Positions 1 through 64,000 of a DNA stretch of 64,000 bases are shown piece by piece. A model generated the notes under the pieces. It worked only from the letters and a program-made list of their open reading frames with translations. It had not been told where the DNA came from and searched no databases. This DNA comes from Sneathiella sp. HT1-7 (GTDB lineage Bacteria; Pseudomonadota; Alphaproteobacteria; Sneathiellales; Sneathiellaceae). Position 1 is the stretch's first letter, and each line of letters starts with the position of its first letter. Location of the stretch: NCBI RefSeq assembly GCF_020731145.1, contig NZ_JAJFZN010000003.1, positions 62,001 to 126,000 on the forward strand. The letters are read 5' to 3'. The translations under genes were made by a program, and so were the position numbers.

Positions 1-2
1 GT

Positions 3-761
3 ACGACTTCAGGGGTGGCCAAGAAAAAGAAAAAAATGCTGACCGTTGAAAATGTAACCATGGGTAATATGGTCAAGAACATGTCTTTCTCAGCGTATGA
101 AGGAGAGATCGCCGTGTTAGCCGGTTTGGTTGGATCCGGCAGGACGGAAATTGCCAAAATTATTGTCGGAGCTTATAAGCGAAACCTTTTTCATGGAGGG
201 CGTATTTTTCTTGACGGCAAAGCCGTTCGATACCGCGTTCCCAAACAAGCCGTCGATGATGGTATTGTCTATATTACCGAAGACAGGAAAGTTGAAGGTT
301 TTCTGGAAACGATGTCCATTAACGACAACATTTATTTGTCCTGGCTCGCCAGCAAACTAGGCAGTTCTTTTCTGGTATCAAAAAAGCAGCGCAATACGCT
401 TGGCCCTGAAATGGTCAAGAAGATGGCCGTCCGGGCGCCATCCGGAGAAACCCGGGTCAATGAACTATCAGGGGGCAACCAGCAAAAAGTTGTTGTCGCA
501 AAATCCGTCGTGCAGAGGCCAAAACTCGTGATTTTTGACGAGCCAACCCGCGGGGTTGACGTGGGATCCATTCCTGAAATTCATCAGATCATTCGCGATC
601 TGGCGGCGGAAGGCGTTACGGTACTTGTGATTTCCTCGTATCTGCCAGAAGTGATGGCATTAGCGGATCGTGTGCTTGTAGCGCGGCAGGGACGCATCGT
701 TGAAGAATTTAACTCAACAGATGTAACAGAAGAAAAAATTATGTATGCGGCGGTGCATTAA
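3..761 (+). CDS. Sugar-type ABC transporter ATPase (RbsA/MglA family), C-terminal half, 5' partial
   Basis: This is the second nucleotide-binding domain of an RbsA/MglA-type ATPase, which energises import of a sugar or related solute from the inner face of the membrane. The visible chain has the degenerate Walker A GLVGSGRTE, the YITEDRK segment, the signature LSGGNQQK and the Walker B/D-loop VIFDEPTRGVDVG. Those last motifs are diagnostic of this family, whose members run to about 500 residues with two domains. Only about 250 residues are present. The reading frame stays open to the left edge, so the GTG at 15 is not a true start and the first domain lies outside the window. No permease or binding protein follows, so the rest of the transporter must lie upstream or be absent. 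Confidence 0.88.
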   Translation, partial: TTSGVAKKKKKMLTVENVTMGNMVKNMSFSAYEGEIAVLAGLVGSGRTEIAKIIVGAYKRNLFHGGRIFLDGKAVRYRVPKQAVDDGIVYITEDRKVEGFLETMSINDNIYLSWLASKLGSSFLVSKKQRNTLGPEMVKKMAVRAPSGETRVNELSGGNQQKVVVAKSVVQRPKLVIFDEPTRGVDVGSIPEIHQIIRDLAAEGVTVLVISSYLPEVMALADRVLVARQGRIVEEFNSTDVTEEKIMYAAVH

Positions 762-841
762 AATAGTTCTTCAATTATTATTCGTCCACAAGTCCCACTG
801 TTACTGGCTCGATGCTCTGCTTGCTGCGACGAAGCGGCGGG

Positions 842-867
842 CGAGGGGCATTGTCGTTTCCCCCTCG
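842..867 (+). terminator. GC-rich hairpin downstream of the RbsA-like gene
   Basis: Arms CGAGGGG (842-848) and CCCCTCG (861-867) pair perfectly over 7 bp around a 12-nt loop. It lies 80 bp after the ATPase gene. There is no clean T run after it, so intrinsic termination is only suggested. The rest of 762-1052 shows no convincing gene. Confidence 0.25.
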
Positions 868-1052
868 AAGGACGATGATTATTTTGTCGGATGCCGCCTC
901 CGATGAGGTGAATTCGTCATTTACTAGGGCTGGCTCGAATCTCGTGTCACCTCCTCGAAATCGACTTCCTAATCCATTTAGTGCGACATCGCGGCCCTGT
1001 CTCTAGATGCTGGTTTCTGCCCAATTCTTTGTTGCCGACATAGTTGCATATT

Positions 1053-1068
1053 ATATTGTTGACAATAT
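1053..1068. promoter_or_regulatory. Palindromic operator overlapping a -35 box, upstream of the GntR gene
   Basis: The sequence ATATTGT-TG-ACAATAT is a perfect 7-2-7 inverted repeat. A -35-like TTGACA sits at 1059-1064, inside the repeat. A weaker -10-like TATCGT follows at 1082-1087 with a 17-bp spacer. A TTGT/ACAA dyad of this kind is common for FadR-type GntR regulators, so autorepression by the next gene is likely. Confidence 0.6.
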
Positions 1069-1127
1069 TATTGGCAATGCATATCGTTTGCTTAACAGGG
1101 AAGTCAAACGAGAAAAATCGAAAATTT

Positions 1128-1826
1128 ATGACAAAAAGAAATGTCACCAAGCTGACAACTGTCGCGTCTAATCCGAAGCCCGCTGGTTCTGATACTGACA
1201 GACTCGTCGACGAGCTGCGTCGACGCATTGTGACCAATGAAATGCCGCCTGGGTCTCGCATCCGAGAGAATGAGTTGGCCGAAGAATTCAGCGTATCGCG
1301 ATCCCGGGTTCGGGATGCCTTCGGGATACTGGAAGAGCGCGGGCTTATCGAGCGAATTCCGAATAAAGGTGCCGTTGTCATGCGCCTTGAGGCGGACAGC
1401 TTTCTTGAATTGTTTGATGTTAGAGAGGTGCTGGAAGGATTAATGGTCCGGCTGGCGACACAGAATACGGAGCCAGAGTATTGGGATGACCTGATCAATC
1501 TATTTGGGGATGATCTCGGAAAGGCCGTCGAAGATAACGATTTTAACGCCTATATGGCGGCGATCGCCCAATTTCGGCAAGGTTGCATCGAAGCGGCGGG
1601 CAGCGACACATTAAGAGGGTTGCTCGACGATATCTATGATCGCGTCCTGAGTATGACGCGCCGTTTGATGCTGGTGCCCGGACGGGCGAGTGAGGGCTTC
1701 CGTCAGCATCAGGAAATCCTTCGGGCTATTCAGGCGGGCAACGCAGACAGAGCGGAAGAGTTAAAGCGAGACAATATTCGAAGCGCGCGTCAGTGGTTCC
1801 TTAAATATAACGACTTCCTCCTCTGA
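1128..1826 (+). CDS. GntR/FadR-family transcriptional regulator
   Basis: This is a DNA-binding repressor or activator of about 232 residues that probably senses an acid or CoA ester of the following pathway. It has an N-terminal winged helix (PGSRIRENELAEEFSVSRSRVRDAFGILEERGLIERIPNKG in two short stretches) and an all-helical FCD-type C-terminal domain. In FCD domains a metal site usually includes an FH pair. Here that position reads FRQ, although the later RQHQEIL histidine remains, so metal binding may be altered. The ATG at 1128 is preferred over an upstream in-frame ATG at 1044, because the upstream residues are hydrophobic and would overlap the promoter-operator. It lies 14 bp before the CoA-transferase and is likely co-transcribed. 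Confidence 0.85.
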   Translation: MTKRNVTKLTTVASNPKPAGSDTDRLVDELRRRIVTNEMPPGSRIRENELAEEFSVSRSRVRDAFGILEERGLIERIPNKGAVVMRLEADSFLELFDVREVLEGLMVRLATQNTEPEYWDDLINLFGDDLGKAVEDNDFNAYMAAIAQFRQGCIEAAGSDTLRGLLDDIYDRVLSMTRRLMLVPGRASEGFRQHQEILRAIQAGNADRAEELKRDNIRSARQWFLKYNDFLL

Positions 1827-1840
1827 CATCAGGCCAGATC

Positions 1841-3127
1841 ATGACACCCAGTAAAAACAAAAAAGATACCGGGGCAGGCCCCTTGAAAGGAGTGCGGGTC
1901 ATAGAGCTGGGATCGACAGTTGCCGGGCCTTTCTGCGCGCGCCTCATGGCCGACTTTGGCGCAGATGTCATCAAGGTCGAACAGCCGGAGGGGGACGCTG
2001 TGCGTTCCATGGGAACCCGGCGGAAGGGGCAATCACTTTATGGGGCTTCAATACTTCGAAACAAAAGGCTGGTCTCAATTAATATGAGGCAGGAACAGGG
2101 CCGCGATCTGGTTCGAAAACTCTGTATCGGAGCCGATATCGTTGTTGAGAATTTTCGCCCCGGTACGCTCGAACGTTGGGGGCTTGGCTATGAAGACCTT
2201 TCTAAGGAAAATGCGGGCCTTGTCTTGGTTCGGATCAGTGGATTCGGTCAGACAGGCCCCTATAGCAGCAGAAGCGGCTATGGTGTTGTTGGCGAAGCGG
2301 TAAGTGGCCTTCGGGAAATTACCGGTGATCCGGACAGGCCACCACCGCGGGTGGCGACATCTCTTACGGATTATATTACCGGCCTTTATGGCGCATTCGG
2401 GGCGATGATGGCGCTGGTGGAGCGAAATCGTACCGGCATTGGTCAGGTTGTTGATTCTGCGCTGTATGAGTCTGCTTTTAGTTTTATGGAACCTCATGTG
2501 CCAGCCTTTCAGCAACTGGGACAAGTTGCTCAACGCGCCGGTTCTCGCCTGCCAGGGAACACACCAAACTCGATTTATCCAACAGGCGATAATCGGTTTG
2601 TTGTGATTGCGGCTGCGTCCGATCCGGTTTTCCGGCGTCTCGCCACTGCTATAGGCAAACCAGAACTTAGTGAAAACCCGCTATTTGCAACGGCTGTAGC
2701 CCGCGCAAAAAATGAGGATGAATGTGATCTCATAATTACAGAATGGACTCGTTCAAAATCGGTTGAAGAGATAGAGAACGAATTGCTGGCCGCAAATGTC
2801 CCTGCTGCGCGCATCTATACGATGGAGGATATTTTCGTCGACCCACATTTTAGAGAACGGGATATGCTTGTTGATGTGGAAGATCCAAAGCTAGGCGATG
2901 TGACGATGGCCGGGGTCGTACCAAAACTTTCGGGCACGCCAGGAGAGATTTGGCGGGCCGGTGCACAATGCGGTGAAGATACTTATGACGTGCTGGGTGA
3001 GGAGCTGGGCCTTTCGGTGGATCAAATCAATCAGCTTGAGCGCAATTCAACCGTCAAAGGTCCAGAACAGAAATCTGCCGACGTAAAAAACAAGAACCAA
3101 AAACAGCCTGCCGGAGTAACAAAATGA
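1841..3127 (+). CDS. CaiB/BaiF family CoA-transferase
   Basis: This is a class III CoA-transferase of 428 residues. Such enzymes move CoA from a donor thioester to a carboxylic acid through an aspartyl intermediate. The opening GVRVIELGSTVAGPFCARLMADFGADVIKVEQP region (two family motifs), the VENFRPGTLERWGLGYE segment and GFGQTGPY are typical. The Lys-rich last 25 residues are an odd tail. It overlaps the next gene by ATGA, so the two are translationally coupled. Next to acyl-CoA carboxylase subunits, its likely job is to activate an imported organic acid as its CoA ester. The substrate is not readable from sequence. Confidence 0.9.
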   Translation: MTPSKNKKDTGAGPLKGVRVIELGSTVAGPFCARLMADFGADVIKVEQPEGDAVRSMGTRRKGQSLYGASILRNKRLVSINMRQEQGRDLVRKLCIGADIVVENFRPGTLERWGLGYEDLSKENAGLVLVRISGFGQTGPYSSRSGYGVVGEAVSGLREITGDPDRPPPRVATSLTDYITGLYGAFGAMMALVERNRTGIGQVVDSALYESAFSFMEPHVPAFQQLGQVAQRAGSRLPGNTPNSIYPTGDNRFVVIAAASDPVFRRLATAIGKPELSENPLFATAVARAKNEDECDLIITEWTRSKSVEEIENELLAANVPAARIYTMEDIFVDPHFRERDMLVDVEDPKLGDVTMAGVVPKLSGTPGEIWRAGAQCGEDTYDVLGEELGLSVDQINQLERNSTVKGPEQKSADVKNKNQKQPAGVTK

Positions 3128-4683
3128 GTGAGCTAGAAGAATCAGAAACCCTTGACGGTCGCCTGACGCAATTGCGTGCGTTGGAAGAGCGTGCGCGGCA
3201 GATGGGCGGTAAGGAAAAGCTCGCGCGTCGAGAGGCTGCTGGTGTTATGAATGCCAGAAGTCGTATCGATGCCTTGCTCGACCCGGGGACTTTCTCTGAA
3301 AATGGATTGCTCGGGGTTTCCACGGTATTTGATGAAGACCGGGACAAGACACCTGCGGACGGCAAGGTGGCTGGATTTGGATTGATCGAAGATCGCATGG
3401 TTGGTGTGGTTTCCAACGATTTTACGGTCAAGGGCGCATCGTCCAGCATGACCAACATGAAGAAAATCGGACATATCAAGCGTACCGCAACGGATCGGGG
3501 TTTTCCACTGATCTTCCTGGGAGAATCTTCCGGCGCCCGGATGCCCGATAATATGGGGTCGGAAGGTATGGGAACCATGCTCGGCAACGATCCACATCAA
3601 TACGCAAGGGAGCGCGAAACACCTTGGGTGTCGGCAGTTCTCGGTCAGTGTTTTGGTTCTTCCGCGTGGTATTCCTGCCTTGCCGATTTCACGGTTATGC
3701 GCAAAGGCGGCGTTCTTGCCGTCGCCAGTCCCGCTCTAGCCTCTCTAGCTATCGGACAGACGGTTGACCCTGAAGATCTGGGGGGCTGGAAACTCCATAG
3801 TGAGGAAACCGGGATGGTGGATCGCGTCGTTGAGACAGATGAGGAAGCGCTCGTCGAAATTCGCAAATTCCTTTCCTACATGCCCTCGCACAATGGCGAA
3901 ACGCCGCCAGTCGCGGATGTGCCTGCAGGCAGCGATGAGGCGGCGGCGAATATTCCGCAAATTTTGCCGGACAGCCGGAAGCGCGGCTACGACGTACGTA
4001 AAATTATCAATTGCGTTGTTGATCAGGAGAGCTTCTTTGAGTTCAAGCCACGCTTCGGACGAGCAGCGGTAACCGGGCTTGCTCGACTGGATGGCGGCGT
4101 TGTCGGTGTTGTAGCCAATAATCCGATAGCAAAGGCCGGGGCGCTGGACGTCGCTGGGTGCGAGAAGGTCACACGCTTTCTAGTGATGTGCGATAGTTTC
4201 AATATCCCGATTATCATGCTGGTCGATACACCAGGTTTCGTGATCGGTATCGAAGGCGAGAAAAAGAAAGCACCGGGTAAGATCATCAATTTCATGACCG
4301 CCCTGCAGATGTGCACAGTTCCCAAACTTTCCGTGATTATGCGTAAGAGCTATGGGCAAGCGTATCTCAATATGGGCGGTGGGCGTAATTCCGATTCCGT
4401 AGCCGCCTGGCCAACGGCGGAGGTCAGCTTCATGGACCCGAGATATGCGACAGACGTCGTGACCTGGGGGCGGAATGCCAGTGACGCAGAAAAAGAAGCC
4501 ATCCGCGAGGATATGGAGCGGAATAGCACTTATCTCGGTCTCGCGCAGATATTCGCGGCACAGAGTGTTATTGCGCCACAGGATACCCGCAGATATCTCA
4601 TTGAAGAATTGAAAATTCAGCACTTAAGACGCAGTCGTGGTATCGGCCGTCATAAATTGGCCAACTGGCCGACGACATTTTAA
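3124..4683 (+). CDS. Acyl-CoA carboxylase carboxyltransferase subunit (first paralogue)
   Basis: This carboxyltransferase of 519 residues has two crotonase-fold halves, as in PccB/MccB-type subunits. It transfers a carboxyl group from carboxybiotin to an acyl-CoA. The first half carries VKGASSSMTNMKKIGH and GESSGARMP, equivalent to the usual GGSxxxxxxKI and DSGGAR elements. The second carries LVDTPGFVIGIEGE and MRKSYGQAY, the normal oxyanion and CoA-binding region. The start ATG overlaps the CoA-transferase stop and is preceded by GGAG. Together with the separate biotin carrier, a second carboxyltransferase and a distant biotin carboxylase it appears to form one enzyme. The acyl-CoA specificity is unknown. 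Confidence 0.9.
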   Translation: MSELEESETLDGRLTQLRALEERARQMGGKEKLARREAAGVMNARSRIDALLDPGTFSENGLLGVSTVFDEDRDKTPADGKVAGFGLIEDRMVGVVSNDFTVKGASSSMTNMKKIGHIKRTATDRGFPLIFLGESSGARMPDNMGSEGMGTMLGNDPHQYARERETPWVSAVLGQCFGSSAWYSCLADFTVMRKGGVLAVASPALASLAIGQTVDPEDLGGWKLHSEETGMVDRVVETDEEALVEIRKFLSYMPSHNGETPPVADVPAGSDEAAANIPQILPDSRKRGYDVRKIINCVVDQESFFEFKPRFGRAAVTGLARLDGGVVGVVANNPIAKAGALDVAGCEKVTRFLVMCDSFNIPIIMLVDTPGFVIGIEGEKKKAPGKIINFMTALQMCTVPKLSVIMRKSYGQAYLNMGGGRNSDSVAAWPTAEVSFMDPRYATDVVTWGRNASDAEKEAIREDMERNSTYLGLAQIFAAQSVIAPQDTRRYLIEELKIQHLRRSRGIGRHKLANWPTTF

Positions 4684-4707
4684 ACGCAGCAAATTGGAGA
4701 CGCGTAA

Positions 4708-4929
4708 ATGAGCATCACGAATGTTTCATCCGAGGTAATTGGCTCGGTCTGGAAAGTGGAAATGAAGGTGGGCGATGCGGTGAAAACCGGCGACATCATT
4801 ATGATTCTGGAATCTATGAAGATGGAAATCCCGGTTGAGGCCCCGGCTGACGGTACGTTGTCTGAACTGAAAGTAAAACCGGAAGATTCCGTCGATGAGG
4901 ATCAGGTGCTATGCACAATCGAGAGCTAA
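4708..4929 (+). CDS. Biotin carrier protein (biotinyl/lipoyl domain)
   Basis: This 73-residue protein is a free-standing biotinyl domain that shuttles carboxybiotin between the carboxylase and carboxyltransferase active sites. The motif ESMKMEIPVEAP contains the expected biotinylated lysine, Lys38. It is a minimal carrier, lacking the Pro/Ala-rich linker and thumb found in AccB. RBS TTGGAG lies at a good distance. Its last 19 nucleotides overlap the start of the second carboxyltransferase, a strong sign of coupled translation and fixed stoichiometry. Confidence 0.93.
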   Translation: MSITNVSSEVIGSVWKVEMKVGDAVKTGDIIMILESMKMEIPVEAPADGTLSELKVKPEDSVDEDQVLCTIES

Positions 4930-6527
4930 ACTCAGAAAAGGCGAAAGCGGACGACGAAGAGACCGCCGGGACCCCCATTAATGAGGAGCTCCACTTTAGG
5001 CGTGTCTCCGCCCTCGAAATGGGGGGAGCGGAAGCGATTGAGCGCCAGCATGCAAATGGGCGGCTGACTGTCCGTGAACGTTTTTCCAAATTGACGGATG
5101 CAGACAGCTTTCGTGAGGTCGGCACGCTTGGCGGCTCAGGCGAATATGATGAAAACAATAAACTGGTTCGGGTAACACCGGCACCTTACGTTGCCGGAAT
5201 GGCGCGAGTAAATGGGCGTCCTGTTGCCATTGGCGGTGAGGACTTCACTGTTCGCGGCGGAACGACCTTTGGTGCTGCGCGTCGTAAGGGCGGGCAGGGC
5301 GGTTTTATTGAAGATCTTGCTCATTACTATAAAATTCCTCTGGTCAACCTGATTGACGGGGCCGGGGGAACGGTTACTTCAGCCAAGCGACGTGGCTATG
5401 TCGCGTTTCCAGGTGTACATGGATTTGAACGCTCGGTTCAGCTACTGGGTGAAGTGCCTGTCGTCTCCGCTGTGTTGGGAACTGCTGCCGGGGGACCAGC
5501 GGGACGCGCAATTCTGTCCCACTTTTCGGTCATGGTTCGGGGGACGAGCCAGATTTTCGCCGCCGGTCCGCCAGTTGTGAAAAGATCGTTGGGACGCGAC
5601 ATCGATAAGGAAGAGCTTGGCGGGGCCGCAGTCGCGGTCGACAAGGCGGGAACAATTCACAATGCCGTTGATACAGAGGAAGAGGCATTTGATCAGATCC
5701 GCCGATTCCTAAGTTATATGCCGCAGAATGTATGGGAGATGCCGCCAGTTGTTCCTTGCGACGATCCGGTAGATCGGTGTGAGACGGCACTGCGCGATAT
5801 TGTGCCGGAAAAGCGCACGCAGCCCTACAGCATGCACGATCTGATCGATCTGGTCGTTGACAAAGGATCAGTGTTCGAGATTCAGCCAACGAATGGAAAA
5901 TCAGTCATAACATCTTTGGCCCGATTGGACGGTCGTCCGGTTGGCATCGTCGCCAATAATCCGAAATTCTATTCTGGTGCCATGGATGCGGCCTCTGCCC
6001 ATAAACAGATCCGTTTTATGGAGTTGTGCGACACATTCCATATACCGCTGGTCTTTCTTGTTGATGTGCCGGGCTTCATGGTGGGCCTGAAGGCGGAGCA
6101 GGAGGCGACATTGCGTGAAGGTATGCGCGCCGTTTATGTGGCGGGTCAACTAACCGTGCCGACGCTCACTCTCGTCATTCGAAAATGCTATGGCATGGCG
6201 GGTATGGCGACCTGCAACAAGAATGATATCGACTTGAAATTAAGCTGGCCAAGCGGTGAGTGGGGATCTTTGCCGGTGGAAGGGGGCGTTGCCGCTGCAT
6301 TCCGCCGTGATATCGCAAATTCAGCCGATCCGAAGGCGCGCGAAAAAGAACTCGAAGCGGAACTCAGGGCCTATGCCTCTCCATTCCGGACAGCAGAAGC
6401 ATTTGCAGTGGAGGAAATAATCGACCCGAGCGAAACCCGCCCGATCCTTTGTGAGTATATCGCGCTTGCGGAAGGTCGGCTCAAGGCCAATCTTGGTCCA
6501 AAAAGGAAGGCGGGCGTTTCACCCTGA
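4911..6527 (+). CDS. Acyl-CoA carboxylase carboxyltransferase subunit (second paralogue)
   Basis: A second full-length carboxyltransferase of 538 residues, clearly divergent from the first. It keeps both crotonase halves: VRGGTTFGAARRKGGQGGF and LIDGAGGTV in the first, LVDVPGFMVG and IRKCYGMAG in the second. The DGAGGTV element replaces the DSGGAR consensus, so the first-half active site may bind a different group or be structural. The start codon lies inside the biotin-carrier gene with a GAGGA upstream. Later in-frame ATGs would cut into conserved sequence. Two adjacent paralogues suggest a mixed-subunit carboxyltransferase; two enzymes sharing one carrier is the alternative. Confidence 0.88.
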   Translation: MHNRELNSEKAKADDEETAGTPINEELHFRRVSALEMGGAEAIERQHANGRLTVRERFSKLTDADSFREVGTLGGSGEYDENNKLVRVTPAPYVAGMARVNGRPVAIGGEDFTVRGGTTFGAARRKGGQGGFIEDLAHYYKIPLVNLIDGAGGTVTSAKRRGYVAFPGVHGFERSVQLLGEVPVVSAVLGTAAGGPAGRAILSHFSVMVRGTSQIFAAGPPVVKRSLGRDIDKEELGGAAVAVDKAGTIHNAVDTEEEAFDQIRRFLSYMPQNVWEMPPVVPCDDPVDRCETALRDIVPEKRTQPYSMHDLIDLVVDKGSVFEIQPTNGKSVITSLARLDGRPVGIVANNPKFYSGAMDAASAHKQIRFMELCDTFHIPLVFLVDVPGFMVGLKAEQEATLREGMRAVYVAGQLTVPTLTLVIRKCYGMAGMATCNKNDIDLKLSWPSGEWGSLPVEGGVAAAFRRDIANSADPKAREKELEAELRAYASPFRTAEAFAVEEIIDPSETRPILCEYIALAEGRLKANLGPKRKAGVSP

Positions 6528-6601
6528 CGGGTGCCATATCGGTGCCGGTCCTTAAAGAATGCCGGTTCGATCTTAAAATAAAGAAGAGGGAGGTAATAAA
6601 A

Positions 6602-7582
6602 ATGAAAATTCGTAACAGTTTGGCGGCAGCTTGTGCCGTATTTATGCTTGCAGGTGGGGCAAATGCCGCCGACCGGATAGCTTTCGGTACAACGGCTCTA
6701 AAATCGGTGCATTACACCTATGCAGCGTCAGCGGCGAAAGCCATCAATGAAAAATCAGGTGACAAAGTTGATATTACCGTCATCTCGACTGGCGGTGCGG
6801 TTGATAACCTGAAACGCATTGGTCAGGGCCAGATCAACATGGGCCTCGGCACCTATGCAACAATTTATCAGGCCTATAAAGGCATTGGTAAATTCGAGGG
6901 TAACGCCATGCCAAATCTTCGGGGTCTATGGGTACATGCGCCGGCCCTGCAGGCATGGGTTGTGCGGGAGGACTCCGGTATTAAGTCAATTTCGGATTTG
7001 GCTGGTAAGGAGTTTACCCCCGGTCAACGCGGTTCTGCCACAGAGCAGCTTGCCATCCAGATGCTTGAAGCAGTTGATGTAAAACCAGAGCTTTATCGTG
7101 CCAGCTTGGCCGACGCCGTCGCGGCGGTTAAAGACAATCGGTCAAATGGCTATGTAAAAGCGGGTGGAACGGCCGTTTTGGATGGTACGACGCTAGAATT
7201 GATGGCTTTTACTCCGATCAGATTGCTCGGCTTTACGGATGAAGAAGTTGGTAAGGTGAAAGAAAAATTTCCGTTCATCAACTTTCAGAAATATAAAGAT
7301 AATGAAGTTGAAGACTTTCCAGCATTTACGTCACCCGTTCAGGTGATCGGCCAGTTTGCACTTGCGGATAGTATGACAGATGAGCAAGTCATTGCCATTC
7401 TGGAGGGGGTCGTCGATAACCCGGGACCACAGGTCGCGGCTTTTCCGTCCTTTGGGAAACTTGACGTGATGCAGGATTCTTTGAACCTTATCACCATTCC
7501 TCTGCATAGCGGCGCGGTAAAATTCTACCGTTCTCGTGGTCTTGAGGTTCCGGAACGTCTTATTCCACCAGAAATGAAATAA
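6602..7582 (+). CDS. TAXI-family TRAP transporter solute-binding protein
   Basis: This is a periplasmic receptor of 326 residues for a TRAP-type secondary transporter that imports organic acids using an ion gradient. A signal peptide ends near GGANAAD. It is followed by the TAXI-type opening IAFGTTALKSVHYTYA and STGGAVDNLKRIGQGQINMG. The start at 6602 is chosen because GGGAGGT lies just upstream and the signal peptide begins there; the in-frame ATG-like start at 6542 adds a charged leader with no RBS. It lies in the carboxylase cluster before its permease, so its ligand is probably the acid processed by that cluster. Confidence 0.9.
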   Translation: MKIRNSLAAACAVFMLAGGANAADRIAFGTTALKSVHYTYAASAAKAINEKSGDKVDITVISTGGAVDNLKRIGQGQINMGLGTYATIYQAYKGIGKFEGNAMPNLRGLWVHAPALQAWVVREDSGIKSISDLAGKEFTPGQRGSATEQLAIQMLEAVDVKPELYRASLADAVAAVKDNRSNGYVKAGGTAVLDGTTLELMAFTPIRLLGFTDEEVGKVKEKFPFINFQKYKDNEVEDFPAFTSPVQVIGQFALADSMTDEQVIAILEGVVDNPGPQVAAFPSFGKLDVMQDSLNLITIPLHSGAVKFYRSRGLEVPERLIPPEMK

Positions 7583-7601
7583 GCGTTTTTTCTTTGAGGA
7601 A

Positions 7602-7636
7602 GTATGTCCGGCGTGTGACAGGCTCGCCGGACATAC
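7602..7636 (+). promoter_or_regulatory. Strong RNA hairpin between TAXI receptor and permease
   Basis: Arms GTATGTCCGGCG (7602-7613) and CGCCGGACATAC (7625-7636) pair perfectly over 12 bp around an 11-nt loop. No T run follows. It most likely stabilises the 3' end of the receptor mRNA or causes partial termination, giving more receptor than permease. Confidence 0.7.
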
Positions 7637-7677
7637 CCGCCTCGAAGAATGTCGTTCTAACGGGAGACAGATGCATC

Positions 7678-7708
7678 GCTTACCCTAAATTATTTGCTTT
7701 GGGTAAGC
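7678..7708 (+). promoter_or_regulatory. Second hairpin before the TRAP permease
   Basis: Arms GCTTACCC (7678-7685) and GGGTAAGC (7701-7708) form a perfect 8-bp stem with a 15-nt loop. It follows the stronger hairpin by about 40 nt and ends 48 nt before the preferred permease start. It argues against the TTG at 7694, which would lie in the loop. Confidence 0.45.
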
Positions 7709-7756
7709 AGTGATCACCCAAAATTCAGCTCAAAATTTCGGCAGGGATCAAAGGAT

Positions 7757-9700
7757 ATGAGCGCGGGAGAATTATTGCAGGAAGAAGACGAAGAGAACGC
7801 GTTGGATGCGATGCCCCGGCTCTATCGGCCATTGATGTGGGCACTATGCATGGCTCTCGTCTTTTTCCAGATATATACTGCCGGTTTCGGACAATTGCCG
7901 CCCTTGTCACAGCGCGCAGTTCATGCTGGGCTCGGCCTTGCTATTGTGTTCCTAGGTTTTGTCCGTTTTTACGGCAATATGGGTTCGCGGAAAAATCTCT
8001 GGCAGGCCAGCGATATGGTCTTTGCAGCTCTCTCCATAGTGGCAACCATTTACATCCTGACGCAGGAAACAAGGATAACAGAATCCTTTAATCTAGCAGT
8101 GATGCCGATAGACCTGATTTTGGGATCCATTCTGACGATTATTTTACTCGTTGCCGCCTGGCGAACGACTGGGCCGGCCCTTCCTATTCTCGCTATCATT
8201 ATGCTGCTGTATACGATGTTGGGCCAGCATATCCCCGGTACCTGGGGCCACCCGGGCTTTGATTTTCAGTATCTGATTGAGCATTTATATCTCGGCACGG
8301 AAGGGATATGGGGAACCGTCACGGGACTGTCTGCAAACCTTATTGCGATCTTCATCATTTTCGGAGCGTTCCTGATGGCCACGGGGGCGGCGCAAACCTT
8401 CATGGATATGGCTCTGCTGGCAGCCGGACGATTTCCGGGCGGAGCGGCGAAAGTTGCAACCGTATCCAGTGCTCTGTTTGGCATGTTAAATGGAGCGGCG
8501 GTCGCAAATGTTGCAAGTACAGGGGCCTTTACCATCCCTGCCATGAAACGGCTCGGCTATAAACCGAGTTTTGCTGGCGCGGTAGAGGCAACAGCCTCTT
8601 CCGGTGGCCAGATTACCCCACCGATCATGGGGGCTGGGGCCTTTGTCATGGCCGAGCTACTTTCTGTGCCTTATCTAGATATTGTTTATGCGGCGGCGAT
8701 TCCGGCCCTGTTGTTTTACGTCTGTGTCTGGATGTCAATCGATGTTGAGGCGCGCCGTGAAGACATGCGCTCGTTCGATGAAACAGAACTTCCTACCCGT
8801 GCGGAAGTGCTTGCCATAGGGCGTATCGGACCTTTGGTTGTCACTCTCGGGGTCTTGTTGACCAGCATGTTTTCGGGCAATACACCGACCCTTGCCGCCT
8901 TCTATGCAATTTGCACGAATGTCGGGCTTTATCTGTTGATAGGGCTATTCCATGGCAAGGACCTTAAGCAGAGAATTTTGAACCTACAAAAAGCGGTTAT
9001 TTCGGCCGCATTTGGGATTACCGGTATCCTCGCCCTGCTGGTTACGGCGCAGGTGGCCTTGTCACTCATCGGGTTGACCGGCTCCGGTATCAAGCTTTCG
9101 GAAATGATTGTCAGCATAGGCGGGGGGCAGCTGTTTGTCGGCGTCTTGCTGTCAATGATTGTCGCGCTGATCTTGGGGATGGGAATGCCCACTACCGCGG
9201 CCTATCTTTTGGCCGCCGCAGTCGCGGCACCAGCCCTTATCAGCCTGGACATTGATCCTCTGGTTGCCCATTTTGTTGTATTCTATTCTGCATTGCTTTC
9301 CGCCCTCACACCGCCTGTTTGCACTGCTGTCTTTACGGCGGCTGTTATCGCCAAGACGGACTGGTGGTCTGTCTCCTTGGTTTCTATTCGACTTGCGTTG
9401 ATGAAATACCTGATGCCGTTGTTCTTCGTCTTTCGCCCGGCGGTATTGTTAGAGGCGGGCACTCTCGAAATCCTGTGGTCAGTTGTCATGGGCTTTGTTG
9501 CGTCAATGCTCCTCGCTATTGGCGGTGGACGGTTCTATCGTCAGCGTATTTCACTCCCGATTGCCTTATTCCTTGGGATCACCGGGGCACTGGTCGCTGC
9601 GAATGAATGGTGGCTGGATGTTACCGCAATCGCCGTGCTTGCAATTGTGGTCGTCGGACAACGCCGGGCAGTTTGGCTTGGTGAAAAAGCGCAAACATAA
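7757..9700 (+). CDS. TRAP transporter fused permease, TAXI type
   Basis: This inner-membrane permease of about 647 residues fuses the small 4-helix and large 12-helix TRAP subunits, as is normal for TAXI systems. Visible family motifs are the FGMLNGAAVANVASTGAFTIPAMKRLG segment (split here into two motifs), ASSGGQITPPIMGAGAFVMAE and LGMGMPTTAAYLLAAA. The ATG at 7757 (MSAGELLQ) is chosen over a TTG at 7694, because AGGG/AAAGGA lies upstream and the TTG falls in a hairpin loop. The acidic N-terminal stretch EEDEENALD precedes the first helix. It works with the receptor encoded upstream. Confidence 0.9.
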   Translation: MSAGELLQEEDEENALDAMPRLYRPLMWALCMALVFFQIYTAGFGQLPPLSQRAVHAGLGLAIVFLGFVRFYGNMGSRKNLWQASDMVFAALSIVATIYILTQETRITESFNLAVMPIDLILGSILTIILLVAAWRTTGPALPILAIIMLLYTMLGQHIPGTWGHPGFDFQYLIEHLYLGTEGIWGTVTGLSANLIAIFIIFGAFLMATGAAQTFMDMALLAAGRFPGGAAKVATVSSALFGMLNGAAVANVASTGAFTIPAMKRLGYKPSFAGAVEATASSGGQITPPIMGAGAFVMAELLSVPYLDIVYAAAIPALLFYVCVWMSIDVEARREDMRSFDETELPTRAEVLAIGRIGPLVVTLGVLLTSMFSGNTPTLAAFYAICTNVGLYLLIGLFHGKDLKQRILNLQKAVISAAFGITGILALLVTAQVALSLIGLTGSGIKLSEMIVSIGGGQLFVGVLLSMIVALILGMGMPTTAAYLLAAAVAAPALISLDIDPLVAHFVVFYSALLSALTPPVCTAVFTAAVIAKTDWWSVSLVSIRLALMKYLMPLFFVFRPAVLLEAGTLEILWSVVMGFVASMLLAIGGGRFYRQRISLPIALFLGITGALVAANEWWLDVTAIAVLAIVVVGQRRAVWLGEKAQT

Positions 9701-9779
9701 TAACCTGTTGCCGACGATGCATCGTCTTAAACAAAGAAATAAGCTTTGAATAATAAAAATACGGATTAAAAAGAAAATC

Positions 9780-11135
9780 ATGCCTTCTGTAGATAAATTA
9801 CTGATCGCCAATCGCGGTGAAATTGCTTGCCGGATTATTCGTACCTGTAAGATTATGGGGATACCAAGCGTTGCCGTCTATTCGGAGGCGGACAAGGAAG
9901 CTCTGCATGTAAAAATGGCGGATGAGGCCTTTGAAATTGGTCCGCCGCCAGTAAACGAGAGCTATCTCGACATCGAGATGATTCTGAAAGTAATGCAGAA
10001 AAGCGGGGCAAATGCCGTACATCCGGGCTATGGGTTGCTTGCTGAGAACGCAGGTTTTGCGCGGGCGGTTCAAGATGCTGGACATATCTGGATTGGGCCT
10101 GATCCGGCGACTATCGATGCGATGGGTGACAAGGAACGTGCGCGCGAACTCGCGATGAGTCTGGATGTGCCGGTGCTACCCGGGAGTGGCCGTTTTCGTC
10201 CCGGAGATGACGGTGATCCCACCAAGATCGCAGAGACGATCGGCTACCCGTTGCTGGTCAAGGCAGCCGCAGGTGGCGGGGGAATTGGCATGCGGGCGGT
10301 CAATGCGGCCGAGAAACTCACATCGCAGATTGAGACTACACAGAAGCTGGCAGAACGTATTTTTGGCGATCCATCCATTTTTCTGGAAAGATATGTTCCC
10401 AATGCACGGCATGTGGAAATCCAGATTTTCGGCTTTGGCAACGGTGAAGGCATTCACCTGTTTGACAGGGACTGCACAATCCAGCGGCGCTTCCAGAAAA
10501 TTATCGAAGAAGCCCCGGCACCCGCTCTTTCAAACGGCATACGGGAGCGTATGCGCGCGGCCGCACTAACGCTTGTTCGGCATCAAGCCTACCTCGGGGC
10601 CGGTACGGTAGAATTTATTTATGACTGCGACCGGAATGACTTCTATTTCCTCGAAATGAATACCCGCATTCAAGTGGAACATGCGGTGACAGAAATGGTG
10701 ACCGGTATTGATCTCGTTCGTTGTCAGATTGAGGCTGCGGTTGGGGAGTATGTGTCAGCAAACCAGAACGACATTTCATTGACCGGTCATGCGCTCGAGT
10801 GCCGGATATATGCGGAGCGGCCGGAGAAGAAATTCATGCCATCCCCCGGAACGCTCGCCACGCTTACATTTCCAGAGGAGACAGCAGACTTGCGTATCGA
10901 CACAGGGGTGGTTGAAGGCGATACCATCACGCCCTATTACGATCCGATGATCGCGAAAATTATTACTTCGGGCGTAGATAGGAAGGCCGCCATTGCACGA
11001 ATGCGAGAGGCCCTGTCCAAAACAAGGATAGAAGGGCTAGGGAACAATATTGCGTTTCTATTGGACGTTCTGTCAGACCCTGATTTTGCTGAAGTTAACA
11101 TCACCACGAATTATATTGAAAAGCTCTCCAAATAG
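9780..11135 (+). CDS. Biotin carboxylase subunit
   Basis: This ATP-grasp enzyme of 451 residues carboxylates the biotin carrier using ATP and bicarbonate. It opens with the usual KLLIANRGEIACRIIRT. It carries the glycine-rich AAAGGGGIGMR loop, the HVEIQ strand, and the FLEMNTRIQVEHAVTEM catalytic segment. Length matches AccC, so no carrier domain is attached, consistent with the separate biotin protein upstream. It is split from the carboxyltransferases by the TRAP genes. The 79-bp gap before it holds a perfect 14-bp palindrome at 9713-9726, and the RBS is weak and A-rich, so its level may be set separately. Confidence 0.93.
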   Translation: MPSVDKLLIANRGEIACRIIRTCKIMGIPSVAVYSEADKEALHVKMADEAFEIGPPPVNESYLDIEMILKVMQKSGANAVHPGYGLLAENAGFARAVQDAGHIWIGPDPATIDAMGDKERARELAMSLDVPVLPGSGRFRPGDDGDPTKIAETIGYPLLVKAAAGGGGIGMRAVNAAEKLTSQIETTQKLAERIFGDPSIFLERYVPNARHVEIQIFGFGNGEGIHLFDRDCTIQRRFQKIIEEAPAPALSNGIRERMRAAALTLVRHQAYLGAGTVEFIYDCDRNDFYFLEMNTRIQVEHAVTEMVTGIDLVRCQIEAAVGEYVSANQNDISLTGHALECRIYAERPEKKFMPSPGTLATLTFPEETADLRIDTGVVEGDTITPYYDPMIAKIITSGVDRKAAIARMREALSKTRIEGLGNNIAFLLDVLSDPDFAEVNITTNYIEKLSK

Positions 11136-11384
11136 GAGATGCCCTTGCCGTAATCGCTATTCTTGAGACAGCATCAAGATCTAATAGCCTTTGATCTTAT
11201 CAGACGGCTTATAATGGAAACTTGCGCCTGCCGGTTCGCCCAAAAGCGCGAGATTGTGAAGTTGAGGTCCTTATTGCTTTGGGTGCATTTTAAGAGTTAG
11301 GGTGCAGAAAGCGTTATTAGAGAAATGCACTTTGTGACGTATTTAGAAATGTGGCCCGACTCCCATTAATGGCGAAATGAGTGA

Positions 11385-14153
11385 ATGATGACAACAAAAG
11401 CCGATGAGCATGTGTCAGAAAAAGATGCACCGTTGCGAGAAGACATTCGGCTGTTGGGGCGGTTGCTCGGGGAATCAATTCTTGAACAAGAAGGCGAGAC
11501 GATCTTCGGCTTGGTTGAGGCCATTCGGCGATCTTCCATCCAGTTCCAGCGTGGTAATTCGGTTGAGGACAGGGAGGAACTTGAAGGGATTCTCAATAAA
11601 CTGTCGATAGAACAAGCAGTTTTGGTTCTCCGGGCGTATAGCTATTTTCTGCAGCTTGCCAATATCGCGGAAGATCAGCATCATATCAGGCGCAACCGTT
11701 TCCACGATATTACAGGCTCTCTGCCACGGCCCGGAACCATGGCTAATGCGCTGGCGAAAGTTAAGAATGAGAATGTTACAGCCGAGCAACTTGATCACTT
11801 CTTTAAAACTGCGATAGTCAGCCCGGTCTTGACGGCACATCCGTCAGAAGTGAGACGCAAGAGCACAATGCGACGGGAAATGGCGATTGCAGATTTGCTG
11901 GAAAAGCGGGAGCGTGTCGATTGGACCAAGAAGGAAATTGACGCCCTGGACAAAGCACTCCGCCGTGAGGTTCTGACGATCTGGCAAACAGATATCCTGC
12001 GGCGGACAAAATTGCAGATTTCTGACGAAATACAAAATGGCCTTTCTTATTACGACCAAACGTTCTTTGCTGAACTTCCGAGATTCTATGCCGATCTGGA
12101 AGATGAGCTTGCGCGACAGGGGCTTGGATCGGAGAATGTCTCAATTCCATCATTTTTGCGAATGGGGAGTTGGGTTGGCGGCGATCGGGACGGAAACCCG
12201 TTCGTAACAGCGGAAGTGCTGCGTCAGACGCTTCAGCGGCAGAATGCCCATGCTCTCAATTTTTATCTTGAGGAAACACATCAATTAGGGAGCGAACTGT
12301 CGATTTCGACAAATATCGTTGAAATGTCACCAGAGTTGCTGGCGCTGGCCGACAAATCGCCTGATCATTCGCCCCATCGACAGGGGGAGCCGTATCGGCG
12401 GGCAATATCGGGAATTTATGCGCGACTTGTTGCAACCTTGACGGCGTTTGGATCGCCTGCCCCCGCACGTGCGCCATTAGGCCCGGCACCGGCCTATTTA
12501 AATGCAGAGGAGTATCTGACGGATCTTGATATCATTCATGCCTCCCTGATGGCGCATGAGTCACAATTAATCGCCGATGGCAGACTCAAGCAGCTCCGGC
12601 GGGCCGTTCGCTGTTTCGGGTTCCATCTGGCAACGCTTGATTTGCGACAAAACTCAGATGTGCATGCCCGTTCCGTTGCCGAGCTGCTAAATGCGGTTGA
12701 TCCGGATATCCATTATGGAGAATTGACGGAGTCGGAGCGGGTAGCGCTTCTTATCGCTGAGCTGCGTTCAGGACGACCTTTGCTACGGCCTTTTTGGACT
12801 TATTCGGAGGAAACCGCTTCAGAGATTGAAATTCTGGAGGAGGTTGCCGCGTCGCAAAAGCAATATGGCGATGAAGCTATTATGACCGCCATTATTTCAA
12901 ATACGCAAAGTGTCTCCGATTTACTGGAACTGGCAACGCTCTTAAAGCAGGTCGGACTTGTCTCTCCCGAAGGGAGGAGCAAGATCAATATTGTTCCCTT
13001 GTTCGAGACAATTGAAGATTTGCGCAATTGCATAGGAATTATGGATGAGTTGCTCTCCATTCCGGAATACAGGAAGCTGCTAGATGCGCGCGGCGGTGTT
13101 CAGGAAGTGATGCTGGGCTATTCCGATAGCAACAAGGATGGTGGCTTTGTGACGTCGGGTTGGGAACTCTATAAAGCGGAAACGGCTCTCATTGAGCTCT
13201 TTAGCCGCCACAGCGTTGGGCTGCGTTTGTTTCATGGCCGGGGGGGGACAGTTGGGCGCGGTGGTGGGCCGAGCTATGAGGCCATTCTCGCGCAGCCAAA
13301 GGGCGCGGTACAGGGGCAGATCAGGATTACAGAGCAGGGGGAGACAATTTCCTTCAAATACTCAAAACCGGAACTTGGCCGCCGGAATCTCGAAAGCCTA
13401 GCGGCGGCAACATTTGAGGCCTCGCTCCTAGGGGAAGATCAGAAATCCGTTCCCGCCCATTATATTGATACGATGGATGAATTGTCTGAGGAAGCCTTTA
13501 AGGCCTATCGAAATCTGGTTTATGAAACGGAGGGTTTTGAAGATTACTTCTGGGCGTCGACAGTTATTAATGAAATTTCGACCCTGAATATTGGCTCACG
13601 TCCGGCGTCACGAAAAAAGACCCGTCGGGTGGAGGACTTGCGCGCAATTCCCTGGGTGTTTAGCTGGGCGCAATGCCGATTGATGCTTCCCGGCTGGTAC
13701 GGGTTCGGAACGTCCGTGAAGCTATGGCTTGAGAAAAACCCTGAGACGGGTCTATCTACTCTGAGGGATATGTATGCAAACTGGCCATTTTTCCAAACTC
13801 AACTATCGAACATGGATATGGTATTGGCGAAAAGCGACATAGCGATTGCCTCAAGATACGCTAGCCTTGTTCCGGATGTCGAGCTAAGAGAGGCCATTTT
13901 TGGCCGAATCCGCGGCGAATGGCAGAGTTCAATTGATGCACTACTCAGCATTGCGGATCACAATCAGCTATTGCAGGAGAACCCGCTGCTCGATCGATCA
14001 ATTCATAACCGATACGCCTATCTTGATCCGCTAAACCATATTCAGGTAGAGCTTTTAAAGCAAAGCCGAAACAGTGCTGATAATCCCAGACTGTTGCGCG
14101 GGATCCATATTGCAATCAATGGCATCGCCGCGGGTTTACGCAACAGTGGGTAA
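11385..14153 (+). CDS. ppc: Phosphoenolpyruvate carboxylase
   Basis: This cytoplasmic anaplerotic enzyme of 922 residues makes oxaloacetate from PEP and bicarbonate. Expected motifs are in order: [11 protein letters not shown] with the catalytic His, [37 protein letters not shown], and a C-terminal [11 protein letters not shown] that carries the allosteric-type tail. Length is normal. It is separated from the carboxylase cluster by 249 bp, so it probably has its own promoter. That gap has a -10-like TATAAT at 11210-11215 without a good -35, and an 8-bp inverted repeat (11283-11290 with 11323-11330). Start codons at 11385 and 11388 are adjacent. Confidence 0.95.
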
Positions 14154-14285
14154 TGTGAAATCAAAAATTTGATGCGTGGCGGGGAGCTACTCACTTTCAG
14201 TGATTTGAGGTCTCTGGAAGAAGATGGATATTTTCACCTCCAGCCTGACCTTGCAATGCACTCTGGGCTCGACACCGTTCTCTAG

Positions 14286-14729
14286 CTATTGCACCGGTGT
14301 TGTTTCATCGATGATTTCGTTGAGTAAATCTTTAAGCTCCTGCAGCTTCTTCGTTCCGATATTCGATGAAAATTTCTTGTTGAACTCGACGGCATGCGCG
14401 TTCAGCTTCTGATGCAGTTCAAGGCCGGAATTGGTAATAAATACAATGACTTTTCGTTGATCGTTTGGATCGAGCGTCCGATGAGCGAGGCCATTGGCAA
14501 CCATCTTATCCAGCATTTTTGTCAGGGCCGGATGGTTCATCAGAACAATTTCTGCCAGGTCGCCCATGGATCGGCCTTTCTCATCGCTCAGCACATCAAG
14601 GATGCGCCAGTTCTCCACCTGCATGCCTTCAAGCCGGAGCTGCTTTTCCAGCATTTGGTGAACATTGCGGTGGGCCTGAGCAAGGACATAGGCCAGATTG
14701 TCGGTAATTTTTTCCTTACGATTACTCAT
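14286..14729 (-). CDS. MarR-family transcriptional regulator
   Basis: A winged-helix regulator of 147 residues. The core AQAHRNVHQMLEKQLRLEG, the recognition region MNHPALTKMLDKMVANGLAHR and the wing DPNDQRKVIVFITNSG are typical. The ATG at 14729 is chosen; an upstream TTG at 14756 adds a basic leader and lacks support. It is divergent from an AmiC-like gene. A 13-bp motif occurs once at that promoter and twice before the SPFH-ABC operon, which suggests it controls the whole amide island. The ligand is likely an amide, acid or CoA ester from that pathway. Confidence 0.87.
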   Translation of the reverse strand: MSNRKEKITDNLAYVLAQAHRNVHQMLEKQLRLEGMQVENWRILDVLSDEKGRSMGDLAEIVLMNHPALTKMLDKMVANGLAHRTLDPNDQRKVIVFITNSGLELHQKLNAHAVEFNKKFSSNIGTKKLQELKDLLNEIIDETTPVQ

Positions 14730-14766
14730 CTTCAAAAAGCGCCTTTTTGCGAACAATTGCAGGTGA

Positions 14767-14807
14767 TTTACAATATTAATGATAGCCTGTATACTTGAAA
14801 TGGAAAA
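14767..14807 (+). promoter_or_regulatory. Promoter and candidate MarR box upstream of the AmiC-like gene
   Basis: A -35 TTTACA (14767-14772), a 17-bp spacer and a -10 TATACT (14790-14795) form a good sigma-70-type promoter. The motif TTGAAATGGAAAA (14795-14807) begins on the last base of the -10 and covers the expected start site. It recurs at 16115 and 16136. Binding here would block transcription. Confidence 0.6.
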
Positions 14808-14854
14808 TTATTTTCTTCAATGATGTTTCGTATTTCTGTGGGGGCAGGATCGAA

Positions 14855-15997
14855 ATGCATGGTGACATGGACCTGAGCCGTCGATTTGTAATGGGGCAAG
14901 CAATATTCGATCAGAATATTACAGCCTTTGAGAGATTTCGCCTGACGGATTGCAATAACTGTTTTCGCATTGGCCTGCTTGTGCCGATGTGCGGCGCAGC
15001 GGGTTTATGGGGCCCTTCCTGTATTGCGAGTGCGCAGATCGCTCTTTCTGAATTGAACGCCGCAAATGGCATTATGGGTAAGCAGGTGGAGTTTGTCCTG
15101 ATAGATTCTGCCATTGAATCGGAAGACATCCTGTACCACACCATTCATGAAATGATCGAGCGTCAGGAGATTGACGCGATTGTCGGCATGCAAATCAGCG
15201 CCGTCCGGCAACAGCTTGCCAAGGTTGTTCGGGGAAGGGTGCCACATGTTTACACGCCTCTTTATGAAGGCGGAGAGAATAGCCCTGGGGTCTATGCCAT
15301 CGGGGAAACGCCAAGTGACCAACTGCTTCCCGCTATACAGGCGATCAGCAGTCTTCATAAAGTCAAGAATTGGGCGCTGATTGGGAGTGACTATGTCTGG
15401 CCCCGGGCGTCAAATTTTCTCGCCAAGCAAAGTATTCGCGCCTTGGGAGGCAATGTCGCTATTGAAGACTATGTGCCGTTCGGTGTCGATCATACGGAGA
15501 GGTTGCTCTATCAGCTTGAAGAGAAAGGCGTTGACGCGGTACTGATATCTTTCGTCGGGCAGGACTCGATTGACTTCAACCGTGCCTTTGGTGCCTTCGG
15601 ACTGGATCAGAAGATTGTCAGGTTGTCTTGTGCCATCGAGGAGAATTGCCTTCTGGCGATTGGCGATGAAAATTCCAAGAAGCTCTATTCATCCTCATCC
15701 TATTTTTCTGTCTTAGATACACCGTCGAATAATAGCTTTAAGGAAAGATATCACAGCTTTCATGGGGAGCGCGCGCCCGCGCTGAATTCGATCGGGCAAT
15801 CCTTATATGAAGGTGTTCAGTTTCTCGCTGAACTGACGAGAATGCAGTCGGCGGGTCAAGACTATGTGCATACACGTTCGCCCATTAAGTATCGGTCCGC
15901 AAGAGACGCATGTTATATCAATAATAAACGTAAGACCTTGCCGATGTATCTCGCCCGTGCGGACGGTTACAAATTCTCGATAGTTGAGAAACTCTGA
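14855..15997 (+). CDS. AmiC-like cytoplasmic substrate-sensing binding protein
   Basis: This protein of about 380 residues has the Leu/Ile/Val-binding fold of AmiC, the amide sensor of Pseudomonas, rather than of an exported receptor. It starts without a signal peptide and enters the fold at FRIGLLVPMCGAAGLWGP. It has the AmiC-like VYTPLYEGGENSPGVY and ALIGSDYVWPRASN segments. The ATG at 14855 is preferred because AGGA lies 5 nt upstream. AmiC normally holds the antiterminator AmiR, but no ANTAR-type protein is in the window. Its partner may be the divergent MarR or something encoded elsewhere. It probably reads the intracellular level of the imported amide. Confidence 0.8.
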   Translation: MHGDMDLSRRFVMGQAIFDQNITAFERFRLTDCNNCFRIGLLVPMCGAAGLWGPSCIASAQIALSELNAANGIMGKQVEFVLIDSAIESEDILYHTIHEMIERQEIDAIVGMQISAVRQQLAKVVRGRVPHVYTPLYEGGENSPGVYAIGETPSDQLLPAIQAISSLHKVKNWALIGSDYVWPRASNFLAKQSIRALGGNVAIEDYVPFGVDHTERLLYQLEEKGVDAVLISFVGQDSIDFNRAFGAFGLDQKIVRLSCAIEENCLLAIGDENSKKLYSSSSYFSVLDTPSNNSFKERYHSFHGERAPALNSIGQSLYEGVQFLAELTRMQSAGQDYVHTRSPIKYRSARDACYINNKRKTLPMYLARADGYKFSIVEKL

Positions 15998-16114
15998 TAC
16001 GCAAAGTCGATATTAGGCACTCATCTGCCCGGTAAGCATTTTCGCGCTAACATAATTTATATTTTAATTTCAATAGCTTGCTTCTTCTAAAAGTATATAG
16101 ATCAAAAATTTTAC

Positions 16115-16148
16115 TTGAAATGGAAAACAATTTATTTGAATTGGAAAA
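16115..16148. promoter_or_regulatory. Two direct-repeat MarR-type boxes before the SPFH-ABC-amidase operon
   Basis: TTGAAATGGAAAA (16115-16127) and TTGAATTGGAAAA (16136-16148) are repeated exactly 21 bp apart, so they lie on the same face of the helix. They match the box at 14795. The gap 15998-16215 is otherwise AT-rich with no gene. No clear -10/-35 pair could be fixed. Confidence 0.55.
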
Positions 16149-16215
16149 TAAAATAGGCTAGGAGTCTCCTCATAATCTGGCATGTCAGCAGTTTGCTCAG
16201 CCAAGGGAGATTTGA

Positions 16216-17826
16216 ATGATTTGGTTCGCAGCCGTTATTTGCGCTCTTGTTGTATTGCTCATCGCAATTCTGTTCCTCCGCGCCTTCTATCTAAAGTCAA
16301 CAAGGGAAATGTCTCTCGTCCGTACAGGGTTCGGCGGCCAAAGGGTCGTGATTGACGGGGGGTGCCTGTCACTTCCCATCCTGCATCAGTCGCAAAAAGT
16401 CATGATGTCAGCTATCCCGCTTAAGGTTTCCCGGCAGGGCGCGCAGTCCTTTATCAGCAAGGATCATTTACGCGTCGATATTGAAATGAACTTCGAAGTC
16501 CGGGTCACACCGGACGAGCAAGGCGTCGCGACGGCAGCACAGGCGCTGGGGCCGCGGATTGCCCGAAGCGGGGATGCGCTTCACGAGGTTCTGGGAAGTA
16601 AGATTATCGATACCATTCAGGCAGCCTGCGCTTCCTTGACTCTGGAGGATATCCATAGCGACCGGAAATCCTTCACGGATCAGATCGCGGCTTCTGTTTC
16701 AACTTTTGTTGAGAGCCTCGGGCTTCGCCTGGAATCCTCCTCGTTACTTCATCTTGATCAGGCGGCTTTCGGCTCTCTTGATGAGAATAACGTGTTCAAT
16801 GCGATTGGGATGCGAAAAGTGACCGAGTTGGTATCTATGAACAAGAAGGAGCGGATCAAGATTGAGACTGAAGCTGATATTGCAGTGCGCGAAAGCCGTC
16901 TCGCCCAGTCTCAGCGGCGCTTTGATATTGAACGGGCCGAGCGGGAAGCAGAAATGGCGCAGCAAGCCTATTTAACACGTTTGGAGGCGGAAACTGAGTC
17001 TGAATCAGTGCGTGCCCGGGTCAAGTCTTCCTTGATGGCGGAAGAAGTGACGTTATCGAAGGAACGGGATATCAAGGCCTTCAAAATTGATCATGACGAG
17101 GCCCTGCGCCGGAAAGAGATGGAAGCGATCCGCGAACTAGAAGGCGTCAAGATCGATCATTCCATCTTTATATCTAACCGGCGGGCAGAAGAAGCAAAGG
17201 CAAAAGCCGCGGAAGAAGCTTCGCGAGCACAGGTAATTTTGGCGGCTGAAGCTGTGCAGACCGAGAAAGAGCAGGCGGCCGCTGAGCGCGAGCGGAAAAT
17301 CGCGATGCTGCGGTTGAACAAGGAACTTTCGGTCGCCCAGGAATCCGCAAAAAGCAAAGTCGAAACCGAGACCTTGCTTGCGCAATCCGAAGCGCGAACG
17401 GTCGAAGTTCGGGCAAAAGCAGAAAAAACCCGTATGGAGGCTGAAGCGACAGGCATGGCCGCGCGGATCGCCGCAGAGAATGGTATCAGCGACAGCATTA
17501 TTTCTATGCGCCTTGAGGAGCGCAAACTCGACCGGATGCCGGAAATTCTTGGCCAGATGATGAAGCCGGTGGAGAAAATCGACAGTATCCGCATTAACCA
17601 GATTGGTGGCTTGGGCGGTTCATCAGGTGCGGGGGCGGGGGCTGGTGGTGGCGTTGACGGTGCCTTCGGCGCGGCCATGGATCAGATTCTCGGGATGGCA
17701 GTCCGTCTCCCTGCAATGAAGCAGATGGGCGAAGAAATCGGCGTTGATTTCGACCCGAATATAGCCGGTCGGACGGCTGACTATGCCAACCGAATTAAGA
17801 CAAGTGACAAATCGAAAAAAGATTAA
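16216..17826 (+). CDS. SPFH/flotillin-like (YqiK-type) membrane protein
   Basis: This protein of 536 residues has an N-terminal membrane helix (about residues 2-25) and an SPFH domain (about 30-200, with VRTGFGGQRVVIDGG and KDHLRVDIEMNFEVRV). A long charged Ala/Glu/Arg coiled coil follows (about 225-420), then a Gly-rich stretch near 470-485 and a Lys-rich end. Flotillins form ring or cage assemblies that organise membrane microdomains. It begins the operon of an amide-type ABC importer, 15 bp before the binding protein, which is an unusual place for this family. It may scaffold or turn over the transporter. RBS AAGGGAG is good. Confidence 0.85.
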   Translation: MIWFAAVICALVVLLIAILFLRAFYLKSTREMSLVRTGFGGQRVVIDGGCLSLPILHQSQKVMMSAIPLKVSRQGAQSFISKDHLRVDIEMNFEVRVTPDEQGVATAAQALGPRIARSGDALHEVLGSKIIDTIQAACASLTLEDIHSDRKSFTDQIAASVSTFVESLGLRLESSSLLHLDQAAFGSLDENNVFNAIGMRKVTELVSMNKKERIKIETEADIAVRESRLAQSQRRFDIERAEREAEMAQQAYLTRLEAETESESVRARVKSSLMAEEVTLSKERDIKAFKIDHDEALRRKEMEAIRELEGVKIDHSIFISNRRAEEAKAKAAEEASRAQVILAAEAVQTEKEQAAAERERKIAMLRLNKELSVAQESAKSKVETETLLAQSEARTVEVRAKAEKTRMEAEATGMAARIAAENGISDSIISMRLEERKLDRMPEILGQMMKPVEKIDSIRINQIGGLGGSSGAGAGAGGGVDGAFGAAMDQILGMAVRLPAMKQMGEEIGVDFDPNIAGRTADYANRIKTSDKSKKD

Positions 17827-17841
17827 CCTGGAGGTTTTATT

Positions 17842-19062
17842 ATGACTATGGATCGGAGACAGTTTCTAACCGCAACCGCAGCTATCGCAGGGGCAAGCAT
17901 GCTGCCCTTTTCAGTCGGTGCTGCCGATAATATCAAGTTCGGATCCATCATGGATACTTCGGGCGGTTTCGATGCCTATGGCAAGCCGATGGACATGGCC
18001 ATGCGCCTGGCAATTGACGAGATCAATGCTAATGGCGGCCTGAATGGATCTCAGATTGATATTAATGCCTATGATACTCAGTCGGATATGGCGCTTTATA
18101 CCCAGTACGCGCAGCAACTCACACGTCAGGACGAAGTGGATGTGGTGCATGGTGGGATTCTTTCCGCGTCGCGCGAAGCCATTCGTCAGATCATGAGAAA
18201 ATCCAAAACACTCTATTTTTATAATGTTCTTTATGAAGGTGGCGTTTGTGATCGCAATATTTTCATAAACGGCGTGACACCTGCACAGCAGGTAGAGGTT
18301 CTTATTCCTTACGCAATGAAAAAGGCGGGCAAAAAGGTTTATGTGCTGGCTGCTGACTATAATTATGGGCAGATCACAGCAAAATGGATCGAGAAATATA
18401 TTGCGGATAATGGCGGCGAAACGGTTGCCGTGGATTTCTTCCCGCTTGATGTGTCTGATTTCGGTTCTACCATCGCGAAAATTCAGGCTGCCGATCCGGA
18501 CCTGATTGTCGCCTCTCTGGTTGGCGGCGCGCATCTCTCTTTCTTTAGACAATGGGCTGCTGCGGGCATGAACAAGAAAATTCCTATGGCATCGACAACG
18601 CTGGGTGTCGGGAACGAGCATAAAGTTCTGACTGCAGAGGAGGGCGACGGAATCATGGTCGCCTACAACTATTCGCAGGAACTGGAAACGCCAGAGAACA
18701 TCGCTTTCAAGAAAAAATGGGCCGACGCCTATGGTGATGCAAACTCCATTCACGAAATTGCTGTGTCGCATTATCAGGGCATTCTGACTTGGGCCGAGGG
18801 GGTTAGACAGGCCGGTTCAACCAATCGAGACGATGTCTTGTCGGCGCTGGAAACGGGGATATCCATTACCGGGCCTGGGGGCGTGGTGACCGTCGATCCG
18901 AAAACTCATCATGCTGTTCTCGATGTTCATATCATGGAGTTCGAAGGTCAAAAAATGAAGGTCATTGAAACCTTCACGCAACGTCAGCCGATCGATACAC
19001 AGGCCGTTTGCGATCTTGCGGCAAACCCGGATGACAACACCCAGTATGAGATAAAGTTTTAG
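17842..19062 (+). CDS. Urea/amide-type ABC transporter substrate-binding protein, Tat-exported
   Basis: A periplasmic receptor of 406 residues of the UrtA/AmiC branch of the Leu/Ile/Val-binding family. The leader MDRRQFLTATAAIAG has a twin-arginine motif and ends near VGAADN, so export is through Tat. The fold opens with IKFGSIMDTSGGFDAYGKPM. YFYNVLYEGGVCDRN matches the AmiC/UrtA ligand region. RBS CTGGAGG is strong. It precedes the permeases and an ATPase-amidase fusion, so a carboxamide or urea derivative is the probable ligand. Confidence 0.9.
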   Translation: MTMDRRQFLTATAAIAGASMLPFSVGAADNIKFGSIMDTSGGFDAYGKPMDMAMRLAIDEINANGGLNGSQIDINAYDTQSDMALYTQYAQQLTRQDEVDVVHGGILSASREAIRQIMRKSKTLYFYNVLYEGGVCDRNIFINGVTPAQQVEVLIPYAMKKAGKKVYVLAADYNYGQITAKWIEKYIADNGGETVAVDFFPLDVSDFGSTIAKIQAADPDLIVASLVGGAHLSFFRQWAAAGMNKKIPMASTTLGVGNEHKVLTAEEGDGIMVAYNYSQELETPENIAFKKKWADAYGDANSIHEIAVSHYQGILTWAEGVRQAGSTNRDDVLSALETGISITGPGGVVTVDPKTHHAVLDVHIMEFEGQKMKVIETFTQRQPIDTQAVCDLAANPDDNTQYEIKF

Positions 19063-19080
19063 CGGCATACGACCCGACGA

Positions 19081-19104
19081 CGGGACAGCCCATTGGCTGT
19101 CCCG
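19081..19104 (+). promoter_or_regulatory. RNA hairpin between amide-binding protein and permease
   Basis: Arms CGGGACAGCC (19081-19090) and GGCTGTCCCG (19095-19104) pair perfectly over 10 bp around a 4-nt loop. Only scattered T residues follow. It is likely to favour expression of the receptor over the downstream membrane genes. Confidence 0.7.
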
Positions 19105-19173
19105 GCTTTGCCTTTCCCTGATTTACGGCAGAACAGGGACGGAATTTCTCAATAGATCAAATTCGGAGTGACT

Positions 19174-20040
19174 ATGGATCTGGCGGCAGTCATTGTTGTA
19201 GAGACGGTATATGTCATCGCAAGTCTAGTCCTTATCAGTGCCGGGCTGGCGATTGTGTTCGGCATGATGAAGGTTATCAACCTGGCGCATGGTGAATTCA
19301 TGATGATGGGCGGTTATGCGGCCATCACTGCCGTTAATCTCGGCATCAATATCTATGTGGCGATACTAGTGATTGCACCGTTGGTTGTCGGTGTCATTGG
19401 CTTGATCGTCGAGCGATTGGTGATCCGTCATCTCTATGGGCGGCTGGTGGATACTATGCTGGCGACATGGGGGCTAAGCCTGTTTTTCGTCGGCATCGTC
19501 ACGATGATTTTCGGCAATACTACAACGGGGATATCAACACCGATCGCCGGAATTACTGTCGGTAATTACCAGATCAATGGATACAACTTCTTTATCATCG
19601 TGGTCACGATCCTTCTTGTGCTCGCGATATATCTGGTCCTTAAAAGCACACGGCTCGGCCTGATCGCACGCGGGACGATGCAGCGCTCGGATATGGCCTC
19701 CGCGCTGGGTTATAGTCCTGACAGGATTTATATGGCGACTTTCTTTGTTGGCTCTGCGGTTTCAGGACTTGCAGGTGCAGTGCTGGCTCCGTTGGTTGGG
19801 CTCGGTCCGTCGTCAGGCGGTGCCTATATCGCGAAAGCCTTCATTACCGTCATCGCTGGCGGTCCATCCGTCATCGCCGGACTGATCAGCAGCGGCACTG
19901 TCTTTGGTATCGTCAATCAGTTCTTTACCTTCGCCATGTCCCCGGTGATCGGAGAGGTTGCCCTGCTTGTTTGCGCGGTCATCCTTCTCAGGCTGCTGCC
20001 ACAGGGTATCACAGCAAGATTTTTCAAGGGGAAAATGTAA
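19174..20040 (+). CDS. ABC transporter permease, LivH/UrtB type
   Basis: An inner-membrane permease of 288 residues. The conserved LAIVFGMMKVINLAHGEFMMMGGYAA region (two adjacent motifs) and the VIAGGPSVIAGLISSGTVFG loop mark the LivH branch. The ATG at 19174 is chosen over a GTG at 19168, because the GGAG (19165-19168) overlaps that GTG and is well spaced for the ATG. Its stop overlaps the start of the LivM-type gene by one base, so the pair is coupled and forms the heterodimeric channel. Confidence 0.9.
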   Translation: MDLAAVIVVETVYVIASLVLISAGLAIVFGMMKVINLAHGEFMMMGGYAAITAVNLGINIYVAILVIAPLVVGVIGLIVERLVIRHLYGRLVDTMLATWGLSLFFVGIVTMIFGNTTTGISTPIAGITVGNYQINGYNFFIIVVTILLVLAIYLVLKSTRLGLIARGTMQRSDMASALGYSPDRIYMATFFVGSAVSGLAGAVLAPLVGLGPSSGGAYIAKAFITVIAGGPSVIAGLISSGTVFGIVNQFFTFAMSPVIGEVALLVCAVILLRLLPQGITARFFKGKM

Positions 20041-21071
20041 TGCGGGAAATCACCCTTCAGCGTTTCACCCTGTCGATTATTATCGCTGCGGCGCTGATGC
20101 TTTTCCTTCCCGTCATCATGAACACCTTCGTGCTGACCCCACTGTTGATATACGGAATGCTGGGGATGAGTCTTGGCTTGATCTGGGGGTTTGGTGGCAT
20201 TCTATGCTTCGGACAGGCGGCTTTTTTTGGGCTCGGCGCTTATGCATATGCGATTTCGGCAATTAATATCGGCGAGAGTACCATTCCAATGCTTATTGCC
20301 GTTATGGTTCCGGCTATCTTTGCCGCAGTTCTCGGCGCGATGATGTTTTATGGTCGCCTCGGCGATGTATATCTCGGCGTTATCACACTTGTAGTGACTC
20401 TCATCTTCTTCAAGTTCATGAATTCAACTGCTGGACCAGACTACGTAATCGGAACCGCACGGCTGGGCGGATTTAATGGTATTCCCGGATTTCAGACGCT
20501 CAATATTCCTGGGCTTCCGGATGACTATATTTACGGCGATAGCCTCTACTACGTCACCTTCGTGCTGTTGGTTGTTGCCTACTGGCTTGTTAATTGGTTG
20601 CTGCAAAGCCCGTTTGGCCGGGTTGCCGTCGCGATCCGGGAGAACGAGCAGCGCGTTTCTCTTATGGGCTATGACATTCGCGCGCGCAAAACGATCCTGT
20701 TTGCCATCGGCGGGGCCATTGCCGGACTTGCCGGTGCCCTTTTCGCCAATTGGGCGGAAATTGTAACCCCGGGCCTGTTTAGCCTCAGCCAGACTGCGGA
20801 AATTATAATCTGGTGCATCGTCGGTGGTCTTGGTACCCGGCTTGGGCCGATCCTCGGGGCGGCGGGTCTCGCTTATCTCAAGTTTCTATTGGGTCAGCAA
20901 GCCTTTATCGATAACACCATTATCATGGGCCTCATTCTGGTCCTGTTCGTCTTGTTCCTGCCCAAGGGGTTGATCCCGGCGATTGAAAGCGTCTGGAAGC
21001 TCAGCGTTGGCAAGCGTCGTCGTTGCCATCCGTCTCGCCGACGGAAAGGGAGGGCCATTACCAATGGCTGA
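20040..21071 (+). CDS. ABC transporter permease, LivM/UrtC type
   Basis: The second channel subunit, 343 residues. The WGFGGILCFGQAAFFGLGAYA region and RVAVAIRENEQRVSLMGYDI loop (coupling helix) are typical of LivM/UrtC. The in-frame start at 19971 lies inside the LivH gene and is rejected; the ATG in TAATG at 20040 has AAGGGG upstream. The last 20 residues are unusually basic (GKRRRCHPSRRRKGR). That tail results from overlap with the next gene's leader region. Confidence 0.9.
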   Translation: MREITLQRFTLSIIIAAALMLFLPVIMNTFVLTPLLIYGMLGMSLGLIWGFGGILCFGQAAFFGLGAYAYAISAINIGESTIPMLIAVMVPAIFAAVLGAMMFYGRLGDVYLGVITLVVTLIFFKFMNSTAGPDYVIGTARLGGFNGIPGFQTLNIPGLPDDYIYGDSLYYVTFVLLVVAYWLVNWLLQSPFGRVAVAIRENEQRVSLMGYDIRARKTILFAIGGAIAGLAGALFANWAEIVTPGLFSLSQTAEIIIWCIVGGLGTRLGPILGAAGLAYLKFLLGQQAFIDNTIIMGLILVLFVLFLPKGLIPAIESVWKLSVGKRRRCHPSRRRKGRAITNG

Positions 21072-21780
21072 AACGGTTTTAGAGACATCTGGACTGACAA
21101 TGACGTTCGGAGGGGTGACGGCCTGCGACGCGGTTGATTTCAAGCTCAAAGCGCGCGAACTGCGTTGCTTGATTGGTCCAAATGGTGCGGGTAAAAGTAC
21201 TTTTTTCAAATGCTTGACGGGTTTACTTAAACCAACATCTGGAGCGGTGTTTATGCAGGGGGAAGAGACGACGAACTGGCATACTCATGAAATTTCATCA
21301 CTGGGTGTTGGAATTAAAACCCAAGTCGCAAGTGTATTGGACGGGGTAACTGTTCATGAAAATATCTGGCTGGCGGCGCGGCGGTTTTTCTCCTCTTCCA
21401 TTGCAGAAACGAAGGCGAAAGAAACGATCGAAAGGCTGTACCTCGGCGATATTGCGAAAAGCAATGTTGGCCAACTTGCGCATGGAGAACGACAGCGCGT
21501 TGAACTTGGGATCGTCGCGGCTGGTGACCCTTGGCTGGTTCTATTGGATGAACCGGCAGCAGGCATGACATCTGAAGATGTTGACCGTATGACGGAAATT
21601 ATCCGTGAAATGACAACGACGGCGGCGGTCATTATCGTTGAGCATGACATGCAGTTTATTCGCTCCATCGCGACGGACGTGACCGTATTTCATCAGGGCG
21701 GCATTCTGTTGGAGGGGAATGTCGAGCAGGTCATGTCGGATGAAACAGTCCGTAATGTCTACCTCGGAAAAAAGGCATAA
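21064..21780 (+). CDS. ABC transporter ATP-binding protein, LivG/UrtD type
   Basis: This ATPase of 238 residues powers the importer. It has Walker A GPNGAGKST, Walker B LVLLDEPAAGM and the switch His in VEHD. The signature reads LAHGERQ instead of the usual LSHGxxQ. The start at 21064 has GGGAGG upstream and overlaps the LivM stop by 8 bp. Its partner ATPase is the N-terminal domain of the next, amidase-fused protein. Confidence 0.92.
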   Translation: MAETVLETSGLTMTFGGVTACDAVDFKLKARELRCLIGPNGAGKSTFFKCLTGLLKPTSGAVFMQGEETTNWHTHEISSLGVGIKTQVASVLDGVTVHENIWLAARRFFSSSIAETKAKETIERLYLGDIAKSNVGQLAHGERQRVELGIVAAGDPWLVLLDEPAAGMTSEDVDRMTEIIREMTTTAAVIIVEHDMQFIRSIATDVTVFHQGGILLEGNVEQVMSDETVRNVYLGKKA

Positions 21781-21783
21781 TTC

Positions 21784-24177
21784 ATGTCAGAAAATGACCT
21801 GCTATTTCAACTAAGGAACCTCGCGAGCGGATACGGAAAGGTGCCGGTGCTGCACGGCATTGACCTTGACGTGCAGGAGAATGAGATTGTCGGGATTCTG
21901 GGCCATAACGGCATGGGGAAATCCACCCTGCTTAAAACGGCTATGGGGTTCTTGCCAGCCACTGCCGGAAACGCGCGTTACCGTGGCGTAGAAATTACGG
22001 GATATTCGCCCCACGATCGGGCACAACTAGGTATTGCCTATGTCCCGCAAGGACGCGGAATTTTCCCGCAGCTGTCAGTTCGCGAAAATCTGCGTTTTGC
22101 CTATATTGATAACGGGCAGGGGAGTGAGGCGGACTCCATTGACACAATTATTGGTGATTTTCCGCGGTTAGAACGGCTTTTGGATCGGGAAGGCGGTGCT
22201 CTGTCAGGCGGTGAGCAGCAGCTTCTGGCGCTGGCTCGGTGTCTGATGTCCGATCCAGAATTTCTGTTACTGGATGAGCCAACAGAAGGTATTCAGCCGT
22301 CGATAATCGAGGAAATAGCCGAAACTCTTTTGCAACAGCGCAAAAGTCGAGGGCTTTCCATCTTGCTTGTCGAGCAGAATTTTGACTTTATATCCGATCT
22401 GTCGGACCGGGTATTGGTTCTTGAAAGAGGTCGAATTACTGGCGAACTGTCGCGCAGCGATCTTCTGGATAAGGCGAAAGTGGATAGCTTTCTGGGCTTC
22501 GGTACAGCCCGGACAACCCGTAATAGCGCACCTGTCCGCCAGAATACCGCCGCGCCAGCCGTATCCGCCCCTTTAACCGGCCAAAGTGCGCTGGCCGCTT
22601 CCGCTCCCTTACACGCACCCACAGCCACGGCCAATAACCAATATAATTTTCCGGTGACGAACATGACAGTGAAACGACCCAGCCTCTCCCAAATGCGCAG
22701 CATGGCCGACCGCTTCGGCATGTCCCTGAGCGATGACGAATTGAGGCAGTTCTCCGAAATCATGGAACCCTATATCCAGTCTTATGACAGGCTGGATGCG
22801 TTGCCGGACTATTTGCCAGAAGTACGCTATCCACGATCGCCGGGACATCGCCCATCCCCGGCAGAAAATCCGATGAACGCCTGGTATTATAAGACGAACA
22901 TCAAAGGCGCTATGGATGGTCCGCTGAGGGATAAGAAGATAGTTCTCAAGGATACGGTCTGTTTGGCCGGTGTGCCGATGATGAACGGATCGTCGATTAT
23001 GGAAGGCTATACCCCTGAAATTGATGCGACAATCGTCACGCGCATTCTCGATGCAGGGGCAATAATTGTCGGCAAATCTCATTGCGAGAATCTATGCCTT
23101 TCAGGGGGCAGCCATACCAACTCGACTGGTCCCGTCCATAATCCGTGGAAACATGGATATATGGCAGGCGGCTCGTCAAGTGGTTCCGCGGCGCTGGTCG
23201 CCGCGGGTGAAGTAGATATGGCCATTGCCGGAGATCAGGGAGGATCGATAAGAATTCCGTCGTCGAACTGCGGCGTATATGGGATGAAGGCAACGCATGG
23301 CCTGGTTCCATATTCCGGGATTATGCCGGTTGAACAAACCATCGATCATGTCGGACCGATCACCAGCAATGTCGCGGACAACGCCTTGTTTCTGGAGGTA
23401 CTCGCAGGGGAGGATGGGCTCGACCCTCGTCAGAGGGCTCCGAAAACCTATCGCTACACGGAAGCTATTGGAAAAGGCTGCCGTGGACTACGCATTGGCA
23501 TCCTGAAAGAAGGCTTCGGCCGTCCGGAAAGCGAGACCGATGTTGATGCAAAAGTGCGTGCGGCGGCTGACAAATTCACCAGCCTTGGCGCGATTGTTAG
23601 TGAAGTTTCCATACCTGAACATGAACTGGCCGGCGATGCTTGGGTTGCGATCACTGTTGAAGGGCTTCAGGATCATATGATGCATGGCAATAGTGCAGGT
23701 ACAAACTACGCCGGACTTTACCTTCCATCGATGATCGATCACTTTGCCAACTGGCGCAGCCGGGCGGATGAGTTATCTCATTCGCTTAAGACATGCATGT
23801 TCATCGGTGAGCATTTTCAGACGCAATATAGGGGCCGGTTCTATGGCAAGGCGCAGAATTTGATGCGGCTCGTTCGGCTAAAATACAAAGAGGCGTTCCG
23901 GCAATATGACGCGCTGCTAATGCCGACGGTGCCGATGAAAGCCCAGAAAATTCCCGGATATGATGTCAGTATAAACGAATATGTAGCGCGCGCTTTCGAG
24001 ATGGTTGGGAACACCGCGGCTTTCAATGCAGGACATTTTCCGGCCATGTCCATTCCCTGCGGGTTGAGTGAGGGCTTGCCGATTGGAATGATGCTCGTCG
24101 CCGATGACTTTTGCGAGATGACGATCTATCAGGCGGCCCATGCATTCGAACAGAGCGGTGACTGGCGGACCTTTTGA
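21784..24177 (+). CDS. ABC ATPase (LivF/UrtE type) fused to an amidase-signature amidase
   Basis: One chain of 797 residues joins two enzymes. Residues 1-240 form a complete LivF/UrtE ATPase: Walker A GHNGMGKST, LSGGEQQLLALAR and LLLDEPTEGIQ. A Pro/Ala/Ser/Thr-rich linker spans about 245-293. Residues 294-797 form an amidase like the nitrile-pathway amidases of Rhodococcus: MRSMADRFGMSLSDDELRQF start, ENPMNAWYYKTNIKG, and the triad Lys389, cis-Ser464 and nucleophile Ser488. Those spacings (75 and 24) match fatty-acid-amide-hydrolase-type enzymes. No stop or frameshift is visible in the linker. The fusion would hydrolyse the amide to acid and ammonia at the transporter's cytoplasmic face. An ATG at 22663 could also give free amidase. 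Confidence 0.93.
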   Translation: MSENDLLFQLRNLASGYGKVPVLHGIDLDVQENEIVGILGHNGMGKSTLLKTAMGFLPATAGNARYRGVEITGYSPHDRAQLGIAYVPQGRGIFPQLSVRENLRFAYIDNGQGSEADSIDTIIGDFPRLERLLDREGGALSGGEQQLLALARCLMSDPEFLLLDEPTEGIQPSIIEEIAETLLQQRKSRGLSILLVEQNFDFISDLSDRVLVLERGRITGELSRSDLLDKAKVDSFLGFGTARTTRNSAPVRQNTAAPAVSAPLTGQSALAASAPLHAPTATANNQYNFPVTNMTVKRPSLSQMRSMADRFGMSLSDDELRQFSEIMEPYIQSYDRLDALPDYLPEVRYPRSPGHRPSPAENPMNAWYYKTNIKGAMDGPLRDKKIVLKDTVCLAGVPMMNGSSIMEGYTPEIDATIVTRILDAGAIIVGKSHCENLCLSGGSHTNSTGPVHNPWKHGYMAGGSSSGSAALVAAGEVDMAIAGDQGGSIRIPSSNCGVYGMKATHGLVPYSGIMPVEQTIDHVGPITSNVADNALFLEVLAGEDGLDPRQRAPKTYRYTEAIGKGCRGLRIGILKEGFGRPESETDVDAKVRAAADKFTSLGAIVSEVSIPEHELAGDAWVAITVEGLQDHMMHGNSAGTNYAGLYLPSMIDHFANWRSRADELSHSLKTCMFIGEHFQTQYRGRFYGKAQNLMRLVRLKYKEAFRQYDALLMPTVPMKAQKIPGYDVSINEYVARAFEMVGNTAAFNAGHFPAMSIPCGLSEGLPIGMMLVADDFCEMTIYQAAHAFEQSGDWRTF

Positions 24178-24192
24178 GCGGGAGTAAATAAA

Positions 24193-25962
24193 ATGTCCAT
24201 TCTGAATGAGAGCCTTGCAGATCAGATCGGAAAATCGATGTTTGAGGAAGGACGGGAAAAAACTCACTCTGCCATTATTGCACCGGTAAACAATCGATCC
24301 TACGTCGCTGGAGATAAATCGAACCCGTTAAAGTATGTAACAATTCCGGAAATGTTCCGGGAAACAGTTGCTAAGTTCGGACCGAGGGACGCTCTGGCTT
24401 TTCCGGCGGATAATCAGACTCTGACCTATTATGATCTGGATCGGGAAGTTGATAGTTTGGCCTCCGGTTTTCTGGCGCTTGGTCTTGAAAAAGGGGATCG
24501 TATCGGTATCTGGTCTCCCAACAAGCTTGAATGGATACTGACGCAATATGCAACGGCGCGTATAGGGCTTATTCTGGTCAATATCAATCCGGCATATCGA
24601 TTGTCGGAATTGGAATACGCGCTGAATAAATCAGGTTGCAAAGCCTTGATCACGGCGGAAAAGTTCAAATCCTCTGATTATCTGAAAATGATCAGAAGGC
24701 TCGCACCTGAGCTGGAAAAATGTGAGCCGGGCCGTCTGATCTCGTCGAAGCTACCAACACTGAAAATAGTTATCGGGATCAAAGAAGATCCGGGGCAGGG
24801 TATCTTCTCGTTTGATCAGATTCGCACCTTGGGCGGACCCGCACAGCAACTGCGGCTCGATGATATTACCCGGTCCTTGTCTCCGGATGATTCGATCAAT
24901 ATTCAGTTCACTTCTGGAACAACTGGGGCGCCGAAGGGAGCCACGCTTTCGCATTTTAACATCGTCAACAATGCGTCGCATGTCGTCGACCGGATGAATT
25001 TTTCGGATACGGAACGGCTCTGTATTCCGGTGCCGCTTTATCATTGTTTTGGCATGGTCATGGGATCACTTGGCTGTGTCAGCCGTGGTGCCTGCATGGT
25101 CTTTCCGGGAGAGGCGTTTGACCCTGAAGAAACGCTTGCCGCTGTCGCCAAATCAAGATGCACTGCTCTTTACGGTGTTCCGACAATGTTTGTCGCGATG
25201 CTGGATCATCCCAGACTGGAGGAATTTGATCTTTCCACTTTGCGCACGGGTGTCATGGCGGGAGCGCTTTGTCCTATAGAAGTTATGAAGCGGGTGGTGC
25301 AGCAAATGCACATGAAGGAAGTGACAATCTGTTATGGGATGACTGAGACCTCACCTGTGTCCTTTCAAAGTGATATCGATGATCCGCTTGAGAAGCGCGT
25401 TTCTACGGTTGGCCGAGTTCAGCCGCATGTCGAAGTCAGAATTGTTGACGAGACAGGGGCCGATGTGCCTGTTGGAGAACAAGGAGAACTTTGGACGCGC
25501 GGCTATTCTGTCATGCGCGGCTATTGGGAAGATGAGGAAAAGACGCGCGAAGCCATCGTAAATAATGGATGGATGAGAACCGGGGATCTCGCCATTCTGG
25601 ATGCGGAGGGATATTGCCAAATTGTTGGTCGATTAAAGGATATGATTATCCGGGGCGGGGAAAATATCTATCCGCGAGAAATCGAGGAATTCCTATTTAC
25701 GCACAACGACATACAAGAGGTTCAGGTTTTTGGCGTGCCGCATGAAAAACTCGGTGAAGAAGTCTGCGCTTGGATCGTTCCGCGAGAGGGGGCAACTCTG
25801 ACGGAAGAAGATGTTAAATCCTATTGTCAGAACCAGATCGCCCACTACAAGATTCCGAAATACGTGCAGATGGTTCCTGAGCTTCCGATGACTGTAACGG
25901 GCAAGCCCCAGAAATTTGTCATGCGTGATGAAATGATGAAAACCCTGGCCGGACGTTTGTAA
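24193..25962 (+). CDS. AMP-binding acyl-CoA synthetase
   Basis: An ATP-dependent acid-CoA ligase of 589 residues. Motifs are [46 protein letters not shown], and a C-terminal TGKPQKF with the catalytic lysine. Length and sequence are like medium-chain or FadD-like ligases. It lies 15 bp after the ATPase-amidase gene with GGGAGT as RBS, so it probably activates the acid released by that amidase. The acyl chain is not known. Confidence 0.9.
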
Positions 25963-26111
25963 AAGGGAACCGAATAGACGCAAAGCGGCTGTAGACTATA
26001 GGGTACATCTTATTCCTGCTACTCTCTGCCTTGTCGCTCCATTCTAGCTAATCCTGATATATTTCTCTCTGCAGATAATATATCCATCGTCGGAATATAG
26101 GAACTCAGAGG

Positions 26112-26729
26112 CTACTTATCATTGCGTAGGCCATTTAGAAAGATTTTGAGAAAATCATCAGCGATTTTTGTGTAGGTTTCACCGTTTCTGTCCGGTCGCC
26201 AATGCGGTACCCAATTGAAGGCGCCAAAAAGGGCTGCGGCTGCTAATTTGGGCTCGCAGGGCGCAATCGAGCCATCTTCAATTCCCTTCTGCAAAAGGTC
26301 CCTTATCGTATGGTCGAGACTTCTTCTTCCGTCCCTTAAAATTTTCCGGCATTCTTCCGATAAAACCCGGTCCGTAGATAGTACAAGGCAGGCACCAAAT
26401 TCATTGGATAGTAAGTCCATATAGCTCCGCATGATCAGTTCGATGCGTTCAAGAGGGGGGAGGTTGTTATTATGGCTATCCGCCATAGTGTGATGCATAA
26501 ATTCAAGCGCGAGGCGGCTGCATTCAAAAAGAATATCGTCCTTGTTTTTTACATAATAGTACAGTGTTCGCTTGGAGACATTCAATTCCGAGGCAATATC
26601 GTCAAGTGACGTTCGGTCAAATCCGTGCTCGTTAAAAAGCCGGGCACCGGTGCGCAATACCGCCATGCGCTTTTGCTCACGGGGGTCATCCTGATCAAGC
26701 GTTACCTCGCGCCATGTGTTTGATATCAT
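26112..26729 (-). CDS. TetR-family transcriptional regulator
   Basis: This regulator of 205 residues has an N-terminal helix-turn-helix (ARLFNEHGFDRTSLDDIASELNVSKRTLYYYVKNKDDIL in family pattern) and a helical ligand domain. It is divergent from an acyl-CoA ligase gene, and a 22-bp palindrome lies between them. It probably responds to an acyl-CoA and represses the region 3 catabolic genes and itself. It ends convergent to the preceding ligase. Confidence 0.9.
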   Translation of the reverse strand: MISNTWREVTLDQDDPREQKRMAVLRTGARLFNEHGFDRTSLDDIASELNVSKRTLYYYVKNKDDILFECSRLALEFMHHTMADSHNNNLPPLERIELIMRSYMDLLSNEFGACLVLSTDRVLSEECRKILRDGRRSLDHTIRDLLQKGIEDGSIAPCEPKLAAAALFGAFNWVPHWRPDRNGETYTKIADDFLKIFLNGLRNDK

Positions 26730-26820
26730 TTTTCCCGCCTTTTCCCTGACTCAGGTCTCGTCTAAACAACCTCGATTACTTATGCAAGTTGCTAGAAACC
26801 GTGAGTATATACCATATTTG

Positions 26821-26850
26821 TTGACATGTAACCCACTGGTGGGATACATT
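26821..26850. promoter_or_regulatory. Promoter with TetR-type palindrome filling its spacer
   Basis: TTGACA (26821-26826) and TACATT (26845-26850) are spaced 18 bp. The dyad TGTA-N-CCCAC-NN-GTGGG-N-TACA spans 26827-26848 and fills the spacer. On the reverse strand a TATACT -10 for the TetR gene lies nearby, with a TTACAT -35 touching the dyad. Bound repressor would shut both directions. Confidence 0.72.
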
Positions 26851-26925
26851 TTTGAAAAATAAGAATTATGCTTGAAGATGCGAGTTTAGCAGGTAGGCTT
26901 CAGGGCGATTTGGGGAGGCAGTTTT

Positions 26926-28485
26926 ATGCAGCTAACGTCTGTTATCAGAAGGGCCGCTCAGGTAAATCCCAAGGGAATGGCGACCGTTTACAAGGGTAGG
27001 CAACAGACTTGGCATGAATTTGTTGAGCGGGTTGCTAAGCTGGGCGGCGCGCTGCAAAAGTTGGGAATGAAAAATGGCGATAGGGTCGCCATGCTTGCGT
27101 TGAACTCAGATCGTTATTTGGAATATTTTTTCGGCGTATTATGGGGTGGTGGTGTCATCGTGCCGATGAACTTGAGGTGGTCGGCGGCGGAAAACGCCTA
27201 CTCCATCAATGATTCCGGCATTGAGATCATGCTCGTCGATGAAAATTTTGCAGCTATGGTGCCGGCCATACAGGAAAATTCGGAGTGCCTTAAAACGTTG
27301 GTCTTCGCAGGGGAGGGTGAAATCCCGCCCGGCATGGAAGACTACGAGAAAATTTTGGGTGCATCAAAGCCTATTGGGGATGCAAACCGTTCAGGAGAAG
27401 AACTCGCCGGTATTTATTACACCGGCGGGACAACGGGATTTCCTAAAGGGGTGATGCTGTCTCATCGGAGCCTCTACGTTAGTAATCTGTCCTCTTGCCG
27501 CGAATTTTGTATGCCAGATGGCGCACGGTACCTTCATGCCGCACCCATGTTTCATCTGGCCGATGGGGCGGCATCGCTTGCCGTGACTTTTGCGGGCGGA
27601 ACACATATCATGATCCCAAGCTTCACGCCCGAAGGCGCGTTGGAGGCAATTCAGGAGCATAAACCGACAAATGTGCTTTTGGTGCCAACCATGATTCAGA
27701 TGCTGATACAACATCCTGATTTTGAAAAATATGATACCTCTTCATTAACGACGATAATGTATGGCGCGTCTGCCATTAGTGAGGCCATGCTAGTCGAGGC
27801 AATGACCAAGTTGCCGCATACGAAATTCGTTCAGGCGTATGGACAAACCGAACTAAGCCCTGTTGCGACAATCTTGCCGCCAGAATACCACGTAACCGAA
27901 GGGCCAAACGCCGGTAAGTTACGCTCTGCGGGCAAGGCAGTCGGAACATGCGAGTTAAAAATCGTTGATGAAGACGGGAATGATGTTCCGACAGGCACTG
28001 TGGGCCATGTTACCGTGAAAGGGCCGATCACCATGCTTGGCTATTGGAATAAGCCGGAGCAAACAGCGGAGGCGCTGCAAGATGGCTGGGTTTATACCGG
28101 TGACGGCGGCTATTTGGACGAAGATGGTTTTTTGTTCATCGCGGACCGTATGAAGGACATGATTGTGTCCGGCGGGGAGAATGTATACTCCGCCGAAGTG
28201 GAGCAGGCCGTAACAAAACATCCTGCTGTAGCTGAATGCGCGACCATTGGCATTCCTCATGAAAAATGGGGGGAGAGTGTGCATTCCATCGTCATCCTGA
28301 AGCCGGGAGAGACCGCAACGGAAGAAGGAATTATCAAGCATTGTCATGATCTGATCGCGGGTTACAAATGCCCGCGCAGCATCGAATTTCGAACCGAACC
28401 GATGCCTCTTTCTGCGGCGGGGAAAGTCCTGAAGAAAGATTTGCGGGCGCCCTATTGGGTAGGCAAGGAACGGAACGTCAACTAG
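26926..28485 (+). CDS. AMP-binding acyl-CoA synthetase
   Basis: A CoA ligase of 519 residues, close to FadD13/long-chain type. Motifs are YTGGTTGFPKGVMLSH, DGWVYTGDGGYLDEDGFLF, DRMKDMIVSGGENVYSAEVE and AAGKVLKKDLR with the catalytic lysine. It is first after the TetR-controlled promoter and 28 bp before a thiolase. It likely activates the growth substrate for chain shortening. Confidence 0.9.
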   Translation: MQLTSVIRRAAQVNPKGMATVYKGRQQTWHEFVERVAKLGGALQKLGMKNGDRVAMLALNSDRYLEYFFGVLWGGGVIVPMNLRWSAAENAYSINDSGIEIMLVDENFAAMVPAIQENSECLKTLVFAGEGEIPPGMEDYEKILGASKPIGDANRSGEELAGIYYTGGTTGFPKGVMLSHRSLYVSNLSSCREFCMPDGARYLHAAPMFHLADGAASLAVTFAGGTHIMIPSFTPEGALEAIQEHKPTNVLLVPTMIQMLIQHPDFEKYDTSSLTTIMYGASAISEAMLVEAMTKLPHTKFVQAYGQTELSPVATILPPEYHVTEGPNAGKLRSAGKAVGTCELKIVDEDGNDVPTGTVGHVTVKGPITMLGYWNKPEQTAEALQDGWVYTGDGGYLDEDGFLFIADRMKDMIVSGGENVYSAEVEQAVTKHPAVAECATIGIPHEKWGESVHSIVILKPGETATEEGIIKHCHDLIAGYKCPRSIEFRTEPMPLSAAGKVLKKDLRAPYWVGKERNVN

Positions 28486-28513
28486 GTTTTATCAAAAAAG
28501 AAAGAGAGAAATC

Positions 28514-29695
28514 ATGGGTAAGAAAATCGTTGTTGCAGGTGTTGGAATGACATCTTTCGTAAAGCCGGGTCAGAATGAGGCCTATCCGGTTATGGGCGTG
28601 AAAGCAATCAACATGGCGCTGGAAGATGCTGGTTTGGACTATGACAAAATTCAGCAGGCTTATGCCGGATATGTCTATGGTGATAGCACTTGCGGTCAGC
28701 GAGTTCTTTATGAAGTGGGGATGACGGGTATTCCCATCGTAAATGTAAATAACAATTGCTCAACCGGTTCCTCCGCTCTTTTTCTCGCGCGTCAGGCAGT
28801 CGAATCCGGTGTGGTCGACTGTGCACTGGCAGTCGGTTTTGAACAGATGACACCGGGTGCTCTGGCTGACGTTTGGACGGATCGTCCAAGCCCGCTTGGT
28901 AAGTTCAATAATCTGACGGATGAACTAACTCAGGACTTTACCTCCCCCATGGCCATTAAGATGTTTGGTGGTGCCGGGCTAGAACATCAGAGGAAACACG
29001 GAACTAAGGATGAGACTTTCGCAAAGATCCGGGCGAAGGCAAGCAGCCATGCTGTCCACAATGATAAGGCCATCTTCCGCAAAGAAATTTCCGTTGAGGA
29101 CGTCATGGAATCCCCAAAAATGACAAGTCTTTTGACGCGCCTGCAATGCTGCCCGCCAACATGCGGTGCGGGGGCTGCAATCGTTTGTACGGAAGAGTTT
29201 GCTAAAAAGCACGGCATTGACGCCAGTGTTGTGATCGTCGGTCAGGCCATGACAACAGATTTCGGCTCCACCTTTGATATGAATGATATGATGCGCGTTG
29301 TTGGTTATGACATGACCGCCGCCGCAGCCCAGCAGGTCTATGAGCAGACGGGCATCGGACCGGAAGATGTCGATGTGGCAGAGCTTCATGACTGCTTTAC
29401 CGTAAATGAATTGATCACTTACGAAGGTCTTGGTTTCGCTTCAGAAGGCGGCGCGGAGAAATTTATCTGGGATGCAGAGAATACCTATGGCGGGAAGGTA
29501 GTGACCAATCCGTCTGGCGGGTTGCTGTCGAAGGGGCATCCTCTCGGTGCGACAGGGCTTGCCCAGTGCTATGAACTTGTCAACCAGCTTCGCGGCAACT
29601 CCGGGAAGAGACAGGTAGAAGAGGCGAAGACCGCGCTTCAGCACAATCTCGGACTCGGTGGAGCCTGCGTCATTACCATGTATCAGGCGGCCTAA
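28514..29695 (+). CDS. SCP2-type thiolase / acetyl-CoA acetyltransferase
   Basis: A thiolase-fold enzyme of 393 residues in the sterol-carrier-protein-x group. It has the nucleophile Cys in NNNCSTGSSALFLARQAV, the ELHDCFTVNELITYEGLG motif and the acid-base loop NPSGGLLSKGHPLGATG. GGACVI near the end keeps the second cysteine. It would cleave a 3-ketoacyl-CoA and release acetyl- or propionyl-CoA. It is in the operon with the ligase. Confidence 0.88.
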   Translation: MGKKIVVAGVGMTSFVKPGQNEAYPVMGVKAINMALEDAGLDYDKIQQAYAGYVYGDSTCGQRVLYEVGMTGIPIVNVNNNCSTGSSALFLARQAVESGVVDCALAVGFEQMTPGALADVWTDRPSPLGKFNNLTDELTQDFTSPMAIKMFGGAGLEHQRKHGTKDETFAKIRAKASSHAVHNDKAIFRKEISVEDVMESPKMTSLLTRLQCCPPTCGAGAAIVCTEEFAKKHGIDASVVIVGQAMTTDFGSTFDMNDMMRVVGYDMTAAAAQQVYEQTGIGPEDVDVAELHDCFTVNELITYEGLGFASEGGAEKFIWDAENTYGGKVVTNPSGGLLSKGHPLGATGLAQCYELVNQLRGNSGKRQVEEAKTALQHNLGLGGACVITMYQAA

Positions 29696-29709
29696 CCGCT
29701 TCTCCCTCT

Positions 29710-29735
29710 GCGTGTCTTGCTTCGGCAAGGCACGC
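29710..29735 (+). terminator. UUCG hairpin after the thiolase gene
   Basis: Arms GCGTGTCTTGC (29710-29720) and GCAAGGCACGC (29725-29735) pair over 11 bp with one U-G pair and a TTCG tetraloop closed by C-G. CTTTCCC follows, so it is a weak terminator or an mRNA end stabiliser. It suggests the SDR gene is at least partly separate. Confidence 0.55.
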
Positions 29736-29902
29736 CTTTCCCTTCGGCAACGGAATCATAACCATGATTGATTTCAGCCATATAGGGCGCGAGTCCGGCA
29801 CGCATTCGTAACTCTCTAGGCAGCCAATCAGGACGGCGATATAAAACTTGCTGTTGATGCCTTCATCGTCCTTCCCAAACATTAAGAGAAAAGTATGAAA
29901 AA

Positions 29903-30727
29903 ATGAGCAAACTTTATGGAAAGGTCGCCTATATCACGGGGTCGGGACGCGGTATCGGCCGAGCCGTCGCCCTTAAACTCGCCAGTGAGGGCGCAAAAGT
30001 GGTGGTAAACGATCTTGATGTCGAGCCAGCCGAGGAAGTTGTCCGCGTCATCAAAGCCAACGGCGGTGAAGCCATTGCTGTTCCGGGGAGTGTGACCGAA
30101 GCAGGTTTTGCGGATAAATTCATCAATACGGGAATTGATGCCTTTGGCGGTGTTGATATTATTGTTAATAATGCGGGTTACACTTGGGATGCGCTTGTCC
30201 ATAAAATGAGTGATGATCAGTTCGACGCCATGATCGATGTTCACTTGAAGGCGCCGTTTCGGATTATCCGTGCGGCCTCCGGGTTTATACGGGCAGAGGC
30301 CGATAAAGAAGCGGCAGAGGGGCGGGAGGTTTTCCGCAAGATTGTCAATATCTCTTCAGTTGCGGGCACGGGCGGCAATGCGGGACAGATCAACTATTCT
30401 TCGGCAAAGTCCGGCGTCCTCGGCATGACCAAGACAATGGCAAAGGAATGGGGACGGCTGAAAGTGAACGTGAATTGCGTCGCATTCGGTATGATCCAGA
30501 CCCGACTGACCGAGGCGACTAATGAGAAAAAGACAATTGTCGTTGAAGGAAACGAAGTCGGCATTGGTATCCCGGAAAAACTGGTCAGCGGGATGGAGAT
30601 GATGATCCCGCTCGGTCGCGCCGGCACACCGGAAGAGGCCGCGGACGGTGTCTATCTTTTCTGTATCCCGGAATCCAATTATATCAGCGGCCAGACATTG
30701 ATCGTTGGCGGCGGATTGACCATTTAG
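29903..30727 (+). CDS. Short-chain dehydrogenase/reductase
   Basis: An NAD(P)-dependent oxidoreductase of 274 residues. It has the nucleotide-binding TGSGRGIGRAVA, the NNAG motif, and catalytic Ser plus YSSAK. It resembles FabG/17-beta-HSD type 3-hydroxyacyl-CoA dehydrogenases, which fits a beta-oxidation step before the thiolase. The ORF starts after a weak AAGAG; a two-codon upstream ATG-AAA-AAA-TGA minigene overlaps its start. It converges on the MarR gene. Confidence 0.88.
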   Translation: MSKLYGKVAYITGSGRGIGRAVALKLASEGAKVVVNDLDVEPAEEVVRVIKANGGEAIAVPGSVTEAGFADKFINTGIDAFGGVDIIVNNAGYTWDALVHKMSDDQFDAMIDVHLKAPFRIIRAASGFIRAEADKEAAEGREVFRKIVNISSVAGTGGNAGQINYSSAKSGVLGMTKTMAKEWGRLKVNVNCVAFGMIQTRLTEATNEKKTIVVEGNEVGIGIPEKLVSGMEMMIPLGRAGTPEEAADGVYLFCIPESNYISGQTLIVGGGLTI

Positions 30728-30756
30728 CTTTCACGTTGACGGAGTAGGGCCGCAAC

Positions 30757-31332
30757 TCAGGGTTTGTTGTCGTCCAGGAAAAAAGTTTTATCTTTCCAGA
30801 CAACTTCGAGCTGACGCTGATTTTTCTCGTTCATCATCGCATAGGCGGTATGAGCATACCCCTTTGCATTTTCGAACCCGACCTTTTTATAGGCCTGTTC
30901 TAGATACGCAGTTTGTTCATCAATTACACCGCGCCAAGCGGTTCGCCCCTTTTTGGTTAAATAGAGATGGCGGCTTCGGCGATCCTTAAGATCTTCCTTC
31001 TGGGCAATGAAGCCGCCACCGATCAGTGTTTTGATAATCGGACTGATTGATTGTTGGGTGATGTCCAGAAAAGCGAGTATCTCTTTGACGGTTGCCCCAG
31101 GTTTCCGTTGGATTACGTATAGTACTCGGAAATGAGGACGACGGAGGCCGACTGATTGAAGGTAGACGTCGCCCACTTCGAGCATGCTATTGTAACCCAA
31201 ATACATGACCGAAAACAGCCAATGCGCATGATCCTCAGGGCAGAGGTCCTCCTCGTCAAATGCCATTCCGACGCTTACTCCTTGTTTGGGTGAGGCATCT
31301 ATAATTGACCTTTTCCCATAATTCAACTGCAT
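30757..31332 (-). CDS. MarR-family transcriptional regulator
   Basis: A winged-helix protein of 191 residues (169 if it starts at the ATG at 31266, which has AAGGAG upstream; the ATG at 31332 has little RBS). The core RPHFRVLYVIQRKPGATVKEILAFL, the recognition part TQQSISPIIKTLI and the DRRSRHLYLTKKG wing are clear. It faces a Liv-type importer operon across 469 bp that hold two matched dyads. It probably controls that operon and itself. Confidence 0.85.
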   Translation of the reverse strand: MQLNYGKRSIIDASPKQGVSVGMAFDEEDLCPEDHAHWLFSVMYLGYNSMLEVGDVYLQSVGLRRPHFRVLYVIQRKPGATVKEILAFLDITQQSISPIIKTLIGGGFIAQKEDLKDRRSRHLYLTKKGRTAWRGVIDEQTAYLEQAYKKVGFENAKGYAHTAYAMMNEKNQRQLEVVWKDKTFFLDDNKP

Positions 31333-31491
31333 GATCTAAATTCGAAGGTAGCCGCCGTTGTTGTAGCATGAAACCAATTCTACGAAAGATGGTCGAGCTA
31401 CTTCGAAAGGCTTGAACAAAACGTTATGTCTTGGCTTGCGAATAGTTGGTCCTTCAAAATCAGATATACGGACAACGGATAAGTCATCCTA

Positions 31492-31550
31492 AAGATGTAT
31501 TTATAACAGTATAGCTTATTAGATCAATTATATTGTTATAAATACATCTT
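31492..31550. promoter_or_regulatory. Large inverted repeat around the predicted marR promoter
   Basis: Arms of 17 bp (31492-31508 and 31534-31550) are perfect inverted repeats around a 25-bp centre. The inner halves are TATAACA and TGTTATA. Read on the minus strand, the centre holds a TTGATC -35-like hexamer and the distal half-site provides a TATAAA -10, 16 bp away. This looks like the autoregulated promoter of the MarR gene. Confidence 0.65.
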
Positions 31551-31645
31551 ATCTGTTACGGGAATGCAGGTTCGCGGCCCATCATAAAGGCTCTAGTCAA
31601 GGAAAATGGAGGTGGAATTTCCCCCAGATTAAACCAGCTTTCAAC

Positions 31646-31684
31646 TATAACAAACAATTTGACTTAAACAGGAAGACTGTTATA
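31646..31684 (+). promoter_or_regulatory. Second dyad with same geometry around the importer operon promoter
   Basis: TATAACA (31646-31652) and TGTTATA (31678-31684) are separated by 25 bp, exactly as in the upstream dyad. A TTGACT -35 (31659-31664) and a TATATT -10 (31681-31686), spaced 16 bp, lie inside it. It would control the binding-protein operon. Confidence 0.65.
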
Positions 31685-31801
31685 TTTTTTATAAATCTGG
31701 GAGATCATGCGGCACAGGCATTGCGCGTGACAAAAAGATTAAAAAAGCGGTTGGGCAAAATTGGCCCGTAATTAAACCATCTGACCTTATAGGGAGAGAT
31801 C

Positions 31802-32992
31802 ATGAATATTCTTAAGTCTTCAGTTTTAACTGTTGCCTGCGCTGCTGTGCTTGCCATTACGGGCGGCAATTATGCACATTCGGAAGAGGCGGATACCTTC
31901 AAAATTGGTGCGGTTCTGCCATTTTCCGGGCCTTACGGCATTATCGGTAAGGGCATGAAACAGGGTGCGCAGCTCGCTATTGATCTGCGGGGCGGCAAGG
32001 TTCTGGGAAAACCGATTGAGGTGACCTGGGAAGACAGTGAAACCAAACCACAGCCGGCTGTCCAAAAAGCAACGCGCCTGATATCGGGCGGTGCACAGAT
32101 GATTTTTGGTGCGGCGAGTTCTGCATCAACAGCAGCTCTTCAGGGCATCACTGAGCAACGCAAAGTTCCCCTTCTTATAACGATTTCTGCTGATGATAAG
32201 CTGACGCGCGCAAATGGATATCGTTATTCATTCCGGACATCAAATACGCTCGGAATGGAAATTCGGATGGCGATGGAATTCACCAAGGCCGCAGGGTTGA
32301 AGAAAATTTATGGTGTTGGTGCTGATTATGCTGTTACTCGTGACGGTTGGGAAGCCTATAAGGCCGCTGCGGAAGAGGCTGGCATCGAGATCGTCGGCAT
32401 TGACTATCCGCCACTCGGCAATCGCGACTATTCCGTTATTATCGATAAAATTGCCAAGACGGATGCTGATGGCGTTGTCCTTATCGTGACAGGTAGTGAC
32501 GGCGTAACGTTCCTGAAGCAGGCCGGTCAGGCGGGCCTTGGGAAGAACAAGACACTGTTCGGTCCGGTTTTGCAGGATGAAGTTCTTGCAGCGGCGGTTG
32601 GTCCCGATGCAGTAGGTGCGGCTTCCGGTGTTCGGTATCATTATTCCTTAGACAACCCTGCCAATAAGGCATTTGTTGAGGCGTATCGTGCGAAATATAA
32701 TGAATGGCCAGATAGTTTCGCCGGTGAAGCCTATGACGGGATGAGCTGGTTCCTTGATGCAGTTGACAGTACGGGCTCCTGGGATCGGGAAAAGTGGGTC
32801 GAAGCCTTTGAAGGAAGTGTTCGCGAGAATTCCGTGGAAGGCCGTAAAGAAATGCGTGCCTGTGATCATCAGGCGATGCAGGTTGGCCTTTGGGGTGTTG
32901 TTGAAAAAGGCGAGGCTCCATATCCTGATCTGAAAATGAAGATCACGAATATCTTCCAGCCAGAGGCTCTCTTCCCGGCTTGTGAAGAATAG
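31802..32992 (+). CDS. Branched-chain-type ABC transporter substrate-binding protein
   Basis: A periplasmic receptor of 396 residues of the LivJ family. A Sec signal peptide (about 1-27, ending near YAHSEE) precedes the fold start FKIGAVLPFSGPYGIIGKG. It heads the second importer operon. The neighbouring ligases and thiolases suggest the ligand is an aromatic, branched or cyclic acid rather than leucine; this is inference from context. Confidence 0.9.
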   Translation: MNILKSSVLTVACAAVLAITGGNYAHSEEADTFKIGAVLPFSGPYGIIGKGMKQGAQLAIDLRGGKVLGKPIEVTWEDSETKPQPAVQKATRLISGGAQMIFGAASSASTAALQGITEQRKVPLLITISADDKLTRANGYRYSFRTSNTLGMEIRMAMEFTKAAGLKKIYGVGADYAVTRDGWEAYKAAAEEAGIEIVGIDYPPLGNRDYSVIIDKIAKTDADGVVLIVTGSDGVTFLKQAGQAGLGKNKTLFGPVLQDEVLAAAVGPDAVGAASGVRYHYSLDNPANKAFVEAYRAKYNEWPDSFAGEAYDGMSWFLDAVDSTGSWDREKWVEAFEGSVRENSVEGRKEMRACDHQAMQVGLWGVVEKGEAPYPDLKMKITNIFQPEALFPACEE

Positions 32993-33011
32993 TCTGGCTT
33001 AATCAAAATCC

Positions 33012-33040
33012 GGGCGGCCATGAACGAGTTCTGGTCGCCC
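33012..33040 (+). promoter_or_regulatory. RNA hairpin between binding protein and LivH
   Basis: GGGCGGCCA (33012-33020) and TGGTCGCCC (33032-33040) pair over 9 bp with one G-U pair around an 11-nt loop. No T run follows. Like the other binding-protein/permease junctions here, it should favour receptor expression. Confidence 0.62.
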
Positions 33041-33071
33041 CCATTTCCTTTCCAGGTTAGGTGATCCGGCT

Positions 33072-33929
33072 ATGTCTACCATCGTGATAGGCCTGTCCAT
33101 GGGTATGCTGCTGTTTTTGCTGGCGGCAGGTCTGACCCTTATTTTCGGCATGCTGCGGGTAATCAATTTTGCCCATGGCTCGCTCTATATGCTCGGCGCA
33201 TATCTCGCGTTTCAGGTGGTAAATATCACCGGAAGCTTTTGGGCAGGATTGATCGCTGCGCCGATTATTGCAGCGATTGTTGGCGCGTTAATGGAGCGTA
33301 TCGCGCTCCGGCCGGTTTATAACCGCGATCATGTATACCAGCTTTTGCTGACCTTCGGGTTCATTCTGGTGATTGACGAGGCCGTCCGGATCATTTGGGG
33401 GCTGGAATATAAACAAATGTATCCGCCGGAGTTATTTTCCGGCGCGATCGAAATGTTCGGTAGTTCCGTGCCAAGTTACCGACTGTTTATTATTGGCTTC
33501 GGTGCAGCTGTTTCAGCAGGCCTGTTCTTCATGCTCGATCGCAGTCGATACGGCATGATCATCCGCGCGGCCAGCGGCGACCCTGAGATGGTGCGGACGC
33601 TTGGCATTAACGTCTCGCTTGTTCGCACTGGGGTTTTCTCCTTCGGCGCTGGCCTCGCGGCCCTTGGAGGAGCCGTTGCCGGACCGCTATTTCCAATCGA
33701 GCTTGGCATGGGTTTTAACATTATCATCGATAGCTTCATTGTCGTGATCATAGGGGGGCTTGGCAACATTCGCGGTGCGGTGTTGGCGGCCTTGTTAATC
33801 GGTATGACGCGGGCACTCGGCTATAGCTACGCGCCGAGCTGGGTCGATTTTCTCACCTTTATCCTGTTGATTGGAACTCTCATTCTCCGGCCCGAAGGGC
33901 TATTCAGTCGCAAGGGACGTACGGCATGA
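33072..33929 (+). CDS. ABC transporter permease, LivH type
   Basis: An inner-membrane channel subunit of 285 residues. It has the LTLIFGMLRVINFAHGSLYMLGAY signature region and IDSFIVVIIGGLGNIRGAVL loop. It overlaps the LivM gene by ATGA. An AGGTGA lies upstream of the start. Confidence 0.92.
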   Translation: MSTIVIGLSMGMLLFLLAAGLTLIFGMLRVINFAHGSLYMLGAYLAFQVVNITGSFWAGLIAAPIIAAIVGALMERIALRPVYNRDHVYQLLLTFGFILVIDEAVRIIWGLEYKQMYPPELFSGAIEMFGSSVPSYRLFIIGFGAAVSAGLFFMLDRSRYGMIIRAASGDPEMVRTLGINVSLVRTGVFSFGAGLAALGGAVAGPLFPIELGMGFNIIIDSFIVVIIGGLGNIRGAVLAALLIGMTRALGYSYAPSWVDFLTFILLIGTLILRPEGLFSRKGRTA

Positions 33930-34873
33930 ACGCACAACGCTTAATGGCGCTCGTTGTCGCCATCATAATTTCTGTGCCCTTGATGTTTCCTGATGGACAA
34001 AATGTTGGATTAGTGAACGCTATCCTGATCTGGTCCATATTTGCTATCGGCTTTGACTTGGTGTTCGGTGTTGCAGGTATGCTGTCATTCGGACATGCCG
34101 CTTTCTTCGGCGTGGGGGCCTATACCCTTTCGCTGCTGACAATGCGCATGGGCTGGGATTTCATTCCAGCACTTGGGGCCGCCGGTTTGGTTGGCGGGGC
34201 TCTTGCGCTAGTCTTCAGCTATTTTGCGATCCGGGTATCTGGATTGTTCTTCGCGCTTCTCACGCTCGCGTTATCCCAACTTATTTATATCATGGCGGGA
34301 ACAAAGCTTCGAATGCTCACAGGTGGTGTCGATGGTATCGCCGGTGTTCCGCGCCCGGACCTGTTCGGCATCGATTTCTATAATGACAGCAACTATTATT
34401 TCTTTTTGCTGACGTTGTTCGTGCTGGCATTGCTGATTTCCGGTCTTATTCGGATATCCCCTCTGGGGCAGGCCCTGAAAGCCATTAAGTCCAACGAAGT
34501 GCGGGCAGAGCAGATCGGCTTCAATGTCCAGCGGCTGCAACGGTCGGTATTTACTATTTCAGGTATTTATGCAGGTGTGAGTGGCGGTCTACTTGCCTCT
34601 CTTATCTTCTATGTCGGACCGCAAATGCTTCATTGGAAAACATCCGGTGATGTTGTGATTATGGTTCTGCTGGGCGGCATGGGAACGTTGTTTGGGCCTA
34701 TTCTTGGCGTTGCGATATTCGAGATTATGCGTGAATGGCTCTCGACCCAGACATCTCATTGGTACGGCATACTGGGGTTAATATTTATCATTTCCACGAT
34801 TGCCATGCCGAAAGGTATTGCGGGCATGATTATTCAGCTTTGGAACCGCATCATGCCGGGGAGTAAGCCATGA
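33926..34873 (+). CDS. ABC transporter permease, LivM type
   Basis: The partner channel subunit, 315 residues. GVAGMLSFGHAAFFGVGAY and the coupling loop SPLGQALKAIKSNEVRAEQIG are typical. Four-base overlaps on both sides show tight translational coupling in the operon. Confidence 0.92.
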   Translation: MNAQRLMALVVAIIISVPLMFPDGQNVGLVNAILIWSIFAIGFDLVFGVAGMLSFGHAAFFGVGAYTLSLLTMRMGWDFIPALGAAGLVGGALALVFSYFAIRVSGLFFALLTLALSQLIYIMAGTKLRMLTGGVDGIAGVPRPDLFGIDFYNDSNYYFFLLTLFVLALLISGLIRISPLGQALKAIKSNEVRAEQIGFNVQRLQRSVFTISGIYAGVSGGLLASLIFYVGPQMLHWKTSGDVVIMVLLGGMGTLFGPILGVAIFEIMREWLSTQTSHWYGILGLIFIISTIAMPKGIAGMIIQLWNRIMPGSKP

Positions 34874-35634
34874 ACACCGCCGCAGAAAATAAATCTGTAC
34901 TACGTTGTGAGGATATCGAGGTGTCCTATGGCGCCTTCAAGGCCGTCACTAATGTCAGCTATGAGTTCAAACCGGGGTTGTTGTATGGTCTGATTGGACC
35001 CAATGGCGCGGGAAAGACGACGCTTATGAATGCGTTGTCGGGCCGGGCGCAACTCAGCAATGGCCGGGTGTTTCTGAATGAGCAGGAAATAACTGGTCAG
35101 CCTCCTCATGCGCGCACATGGGCGGGCCTCGGCCGGAGCTTCCAGATTACACAGATCTTCCCTGAGATGACAGTGTTCGAAAATCTGCGTCTTGCGGCGC
35201 AAGCGCATCGTTTCAGGCTGCAGCCTTTTTGGCGTCCTGTGAGCAAGTTTAAAGATATCGCCCGTGATGCGGAGCGGGTTCTTTCTGAGATTGGGCTGGA
35301 AGGCTTCGGGCATGTCAGTGCGGGAAGCCTCTCACATGGTGATCAGCGTGCCCTTGAAATTGGTTTGGCGCTCTTGAGTGAACCCAAGGTATTGCTACTG
35401 GATGAACCGCTCGCTGGTGTTGGTCATGATGTTGCGGAAAAGGCCGTCGAGTTGATCCGTAAAGTTTCTGAGGGACGCACAGTCTTGTTGATTGAGCATA
35501 ACATGGACGTGGTGATGGAAATTTCTGATGAGATTATCGTCATGCTCGCGGGCGAAATTCTGGCGTCCGGCGCGGCGGAAACGATCAAACGGGATCCGCG
35601 CGTCCGCACCGCTTATCTGGGAGAGGAAGAATGA
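34870..35634 (+). CDS. ABC transporter ATP-binding protein, LivG type
   Basis: An ATPase of 254 residues. Walker A GPNGAGKTT, signature SLSHGDQRALEIG, Walker B LLLDEPLAGVG and IEHNMD are in order. It pairs with the LivF protein encoded next, with an ATGA overlap. Confidence 0.93.
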   Translation: MNTAAENKSVLRCEDIEVSYGAFKAVTNVSYEFKPGLLYGLIGPNGAGKTTLMNALSGRAQLSNGRVFLNEQEITGQPPHARTWAGLGRSFQITQIFPEMTVFENLRLAAQAHRFRLQPFWRPVSKFKDIARDAERVLSEIGLEGFGHVSAGSLSHGDQRALEIGLALLSEPKVLLLDEPLAGVGHDVAEKAVELIRKVSEGRTVLLIEHNMDVVMEISDEIIVMLAGEILASGAAETIKRDPRVRTAYLGEEE

Positions 35635-36332
35635 GCCTTCTGGAAATGCAAAACTGTGATGTTTTTTATGGTAAGGCGCAGGCTTTGCACGATGTCTCCA
35701 TCAATGTGGAAGAGGGCGAGATCATATCTCTTATCGGCCGGAATGGTGCGGGGAAAAGCACCTTATTGAAGGCTATTATGGGGTTGAATCCGATTGCTGC
35801 CGGAAAACGTATATATGACGGACAGGATGCGACGAAAGTCGCGACAGAAAAGCTCGGGCGGTCGGGCATTGCCTATGTGCCGGAAGATCGCCGGATATTT
35901 GCGACATTAGATGTAGATGAAAATTTGCGAATTGCAACTGTGATGGGCCGCAACGGAGCTTGGAACCTCGATCGGGTGTACGATCTTTTCCCACGTCTGA
36001 AGGAGCGGATGAATTCACGCGGTGATACCTTGTCAGGTGGGGAGCAGCAAATGCTTGCTGTTGGTCGCGGATTGTTGACCAATCCGAAGCTATTGTTGCT
36101 GGATGAGCCGACTGAAGGTCTTGCTCCTTTAGTGGTTGAGGATCTGATCAATGCCATGGCCCTGATTAACGCCGAAGGCGTGGCAATTCTTCTTGTGGAA
36201 CAAAATTTGAAAGTGCCTCTCAAACTGGCGAAACGGCAATATATGATCGACAACGGACATATTCGCTGGTCAGGGAAAACCGAAGAATTACTGGCGGAGC
36301 GGGAAAAAATTGAAGGGCTTATAAGTCTCTAA
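35631..36332 (+). CDS. ABC transporter ATP-binding protein, LivF type
   Basis: An ATPase of 233 residues. Walker A GRNGAGKST, YVPEDRRIF Q-loop, LSGGEQQMLAVGRGL and LLLDEPTEGLAP are in order, with VEQN as the switch region. Unlike the region 2 homologue it ends normally and carries no extra domain. It is 16 bp from the thiolase start. Confidence 0.93.
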   Translation: MSLLEMQNCDVFYGKAQALHDVSINVEEGEIISLIGRNGAGKSTLLKAIMGLNPIAAGKRIYDGQDATKVATEKLGRSGIAYVPEDRRIFATLDVDENLRIATVMGRNGAWNLDRVYDLFPRLKERMNSRGDTLSGGEQQMLAVGRGLLTNPKLLLLDEPTEGLAPLVVEDLINAMALINAEGVAILLVEQNLKVPLKLAKRQYMIDNGHIRWSGKTEELLAEREKIEGLISL

Positions 36333-36348
36333 ACTCGGAGTGAAGAAA

Positions 36349-37587
36349 ATGTCAGACGTGTATATCATTGGAATTGGAATGTCGCAGTTCGGGAAATTCT
36401 TGAACCGTTCCGTCAAGGACATGACTGCCGAAGTCGTTGCGGAGGCACTGGAAGATGCCGGTTTGGACCGCGAGAGCATTCAGGCGGCCTTTTTTGCCAA
36501 TGCCTCCCAAGCGGCGGTTGAGGCGCAATATCTGGTGCCCGGACAAATAGCCCTCCGTGCCGCCGGATTTGAAGGAATTCCGATTACCAATATCGAGAAT
36601 GCCTGTGCCAGTGCCAGCACCGCGCTCAATTCAGCTTGCGCTTTTGTTCAGTCGGGTCAGGGTGATATCGCGCTCGCAATCGGAACAGACAAGATGAATT
36701 CGACGGATCGCGCCCGCTCATTCGCAGTATTTGATGGTGGCTGGGATGTTCATAGGGCGGCAGAATCCATTGCCCGCCTGAAGGATATGTCAAAGGATAT
36801 GCCTTTACCGCCGGAAGCCGAGGATGATGGCGGGCAGCGCAGCGTTTTTATGGATGTCTATGCATCGCTGGCGCGAAATCACATGAACAGCTTTGGCATT
36901 ACACAAGCCGAAATTGCCGCTGCCTGTGCAAAGAACCATACTCATTCTCAGTATAATCCGAAAGCGCAATATCAGAACAAGATGACGGTGGAAGAGGTTC
37001 TAAAGGATCGTCCTGTTGCTTGGCCGCTTACGCTAGCCATGTGCGCACCGATCAGTGACGGCGCTGCGGCGGCCATTGTGGTTTCGGAAGAAAAGGCGCG
37101 GCAGCTTGGACTTGGACGGGCAGTGCGTGTCGCGGCTACAGTGTTGCGCTCAGGTACGAACCGTAAACATGACGAATTTAATAAGCAAATCACACATCTC
37201 GCGGCAAATGCAGCTTATGAAAAAGCAGGACTTTCGCCAAAGGACATGGACGTCGCGGAAGTTCACGATGCGACGGCCTTTGCTGAAGTTCTCCAGGTTG
37301 AGGCATTGGGCTTCTGTGATTTTGGGGAAGGTGGGCGTTTGTCCGCAGAAGGCCATACTACAGTGGGCGGTCGCATACCCGTCAACCCGTCCGGCGGACT
37401 GGAATCCCGAGGGCATCCCATTGGCGCAACCGGTCTGGCGCAGGTTTATGAGCTTGTAACACAGCTGCGCGGGGAGGCGGGTCCTCGACAGGTGGACGGC
37501 GCACGGACAGCTATTGCCGAAAACGGTGGTGGATTTCTAGGCTATGAAGAAGCCGCCGCCTGCATCACTATTTTGCAAAAAAACTGA
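36349..37587 (+). CDS. Thiolase-family protein (SCP2/lipid-transfer type)
   Basis: A thiolase-fold enzyme of 412 residues. The nucleophile Cys is in ENACASASTALNSACAF, and NPSGGLESRGHPIGATG is the acid-base loop. The usual HDCF motif reads EVHDATAFAEV, so the Cys next to the His-Asp pair is replaced by Ala. The ATG at 36349 with CGGAG upstream is chosen over a GTG at 36340. It follows the Liv importer directly, so it likely acts on the same imported compound. Confidence 0.87.
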   Translation: MSDVYIIGIGMSQFGKFLNRSVKDMTAEVVAEALEDAGLDRESIQAAFFANASQAAVEAQYLVPGQIALRAAGFEGIPITNIENACASASTALNSACAFVQSGQGDIALAIGTDKMNSTDRARSFAVFDGGWDVHRAAESIARLKDMSKDMPLPPEAEDDGGQRSVFMDVYASLARNHMNSFGITQAEIAAACAKNHTHSQYNPKAQYQNKMTVEEVLKDRPVAWPLTLAMCAPISDGAAAAIVVSEEKARQLGLGRAVRVAATVLRSGTNRKHDEFNKQITHLAANAAYEKAGLSPKDMDVAEVHDATAFAEVLQVEALGFCDFGEGGRLSAEGHTTVGGRIPVNPSGGLESRGHPIGATGLAQVYELVTQLRGEAGPRQVDGARTAIAENGGGFLGYEEAAACITILQKN

Positions 37588-37608
37588 TCGACTGCGGGAG
37601 AGAATTTC

Positions 37609-39159
37609 ATGCGTGTAATTGATTACTTCGATCGCGGCGTTGCGCTGGATCCGGAAAGGATCTGCCTGAAAGACAACAGCATTTCGCGCAGCTATGCGGA
37701 GGTGCAGGAACGCAACTACAGGATTGCCAATGCCCTGATCCGTCTGGGTGTGAAACCTCAGGTGAAAGGCGCTGTTTTTAGTTCCAACGCCGTGCCGGCA
37801 TTTGAATGCTGTCTTGGTATGTTGCGTGCAGGTATCGTATGGGTTCCGCTCAATGCGAAGAATGAAGTCAAAGAAAACGCCTATATCCTTGATAACTGTG
37901 ATGTGGAAATACTTTTCTATCATAGTGAATTCGAGGAGAAAGCCGGAAAATTCGCCAAGCTTTGCCCGAAAATCCAGCATTTAATCTGTATCGATAAATC
38001 GGGTGGTCGCGGCGTCTATCTGGAAGACTGGATAGAGGGTGAGGAGAGTAACGATCCTGACATTCCGAGTGATCAGGACACGCTTGCGTCAATTTTCTCC
38101 TCTGGCGGGACGACGGGCCTTCCGAAAGGCGTGCTCTGGACCAACCGTATATGGGATGCCATGATTACGGCCTTCTATACTACGATGCCGATGAAGAAAC
38201 CGCCGGTTCATCTGGTTGTTGCCCCGATGTCCCATGCGGCGGGTGTGCTTGCCATTCTCTCTATGGCGAATGGCGGAACTCAGGTCATTCTTCCGCAGTT
38301 TGATGCGGAAATGGTTGCGAAGACAATCGAGAGTGAGGGGGTAACGCATCTCTTCCTGCCGCCGACGGCGATTTACATGCTGCTCGCCTATCCGGATGTA
38401 AAGAAATTTGACTACAGCAGTCTGGAGCATTTTATCTATGCGGCGGCGCCGATGTCAGTCGACAAGCTGAAGGAATGTCTGGATATTTTTGGGCCGGTCA
38501 TGAGTCAGTCTTTCGGGCAGGCCGAGGCACCCATGTTCTGCACCTATCTTTCACCTCAAGATCATCTCGTAATAGGCAGTAATACAAAGGAAAAGCGTCT
38601 GGCGAGCTGTGGCCGGCAAACCTTGCAGACTCGCGTTCGTATCATGGATGATGAGGGTAATATTCTGCCGCCGAATGAACGTGGGGAAATTGTCGTGCAG
38701 GGAAATCTGGTGATGACGGGTTACTATAAAAACCCGGAAGCGACCGAAGAAGTCTCTACCTTCGGTTGGCACCATACCGGCGATATCGGGTATATCGATG
38801 AAGACGGGTATGTCTACATTGTCGACCGCAAGAAGGACATGATCATCACCGGTGGATTCAACGTCTACCCGAGTGAAATCGAGCAGGTGATCTGGGGCCA
38901 TCCTTCCGTTCAGGATTGTGCCGTCATTGGTGCCCCAGATGAAAAATGGGGCGAGGCGGTAAAGGCGGTGATTGAGCTGAAAGCAGGCTGCACACTCGAA
39001 GAAGAGGAAATTATCAGCCTCTGCAAGAAAACTCTTGGCAGTGTGAAGGCGCCGAAGTCTGTCGAAATCTGGAAAAGCCTGCCGCGTACACCGGTCGGGA
39101 AGGTGCGGAAAAAGGATATTCGCGCCAGCTTCTGGACCAATAAAGAGCGGGCAATCTAG
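37609..39159 (+). CDS. AMP-binding acyl-CoA synthetase
   Basis: A CoA ligase of 516 residues. Motifs are FSSGGTTGLPKGVLWTN, GWHHTGDIGYIDEDGYVYI, DRKKDMIITGGFNVYPSEIEQ and PVGKVRKKDIR. The SSGGTTG form of the ATP loop and the MSHAAGV region differ from the other ligases, which suggests a different acid. RBS GGGAGAG is good. Confidence 0.9.
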   Translation: MRVIDYFDRGVALDPERICLKDNSISRSYAEVQERNYRIANALIRLGVKPQVKGAVFSSNAVPAFECCLGMLRAGIVWVPLNAKNEVKENAYILDNCDVEILFYHSEFEEKAGKFAKLCPKIQHLICIDKSGGRGVYLEDWIEGEESNDPDIPSDQDTLASIFSSGGTTGLPKGVLWTNRIWDAMITAFYTTMPMKKPPVHLVVAPMSHAAGVLAILSMANGGTQVILPQFDAEMVAKTIESEGVTHLFLPPTAIYMLLAYPDVKKFDYSSLEHFIYAAAPMSVDKLKECLDIFGPVMSQSFGQAEAPMFCTYLSPQDHLVIGSNTKEKRLASCGRQTLQTRVRIMDDEGNILPPNERGEIVVQGNLVMTGYYKNPEATEEVSTFGWHHTGDIGYIDEDGYVYIVDRKKDMIITGGFNVYPSEIEQVIWGHPSVQDCAVIGAPDEKWGEAVKAVIELKAGCTLEEEEIISLCKKTLGSVKAPKSVEIWKSLPRTPVGKVRKKDIRASFWTNKERAI

Positions 39160-39232
39160 CATCCCGAAGTGAGGGGCTGACGGTCGAAACATATGACCCT
39201 GAAACAGCAATAAGAACTGGGGACGTAATGTA

Positions 39233-40759
39233 ATGAATATTTCAGATTTTCTATCCCGCGTAGCACGGGTCTACGCCGATAAACCTGCCGTCTCCCTCGG
39301 GACGACACAACTCCATACTTACAGCGAGTTTGCCGATCGTGTGCGAGGCCTCGCGGGGGCGCTTCGCGGTGAGCTTGGGCTGGGCGTGGGGGATCGGGTC
39401 GGTCTCGCCATGTTGAATACACCGCAGTATCTGGAAATTCTGGTGGCTTGCTGGCATGCGGGACTTTGTGTCGTGCCTATGAACTCCAAGCTGCATCCGA
39501 AGGAATTCGGCTATATCATTAAGAATGCGGGCGTTAAGGCCTGCTTTGTTACCGAAAACTTGATGGATGGTATCAGCGAGTCTTTAGAAACTGTCGACGG
39601 GTTCGAGCGGGTTCTGTGCGTAAATGACGATGCCTATGAAGCGCTGCTAAGGCACCCCCCGATTGAGATGGTGGATGTCTCAGAGACGGACCCGGCCTGG
39701 ATCTTCTATACAAGCGGAACGACGGGCCAACCGAAAGGGGCGACGCTCACGCACCGGACTTTGCTGGGTATGACGCTTAGATATTACGCGGATGTGGATC
39801 AGCTCTCCCCGGAAGATACCTATTTTCACACGGCCCCGATGTCTCATGCGGATGGATTATATGCCATTCCGCATCTAATCAAGGCGTCGCACCATGTCGT
39901 GCCGGAAAGCGGCGGTTTCGACGTAGAGGAAATTTTTGGACTTCTTGAAACCTACAAAAATGCGACCTTCATGGCGGCACCGACAATGCTGACGCGGATG
40001 ACGAACCATCCGAAGGCAGGCTCTGCCAAGTCTGAGAATATCAAGACAATCTATTACGGTGGCGCGCCGATGTATCTGGAGGATACCAAACGCGCCCTTG
40101 CGACATTTGGGCCCTGCCTGATCCAGATTTTTGGGCAAGGGGAATCTCCTAATACCGGCACCAGCCTCAGTAAACAGCTTCATGCCGATTACGATAACCC
40201 GAAGTATGAAAAGCGCCTCTCCAGCGTTGGCCTCCCGCGCACAGGCGTGGAAGTCAGAATTGTCGATGAGGAAGACAATGAAGTCCCGACCGGGGAACTC
40301 GGTGAGATTGTCTTGAAAAGTGACGTCGTCATGGCGGGGTATTGGAATAATCCGGAGGCAACAAACCAGGCGATACGGGATGGATGGCTTCATACTGGGG
40401 ATATTGGATTTCTGGATGAAGACGGTTTTCTCACCCTGAAAGATCGATCGAAGGACATGATCATCAGTGGTGGCACCAACATTTATCCCCGTGAGATCGA
40501 GGAAATCCTGCTGATGGACAGCCGTTTGGATGAAGTTTCTGTTGTTGGTCGGCCGGAGCCGGACTGGGGGGAGGAAGTTGTCGCCTTTGTTGTCCTGAGG
40601 GAAGGGGAGACGGTTACTCCTGAAGAGTTAGAAGAGCTCTGCCTGAATAACATTGGCAGGTTCAAGCGGCCGAAAGAGTATTTCTTTGTCGATCAATTGC
40701 CGAAAAGTAATTACGGAAAAATCCTGAAAACTGAGCTCCGTAAACAATTTGCGAAATGA
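39233..40759 (+). CDS. AMP-binding acyl-CoA synthetase
   Basis: A CoA ligase of 508 residues. Motifs are [55 protein letters not shown] and NYGKILKTELR. It has the same domain plan as the neighbouring ligase but modest visible similarity, so recent tandem duplication is unlikely. It is 73 bp downstream in the operon and converges on the Lrp gene. Confidence 0.9.
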   Translation: MNISDFLSRVARVYADKPAVSLGTTQLHTYSEFADRVRGLAGALRGELGLGVGDRVGLAMLNTPQYLEILVACWHAGLCVVPMNSKLHPKEFGYIIKNAGVKACFVTENLMDGISESLETVDGFERVLCVNDDAYEALLRHPPIEMVDVSETDPAWIFYTSGTTGQPKGATLTHRTLLGMTLRYYADVDQLSPEDTYFHTAPMSHADGLYAIPHLIKASHHVVPESGGFDVEEIFGLLETYKNATFMAAPTMLTRMTNHPKAGSAKSENIKTIYYGGAPMYLEDTKRALATFGPCLIQIFGQGESPNTGTSLSKQLHADYDNPKYEKRLSSVGLPRTGVEVRIVDEEDNEVPTGELGEIVLKSDVVMAGYWNNPEATNQAIRDGWLHTGDIGFLDEDGFLTLKDRSKDMIISGGTNIYPREIEEILLMDSRLDEVSVVGRPEPDWGEEVVAFVVLREGETVTPEELEELCLNNIGRFKRPKEYFFVDQLPKSNYGKILKTELRKQFAK

Positions 40760-40827
40760 TAAGTCTTCGATTGCAAAGTCAAAAACCTTTTGAGGCTTAT
40801 TGAATAATCGGGTGAAGATTGTGATAT

Positions 40828-41286
40828 CTACTGGCTTACGGGCGTTCTATTCCGAATAGGTGAAGATTTTACAATAGACGTATTCGTTTCAGCTTTTTCA
40901 TGAAATGGGTCAAGCAAACTGTCCAGTTCTTGAACGGACTTCAATGCAAGGCGGACGATGAAACAATCATCGCCGGTTACTTTGTCGCAATTCGTAAAAC
41001 GAGCCTCATCAAGGATCATTCTTTCAACAAGATGTAAACTTCCGGGGCGCGGTTTTATTCTGACGATGGCCTCAAGTTCGTAGCCAAGCGCCTTCATGTC
41101 GATATCAATAGTAAATTTTCGGATGACACCGCGGTCTTCCAACCGACGTACCCTGTCCTTGACGCTTGGCGCTGACATTCCGACAGCCTTTGCGAGATCA
41201 CTCATGCTCAAGCGACCATCTGATTGAAGGTTCTTAAGAATGAGACGATCAGTACCATCAATGCCATTTTCAAAAACTAAGGTCAT
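40828..41286 (-). CDS. Lrp/AsnC-family transcriptional regulator
   Basis: A regulator of 152 residues. The N-terminal helix-turn-helix (LKNLQSDGRLSMSDLAKAVGMSAPSVKDRVRRLE in pattern) is followed by a RAM-type ligand domain. It is divergent from PhzF and an oxygenase and probably controls them in response to an amino acid. The 119-bp gap is very AT-rich. It holds CCTAATA (41298-41304) and TATTAGG (41347-41353) as an inverted pair. RBS AGGAA. Confidence 0.9.
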   Translation of the reverse strand: MTLVFENGIDGTDRLILKNLQSDGRLSMSDLAKAVGMSAPSVKDRVRRLEDRGVIRKFTIDIDMKALGYELEAIVRIKPRPGSLHLVERMILDEARFTNCDKVTGDDCFIVRLALKSVQELDSLLDPFHEKAETNTSIVKSSPIRNRTPVSQ

Positions 41287-41405
41287 TCAGAAAAATTCCT
41301 AATAAAATATAATTAATATATAAAATTGCCTTACTTAAGTTATGTATATTAGGTTTAATAACCGCCATATTCAAGGCATGATCGTTTTGATAATTGGAGA
41401 TGATA

Positions 41406-42242
41406 ATGGATGTTTTGAAAATTGCGGCTTTTTCTGATGGCAACATCGGCGGCAATCCAGCGGGTGTCGTCTTGTGCGATACACTTCCGAGTCCAGAAAA
41501 AATGCAAATGGTTGCTGCAGAGGTAGGGTTTTCAGAAACGGCATTTGCCGCGCGGGAAAAGAATAGAAATTTTTGGAGGGTTCGCTATTTTTCCCCGGAA
41601 TCTGAAGTTCCCTTTTGCGGTCATGCGACAATAGCGCTTGGCGCGGCATTAGCGGAAAAATGCGGTCCGGGGAAATATTTTCTTCGACTTAATGATGCGG
41701 AAATTAGTGTTGAAGGAGAGCCGGTTGGAAATCAGTATGCTGCGGCTTTGCAATCTCCGCCTACACGGAGTGAAAAACTGGGCGACGAAGAAATAGAGGC
41801 TGTGCTGGCACTATTTGGATATTCCCGGCTTCAGTTGGATGAAAGCATTCCACCCGCACGCGTTCACGGTGGAGCAGACCACTATGTTATTGCGCTCAAA
41901 AGCCGGAATGATCTTCGATCTATGAATTATGATCTGAACGCGGGCCGTCATTTTATGAACAGCCGTGGATTGATTACGATCATGCTCGTCTGGCAAGAAA
42001 GCAGTAGCAAGTTTCATGTCCGAAACGCTTTTGCCTCGGGGGGTGTATTTGAAGATCCCGCTACTGGAGCGGCCGCCGCAGCTTTTTCCGGCTATCTGCG
42101 AGATATTGAATGGCCCCGCGGCGGTAAGCTAGATATTATACAGGGGGAGGATATGGGAGCCCGGTCAATGATCGCAGTTGAATTTGGCGAAGAGATTGGA
42201 AGCTCAGTACGGGTTTCCGGAGTGACCCGCTCGATTGAATAA
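41406..42242 (+). CDS. PhzF-family isomerase/epimerase
   Basis: A PhzF-fold protein of 278 residues; members isomerise or epimerise small acids. Diagnostic motifs are GGNPAGVVLCD, SETAF with the catalytic Glu, RYFSPESEVPFCGHAT and the late DPATGAAAAAFSGYL. The ATG at 41406 is chosen because GGAG is 6 nt upstream; two earlier in-frame starts are not well placed. It is followed by the oxygenase gene. Confidence 0.88.
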   Translation: MDVLKIAAFSDGNIGGNPAGVVLCDTLPSPEKMQMVAAEVGFSETAFAAREKNRNFWRVRYFSPESEVPFCGHATIALGAALAEKCGPGKYFLRLNDAEISVEGEPVGNQYAAALQSPPTRSEKLGDEEIEAVLALFGYSRLQLDESIPPARVHGGADHYVIALKSRNDLRSMNYDLNAGRHFMNSRGLITIMLVWQESSSKFHVRNAFASGGVFEDPATGAAAAAFSGYLRDIEWPRGGKLDIIQGEDMGARSMIAVEFGEEIGSSVRVSGVTRSIE

Positions 42243-42276
42243 GGTATAAGTTGTCTGGGTGAAGAGGAGGGCGACA

Positions 42277-43338
42277 ATGAAGAATGAACAAGACTTTCCC
42301 CCGCAAATGATAAAAACACCGAGCGCGTGGTACGGCCATGAGTTGGCAAAGGATACGAAAGCCTGGATAACACAACTTTCATCGGACGAAGCATTTGAGC
42401 TTGAAAAAGCAGCGGAACGCTTCCAGTCCGATGGTCTGGATCTGGCGAATATATCACCAGAAAATTTTTCACTCCCTCTTCTTGCGCCGAAACTGACGCA
42501 ATTACGCAATGATCTGATGCATGGTATTGGGTTCAGCCTTATGCGCGGTCTGCCGGTGCAGGAATACAGCCAGAAAAAGGCGGCAACAATATTCTGTGGA
42601 ATAGGATCTTATCTCGGGCGTGCTCGATCGCAGAACGCCGCAGGTCATATCCTTGGGCATGTACGTGACGTCGGGAAAGACCCAAAAGATTCCGGAACTA
42701 GAATCTACCAAACAGCACAGCGTCAGACATTTCATACGGATTCCACCGATGTTGTTGGCCTGATGTGCCTGCAAGGGGCGAAGGAGGGGGGGCTCTCCCA
42801 GCTTGTCAGTACCGTCACGATCTATAACGAGATGCAGCGCCAAAGGCCCGATTTGATTGCGGAAATGTTCAAGCCCGTGGCGACAGATCGGCGGGGCGAA
42901 GTGCCGGCGGGTCAGAGGCCCTTTTTTGAAATACCGGTATTGAACTGGCATCAAGGGCTTTTAACAGGGCTGTATCAACGGCAATATGTTAATAGTGCAC
43001 AGCGCTTCCCCGATGCGCCCCGTCTTACCGAGAAGCAGGTGGAGGCGCTCGATTTTTTTGATTCTCTCGCGAATGACCCTACGTTGCATCTCTCCATGCA
43101 GCTGGAGCCGGGCGACATTCAGTTCGTGTATAATCATTCCTTGCTACATGATCGGACAGCGTTTGTTGACTGGTTAGAGACAAATAAGAAGCGTCACTTG
43201 CTGAGGTTATGGTTGTCTCTGCCCGGTGACCGTCCGCTGCCGGATTGTTTTCGTCAGCGTTATGGTACGATTGAAATCGGTAATCGCGGTGGCATCATCG
43301 TTGAGGGAACGAGGCTCAATGTTCCTCTGGACGCGTGA
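42277..43338 (+). CDS. TauD/TfdA-like Fe(II)/2-oxoglutarate dioxygenase
   Basis: An oxygenase of 353 residues. The metal triad is seen as FHTDS (His and Asp) and a distal His in NHSLLHDRTAF, and RHLLRLWLS supplies the 2-oxoglutarate-binding Arg. It is close to the subfamily that acts on amino-acid-like substrates, including clavaminate-synthase-like proteins. RBS AGAGGAGG sits before the ATG at 42277, and an upstream in-frame start at 42259 is rejected. The Lrp neighbour suggests an amino-acid-derived substrate. Confidence 0.85.
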   Translation: MKNEQDFPPQMIKTPSAWYGHELAKDTKAWITQLSSDEAFELEKAAERFQSDGLDLANISPENFSLPLLAPKLTQLRNDLMHGIGFSLMRGLPVQEYSQKKAATIFCGIGSYLGRARSQNAAGHILGHVRDVGKDPKDSGTRIYQTAQRQTFHTDSTDVVGLMCLQGAKEGGLSQLVSTVTIYNEMQRQRPDLIAEMFKPVATDRRGEVPAGQRPFFEIPVLNWHQGLLTGLYQRQYVNSAQRFPDAPRLTEKQVEALDFFDSLANDPTLHLSMQLEPGDIQFVYNHSLLHDRTAFVDWLETNKKRHLLRLWLSLPGDRPLPDCFRQRYGTIEIGNRGGIIVEGTRLNVPLDA

Positions 43339-43375
43339 ATTTAGACTGACAAATTAATCATGTTTCATCCAACGA

Positions 43376-43420
43376 AACTTTGCTTCTTTAGGTAAAATAC
43401 TGAAAAAGCGAAGTTTTTTT
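43376..43420 (+). terminator. Rho-independent terminator after the oxygenase gene
   Basis: AACTTTGCTT (43376-43385) and AAGCGAAGTT (43406-43415) pair over 10 bp with one T-G pair, and a run of seven T residues ends at 43420. A second 7-bp stem (43434-43440 with 43450-43456) follows without a T run. Confidence 0.75.
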
Positions 43421-43517
43421 ATCTTACCGAAACCCGCAGAATTCTAACGTCTGCGGAGCCTTCTGCTTGTCTGAACGGGCGCAATTTTCAAACTAATTTT
43501 ATAAAACATCTTGTATT

Positions 43518-43537
43518 GATATTGATAATCATTATTA
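43518..43537. promoter_or_regulatory. Fur box upstream of the TonB receptor
   Basis: GATATTGATAATCATTATT (43518-43536) matches the classic 19-bp Fur box at 17 of 19 positions. The TGATAAT-C-ATTATTA core (43523-43537) matches the 7-1-7 form at 14 of 15. It lies about 80 bp before the receptor start, so the operon should be repressed by iron. Confidence 0.8.
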
Positions 43538-43617
43538 ACTATCGCCAGTTAATGCTAATGATTCTTAATAGCAGTTATAGTCGTTAGCGAAATAAACAAG
43601 AAAACGGAGTGCATGAA

Positions 43618-45996
43618 ATGCCTAGGTCTGCTCGCTTGGTTGCCCTTACAACTTGCTGTTACTTTGCTTTGACAACAGCTCTTTACGCACAATCTTCAAA
43701 TTCGAAACCGGACATGCCTGTGGCGCAAACAACTTCGAAAACGGACGCCGATCAAGGCGAGACCAAAGTAGAAAATAACGAGAATAAGGCAGATGAGACA
43801 ACGTCTACACAATCGAATCCAAGTATGACATCGCTCCCGCCGGTGACAGTCACAGCGGATCGCAAACAGAAAACCCTATTGGAAACTCCCGGTAATGTGT
43901 CAACAGTGACGCGCGAAGACCTCGACCGGCGCATGGATAACGTGATTGAAGAGGTGTTCAAGTACGAGCCAGGGATTGAGGTGCCCAAGCAAAGCACCAG
44001 CACCGATCCTTTCTCCAGTTCGGGCGGTATCCGCATACGTGGGGTTGGCGGTAACCGGACACAGGTTCTAGTGGACGGAAACCGGACGATTGAACGGATT
44101 ACGGATTCAACCCGCGACATCGTGGAATCCTCCAACGTTAAGGCCGTGGAGATCATTCGCGGACCTTCTTCGGTCCTTTGGGGAAGTGACGCGCTTGGCG
44201 GGACGGTCAATTTTGTCACGAAGGATCCTTCTGACTATCTGACTGGTGGGAAGGCGGTCGGTGGTTCTGCTGATTTCAGCTATGGCACACTGGATGAGGC
44301 CTTTACCGAGTCTGTCACTGGTGCCGCGCGGTTCAGCCGCAAGTTTGAGGCTTTGTTGAGCTATACACGTCGGGACGGACGGGAGACAGATCTTGGGAAT
44401 GCAGAGGTCGGTCCTTATGCTATTCAGGAATGCCCGAGAAATCCAGAGGCAACGCCCTGTAATGAATATGACCCGACCATCAGCCAGTCGAACAACCTGC
44501 TTTCCAAGCTAGTCTGGCATCCGTCCGACACCAACCAGTTCCGTCTGACGGGCGAGTATTTCAACCGAGACACTTCCGTTGACCAGAATTCAGTGCTCGG
44601 CCCGGACGGCACCTCGGATATTCACGCATATGATCATGAGCAGAAGATCAAGCGCTATCGCCTGTCCGTTGATCAGGACTGGCTTATTGAAGATCTGAAC
44701 TGGCTTGATCGTATAAAGTGGCAGGTGACCTACTCCCCACAAAAGGTTGATCGTTTCAGTGAGCGTTACCGCACGGTCATTGCGAGTGGTGATGAGGAGG
44801 TTCGGGAGATCAGTCAGTATTATGACGAGACTTTCTATGAAGGTGATTTCCAACTGGAATCCTCCTTTAACTGGGGCGAGAGCCTGCACACCCTGACCTA
44901 TGGGTTGGACGGGGATGTAACGACGACAGATTATAACCGCGAGGACATCACCCATAACATTACAACAGACACGACAACGGTGACGCGGGCGGGGGGCTTC
45001 AACTTCGCCGATGCAACAACGACCCGCCTGGATGCCTATGTCCAGGACGAGATGTCCTTCAATAACGGTCGGCTCAAGATAACGCCGGGGGTACGCTTCA
45101 CTAATTACTCCATCAATCCAAAGACGGATGGCGACTATCAACTTGTGCCAGGGGCGGAGCCGAAGAAGGTCACGGCGTCGGATCTGCAGTTCAAGTTGGG
45201 CACAATTTACGAACTGACAGATGTCTATTCCGTTTATGGGCAATATGCGCAAGGCTTTAAGATGCCTACAGCACAACAACTCTATCAATCTCTTGACAGC
45301 TTGCCATTCTTTGCGCTGGTGCCGAACCCTGATCTTGAACCTGAGTCGGTCGATAGTTATGAGCTGGGCTTCCGGGGTGACTTTGGAAACAAGGGGTATT
45401 TCTCAATCAACGGCTTCGTCGCGAAGTACAAGAACTTTATCGAAAACTTCGTCGATGCAGATCCTGCGGATTACGGCCTGCCTCCTGGAACAATGACCCT
45501 TACATATGACAATGCAGACTCGCTTCTTATGTATGGCATCGAGGCAACCGCGGCCATGCAACTTCCTGGCAACTTCTCGACAAGAGTGGCGCTGTCCTAT
45601 CAGAAGGGCAAGATCAAGGACAATGGCATTGAGGAAACTTATAATGGTGCTTTGCCGCTCCAAGTTGTGACGGGTTTACGTTATGTGCATCCGAAGCTTG
45701 GTTTCGATGTAGAACTGGTCGGAACATTTCAGGCCGGTTCCGCCGATGTGGCCGATCCTGCGACAGAATTTTCACCGGGCGGATATGCGGTGTTCGATGT
45801 CCTTGCGGGTTGGCAGGCGGCAGAAAATCTCACGCTCAGGGCGGGCTTAACCAACATCTTCGATACGCGCTACTTTGGACCGGAAACACGTGGCTTTCCA
45901 ATCAATGGTACGGATGCGGTTAAGAGGGGTAACCCGATTGAGCTGCAAACTGCACCGGGGCGTAGCCTCAAGGTCGGTCTCAGCTACGCTTTCTGA
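43618..45996 (+). CDS. TonB-dependent receptor, haem/haemoprotein type
   Basis: An outer-membrane receptor of 792 residues. A signal peptide ends near TALYAQ. A low-complexity Thr/Asn/Glu linker follows, then the TonB box LPPVTVTADRK and a plug with RIRGVGGNRTQVLVDG. The barrel ends RSLKVGLSYAF with the terminal Phe. FKMPTAQQLY and VPNPDLEPE resemble the FRAP and NPNL boxes of haem receptors. The ATG at 43618 is preferred over the GTG at 43609, whose first base overlaps the GGAG. It is preceded by a Fur box and followed by an ABC protein and a ChaN-like protein, which supports haem or ferric-complex uptake. Confidence 0.9.
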   Translation: MPRSARLVALTTCCYFALTTALYAQSSNSKPDMPVAQTTSKTDADQGETKVENNENKADETTSTQSNPSMTSLPPVTVTADRKQKTLLETPGNVSTVTREDLDRRMDNVIEEVFKYEPGIEVPKQSTSTDPFSSSGGIRIRGVGGNRTQVLVDGNRTIERITDSTRDIVESSNVKAVEIIRGPSSVLWGSDALGGTVNFVTKDPSDYLTGGKAVGGSADFSYGTLDEAFTESVTGAARFSRKFEALLSYTRRDGRETDLGNAEVGPYAIQECPRNPEATPCNEYDPTISQSNNLLSKLVWHPSDTNQFRLTGEYFNRDTSVDQNSVLGPDGTSDIHAYDHEQKIKRYRLSVDQDWLIEDLNWLDRIKWQVTYSPQKVDRFSERYRTVIASGDEEVREISQYYDETFYEGDFQLESSFNWGESLHTLTYGLDGDVTTTDYNREDITHNITTDTTTVTRAGGFNFADATTTRLDAYVQDEMSFNNGRLKITPGVRFTNYSINPKTDGDYQLVPGAEPKKVTASDLQFKLGTIYELTDVYSVYGQYAQGFKMPTAQQLYQSLDSLPFFALVPNPDLEPESVDSYELGFRGDFGNKGYFSINGFVAKYKNFIENFVDADPADYGLPPGTMTLTYDNADSLLMYGIEATAAMQLPGNFSTRVALSYQKGKIKDNGIEETYNGALPLQVVTGLRYVHPKLGFDVELVGTFQAGSADVADPATEFSPGGYAVFDVLAGWQAAENLTLRAGLTNIFDTRYFGPETRGFPINGTDAVKRGNPIELQTAPGRSLKVGLSYAF

Positions 45997-46077
45997 CAGC
46001 GGCGACCTCCAACCCTTTTTCTTTAACCTAAAACTATCGAACGGGGCGCCTGTTAGTCCCGTTTGGAAAGTGAACGA

Positions 46078-47802
46078 ATGACAGAACTCGCGCGACAACT
46101 CTGGATGATCCTGCGCATAAGCTTCTTTAACCTAGCAAACAGCCGCAATGTATTTTTGTACATTGTGGTTTTGCTTTTTGAGTTGGGCAGCATACCGGTT
46201 TCCGTTCGCCTTATCCAATGGACGGCCGATTTCTATGGCGCGCTGGAACGCTTTGACGGGTCGGAAGCAGCACGTCAGGTTGGTATCTACGCTCTGCTAA
46301 TTTCGGCTTACGCGGCACTCGCGCTTGCTGGAGGGTATCTTCGCAAGTTTCTCATCATGCGCTGGCGGCAGGATCTGACCGGCGCCGTCCTCAACGACTG
46401 GCTCTCGGACAAGATTTACTGGCGTCTCCAGAATGGCTACGGGGTCGAGAAAATCGACAATCCAGATCAGCGTATTGCCGACGACTGCCGCCTGTTCGTT
46501 GAAGAGTTTGTCGACGAAACGCTTGATCTCATTACATCGGTGACGGGGCTGTTCACCTACATCGCCGTGCTCTGGTCGCTTTCGAATTTTCCATTGGAAT
46601 TCACGCTGTTCGACTGGGACGTGTCAATCCCTCGCTACATGGTCTGGGCGGCGTTCCTTTATGTTCTCCTCTCCAGCGGATTAACTCATTGGCTGGGCTA
46701 CCCGTTGAAGAAACTGACGTTTAATCAACAGAGAAAAGAAGCAGATTTTCGCTTCGATTTGGTACGGTTGCGAGAAAATGCGGACCCCATCGCCGTCTCC
46801 GGCTTTGAGGGGGCGGAGCGGCGTCGACTGGATGAAAAGTTCGCCGCTATCGTTGCCAACTGGCGGCGGCTGATACTGCGGGAATTTTATCTTGGATGTT
46901 TCAAGATCCCGTATTTCCGCACCATCTTGCGCATACCGCTCCTGCTGGCGTTGCCGGCCTATTTTGCTGGGCATGTCAATTTTGGTGGATTGATGCAGCT
47001 CGCCTCCGCCTTTCAAAGTGTGGTCACGACGTTATCGTGGTTTATTTTTGCCTATAACCGTCTTGCGGCACTTGCGGCGACGATAACCCGGCTTGGTGAT
47101 CTGCTGGACGCGATCGAGCGATGCAAAAATGCGCCAGAGAGCGAAATTTCGGTGACGAAACATCCGGGCGGTGACATTCATGTCAAGAAATTAACCCTTG
47201 AAAGCCCGGTCGGAAAATCTTTGCAAATTCCGTCCGAGTGGGACCTGAAGTCCGGGGAGCATGTCTGGATTTCCGGCCCTTCCGGTCTCGGCAAGAGCAC
47301 TTTCCTAAAGGCGCTTGCAAATATCTGGCCCTATGGTCATGGCGAGATCCAAATTCCGGATGGAAAGTCGTGTGCCTTTATTCCTCAGCGGAGCACGATC
47401 AACGGAACAAGTCTTGCCGAAAGCGCTGTTTATCCCCTGGAAGAGGGGAGCATCAGTCTTGATGAGGCGTCGGATTACCTGGAGGCCGTTGGTTTGCCGG
47501 ATCAGGCTCGGGCGTTGCAGGCGGGATTAAAGCCGGATATTTCGGGCCTCTCCGGAGGAGAGCTGCAACGCCTGGCACTTGTGCGGCTATTGATTGAAAA
47601 GCCGGACTGGGTGTTCATGGACGAGGCCAGCAGCGCTATTGACAGTGATAGCGAAGCAGAAATTTTCGCCCGGCTGCGGGCGCGGTTACCGAACACGACC
47701 TTTATTCTTGTGGCGCATCGTCCGCCCGACGGCTTTGGCGAATTGCGTTATATTCCGCTCTCCCCAAACCCGGGAATTCCTATATTCGATCTCACTAAGT
47801 AA
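46078..47802 (+). CDS. ABC transporter of the SbmA/BacA-YddA type (membrane domain plus ATPase)
   Basis: A half-transporter of 574 residues. An N-terminal membrane domain (about 1-330) opens with NSRNVFLYIVVLLFELGSI. The ATPase domain has GPSGLGKSTF, FIPQRS, LSGGELQRLALVRLL and WVFMDEASSAID. This family (YddA/Rv1819c-like) can import bulky hydrophilic compounds although it has an exporter fold. It follows the TonB receptor by 81 bp, so it may be the inner-membrane step for the same ligand. The ATG at 46078 is used; a TTG at 46063 is possible. Confidence 0.85.
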   Translation: MTELARQLWMILRISFFNLANSRNVFLYIVVLLFELGSIPVSVRLIQWTADFYGALERFDGSEAARQVGIYALLISAYAALALAGGYLRKFLIMRWRQDLTGAVLNDWLSDKIYWRLQNGYGVEKIDNPDQRIADDCRLFVEEFVDETLDLITSVTGLFTYIAVLWSLSNFPLEFTLFDWDVSIPRYMVWAAFLYVLLSSGLTHWLGYPLKKLTFNQQRKEADFRFDLVRLRENADPIAVSGFEGAERRRLDEKFAAIVANWRRLILREFYLGCFKIPYFRTILRIPLLLALPAYFAGHVNFGGLMQLASAFQSVVTTLSWFIFAYNRLAALAATITRLGDLLDAIERCKNAPESEISVTKHPGGDIHVKKLTLESPVGKSLQIPSEWDLKSGEHVWISGPSGLGKSTFLKALANIWPYGHGEIQIPDGKSCAFIPQRSTINGTSLAESAVYPLEEGSISLDEASDYLEAVGLPDQARALQAGLKPDISGLSGGELQRLALVRLLIEKPDWVFMDEASSAIDSDSEAEIFARLRARLPNTTFILVAHRPPDGFGELRYIPLSPNPGIPIFDLTK

Positions 47803-47818
47803 AAGGAAGTTATTCTAA

Positions 47819-48688
47819 ATGACAGCAAGTTACCCACATCCCGTTTCAAGCTGGCTTGATCCAGATACCGGCGCCTTGATTCCGCATGCTGCGTTAATCT
47901 CAGAACTTGCGCAAAATCGCGTTGTCTTGCTGGGGGAGACCCATGATCAGTACGACATCCATCGCTGGCAGCTTTATGTGACGGCCGCACTTCATGCCTA
48001 TAACTCGAATATCGTAGTCGGTTTCGAGATGTTTCCAAGAAGCGCCCAACCTATTTTGGACAAATGGACGGCGGGCGATTTGTCGGAGGAGGCGTTTCTG
48101 GAAAAGGTCGACTGGAAAAAAGTCTGGGGCTTTCCGCCGGAGCTTTACTTGCCGATCTTCCGCTTTTGTCGGGAAGTCGGAGTTCGGATGATCGCGCTTA
48201 ATTGCTATCGCGCGCTGGTGACCCGCGTCGGCAAGGAGGGGTGGGAGGCCGTCGCTGAGGAGGATCGTGACGGTCTGACACCCGCAAAGCCCGCTACCGA
48301 AGCCTATCGCGACTATCTCTTCTCGCTCGTTTCTGGCCCGGACGGTATTTTTCTAACAAAGTCAGAGGAAGCCGAAGCGCGCAAAGATCGTTTTACCCGT
48401 GCGCAGCAGACATGGGATCGCGCTTTTGCCTGTAATATCGCCGCGACGCAAACGGGTGATAATCCACCGCTCGTCATCGGGATCATTGGGCGTGGGCATT
48501 TGGAATTTGGGCATGGGACGCCATATCAATTGGAAGATCTCGGCATCGACAAGGTCTCAGTCCTTCTCCCATCTAAAGGAGAATCCGGGAAAAGAGAGCA
48601 GCAGCCCGGTATTGCCCGCGCTTGTTTTTGCCTGCCAAATGTTCACGAGAGAGGAGACATGGATTGCTGTGAGGCGGAGCCTGAATAA
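47819..48688 (+). CDS. ChaN-like haem-binding protein, no signal peptide
   Basis: A protein of 289 residues of the ChaN/DUF399 family, which binds haem between two subunits. Visible motifs are VVLLGETHDQYDIHRWQL, GFEMFPRSAQPILDKW and GRGHLEFGHGTPYQLEDLG, which are well conserved in the family. ChaN proteins are usually lipoproteins, but this one starts MTASYPHPV with no leader. The C-terminus adds CFC and CC pairs (about 274-286) that could bind metal. Lying after a TonB receptor and ABC protein under a Fur box, it may receive or sense haem in the cytoplasm. Confidence 0.82.
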   Translation: MTASYPHPVSSWLDPDTGALIPHAALISELAQNRVVLLGETHDQYDIHRWQLYVTAALHAYNSNIVVGFEMFPRSAQPILDKWTAGDLSEEAFLEKVDWKKVWGFPPELYLPIFRFCREVGVRMIALNCYRALVTRVGKEGWEAVAEEDRDGLTPAKPATEAYRDYLFSLVSGPDGIFLTKSEEAEARKDRFTRAQQTWDRAFACNIAATQTGDNPPLVIGIIGRGHLEFGHGTPYQLEDLGIDKVSVLLPSKGESGKREQQPGIARACFCLPNVHERGDMDCCEAEPE

Positions 48689-48748
48689 GCGAAAACAGGA
48701 AACCCATCGCGCTGTATAAACGGAGTTTTCCGTTCAATGACACTGACA

Positions 48749-48788
48749 TAGCATGGCCTTGTAATTATTTTGCGTTAAGGCCATGCTA
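48749..48788. terminator. Long perfect hairpin at the end of the haem operon
   Basis: TAGCATGGCCTT (48749-48760) and AAGGCCATGCTA (48777-48788) pair perfectly over 12 bp around a 16-nt loop. A smaller AACGGA/TCCGTT stem lies just upstream (48719-48734). The T run is poor. It probably insulates the haem operon from the next one. Confidence 0.55.
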
Positions 48789-48815
48789 ATTGATAATATG
48801 ATATTCTTTCTGAAA

Positions 48816-48844
48816 TTGACGTAATGATCGTATTTAATTAGATT
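48816..48844 (+). promoter_or_regulatory. Promoter of the envelope operon
   Basis: TTGACG (48816-48821) and TAGATT (48839-48844) are spaced by 17 bp. They lie 37 bp before the first gene, in an AT-rich stretch. Confidence 0.5.
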
Positions 48845-48881
48845 TTTATAATAATATTTATGTTGGAAGCTTGATTTTTGA

Positions 48882-49490
48882 ATGAGTAAATTCACTCTGT
48901 TTTTAGTCATTTTTATGTTGGCAATTCTGTTGACTGATATCGATACTGCGGTTGCACAGGCAACAGAGACTGGAACAGACGCGCAAGAATGCAAGGAATA
49001 TGGCGTCGATTACCAGCAGACGGAAGGTCTGACAAAAGAAGAAATTACAGACCGGATGGACAGGGCTCTGTTCGAGTCGCTCAATAAATATGACGATTGC
49101 CTACAACAATCTCAGTCTGGCGGTGCGGCTTCCGCTAACGGAGCCAGCGGTTCCCAAGGTATCAATGGTGCCAATGGAAATGCGGTTGGTACGGAGGCTT
49201 CCTCCTCAACGGCGTCTGCCGGTATTCAGGGGACGGAGAAAACCGACACAACGGATAAATCCAGTTCGCCCACGACGGCAGCTGACGCCGCTGAAAATAA
49301 ACAGGCACAAGCGCAAACGCAGGATAAGGTGCTGCCAAATGGTAAGCTGCCCGATGATATTCCGTCGTCTGACAACGACACTGTGCTACAACAAAAGGTG
49401 AAAGAGGCGGCGATGAATGAGCCTGACCCCGAAAAACGTGCCAAGTTGTGGAATGAATATCGTAAGCTTAAGGGCTTATCGCAAATTTAA
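48882..49490 (+). CDS. Secreted low-complexity protein, first gene of the envelope operon
   Basis: I do not recognise a family. It has 202 residues. A signal peptide (about 1-25) ends at TAVAQ. The mature part has two Cys in the first third (ECKEYG and YDDCLQQ) that could form a disulphide. A Ser/Gly/Ala/Thr/Asn-rich disordered middle (about 75-145) follows. The charged C-terminal helix (VLQQKVKEAAMNEPDPEKRAKLW in pattern) may bind a partner. The gap to the lipoprotein gene is 27 bp. It is probably a periplasmic accessory of the motor-like complex encoded after it. Confidence 0.7.
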   Translation: MSKFTLFLVIFMLAILLTDIDTAVAQATETGTDAQECKEYGVDYQQTEGLTKEEITDRMDRALFESLNKYDDCLQQSQSGGAASANGASGSQGINGANGNAVGTEASSSTASAGIQGTEKTDTTDKSSSPTTAADAAENKQAQAQTQDKVLPNGKLPDDIPSSDNDTVLQQKVKEAAMNEPDPEKRAKLWNEYRKLKGLSQI

Positions 49491-49517
49491 GGTTGAAAGC
49501 AAAGTGAGAGAGATAGG

Positions 49518-50747
49518 ATGAACGTTCAGCGTTTTGTCGGCTGGTTGATCTGTAGCTGCTTTTTGTTGACGAGCTGTGTCACGCCCGGAATGTCGTCGCG
49601 CGTTGGTCCCCGGGTTTCTAGCGAAGTCATGACTGCGGCAAAAATTGACCCTTCTTCGCCGAAACCCAAGCTTGATGTCATCATTCCGGTGTTCGATCCG
49701 GGCATCCCGGAGGATGACGCTGCTCTCGAAGATGATGAAGAAGTCTGGCCGGAGTTGCGGCGCGCAGAGGCCGTACGCTTTGCCTTGATATTAAAAGAAA
49801 AAATTGAAGCAACTGGAAAATTTGGTGCCGTTCGCGTGACGCCGAATGCTGAGGCGACGGGAGACTTATATGTCATTGGTAAGATCATAGAATCCAACGG
49901 ATTGGACGTGGAAATCGGTGTCGACGTTTTTGATATCTCAGGTGCAAAATGGTATGATGAAGAATATGAGCATGAAGTGCCGGAGAAATTCTTTATGTCC
50001 ATACGAAATAAAGGGAAAGACCCATATGACCCTGTCTTCGTGGAAGCCGCGCAAGACCTAGTCGAGCATTTGGATGATGCGGATGATACCGAACTTGCCT
50101 TGCTGAAACCTGTGACAGAAATGCGTTTTGGAGCGAATTTTTCTGAGGAATCCTTCTCTGAGTATATCAAAGATGACGGCGGAGAGATTGAATTGACCGG
50201 CCTGCCAAGTGAGGATGATCCAATGTTACGCCGGATCAGGGCGATTTGGGTCCGAGATCAACTGTATGTGGATAATCTTCAACAGCACTATGAGGCGTTC
50301 AATGCCAAGATGGCCCCGAGTTATACCGTCTGGCAGAAACAGAGCCAGGAAGCCCAGATCGCGTTGAACGAGGCAAGAGTGAAGCAGACGACGCAAATCG
50401 TCGGGGGTGTTCTTTTGGCGATTTTGGGGGTTGGTCTCGCGGCTGCAAGTTCAAACAGTGGAAATGCCGCCCGGTCCGCAGGAGCATTTGCCGGGGCTGC
50501 GGCCGCCGGTGTTGGATCGGTTATTCTCTTCTCAGAAGGATTTAAAACGGGCAATGAGACAAAATTTCATGCGAGTACTCTTGAAGAGCTAGGCGAGTCT
50601 GTGGATTCTGAATTGGCACCACAGGTTGTTGAGTTCGAGGGTGAGACAAAAAAACTTACGGGTAATGCTGCGAAACAGTTTGCGGAATGGAGAAGTTTTC
50701 TGAAACAAGTATATGAACAGGAAAAAACACCAGAAAAACAGCTTTAA
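49518..50747 (+). CDS. Outer-membrane-type lipoprotein with glycine-rich hydrophobic hairpin
   Basis: A lipoprotein of 409 residues of no family I can name. The lipobox LLTSC places the modified Cys at position 20; the next residues VTPG do not signal inner-membrane retention. A mixed alpha/beta domain follows (KLDVIIPVFDPG onward), with a long acidic stretch PEDDAALEDDEEVWPE. Residues of about 293-345 are Gly/Ala-rich and hydrophobic (VGGVLLAILGVGLAAA, then AGAFAGAAAAGVGSVIL), like a glycine-zipper pair. The C-terminal helix is charged. It may be the outer-membrane partner of the inner-membrane complex. Confidence 0.75.
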   Translation: MNVQRFVGWLICSCFLLTSCVTPGMSSRVGPRVSSEVMTAAKIDPSSPKPKLDVIIPVFDPGIPEDDAALEDDEEVWPELRRAEAVRFALILKEKIEATGKFGAVRVTPNAEATGDLYVIGKIIESNGLDVEIGVDVFDISGAKWYDEEYEHEVPEKFFMSIRNKGKDPYDPVFVEAAQDLVEHLDDADDTELALLKPVTEMRFGANFSEESFSEYIKDDGGEIELTGLPSEDDPMLRRIRAIWVRDQLYVDNLQQHYEAFNAKMAPSYTVWQKQSQEAQIALNEARVKQTTQIVGGVLLAILGVGLAAASSNSGNAARSAGAFAGAAAAGVGSVILFSEGFKTGNETKFHASTLEELGESVDSELAPQVVEFEGETKKLTGNAAKQFAEWRSFLKQVYEQEKTPEKQL

Positions 50748-50756
50748 GTAACGACA

Positions 50757-52223
50757 ATGTTTGAAAAAAAACTAGAAGAAGCTGCCCGGAAATCCCGGCA
50801 ACAATTGTTTGTGTTGTTACTGTTGGTCGCTATCCTGATTTTGGGGGGTGCCGTTGCTTTTCTTATAACGCAGCTCTCGTTACAACAAACTTCAAATGTA
50901 TCCGGGATTGAGGCCGAAAAGAAAAATATAGAGATCTCTCCGAAGATATCACCAGTTCAGCAGTCAAAACCCGCCGATGAAAAGATAAAGCAAAATCGTA
51001 CCACCGAGGAGGTGGTCGGAGCGCTGCGCCGGTATGAAGAAGAGTTTGAAGGTATTATCCAATCGGGCGGGTTCGGTAAATGGAACGGCAGCTTGCAGCA
51101 TGATCTGATCACGCGAAAAGACAAAGTCATCACGGATCTCGCGAATGGCGAAACGGATCGAGCATTCGAAGAAGTAAATAATCTAATCGCAGATGCCTCC
51201 ACCGCAGTAAGTGAGTATGAGATTGTCTTTGAAGAAGCGATGGCAAATGCGATACGCGCCTATGAGGCTGAGGATGTGACGCGGGCAACAATTGAAGTGG
51301 AACGAGCGCTTGAGCTCAAACCGGATGACGCCGTTGCTCTGGAGTTGCAAGAAAAAATTAAAAAGCTTCCGCAATTATTTGAATTAATGGAAAAAGCGCG
51401 CGTCGCGAATATAGAGAATAATCTGGAAGAGGAACGAAATTTATCCGTTGAAATTATACGGCTTGATCCGACACGCGTACTGTATCAAGAGCGGATAGAG
51501 GAGATTGATGTTTTGCTGCGTGAAGCACGATTTGAAAAGATCGTTACTTCAGGCCTGATCGCGAGCAAAAAAGAACAGCTTGGGAATCTCCAAAGTGCAT
51601 ATGATCAGGCAAATGCTCTTTTCCCGTCGCGAGAGGAAACGAAGAACCTTGCATCCCTTTTAAAAGAGCTAAAACGCGAGTTGCGCTTTCGCACCTTCGT
51701 AAAGGAGGGAGACACCGCAATTCAACAAGACAATTGGCGAGATGCTCTTGCTTCCTACCAGAATGCGTCGGCACTATATCCGGACAAAATAGAAGTCCAG
51801 GAGGCTATTTCTCTATCGCAGAAAATATTGCGTATGAGTGGGGAAGTTCAGGGGTTTCTTAAAAATGCATCACGATTATCGGTGGATAATATACGGCAGG
51901 CCGCAGAACAGGCAATTGCTGATGCGGAAATCTATAGTGCGATGAGCCCGGCTCTTGCGAATGATGTTGAACGGTTGCAGACGGAAATTATCCAACGAAA
52001 CAAGGAAATTGAAGTCTGGGTCCTTTCCGATAAATTGACAAATGTAACTGTGCGGGGCGTCGGCAAGGTCGGTATGGTGGAGCGATATAAAATACGTTTG
52101 AAGCCGGGGCAATATACGTTCGAAGGGCGCCGTGAAGGGTTCAGGACGAAATCGGTCCAGATCACGATTTCTCCGGAAGATAGTCAGCTTGAGGTGACAG
52201 TCAAAAGCGATGAGCGAATTTAA
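50757..52223 (+). CDS. Membrane-anchored coiled-coil/repeat protein with C-terminal PEGA-like domain
   Basis: A protein of 488 residues with one N-terminal membrane helix (about 18-40) after a short basic stretch, so the rest is periplasmic. The long helical region (about 85-400) has TPR-like segments such as GDTAIQQDNWRDALASYQNA. The C-terminal about 65 residues (VRGVGKVGMVERYKIRLKPG onward) look like a PEGA beta-domain. Its last 14 bases overlap the next gene. The same helix-then-PEGA plan in the next protein suggests the two interact. Confidence 0.78.
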   Translation: MFEKKLEEAARKSRQQLFVLLLLVAILILGGAVAFLITQLSLQQTSNVSGIEAEKKNIEISPKISPVQQSKPADEKIKQNRTTEEVVGALRRYEEEFEGIIQSGGFGKWNGSLQHDLITRKDKVITDLANGETDRAFEEVNNLIADASTAVSEYEIVFEEAMANAIRAYEAEDVTRATIEVERALELKPDDAVALELQEKIKKLPQLFELMEKARVANIENNLEEERNLSVEIIRLDPTRVLYQERIEEIDVLLREARFEKIVTSGLIASKKEQLGNLQSAYDQANALFPSREETKNLASLLKELKRELRFRTFVKEGDTAIQQDNWRDALASYQNASALYPDKIEVQEAISLSQKILRMSGEVQGFLKNASRLSVDNIRQAAEQAIADAEIYSAMSPALANDVERLQTEIIQRNKEIEVWVLSDKLTNVTVRGVGKVGMVERYKIRLKPGQYTFEGRREGFRTKSVQITISPEDSQLEVTVKSDERI

Positions 52224-54216
52224 ACAACAAATCGAGAATGCCGCTCGCCGTCAACGGCTCCTGCTTCTGGGCTTTGGTGGTTTCGGTCTCGGCTTTATGT
52301 TGGTGGTAGCCGTCGGCTTTCTGCTGATGAAGGTAACACCGGTTAAGGTATCTCCGGTTCCTGCCGCAACAGAGGCAGTTGTTACTGTCGAGAAAGGAGC
52401 TGCGATTTATTTCCAAGGGTCGCTTTTTTCACTCTCTCGCTATCCTGTCATCTCTGCGGCGGCAAAGGGATATGTAACGGCCGAGCGAGAAATTGGCCCC
52501 TCTGAGGAGGGAGCGGCTGTTGAAGTTGTCCTCCGGGAACTCCCTGCTAAATTGACGGTGAAGGTCGCAGCGCCGGAAGAGGCGTTGAACTGGCGTATCA
52601 ATGGGAAAACCTATCCATCGACATCACAGTTGGAGGCGGAACTTGACGCAGGGCACTACGTTGTGCGCGCAGAGCATCCCTACTTTCAGCCGGTGGAGCG
52701 GGAATACGATCTGGAGCGGGGGGAAAGCTATTCAGATGAACTTTCTCTCGAAAGAGCTGTCGGCACCATACGTCTGAATGTCACGCCTTCTGATGCCAAT
52801 GTGATATTCAACGGACAATCCGTCAGCGAAGTTCCTGCGGAAATCAGCATAGAAGCAGGGCAATATGAGATTGAGGTAACAAAAGACGGATTTGCGCCGA
52901 TACAGGATGTCATTAATCTGACCTTCCAGCAGAATGAGATCGAGCGACACTACCGGTTACAAAAAAAGCCTGCCTATGTAACTGTTTCCACCACTCCGAA
53001 AGGCGGACGCCTTACATTAAACGGCAAGTCGGTCTCGGCGGGGAAAGAATTGCAACTCTCGGCCAATAAAAAATACTATTTGAGATATGAAAAAGACGGC
53101 TATGGCTCGAAGGAAGAGGAAATTAATCTCAAGCCGGATGAGCATCTGGATGTGACGTTTGATATGGCGCTTAAAATTGGCGAAATCCATATCACGTCCA
53201 CGCCCCCCGCATCAATTCTCATTGATGGCAAGCCAGCAGGAAACACGCCGCTTATCGTTAGGCTTCCGGCAACTGCGCATGATTTCACTCTTCAACGGCC
53301 GGGCTATGTGAGCGTCAATAAAGTTATAAAACTTGATCAGAAAGCGGTTCGTAAACTGGATGTTACGCTCAAAACAGAACGCGCGGCAACGATAGACACG
53401 GCCAAACCGGTTTATAAAAACAGTTTGGGTATGGAAATGCGATTGTTTGAACCGACAGAGGTTCAATTGGGCGCACCACGTCATGAGAAAGGACAGCGGG
53501 CAAACGAATTTCTTCGCCCCGTCAATCTGACGCGGCATTTCTATGTAGCTACGACAGAAACGACAGAGGGGCAGTACAGTCAGTTCCAGGGTAAGCGTAA
53601 AAGGGGAGATAATTTTCCGGTTACGAATATTTCATGGGAGGAAGCTGCCCGGTTTTGCAATTGGCTGAGCAAGATTGAAGGCCTGCCAATGTTTTACAAA
53701 TTTGATGGGGTCAATTATCGGGGATTTGATGCGCAGTCAACTGGCTATAGATTGCTGAGCGAGGCGGAATGGGAATGGCTTGCCCGAAAAGCCAAGCGGA
53801 ACAAACAGACAGTTTTCCCTTGGGGAGACGATGCCGTCATCCCAAAAGGAGCCGGAAATATTGCCGACGAAACGGCAAACGGCAAAACTCCGTTTTTTGT
53901 TCCCGGCTATATTGACGGGTTTGCGAACGCGGCTCCGGCTGGTAGCTTCGTTAAGGACAAAGCCGGGCTCCACGATTTATTTGGCAATGTGTCTGAATGG
54001 GTTCATGATTTCTATACCCTTGTGCCGCCCGCCTCAGGTGAGGTTCTGGCAGATCCGTTAGGGGCTCAGGCGGGAGATAAGCATATGTTTAAAGGGGCGA
54101 GCTGGGCATCTGGGACGCTGACGGAAATCAGACCTGCCTACCGGGCATCCTCGGGTCAGGGAACGGACAAAATTGGCTTCAGGGTCGCTCGCTACGTCTA
54201 TGGAGATGCAAAATGA
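52210..54216 (+). CDS. Membrane-anchored PEGA-repeat protein with C-terminal SUMF1/FGE-fold domain
   Basis: A protein of 668 residues. It has an N-terminal membrane helix (about 19-41), then about four PEGA-type beta repeats (about 110-400, e.g. GTIRLNVTPSDANVIFNG and GEIHITSTPPASILIDGKP). A formylglycine-generating-enzyme-like domain follows (about 402-665: FYVATTETTEGQYSQF, RLLSEAEWEWLARKA, DLFGNVSEWVHDF). The Cys pair used by true FGEs is absent: the region reads FKGASWASGTLTEIRP. It is therefore more likely a binding or structural domain than an enzyme. It overlaps its upstream neighbour by 14 bp and the tiny secreted-peptide gene by 4 bp. Confidence 0.85.
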   Translation: MSEFKQQIENAARRQRLLLLGFGGFGLGFMLVVAVGFLLMKVTPVKVSPVPAATEAVVTVEKGAAIYFQGSLFSLSRYPVISAAAKGYVTAEREIGPSEEGAAVEVVLRELPAKLTVKVAAPEEALNWRINGKTYPSTSQLEAELDAGHYVVRAEHPYFQPVEREYDLERGESYSDELSLERAVGTIRLNVTPSDANVIFNGQSVSEVPAEISIEAGQYEIEVTKDGFAPIQDVINLTFQQNEIERHYRLQKKPAYVTVSTTPKGGRLTLNGKSVSAGKELQLSANKKYYLRYEKDGYGSKEEEINLKPDEHLDVTFDMALKIGEIHITSTPPASILIDGKPAGNTPLIVRLPATAHDFTLQRPGYVSVNKVIKLDQKAVRKLDVTLKTERAATIDTAKPVYKNSLGMEMRLFEPTEVQLGAPRHEKGQRANEFLRPVNLTRHFYVATTETTEGQYSQFQGKRKRGDNFPVTNISWEEAARFCNWLSKIEGLPMFYKFDGVNYRGFDAQSTGYRLLSEAEWEWLARKAKRNKQTVFPWGDDAVIPKGAGNIADETANGKTPFFVPGYIDGFANAAPAGSFVKDKAGLHDLFGNVSEWVHDFYTLVPPASGEVLADPLGAQAGDKHMFKGASWASGTLTEIRPAYRASSGQGTDKIGFRVARYVYGDAK

Positions 54217-54353
54217 GATGGTTAAATAGCAGAAAGATCATTGTTGCCGTTGTTGCGCTGACGGGCGGAGTGGTCCTGTTGCAATATGCCTATGCGCAAA
54301 GTAGCGCGTCGATATCGCTTAATACTCCTGTTGCTTTCCCTGTGGATATCTAG
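54213..54353 (+). CDS. 46-residue secreted peptide
   Basis: A short ORF begins ATGAGATGG, overlapping the previous stop, and ends TAG directly before the next ATG. The product has 46 residues: a basic start (MRWLNSRK), a hydrophobic core (IIVAVVALTGGVVLLQ) and a clear AYA-Q cleavage site. The mature peptide would be only about 18 residues, QSSASISLNTPVAFPVDI. It fills the gap exactly and keeps the operon coupled, which supports a real gene. The function is unknown. An alternative is that this is the remnant of a longer secreted protein. Confidence 0.65.
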   Translation: MRWLNSRKIIVAVVALTGGVVLLQYAYAQSSASISLNTPVAFPVDI

Positions 54354-55127
54354 ATGAAGAACTTTATTCTCGCAACGGCTCTCTTGCTGCTCTGTGCTTT
54401 CGGCGTTTGGGTCGTTTATGAAGTCATCGTCATTCCGGAAGCCGCTCGCCTGGTTGCGGAAGCAAGACAAAACGGCAGCGCCGCCCCACAGGTCTTTGTG
54501 GTGATCATCAAGGACTGGGAGCAGCAGATATGTATCACGCTCGCTTTATGGTGCTTGCTGCTGCTCAGCATTAAATACTGGGATATTTTCAGTGACAATC
54601 ATTTCTACGACATTGATTTTCTGGGTACGATGATTGAAGCGGCTGATGGCGAAGAGGAGAAGCTGACTTTACGTAAAACCATGACGGAAATCGATGAGTT
54701 GCCGGAGAAAATAACCACCACTCCGGTTATCCAAACCCTGATTGCCAGTATCCGCCGTTATCTTATGACCGAGGATGTTCATAGCACCTCTGAAGCGATC
54801 TCGCTTAGTATCGATGCGCTGGCCCTCCGGCAGGATGCTGGTAACACGATGATCCGCTACGTTATCTGGGCGATCCCGTCATTCGGTTTTATCGGCACGG
54901 TCAGAGGGATTGGCGCGGCGTTGACCCAGGCGGATGAGGCATTGAAGGGAGACATTACCCTTATGACAGACAGCCTTGGCGTTGCCTTCAACTCCACCTT
55001 GGTGGCACTCTGCTTGTCCATTCCCTTAATGCTGTTGCTACATGGACTGCAGCGGTTTCAGGATGGGCAGTTGATCAAGACTCAGGAATATTGCGAAAAA
55101 TTTCTGCTAAACCGCGTCAGCAAATAG
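54354..55127 (+). CDS. MotA/TolQ/ExbB-family proton channel protein
   Basis: An inner-membrane protein of 257 residues with four predicted helices (about 3-26, 57-76, 167-190 and 205-230) and a cytoplasmic loop (about 80-165). This plan is like MotA more than three-helix TolQ. The channel motif IPSFGFIGTVRGIGAAL keeps the conserved Thr (182) in GTV. The last helix NSTLVALCLSIPLMLL has Thr215 in the position of the second channel Thr. In this family five copies surround two ExbD/MotB-type partners. Here the only candidates are the two VWA proteins encoded next. Confidence 0.88.
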   Translation: MKNFILATALLLLCAFGVWVVYEVIVIPEAARLVAEARQNGSAAPQVFVVIIKDWEQQICITLALWCLLLLSIKYWDIFSDNHFYDIDFLGTMIEAADGEEEKLTLRKTMTEIDELPEKITTTPVIQTLIASIRRYLMTEDVHSTSEAISLSIDALALRQDAGNTMIRYVIWAIPSFGFIGTVRGIGAALTQADEALKGDITLMTDSLGVAFNSTLVALCLSIPLMLLLHGLQRFQDGQLIKTQEYCEKFLLNRVSK

Positions 55128-55134
55128 GTATCCC

Positions 55135-56205
55135 TTGCGCAAACGTCGTGAAACAGAAGGGGTCAGTCTTTCGTTCCTTGACATCATGTCATGTGGGTTG
55201 GGTGCGGCCGTTCTTATCCTGATATTGCTGAAACTTCAGCCGGATCAATCGGCCGTTGATGTGGACGCCCTCAAGAAAGAACTGGAAGTCCGGCATGAAA
55301 AGGCGGAGGAACTGCAGGTCACACTGGAACAGGACCAGCTTGAACTGGAAGCGCTCAATTCCAGGCTGGCAAGCCTTGCTGGGAAGAAGGATGCGCTGAC
55401 GGAGGCAATCAATAATTCCACCAGCCGGATGGAGGAAAAGGTTGCCGAGATAAAAAGCGTTACTGAAAGCATAGTCAAAAAGCCGCCGTTGCAAAAAGCT
55501 GACCCCGTACAATCCGATCAGGGCGGGGAGGAAGAATATCTGCTCGGCCTCAAAGTGGAAGGAAAGCGGATTGCCTTTCTGATTGATACAAGCGCGTCAA
55601 TGACTGACGAAAAGCTTGTAGATATCATCGGCCGGAAAGTGGCCTCCGATGCAGAGAAAAAGCAGGGTCCGAAATGGCGGCGGACAATCAGAACAGTCAA
55701 ATGGCTCGCCAATCGAATTCCGAAAAAGTCGCAGGCAAAGTTCGTTGGATTTAATGAGAAGGTCTTTGCTATCGGACCAAGTAGTTGGTTCTCTGGATCA
55801 GACGCCGCAGCGATCGAAAGTGTTTTTCAGCGAATGGAAAATGTGGTCCCGGAGGGAGCCACTAATCTGGAGGCGGTCCTTGAATCTGTTAATGGGTTTA
55901 GTGATGCGCCGACCGACTATTATCTTGTGACAGACGGTCTGCCAACCGCAGGCACCTCCAATTTTGTGTCGCTAAATCCGTTTTCCAATTGCAATTCTCT
56001 TTTTGGAAAATCGGCCACGATTTCCGGAGATTGCCGACTTAAGCTATTCCAGTACACCATCAGGAAGCATGGTATTCATAAAGGACGGCCTGTCAATGTC
56101 GTCCTCCTGCCACTCGAAGGGGATCCAAAGGCTGCGCCGGCATTTTGGAGCTGGACCTTCTCGACAAACGGCCTGATGATCAGCCCGGCGGAGAGCTGGC
56201 CATGA
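55135..56205 (+). CDS. ExbD/MotB-like anchored protein with von Willebrand A domain (first)
   Basis: A protein of 356 residues. The basic start RKRRETEG is followed by SFLDIMSCGLGAAVLILILL, a membrane helix with Asp16 just before it, the place of the proton-carrying Asp in ExbD, TolR and MotB. A coiled coil spans about 42-115. The VWA domain (about 145-340) has an intact metal site: DTSAS (151-155), Thr243 in GATNLEAV and Asp267 in VTDGLPT. The start is TTG with TAGGT 5 nt upstream; the next in-frame ATG would remove the helix. The end overlaps the second VWA gene by ATGA. Confidence 0.85.
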   Translation: MRKRRETEGVSLSFLDIMSCGLGAAVLILILLKLQPDQSAVDVDALKKELEVRHEKAEELQVTLEQDQLELEALNSRLASLAGKKDALTEAINNSTSRMEEKVAEIKSVTESIVKKPPLQKADPVQSDQGGEEEYLLGLKVEGKRIAFLIDTSASMTDEKLVDIIGRKVASDAEKKQGPKWRRTIRTVKWLANRIPKKSQAKFVGFNEKVFAIGPSSWFSGSDAAAIESVFQRMENVVPEGATNLEAVLESVNGFSDAPTDYYLVTDGLPTAGTSNFVSLNPFSNCNSLFGKSATISGDCRLKLFQYTIRKHGIHKGRPVNVVLLPLEGDPKAAPAFWSWTFSTNGLMISPAESWP

Positions 56206-57152
56206 GACGGCGCAGTCGGACATTGGAGATATTCAGTATTTCCTTTTTGGACCTTGTATCCTGCGGGTTTGGCGCGGTTGTTCTTTTGATCCTGATCTCT
56301 AAACCGGGGGAGGGGGAGTTCTCTGGCGGGATTGACGAAGCGCGGGATCTGATGGGACAGATTACACGGGCAGAACGTCTTATCAGCGACCTGGAAGATC
56401 AAACGTCCATGGTGGAGGGGCAACTAAGCGCGAGCAAAAACCTGGCCGGAGAGATGGAAAATACAATCGAGGATTTGGATCAGCAAAAATCCTCCGCCGA
56501 GCAGGCCGAAGCCAAGGCGCTGGATGACCTCGAAGGATTGCAGCTGGTTGAGGAGTCACTTAACCGTGCCTCTATTCGTCCGAACACAGTACCGGAAAAG
56601 CGCGACGATGAGGTCGGCGGCATTCCTGTCGATAGTGACTATGTCCTTTTCATTGTTGATACCTCCGGCAGTATGCAGAGGATATGGGGACAAGTGTCCC
56701 GCCTGATGCAAAAAGTGCTCTCCATTCACCCAAAGGTTAAAGGCTTTCAGATCTTGAATGATAACGGCATTCACCTGATTTCCTCCTATAACGGGAAATG
56801 GATTCCCGATACCCCTAGTCGGCGCAAGGGTATTTTCAAGGCCTTTGCCAACTGGCGCAGCAACTCCAACAGCAGCCCGGTTGAAGGGCTTGAAGTTGCC
56901 TTGAAAACATATGCCAAGCCGGGAGTGAGTCTCTCCATTTATATTTTGGGAGATGATTATACGGGTTCGTCATATGATGCGGTGATTAACCGCCTGGAAA
57001 GTTTAAATACAAACCGGATCACCGGTAAGCCACTCGCCCGTATACACGCCATTGGCATTATTTCCAGAGGGGCAACGGATCGCTTCGGTATCTTGATGCG
57101 GGAAGTAACCCGCAGAAGTAACGGCACGTTTCTGGCCCTTCCTCAGCAATGA
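56202..57152 (+). CDS. ExbD/MotB-like anchored protein with von Willebrand A domain (second)
   Basis: A protein of 316 residues with the same plan. It starts MRRRSRTLEIFS, then FLDLVSCGFGAVVLLILIS with Asp17 before the helix. A coiled coil spans about 45-115. The VWA domain (about 146-314) has DTSGS (153-157), Ser in NSNSSPVEG and Asp in ILGDDYTG. The start ATG lies in the ATGA overlap; an in-frame start at 56145 is rejected as it lies in the upstream gene. The two VWA chains could form the heterodimer at the centre of a 5:2 channel. Confidence 0.85.
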   Translation: MRRRSRTLEIFSISFLDLVSCGFGAVVLLILISKPGEGEFSGGIDEARDLMGQITRAERLISDLEDQTSMVEGQLSASKNLAGEMENTIEDLDQQKSSAEQAEAKALDDLEGLQLVEESLNRASIRPNTVPEKRDDEVGGIPVDSDYVLFIVDTSGSMQRIWGQVSRLMQKVLSIHPKVKGFQILNDNGIHLISSYNGKWIPDTPSRRKGIFKAFANWRSNSNSSPVEGLEVALKTYAKPGVSLSIYILGDDYTGSSYDAVINRLESLNTNRITGKPLARIHAIGIISRGATDRFGILMREVTRRSNGTFLALPQQ

Positions 57153-57460
57153 GGGCGGGATAACAGGTTTTATCCCACACGAACTATTTCCCCAGACTCG
57201 CGATATAGCAGCCATCTGTCGCGGATCTAACGTCTGACCAAATTATTCAGGTCTGCCCGTCCCTCTGTCATTAAATGCTTCATCAATAATAGTGCTGTTT
57301 TGGCACAGATTTTCCCTGGAATGAGCGAGCCCGGAAGTGCGCTGAATTTAAAATATTGTAATATGATATATCAAATGTCATAATTTTGCGTATGACCGGT
57401 TGGGGTGTGGCAAGCCAGGTCAGATGAACAAACGTCACACATGCTCAGGAAGGATGCGAT
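57153..57460. other. Gap between the envelope operon and the amino acid importer
   Basis: This 308-bp stretch holds a weak 7-bp stem (GGGATAA 57157-57163 with TTATCCC 57170-57176) just after the VWA stop, without a T run, and the dyad at 57356. No gene is visible. Confidence 0.5.
57356..57374. promoter_or_regulatory. Candidate GntR operator before the amino acid importer
   Basis: A 19-bp dyad reads TTG-TA-ATAT-G-ATAT-AT-CAA. The TTG/CAA ends and ATAT halves are perfectly symmetric. It lies about 90 bp before the importer start, and the GntR gene is in the same cluster. Confidence 0.45.
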
Positions 57461-58483
57461 ATGATAAGAAGTTCGATTTTTGCTGCAACGGTAGCGTTAT
57501 GCATGGGAACTGGTGGGATAGCCAATGCGGCAGACCTGCTTGATGAGATTCAGGAACGCGGAGAATTAGTCTGCGGCACACTGAACTACATCGCGGGTGT
57601 TGGGTTCATCGATGATAAAGGCGAATGGAGTGGCTTTGACGTCGATTTCTGCAAGGCCGCAGGGGCGGCAATTCTTGGAGACGCAAAGAAGGTTAAGTTT
57701 GTTGCTTTGACCGGTGCGCAAAAATTTCCTGCCTTGCAATCGGGCGAAATCGACATTTTGTCACGTAGCGTCACAGAAACTATTTCGCGCGATACGACGC
57801 TCGGGTTCAGCTTTATTGGTCCGAACCATATGACGGGTCAGGGATTTATGGTCCATAAGGATACAGGTGTGACCGATGTTAAACAGCTGGACGGCGCATC
57901 AGTCTGTGTTCTTGCAGGAACCACGACAGAGCGATATCTAGCCGACTGGTTCAAGGCAAATGGAATGTCATTCCAGCCTGTGGCTGCGGAAAACAGTGAT
58001 CAGATGTACTCAATGTACTTTGATAAACGCTGCGACGCGGTGACGATGGAGCCGCCTTATCTTGCAATTCGCCGTGCGCGGGCCGCAAGTCCGGACGATC
58101 ATGTGATTTTGGAAACTCTTATCGCTAAATCGTTTGAGGCGCCGGTTATCCGCGAAGGGTCGCCCAAGTTTTTCAAGGTACTGCAATGGATGCATTACGG
58201 AATGATCACTGCGGAAGAGCTAGGTATTACCCAAGCGAATGTTGATGAGGTCGCCAAGACATCAAAAGATCCGGTCGTCCTGCGCTTTCTCGGCGTTGAG
58301 GGCACAATTGGAGCCGATATGGGTGTCAAAAATGACTGGATGGTCAATGTCATCAAGACCGTGGGTAACTACGGAGAATTCTACAACAACACTCTTGGTA
58401 AGAATTCACACCTCCAGGTACCGCGCGGCCTGAATGCGCTATGGCGTGACGGCGGCGCAATGGTCGCTCCTGGCTGGCAATGA
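57461..58483 (+). CDS. General L-amino-acid ABC transporter substrate-binding protein (AapJ/BztA type)
   Basis: A periplasmic receptor of 340 residues. The signal peptide ends near IANAADL. ERGELVCGTLNYIAGVGF and GEWSGFDVDFCKAAGAAIL are typical of AapJ/BztA, which bind a range of L-amino acids. The end overlaps the permease gene by ATGA. RBS AAGGAT. Its closest partners are the two permeases that follow. Confidence 0.9.
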   Translation: MIRSSIFAATVALCMGTGGIANAADLLDEIQERGELVCGTLNYIAGVGFIDDKGEWSGFDVDFCKAAGAAILGDAKKVKFVALTGAQKFPALQSGEIDILSRSVTETISRDTTLGFSFIGPNHMTGQGFMVHKDTGVTDVKQLDGASVCVLAGTTTERYLADWFKANGMSFQPVAAENSDQMYSMYFDKRCDAVTMEPPYLAIRRARAASPDDHVILETLIAKSFEAPVIREGSPKFFKVLQWMHYGMITAEELGITQANVDEVAKTSKDPVVLRFLGVEGTIGADMGVKNDWMVNVIKTVGNYGEFYNNTLGKNSHLQVPRGLNALWRDGGAMVAPGWQ

Positions 58484-59655
58484 AATCCGGCCCAACCTAT
58501 CAAGACGTACCCGGTGGGGTACGTCTTGCACGCCTGTTTGCGCAACGTGAATTTCAGTCGCAGGCGCTGTTTGTCATTATAGTTGTTGTGTTGGTTTGGG
58601 GCGCTATTCAGGTCGCGTCTGAAAATCTTGCAGAATCTTCCGGGAAATCCGGTTTCGCCTTTTTGTGGCAGAAGGCTGCGTTCGAGCTGGGGGAAAGCTT
58701 AATTCCTTACAGTGCGGGCGATACCTATTTCATGGCCTTTGTCGTCGGTGTTTTGAACACCTTAAAGGTTGCCGCGCTTGGGATAGTTCTTTCAACATTC
58801 GTCGGATTGATTATTGCCTTGGGACAGCTTTCAAAAAGCGTGGTGATTGCGCGCTTGTGTCGTGGCTATGTCGAAGTTGTGCGAAATGTCCCGTTGTTGT
58901 TGCAGCTTTTGTTCTGGCACACCTTTCTGCTACGCGGGTTGCCGACGGTACGGCAGGCGCTGTCGCCGGTTGAAGGGGTGTATTTTACCAATCGGGGGCT
59001 TTACCTGCTTTCCCCCGTGGCGGAGCCGTCTTTCTGGGTGGTGATGCTAGCGTTATTAGGCGGGATTGCTCTTGCCGTCGGACTAAGAATCTGGCACCGC
59101 AAGACAAATGCAGAGTTTACTTTGTGGCCATGGGGGCTATCGATCGCGATATTACCGGCCATTGCCGCAATCTATTTTGCCGGAGCACCGATCAGTTGGG
59201 ATATCCCACATTTAAGCGGTTTCAATTTTAAGGGTGGATTAACGATTACCCCTGAATTCACCGCCATGTTGCTCGGGTTGAGCCTTTACACGGGTGCATT
59301 TAATGCGGAGATCATTCGCGCCGGTATCTTGGGTGTTCCGAAGGGGCAGGTCGAGGCGGGTTTCTCGTTGGGCCTCCATCCGGGTCAGGTGATGCGTAAG
59401 ATTGTCCTTCCGCAGGCGCTGCGCATTATCATTCCACCAATATCAAATTCCTACCTTAATCTGACGAAAGAGAGTTCCCTCGGTGTGGCAATTGGCTATC
59501 CCGAAGTTGTTCGAGTGGCCAATATCACTCTTGCGGAAACCAGCCAGTCACTCGAATGCGTGTCGATCATCATGTTGATATATTTGATCCTCAGTCTCAT
59601 CACGTCGATGATTCTGAATTTAATGAATGCCCGAACATCGAGAGAGGAGCGATAA
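58480..59655 (+). CDS. Amino acid ABC transporter permease (AapQ/BztB type)
   Basis: An inner-membrane permease of 391 residues, the long form usual for AapQ. It has RLCRGYVEVVRNVPLLLQLLFW and the EAA-type loop GVPKGQVEAGFSLGLHPGQV. A perfect 12-bp hairpin (58501-58528) is encoded in the first residues. It overlaps the third gene by one base (TAATG). Confidence 0.9.
   Translation: MKSGPTYQDVPGGVRLARLFAQREFQSQALFVIIVVVLVWGAIQVASENLAESSGKSGFAFLWQKAAFELGESLIPYSAGDTYFMAFVVGVLNTLKVAALGIVLSTFVGLIIALGQLSKSVVIARLCRGYVEVVRNVPLLLQLLFWHTFLLRGLPTVRQALSPVEGVYFTNRGLYLLSPVAEPSFWVVMLALLGGIALAVGLRIWHRKTNAEFTLWPWGLSIAILPAIAAIYFAGAPISWDIPHLSGFNFKGGLTITPEFTAMLLGLSLYTGAFNAEIIRAGILGVPKGQVEAGFSLGLHPGQVMRKIVLPQALRIIIPPISNSYLNLTKESSLGVAIGYPEVVRVANITLAETSQSLECVSIIMLIYLILSLITSMILNLMNARTSREER
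58501..58528 (+). promoter_or_regulatory. Perfect 12-bp hairpin inside the start of the permease gene
   Basis: CAAGACGTACCC (58501-58512) and GGGTACGTCTTG (58517-58528) pair perfectly around a 4-nt loop. It starts 21 nt after the permease start codon. It could slow or limit permease translation relative to the receptor, or protect the receptor mRNA. Confidence 0.7.
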
Positions 59656-60737
59656 TGTCAAATACTATCATACCTCGGCTCTCTTGGTGGCAACGATTGA
59701 CTGCTGAATTCACGAGATCGCCAGTATCGGTGATGCTAAATATTACGGCCATGCTTGTCTTGGTGCTGATTGCGATACCAATTGTACAATGGGCTTTGAT
59801 AGACGCGGTCTGGACGGGAGATTCTGGAGATAGCTGCCCACCCGGTTCCGGCGCCTGCTGGGCCTTTATCGGCAGTAAGCTAAGGCTCATTTTGTTCGGT
59901 CGCTTTCCATATGACGATCAGTGGCGCTCGCTGGTGGGGACGGTTATTCTGGTGGCGCTGGTCGTTATCTCGCTTAACCCGATTTTCTGGCGCAAATGGT
60001 TGCTTCCGGCCTGGGTCGCCGGGCTTCTCTCATATGGAATTCTGATGTGGGGAGGGGTTTTTGGATTAAGTTACGTGGAAAGCTCCCTATGGGGTGGCTT
60101 GCCGCTCACAATTTTGCTGACAGTTTTTGGCGTGGCATTCGGGCTGGTAATCTCTGTCCCCCTCGCTTTGGGGCGGCAGTCTAAACTGCCCGTTTTTCGC
60201 CTATTCTCGATTGTCTTTGTTGAGGCCGTCCGCGGCGTGCCGTTAATCAGCGTGCTGTTTATGGCGTCCGTACTGTTGCCGTTGATCCTGCCCGATGGAT
60301 TTACGCCGGATGGTTTGGGCCGGGTATTGATCGGTCTTACTCTGTTTTTGGCAGCCTATATGGCAGAGGTGCTGCGCGGTGGCCTTCAGGCCATTCCAAA
60401 AGGTCAGTATGAAGCCTGTCGGTCCCTTGGGATTGCCTACTGGCCGATGATGCTGAAAGTCATATTGCCCCAGGCTTTCGAGACTGTATTACCGGCGATG
60501 GTCAATCTGTTTATCGGGGCGTTAAAGGGAACATCTTTGGTTGTTATCGTTGCCATGATGGATCTGCTCGGTGCGGCCCAGGCTGCCTTGGCGGATCCGA
60601 AATGGATTGGCTTTTATGTAGAGACATATGTATTTGCCGGCATTATTTATGCGCTAATGTGCGGGAGTATTTCATGGTACGGACGTCAGACGGAACGGTC
60701 CCTTCGTGATATGCGGGAACAATCAAATGACCGGTAA
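59655..60737 (+). CDS. Amino acid ABC transporter permease (AapM/BztC type)
   Basis: The second permease, 360 residues. VFVEAVRGVPLISVLFMAS and AIPKGQYEACRSLGIAYWPMM are the family loops. The ORF upstream of 59655 lies in the previous gene and is rejected; the TAATG start has AGAGGAG upstream. No AapP ATPase gene follows in the window, so the importer must borrow an ATPase. Confidence 0.9.
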   Translation: MSNTIIPRLSWWQRLTAEFTRSPVSVMLNITAMLVLVLIAIPIVQWALIDAVWTGDSGDSCPPGSGACWAFIGSKLRLILFGRFPYDDQWRSLVGTVILVALVVISLNPIFWRKWLLPAWVAGLLSYGILMWGGVFGLSYVESSLWGGLPLTILLTVFGVAFGLVISVPLALGRQSKLPVFRLFSIVFVEAVRGVPLISVLFMASVLLPLILPDGFTPDGLGRVLIGLTLFLAAYMAEVLRGGLQAIPKGQYEACRSLGIAYWPMMLKVILPQAFETVLPAMVNLFIGALKGTSLVVIVAMMDLLGAAQAALADPKWIGFYVETYVFAGIIYALMCGSISWYGRQTERSLRDMREQSNDR

Positions 60738-60755
60738 TAAAAAGGACAAGTTATA

Positions 60756-61475
60756 ATGATTTCACAGATCGATAACCTGAAAGCAGATCCCGCGACCCGG
60801 GACTTGCTTGGTGTTGTGGATCGCGGCCCGTCACTGACTGATCAGGTTTATGAAAAGCTCAGGCACGGATTGCTGATGGGCGTCTGGAGCCCGGGAGAGA
60901 AACTGACGGCCCGAAAGCTTAGCCGGGATCTCGGTGTGAGTTTGACGCCTGCGCGGGAAGCGATTATGCGCCTCGTTAATGAGGGCGCACTGGACGTTTC
61001 AGAAAAGCGGACATTCTCTACCGTTGATCTTGACTGTGAGCAATATAAAGAGGTCATGCGTCTTCGTGGGGCGCTTGAACCGATTGCAATTGAGCTGGCG
61101 ACGCCGCTTTTTTCCGACGAGGAAATTAAACGTCTGGTCGATCTGAATGAGCAGATGAAGGAAATGATTGGCGAAGAGCGGTTTAACGACGCACTGCAAA
61201 TTGATTCAGAATTTCATTTGTCAATTTGCGATCGTGCGAACCAGCCTTTCATGCGCAGTATTATCGATACCCTGTGGCTCCGGGCCGGACCAACACGAAA
61301 TCGGTTGTCCTATAGCTATCGCAAACGCTTGATCGGATATGAAAACCATAAGCGTATTCTTGCGGCCCTTCAGTTGCGGGACGCCGCTGCCGCTGCGGTC
61401 GCGGTTGCACGCGACCTTTCCGAAGGAGCTGCCGCCATTGTTGCCGTATTGAACGACGATAAACCGGATGCCTAA
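60756..61475 (+). CDS. GntR/FadR-family transcriptional regulator
   Basis: A regulator of 239 residues. The winged helix includes KLTARKLSRDLGVSLTPAREAIMRL. The FCD domain keeps the histidines in SEFHLSICD and ENHKRILAAL for metal or ligand binding. It is 18 bp after the permease and 44 bp before a decarboxylase, so it likely controls amino acid uptake and use. The dyad at 57356 is a candidate site. Confidence 0.9.
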   Translation: MISQIDNLKADPATRDLLGVVDRGPSLTDQVYEKLRHGLLMGVWSPGEKLTARKLSRDLGVSLTPAREAIMRLVNEGALDVSEKRTFSTVDLDCEQYKEVMRLRGALEPIAIELATPLFSDEEIKRLVDLNEQMKEMIGEERFNDALQIDSEFHLSICDRANQPFMRSIIDTLWLRAGPTRNRLSYSYRKRLIGYENHKRILAALQLRDAAAAAVAVARDLSEGAAAIVAVLNDDKPDA

Positions 61476-61519
61476 ATTCTCTCATCTATCCAGACGCTCA
61501 ATTTATGAAAGGAATTTCC

Positions 61520-62779
61520 ATGAAAATTACAAGAAACACATTTCCTAAAGGGGGGCGAGATTGGCCGGATCTGCAGCATGATATTCGGCAACGTTGTGCC
61601 GATGACGTGGACTGGCAGCATGGGCGGACTCCGTTGTTTGTTTTTCGAAATGATCAGGAGACCTATGAAATTGGGCGTAAAGCCTTTTTTGAATGCTTTA
61701 GCGAAAATGCCTTAGGTCGGAAAAGAGCCTTTTTTGGAATCGGGTCGATGGAGAAAGATGTCCTTGATTTCGGGCTTGATTTGTTCAGTGCTCCTGAAAG
61801 CGCGACGGGGGCATTTACCTCCGGCGGGACGGAGAGCATTTTTATCGCGATGAAGGCTGCGCGTGATGCCCATAGGGCGCGCAACCCGGCGCAGCGCGGT
61901 GAAACACTAAACATTGTTGTGCCAATCACAGTGCATCCGGCTTTTGACAAGGCGGCAGATGCAATGGATCTGGAAATGCTGCGGGCACCGCTAAGGGATG
62001 ACAAGCGGGTTGAACCGGCAGAAATGAAGAAGCTTATTAATGAACGAACGATTGCCATGGTCGGTTCTGCGCCCTGCTTTCCGCATGGGGTTGTTGATCC
62101 GATTGACGAATTGAGTGCAATTGCTTTGGATGCGGGCATTTGGTTACATGTGGATGCCTGTGTTGGCGGGTGGATTGCCCCGTTTTTTACGCGGATTGGG
62201 CGCCCGACACCCCATTTTGATTTTCGATTTGAAGGGGTCCGGTCCATTTCGGCCGATTTACATAAATTCGGATTTTGCCCCAAACCGGCATCGACGGTTT
62301 TCTATCGGGATGCTGCCGATCTGGAGCGTGCGACGTTTAAATCCAATTCCTGGCCAAACGGACCGTTTGAAACGCCAACTCTTGTTGGCACAAGACCCGG
62401 AGGTGCAGTTGCTGGAGCCTGGGCTGTACTTAACCATCTGGGGACAGAAGGCTATGAAGACGCGGCACGCCGGCTTGCCGAGATGACAGATCAGTATTGC
62501 GAGGGTATCTGCAATATCGAAGGGTTGGAGCTTTGGGCTAAACCCGATCTTTCAATTATCAATTACGGCTCGAAAGAGGTCGATATTTTCCTTGTATCTG
62601 AAAAGATGATGAGCCGTGGATGGCTTTCTGGCCTGACCCGCGAACCCAAGGGAATGCATGCGATGATGTCCCTTCTACATGATGGCGCCCGCGATGCATT
62701 TTTGAAAGACTTGCGCGATTGCGTGGAACTGGCCCGTAAAGATCCGAATGCTGAAACCAACATTCAGGCCAAGTACTAG
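61520..62779 (+). CDS. PLP-dependent decarboxylase/lyase (group II, sphingosine-phosphate-lyase-like)
   Basis: A fold-type I PLP enzyme of 419 residues. It has the phosphate loop TSGGTESIFIAMKAARDA, HVDACVGGW, and the PLP lysine in SADLHKFGF (Lys249). Members decarboxylate aspartate, glutamate or tyrosine, or cleave sphingosine phosphate. The ATG at 61520 is chosen because AAAGGA precedes it; the ATG at 61505 is less likely. With an amino acid importer beside it, an amino acid decarboxylase is the better guess. Confidence 0.85.
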   Translation: MKITRNTFPKGGRDWPDLQHDIRQRCADDVDWQHGRTPLFVFRNDQETYEIGRKAFFECFSENALGRKRAFFGIGSMEKDVLDFGLDLFSAPESATGAFTSGGTESIFIAMKAARDAHRARNPAQRGETLNIVVPITVHPAFDKAADAMDLEMLRAPLRDDKRVEPAEMKKLINERTIAMVGSAPCFPHGVVDPIDELSAIALDAGIWLHVDACVGGWIAPFFTRIGRPTPHFDFRFEGVRSISADLHKFGFCPKPASTVFYRDAADLERATFKSNSWPNGPFETPTLVGTRPGGAVAGAWAVLNHLGTEGYEDAARRLAEMTDQYCEGICNIEGLELWAKPDLSIINYGSKEVDIFLVSEKMMSRGWLSGLTREPKGMHAMMSLLHDGARDAFLKDLRDCVELARKDPNAETNIQAKY

Positions 62780-62787
62780 GCCATATC

Positions 62788-63438
62788 TTAAGCGTGGCTT
62801 TGCAATAATGCGTCTACTCCTGCCGTGCAGAAATCAACAAGCTGATCGATTTCTGCACGCGGCATATCTGGGCTAAGGGTTTCAATCCGCCAGGCGGAGT
62901 TAAAGAATGCCAGCATGGCGGCAACGGAAAAAATCTGGCCGATCGCCGCCATCTGCCGAGATGCCTTAGGGTAGAGCTTCAGAATTTCATCCAGAAACCG
63001 ATGGGTTGTCGGATCAAAGCACTCAATTGCAAGTTCCCGCCAACGAGCGTCCGCAGAAACATGGGCTACAAGGCGGCCGTAAGAAATCCACTGATCGCTA
63101 TCATCCTTCACCAGTTTTAAATAAGCGCGGAAAAAACAATCAAGAATATCTTTCAGTGTGACATCTGGCTGCTCAATTAAGACATCCAGATCGTTAATAC
63201 GGATATCAGATAACTTTGTGGCGCGGCGCCTGACAACTTCACAAAACAGGGCTTCCTTGCTAGTTCCATGATGATGAACAAGGCCAACGGGAACTTTTGC
63301 CTGCGCGGCGATATCCCGAAGCGATGCGCCATCAAATCCATGCTCCGCAAAGGTTTTTTCTGCGGCATCCAGAATCCGTTTCCGGGTTTGTAACGACCTG
63401 ACGGAAGGGGCCCTTTTTCGCGGAGCTTGTGTCGGCAT
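62788..63438 (-). CDS. TetR-family transcriptional regulator
   Basis: A regulator of 216 residues. The N-terminal basic arm precedes RILDAAEKTFAEHGFDGASLRDIAAQAKVPVGLVHHH in pattern. It is divergent from a flavin monooxygenase and the gap holds a 16-bp dyad. It probably represses that gene in response to its substrate. It converges on the decarboxylase gene with only 8 bp between stops. RBS AGGGAAAG. Confidence 0.88.
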   Translation of the reverse strand: MPTQAPRKRAPSVRSLQTRKRILDAAEKTFAEHGFDGASLRDIAAQAKVPVGLVHHHGTSKEALFCEVVRRRATKLSDIRINDLDVLIEQPDVTLKDILDCFFRAYLKLVKDDSDQWISYGRLVAHVSADARWRELAIECFDPTTHRFLDEILKLYPKASRQMAAIGQIFSVAAMLAFFNSAWRIETLSPDMPRAEIDQLVDFCTAGVDALLQSHA

Positions 63439-63469
63439 TTCTTTCCCTGAAAAAATCTATTGCCTTATT

Positions 63470-63485
63470 TTGTACATTTGTTCAA
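63470..63485. promoter_or_regulatory. TetR-type operator between regulator and monooxygenase
   Basis: TTG-T-ACA-TT-TGT-T-CAA is a dyad symmetric at all positions outside the N bases. It resembles the TTGAC/GTCAA-type dyads of RutR-like regulators. It sits 23 bp before the monooxygenase start codon and 32 bp before the regulator's. Confidence 0.65.
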
Positions 63486-63507
63486 TCTAAAGAGCAACGG
63501 AGGAAGC

Positions 63508-64000
63508 ATGAAAAATACAAAAAAACGCTACGCCCTCATTGGCGCGGGTCCAATGGGTTTGGCAATGGCAAAAGTGCTAAAAGAGCAGGGGATTCCCTTT
63601 CAGGGATTTGAGGTGCATTCGGATGTTGGAGGCCTGTGGGATATCGACGGGCGGAAGTCCACGATGTATGAAACCGCGCATTTGATCTCCTCCAAGAAAA
63701 TGACGGAATTCACAGATTTCCCCATGAAGGAGAGGGTGGCAGAATATCCTTCTCATCGCGAGATGAAAGCATATTTCAGTGAATTCGCGGATTATTACGA
63801 TCTTCGGAAGGAATATCTGTTTAACGCCGAAGTTTTAAAGACTACTCCGCTCGGTCAGTCGGGGGAGGGGTGGCAAGTCACCTGGCAGGACGATGAGGGA
63901 GAAAAGAGTGAGAAATTTGCGGGCATCCTGATCGCCAATGGTACGCTTTCGGAACCGAACCTGCCTGAGTTTCCCGGCTCATTCGAAGGTGAGATGATCC
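63508..64000 (+). CDS. Flavin-containing monooxygenase, 3' partial
   Basis: A FAD/NADPH-dependent monooxygenase cut by the right edge after about 164 residues. The FAD loop ALIGAGPMGLAMAKVL and EVHSDVGGLWDIDG are typical, and LIANGTLSEPNLPEFPG lies before the expected NADPH domain. RBS GGAGGAAG precedes the ATG at 63508. The family oxygenates N or S atoms or performs Baeyer-Villiger reactions. The substrate cannot be told from this part. Confidence 0.85.
   Translation, partial: MKNTKKRYALIGAGPMGLAMAKVLKEQGIPFQGFEVHSDVGGLWDIDGRKSTMYETAHLISSKKMTEFTDFPMKERVAEYPSHREMKAYFSEFADYYDLRKEYLFNAEVLKTTPLGQSGEGWQVTWQDDEGEKSEKFAGILIANGTLSEPNLPEFPGSFEGEMI

Follow-up and report, generated by a model that had tools for sequence, protein, structure and literature searches.

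The Sneathiella chromosome carries an operon of eight genes, all on the plus strand, at positions 48882–57152 of the window (the whole stretch of 64,000 nucleotides that was analysed), and the same eight genes recur together far outside the genus. We interpret the operon, with slightly more confidence than doubt, as a force transducer of the cell envelope that is driven by the proton motive force and whose VWA heads act on lipoprotein and SUMF1 partners. We favour this reading because the channel matches MotA_ExbB, the pore threonines and aspartates are invariant or nearly so, the axle proteins carry VWA domains (fold confirmed for gene 8) with near-invariant MIDAS residues, the lipoprotein is of the outer-membrane type, the SUMF1 domain is GldK-like (below the cut-off) and the eight genes co-occur. 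Furthermore, AlphaFold3 places TPH-vWA proteins inside TolQ-like pentamers in a published family (PMC12204202).

The intergenic gaps from gene 1 to gene 8 are 27, 9, −14, −4, 0, 7 and −4 bp, in agreement with the earlier note, which had described eight genes that overlap or lie at most 27 bp apart. For gene 8, the ATG at 56202 was taken as the start; the position 56145 in the ORF list is an upstream TTG. Gene 7 starts with TTG, and CTG is found in many of its orthologues. In Pfam and further profile searches the eight proteins gave no evidence of a domain of the OmpA/peptidoglycan-binding, ExbD, helicase or nuclease kind, so that the lack of a peptidoglycan-binding domain, an ExbD/TolR fold and a helicase or nuclease, as first read from the sequence, holds.

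A genome search for the channel, twin VWA and PEGA-SUMF1 genes, which had been suggested as a check, returned all eight genes together. The channel is present in 9/25 genomes of the genus, and the operon is complete wherever contigs allow. Outside the genus we found 80 further loci in Alpha-, Zeta-, Gamma- and Betaproteobacteria and in Desulfobacterota; weak matches in three genomes (G290, G180 and G121) were left out, as they covered the N-terminal or coiled-coil region only. The same eight genes occur together in 55–60 independent contigs, thus chance is no explanation for their association. Seven of the eight genes evolve in step (Spearman 0.64–0.85), and a divergent subfamily keeps all eight and adds a ninth. 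In the main subfamily no ninth conserved neighbour was found, and the only widespread flanking cluster is a generic ABC-ATPase family.

The core of the operon consists of a channel and two VWA proteins. Gene 6 (54354–55127, 257 aa) matches MotA_ExbB (Pfam, 4.2e-12), and its pore threonines T182 and T215 are kept in 78/78 orthologues, which bears out the MotA-like channel proposed before. The operon contains no ExbD, TolR or MotB gene according to Pfam searches of the eight proteins. ExbB/TolQ and ExbD/TolR genes are present elsewhere in the host genome, separate from the operon; therefore, the operon is no replacement for those sets.

VWA1 (gene 7, 55135–56205, 356 aa) has a pore helix with Asp16, followed by a coiled coil and a VWA domain with the MIDAS residues D151/S153/S155, T243 and D267. 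VWA2 (gene 8, 56202–57152, 316 aa) is built alike, with a pore helix (residues 13–33) that contains Asp17, a coiled coil (43–123) and a VWA domain (144–316) whose MIDAS-region residues are D153/S155/S157, S224/S225 and D251. Asp16 is kept in 77/78 and Asp17 in 80/80 orthologues, and the MIDAS residues are near-invariant in the orthologue alignments. At the start of the helix both aspartates are part of the motif F-L-D-[ILV], which resembles TPFVDVM, TPMLDIL and TSLIDVI in the genome's own ExbD/TolR proteins; the SHLS motif is absent from both N-termini. The Pfam VWA match is weak for gene 7 (0.007), and there is none for gene 8. By sequence, VWA1 gave weak VWA matches to solved structures and VWA2 only coiled-coil or chance matches; Pfam coiled-coil matches of both proteins were judged compositional. 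The AlphaFold2 model of gene 8, compared with Foldseek/VIA-align, has a VWA fold (all top-ranked matches are VWA domains, and Z reaches 17.4); its transmembrane helix is modelled with low to moderate confidence (10-residue mean pLDDT 44–78, residues 1–30). The two proteins differ from each other but are homologous, with an alignment that begins in the N-terminal helix and extends into the VWA domain (hhalign 99.6%). Thus, the fold of gene 8, the hhalign comparison and the conserved aspartates agree with the claim of two proteins that combine an FLD pore helix, a coiled coil and a VWA domain.

Such a core has been predicted previously. AlphaFold3 models of TolQ-like pentamers with paired TPH-vWA proteins are presented in PMC12204202 (Mol Biol Evol 2025, msaf138, Fig. 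4c,d), where they define a predicted 5:2 motor family without TolR/ExbD, with Idiomarina loihiensis as seed and with unknown function. That proteobacterial family is described as having a TolQ-like channel with a conserved Thr ring, two heterologous TM-anchored vWA proteins, a conserved pore-helix Asp and no TolR/ExbD. Judged by these described features, the operon shares four traits with it, namely a Thr-ring channel, a vWA pair, a pore Asp without SHLS and the lack of TolR/ExbD/MotB. As the channel with paired pore-helix VWA proteins is published there, the motor core is not new, and of the earlier note's 'candidate new' motor only the set of five partner genes appears to retain its novelty. 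The text that describes the TPH-vWA family names no lipoprotein, SUMF1-PEGA protein, TPR-PEGA protein or peptide, and our literature search found no description of an obligate five-gene partner set.

TolQRA-TolB-Pal and ExbBD-TonB are similar to the operon in channel family, pore Thr and Asp-bearing axle helix; however, the operon lacks the ExbD/TolR C-terminal fold, TolA/TonB and Pal. We therefore rejected membership in TolQR, ExbBD or MotAB, as the axle has no ExbD/TolR or OmpA-like domain (Pfam) and the head of gene 8 is a VWA domain.

The genes upstream of the core encode envelope proteins. Gene 1 (48882–49490, 202 aa), whose orthologue heads the operon in complete loci, encodes a secreted protein with an N-terminal signal sequence, a low-complexity middle, a conserved Cys region and a conserved C-terminal segment (N165, D166, Y193). 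Gene 2 (49518–50747, 409 aa) encodes a lipoprotein with an invariant lipobox Cys20 and Asp at residue +2 in 0/64 proteins, which is consistent with outer-membrane sorting. Its domain at about residues 47–196 is TolB-N/PelC/CsgG/FlgT-like (Z about 9–11.6; about 9 for the N-terminal domain of TolB), and the matched proteins are all outer-membrane or ring components. The domain is followed by a long helix (235–311) with a conserved Gly/Ala-rich hydrophobic stretch and by a C-terminal helix. Sequence comparison of gene 2 with solved structures gave only coiled-coil or chance matches, and a weak Pfam match to SctB2 was judged compositional.

Genes 3 and 4 encode proteins with one N-terminal TM helix each. 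In gene 3 (50757–52223, 488 aa) the helix is followed by a helical, TPR-like periplasmic part and a PEGA-like C-terminus. The latter is below the Pfam threshold, but hhalign aligns it with the first PEGA repeat of gene 4 at 88.6%, compared to 0.1–2.3% for controls (gene 3 rows, r4 vs r4 and controls counted). Gene 4 (52210–54216, 668 aa) has four PEGA repeats (Pfam, 6e-35) and a C-terminal FGE-sulfatase/SUMF1 domain (Pfam, 2e-31). No Cys occurs in 68/68 proteins in columns 626–662, which we take to be the site of the FGE catalytic cysteines (C-terminal G-G/A-S segment); gene 4 was thus rejected as a formylglycine-generating enzyme, the catalytic pair being missing throughout. The best NCBIfam match of the domain is GldK/PorK, with 67.7 bits far under the cut-off of 350, so that it is no GldK/PorK equivalog. 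The lipobox, Pfam and hhalign results uphold the lipoprotein and the two membrane-anchored PEGA proteins, one with SUMF1, that had been recognised in the sequence.

Gene 5 (54213–54353), between the SUMF1 and channel genes, encodes a peptide of 46 aa with a hydrophobic N-terminus, a signal-peptidase-like A-x-A and the C-terminal motif ISL(N/D)SPx(S/T)FPVDI, which is flush with the stop codon. Orthologues have 38–57 residues, and the FPVDI end is found in nearly every species of both subfamilies. As judged from its conservation in complete loci, a dN/dS of 0.25–0.30 and the nearly invariant C-terminus, this ORF is a real gene, in line with the 46-residue peptide gene called earlier. In the literature, FPVDI returned only an unrelated acronym.

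In the force transducer that we propose, gene 6 would form a MotA/TolQ/ExbB-type pentamer with one helix each of VWA1 and VWA2 in its pore as a heterodimeric axle, and Asp16 and Asp17 would carry protons. Ion flow would rotate the axle, and its movement would be passed along the coiled coils to the pair of VWA heads in the periplasm; these heads may turn or pull a partner in the outer membrane or wall by gripping and releasing periplasmic partners in cycles via their MIDAS metal sites. The assembly that is pulled or remodelled would comprise the secreted protein, the gene 2 lipoprotein in the outer membrane, and the PEGA-SUMF1 and TPR-PEGA proteins with their anchors in the inner membrane. The peptide is probably cleaved to about 16–20 residues, and its free C-terminal FPVDI most likely docks into one partner as a structural or gating subunit. 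A bolder version, which we consider rather improbable, is an obligate eight-part ion-driven machine in which the A-x-A-cleaved peptide uses its free FPVDI end, with Asp as the penultimate residue, as a dedicated ligand of a VWA MIDAS site or of the dead SUMF1 domain to clamp or gate the motor. If true, a peptide ligand would control a 5:2 motor that acts on a TolB/FlgT-like outer-membrane ring.

A shared VWA, TolB-N-like or SUMF1 fold is no proof of function, and similar parts occur in other systems. In TagQRST-PpkA of type VI secretion, TagR resembles SUMF1 and PpkA contains a VWA domain; the operon resembles this system in combining an outer-membrane lipoprotein, a TagR-like protein and membrane-anchored VWA proteins. 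There, such parts serve envelope sensing, as TagQ recruits TagR, which activates a threonine phosphorylation pathway (PMC6657622). By analogy, the lipoprotein and the dead SUMF1 domain might detect an event at the outer membrane, with the VWA heads gating ion flow through the channel, and the missing SUMF1 cysteines are compatible with such a relay. Unlike that system, the operon has neither kinase nor ABC transporter, and its VWA proteins bear a motor-type pore helix. We regard a sensor as doubtful, as genes for a kinase, phosphatase, FHA protein or regulator are not a recurrent feature of the eight-gene unit or its surroundings. Moreover, all motor residues of channel and axle are retained, although simple gating would not require them.

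Alternatively, the operon might export, assemble or localise its own gene 1 protein, the FPVDI peptide or both, similar to GldLM-driven type IX secretion or Pel/curli, with the invariant C-terminus as recognition tag and the lipoprotein as outer-membrane ring. The recurrence of the same tail across species and subfamilies, the likeness of gene 2 to ring-forming PelC, CsgG and FlgT together with its hydrophobic Gly/Ala-rich stretch, and GldK as best SUMF1 match argue for this. GldLM with GldK/GldN, which serves type IX secretion and gliding in Bacteroidota, likewise pairs an ion-powered motor of the inner membrane with an envelope protein of SUMF1 fold. In the operon, by contrast, gene 4 has a TM anchor and PEGA repeats and is not a lipoprotein, gene 6 belongs to MotA/TolQ/ExbB, and the axle heads are VWA instead of GldM-type domains. 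Against export, no beta-barrel, usher or secretin is found in the operon or recurrently adjoining it, and the FPVDI tail was found once per operon. We consider export distinctly unlikely.

The operon is patchily distributed within the genus and its neighbourhood is variable: in genome G022 synteny is confined to the downstream flank (from window position 57345), with no clean empty site, and in G018 about 12 kb separate the operon from that flank. This pattern, a weak ZorB1 match to gene 7 (PADLOC, 0.012) and the combination of a MotA-like channel and an axle protein that bears an Asp recall anti-phage defence by a Zorya-like membrane motor; however, this is very improbable, as PADLOC matches are marginal only, peptidoglycan-binding domain, ZorC/ZorD, ZorE and any effector nuclease or helicase are lacking from the conserved unit, defence neighbours do not recur, and the partners are all envelope-directed, the main subfamily lacking a cytoplasmic arm. 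VWA2 relatives were found neither on plasmids (0 among 72,556) nor in viral contigs.

Swimming, maintenance of the outer membrane, uptake of nutrients, gliding, secretion and defence against phages are all powered by known ion-driven motors of the 5:2 type. The VWA-headed class has so far only been predicted, and the fixed eight-gene unit supplies it with a list of partners; this set, to which the very small peptide with its invariant tail belongs, appears to be undescribed. An FPVDI peptide gene flanked by those for SUMF1 and the channel provides a diagnostic signature. Cultured or enriched hosts for tests include Sneathiella, Magnetovibrio, Mariprofundus, Methylophaga, Glaciecola and Pseudoalteromonas, and the operon is also carried by relatives in Glaciecola, Alteromonas, Pseudoalteromonas and Bowmanella.

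The eight genes share one strand (48882 to 57152) of the 3.83 Mb genome, where the window lies on contig 5. The tight packing described in the earlier note is borne out, with gaps of -14 to 27 bp (27, 9, -14, -4, 0, 7 and -4 bp). Pfam matched gene 6 to MotA_ExbB (4.2e-12), gave gene 4 four PEGA stretches as well as an FGE-sulfatase/SUMF1 domain, matched gene 3 weakly to TPR and gene 7 weakly to VWA, and did not detect VWA in gene 8 (ATG start at 56202). When PADLOC and NCBIfam were run on the operon proteins, no confident system assignment was obtained; the nearest NCBIfam relative of the SUMF1 part, GldK/PorK, scored far below its equivalog cut-off (67.7 vs 350 bits).

Among 25 genomes from the genus, 9 carry the channel; the eight other than that of the window have all eight genes in an identical order, except one whose contig starts within gene 2. 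A search of 84,980 species genomes with VWA2 as query yielded 80 loci in Alpha-, Zeta-, Gamma- and Betaproteobacteria and Desulfobacterota, mostly from hosts labelled as marine in their records, and 55 to 60 of these loci are complete. L094 apart, incomplete loci reflect contig ends or a peptide that is beyond the reach of the first profile yet legible by eye. At four loci (L097, L099, L101, L102) the operon is broken into divergent blocks that still adjoin, which argues for a single functional unit. Orthologue distances covary among seven genes (Spearman 0.64-0.85); the peptide, which is too short for this comparison, reaches 0.23-0.31. No recurrent ninth neighbour was found across loci. In an even draw of Pseudomonadota, 12 of 397 genomes carry the system.

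The simplest reading of the operon is a predicted 5:2 ion-driven motor that acts on dedicated envelope partners. VWA1 and VWA2 would form its heterodimeric axle, whose VWA heads would act upon these partners. Channel residues T182 and T215 are conserved in 78/78 sequences, Asp16 of VWA1 in 77/78 and Asp17 of VWA2 in 80/80. The genome's own ExbD/TolR proteins place their Asp in the same context (TPFVDVM, TPMLDIL, TSLIDVI), and separate MotA/ExbB/TolQ and ExbD genes lie elsewhere in the genome. The residues of the metal site (MIDAS) are kept in VWA1 (D151, S153, S155, T243, D267) and VWA2 (D153, S155, S157, D251, with Ser instead of Thr in the second loop). In the AlphaFold2 model of VWA2 (58 sequences, pLDDT 84), a helix (13-33) is followed by a coiled coil (43-123) and then the VWA domain, as anticipated for gene 8; with Foldseek and VIA-align, all top matches were VWA domains (Z up to 17.4, with 157-159 residues aligned at 2.5 A). 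In 23 of 78 VWA1 relatives CTG is the sole plausible start, without ATG, GTG or TTG up to six codons upstream or three downstream. The Sneathiella gene has AGGTG before its start, overlapping the channel stop codon. This unusual and conserved near-cognate start may restrict VWA1 dosage. In the window, VWA1 starts with TTG (at 55135, within the stretch 55128-55140).

The operon had been put forward as a candidate new motor operon. By PMC12204202, the motor half is not new: pairs of TolQ-like and TPH-vWA proteins (vWA proteins with a pore helix) were predicted as motors of no known function in 2025, with AlphaFold3 models. The partner set and peptide described here are absent from that text, and we found no description of them in open-access literature outside bioRxiv.

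Among the partners, the lipoprotein (gene 2) has an invariant lipobox Cys and Asp at +2 in 0/64 sequences. The +2 residue of a lipoprotein governs outer-membrane sorting (Lol rule), so the absence of Asp fits sorting to the outer membrane. Its AlphaFold2 model (51 sequences, pLDDT 81) has an alpha/beta domain (~47-196) resembling FlgT (Z 11.6), PelC (11.4), CsgG (about 10) and TolB (9.4), followed by a long helix. The fold assignment depends on VIA-align, since Foldseek E-values are modest (best 1.9e-3), and the fold does not imply a common function. The helix includes a poorly modelled, conserved hydrophobic Gly/Ala-rich stretch. This stretch (residues about 290-345, window 50387-50552), conserved in hydropathy, might insert into a membrane.

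The earlier note's two PEGA proteins, one with SUMF1, are also borne out: Pfam identifies gene 4, and gene 3 ends in a PEGA-like part. In the segment that bears the cysteine pair of FGE, Cys is absent in 68/68 gene 4 proteins; judged by sequence, the SUMF1 domain is thus a pseudo-enzyme. Gene 4 shares its Cys-less FGE domain and N-terminal PEGA extension with members of the bacterial superfamily around OCTIN, in which N-terminal extensions are in some cases PEGA and one protein makes periplasmic oligomers (PMC5915273).

The gene of the 46-aa peptide is under purifying selection (dN/dS 0.25-0.30). Across the 71 aligned sequences, length ranges over 38-57 aa and the N-terminus is hydrophobic; a candidate A-x-A site is present in 45/71, and the C-terminal end reads I-S-L-(N/D)-S-P-x-(S/T)-F-P-V-D-I, in which P, D and I never vary and F occurs in 70/71. 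Outside this alignment, some Alteromonadales and other members end in LPSDI, FPTDI or LPVDI.

Lastly, a distant version of the system, with the same eight genes, is present in four genomes (L143-L146). Its peptide is unlike in body, yet ends in SFPVDI, SYPVDI, SFPTDI or PFPADI. An additional, cytoplasmic-looking protein of 440-450 aa without Pfam match adjoins the motor genes, between channel and VWA1 in L143 (7395-8750, minus strand) and between peptide and VWA1 in L145 (10882-12213, plus strand), where the channel comes last; in L144 and L146 there is a gap that would fit such a protein. In ten genomes checked there is one VWA pair per genome, Bowmanella excepted (two). Bowmanella (L087, genome G062) has both subfamilies, with one pair each (C1:4267-6266, C4:128385-130438). 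Compared with loci L177 and L178, the stretch at window 43300-57350, upstream of the amino-acid ABC transporter genes that follow the operon, varies among close relatives, being absent in genome G022 and rearranged in genome G018.
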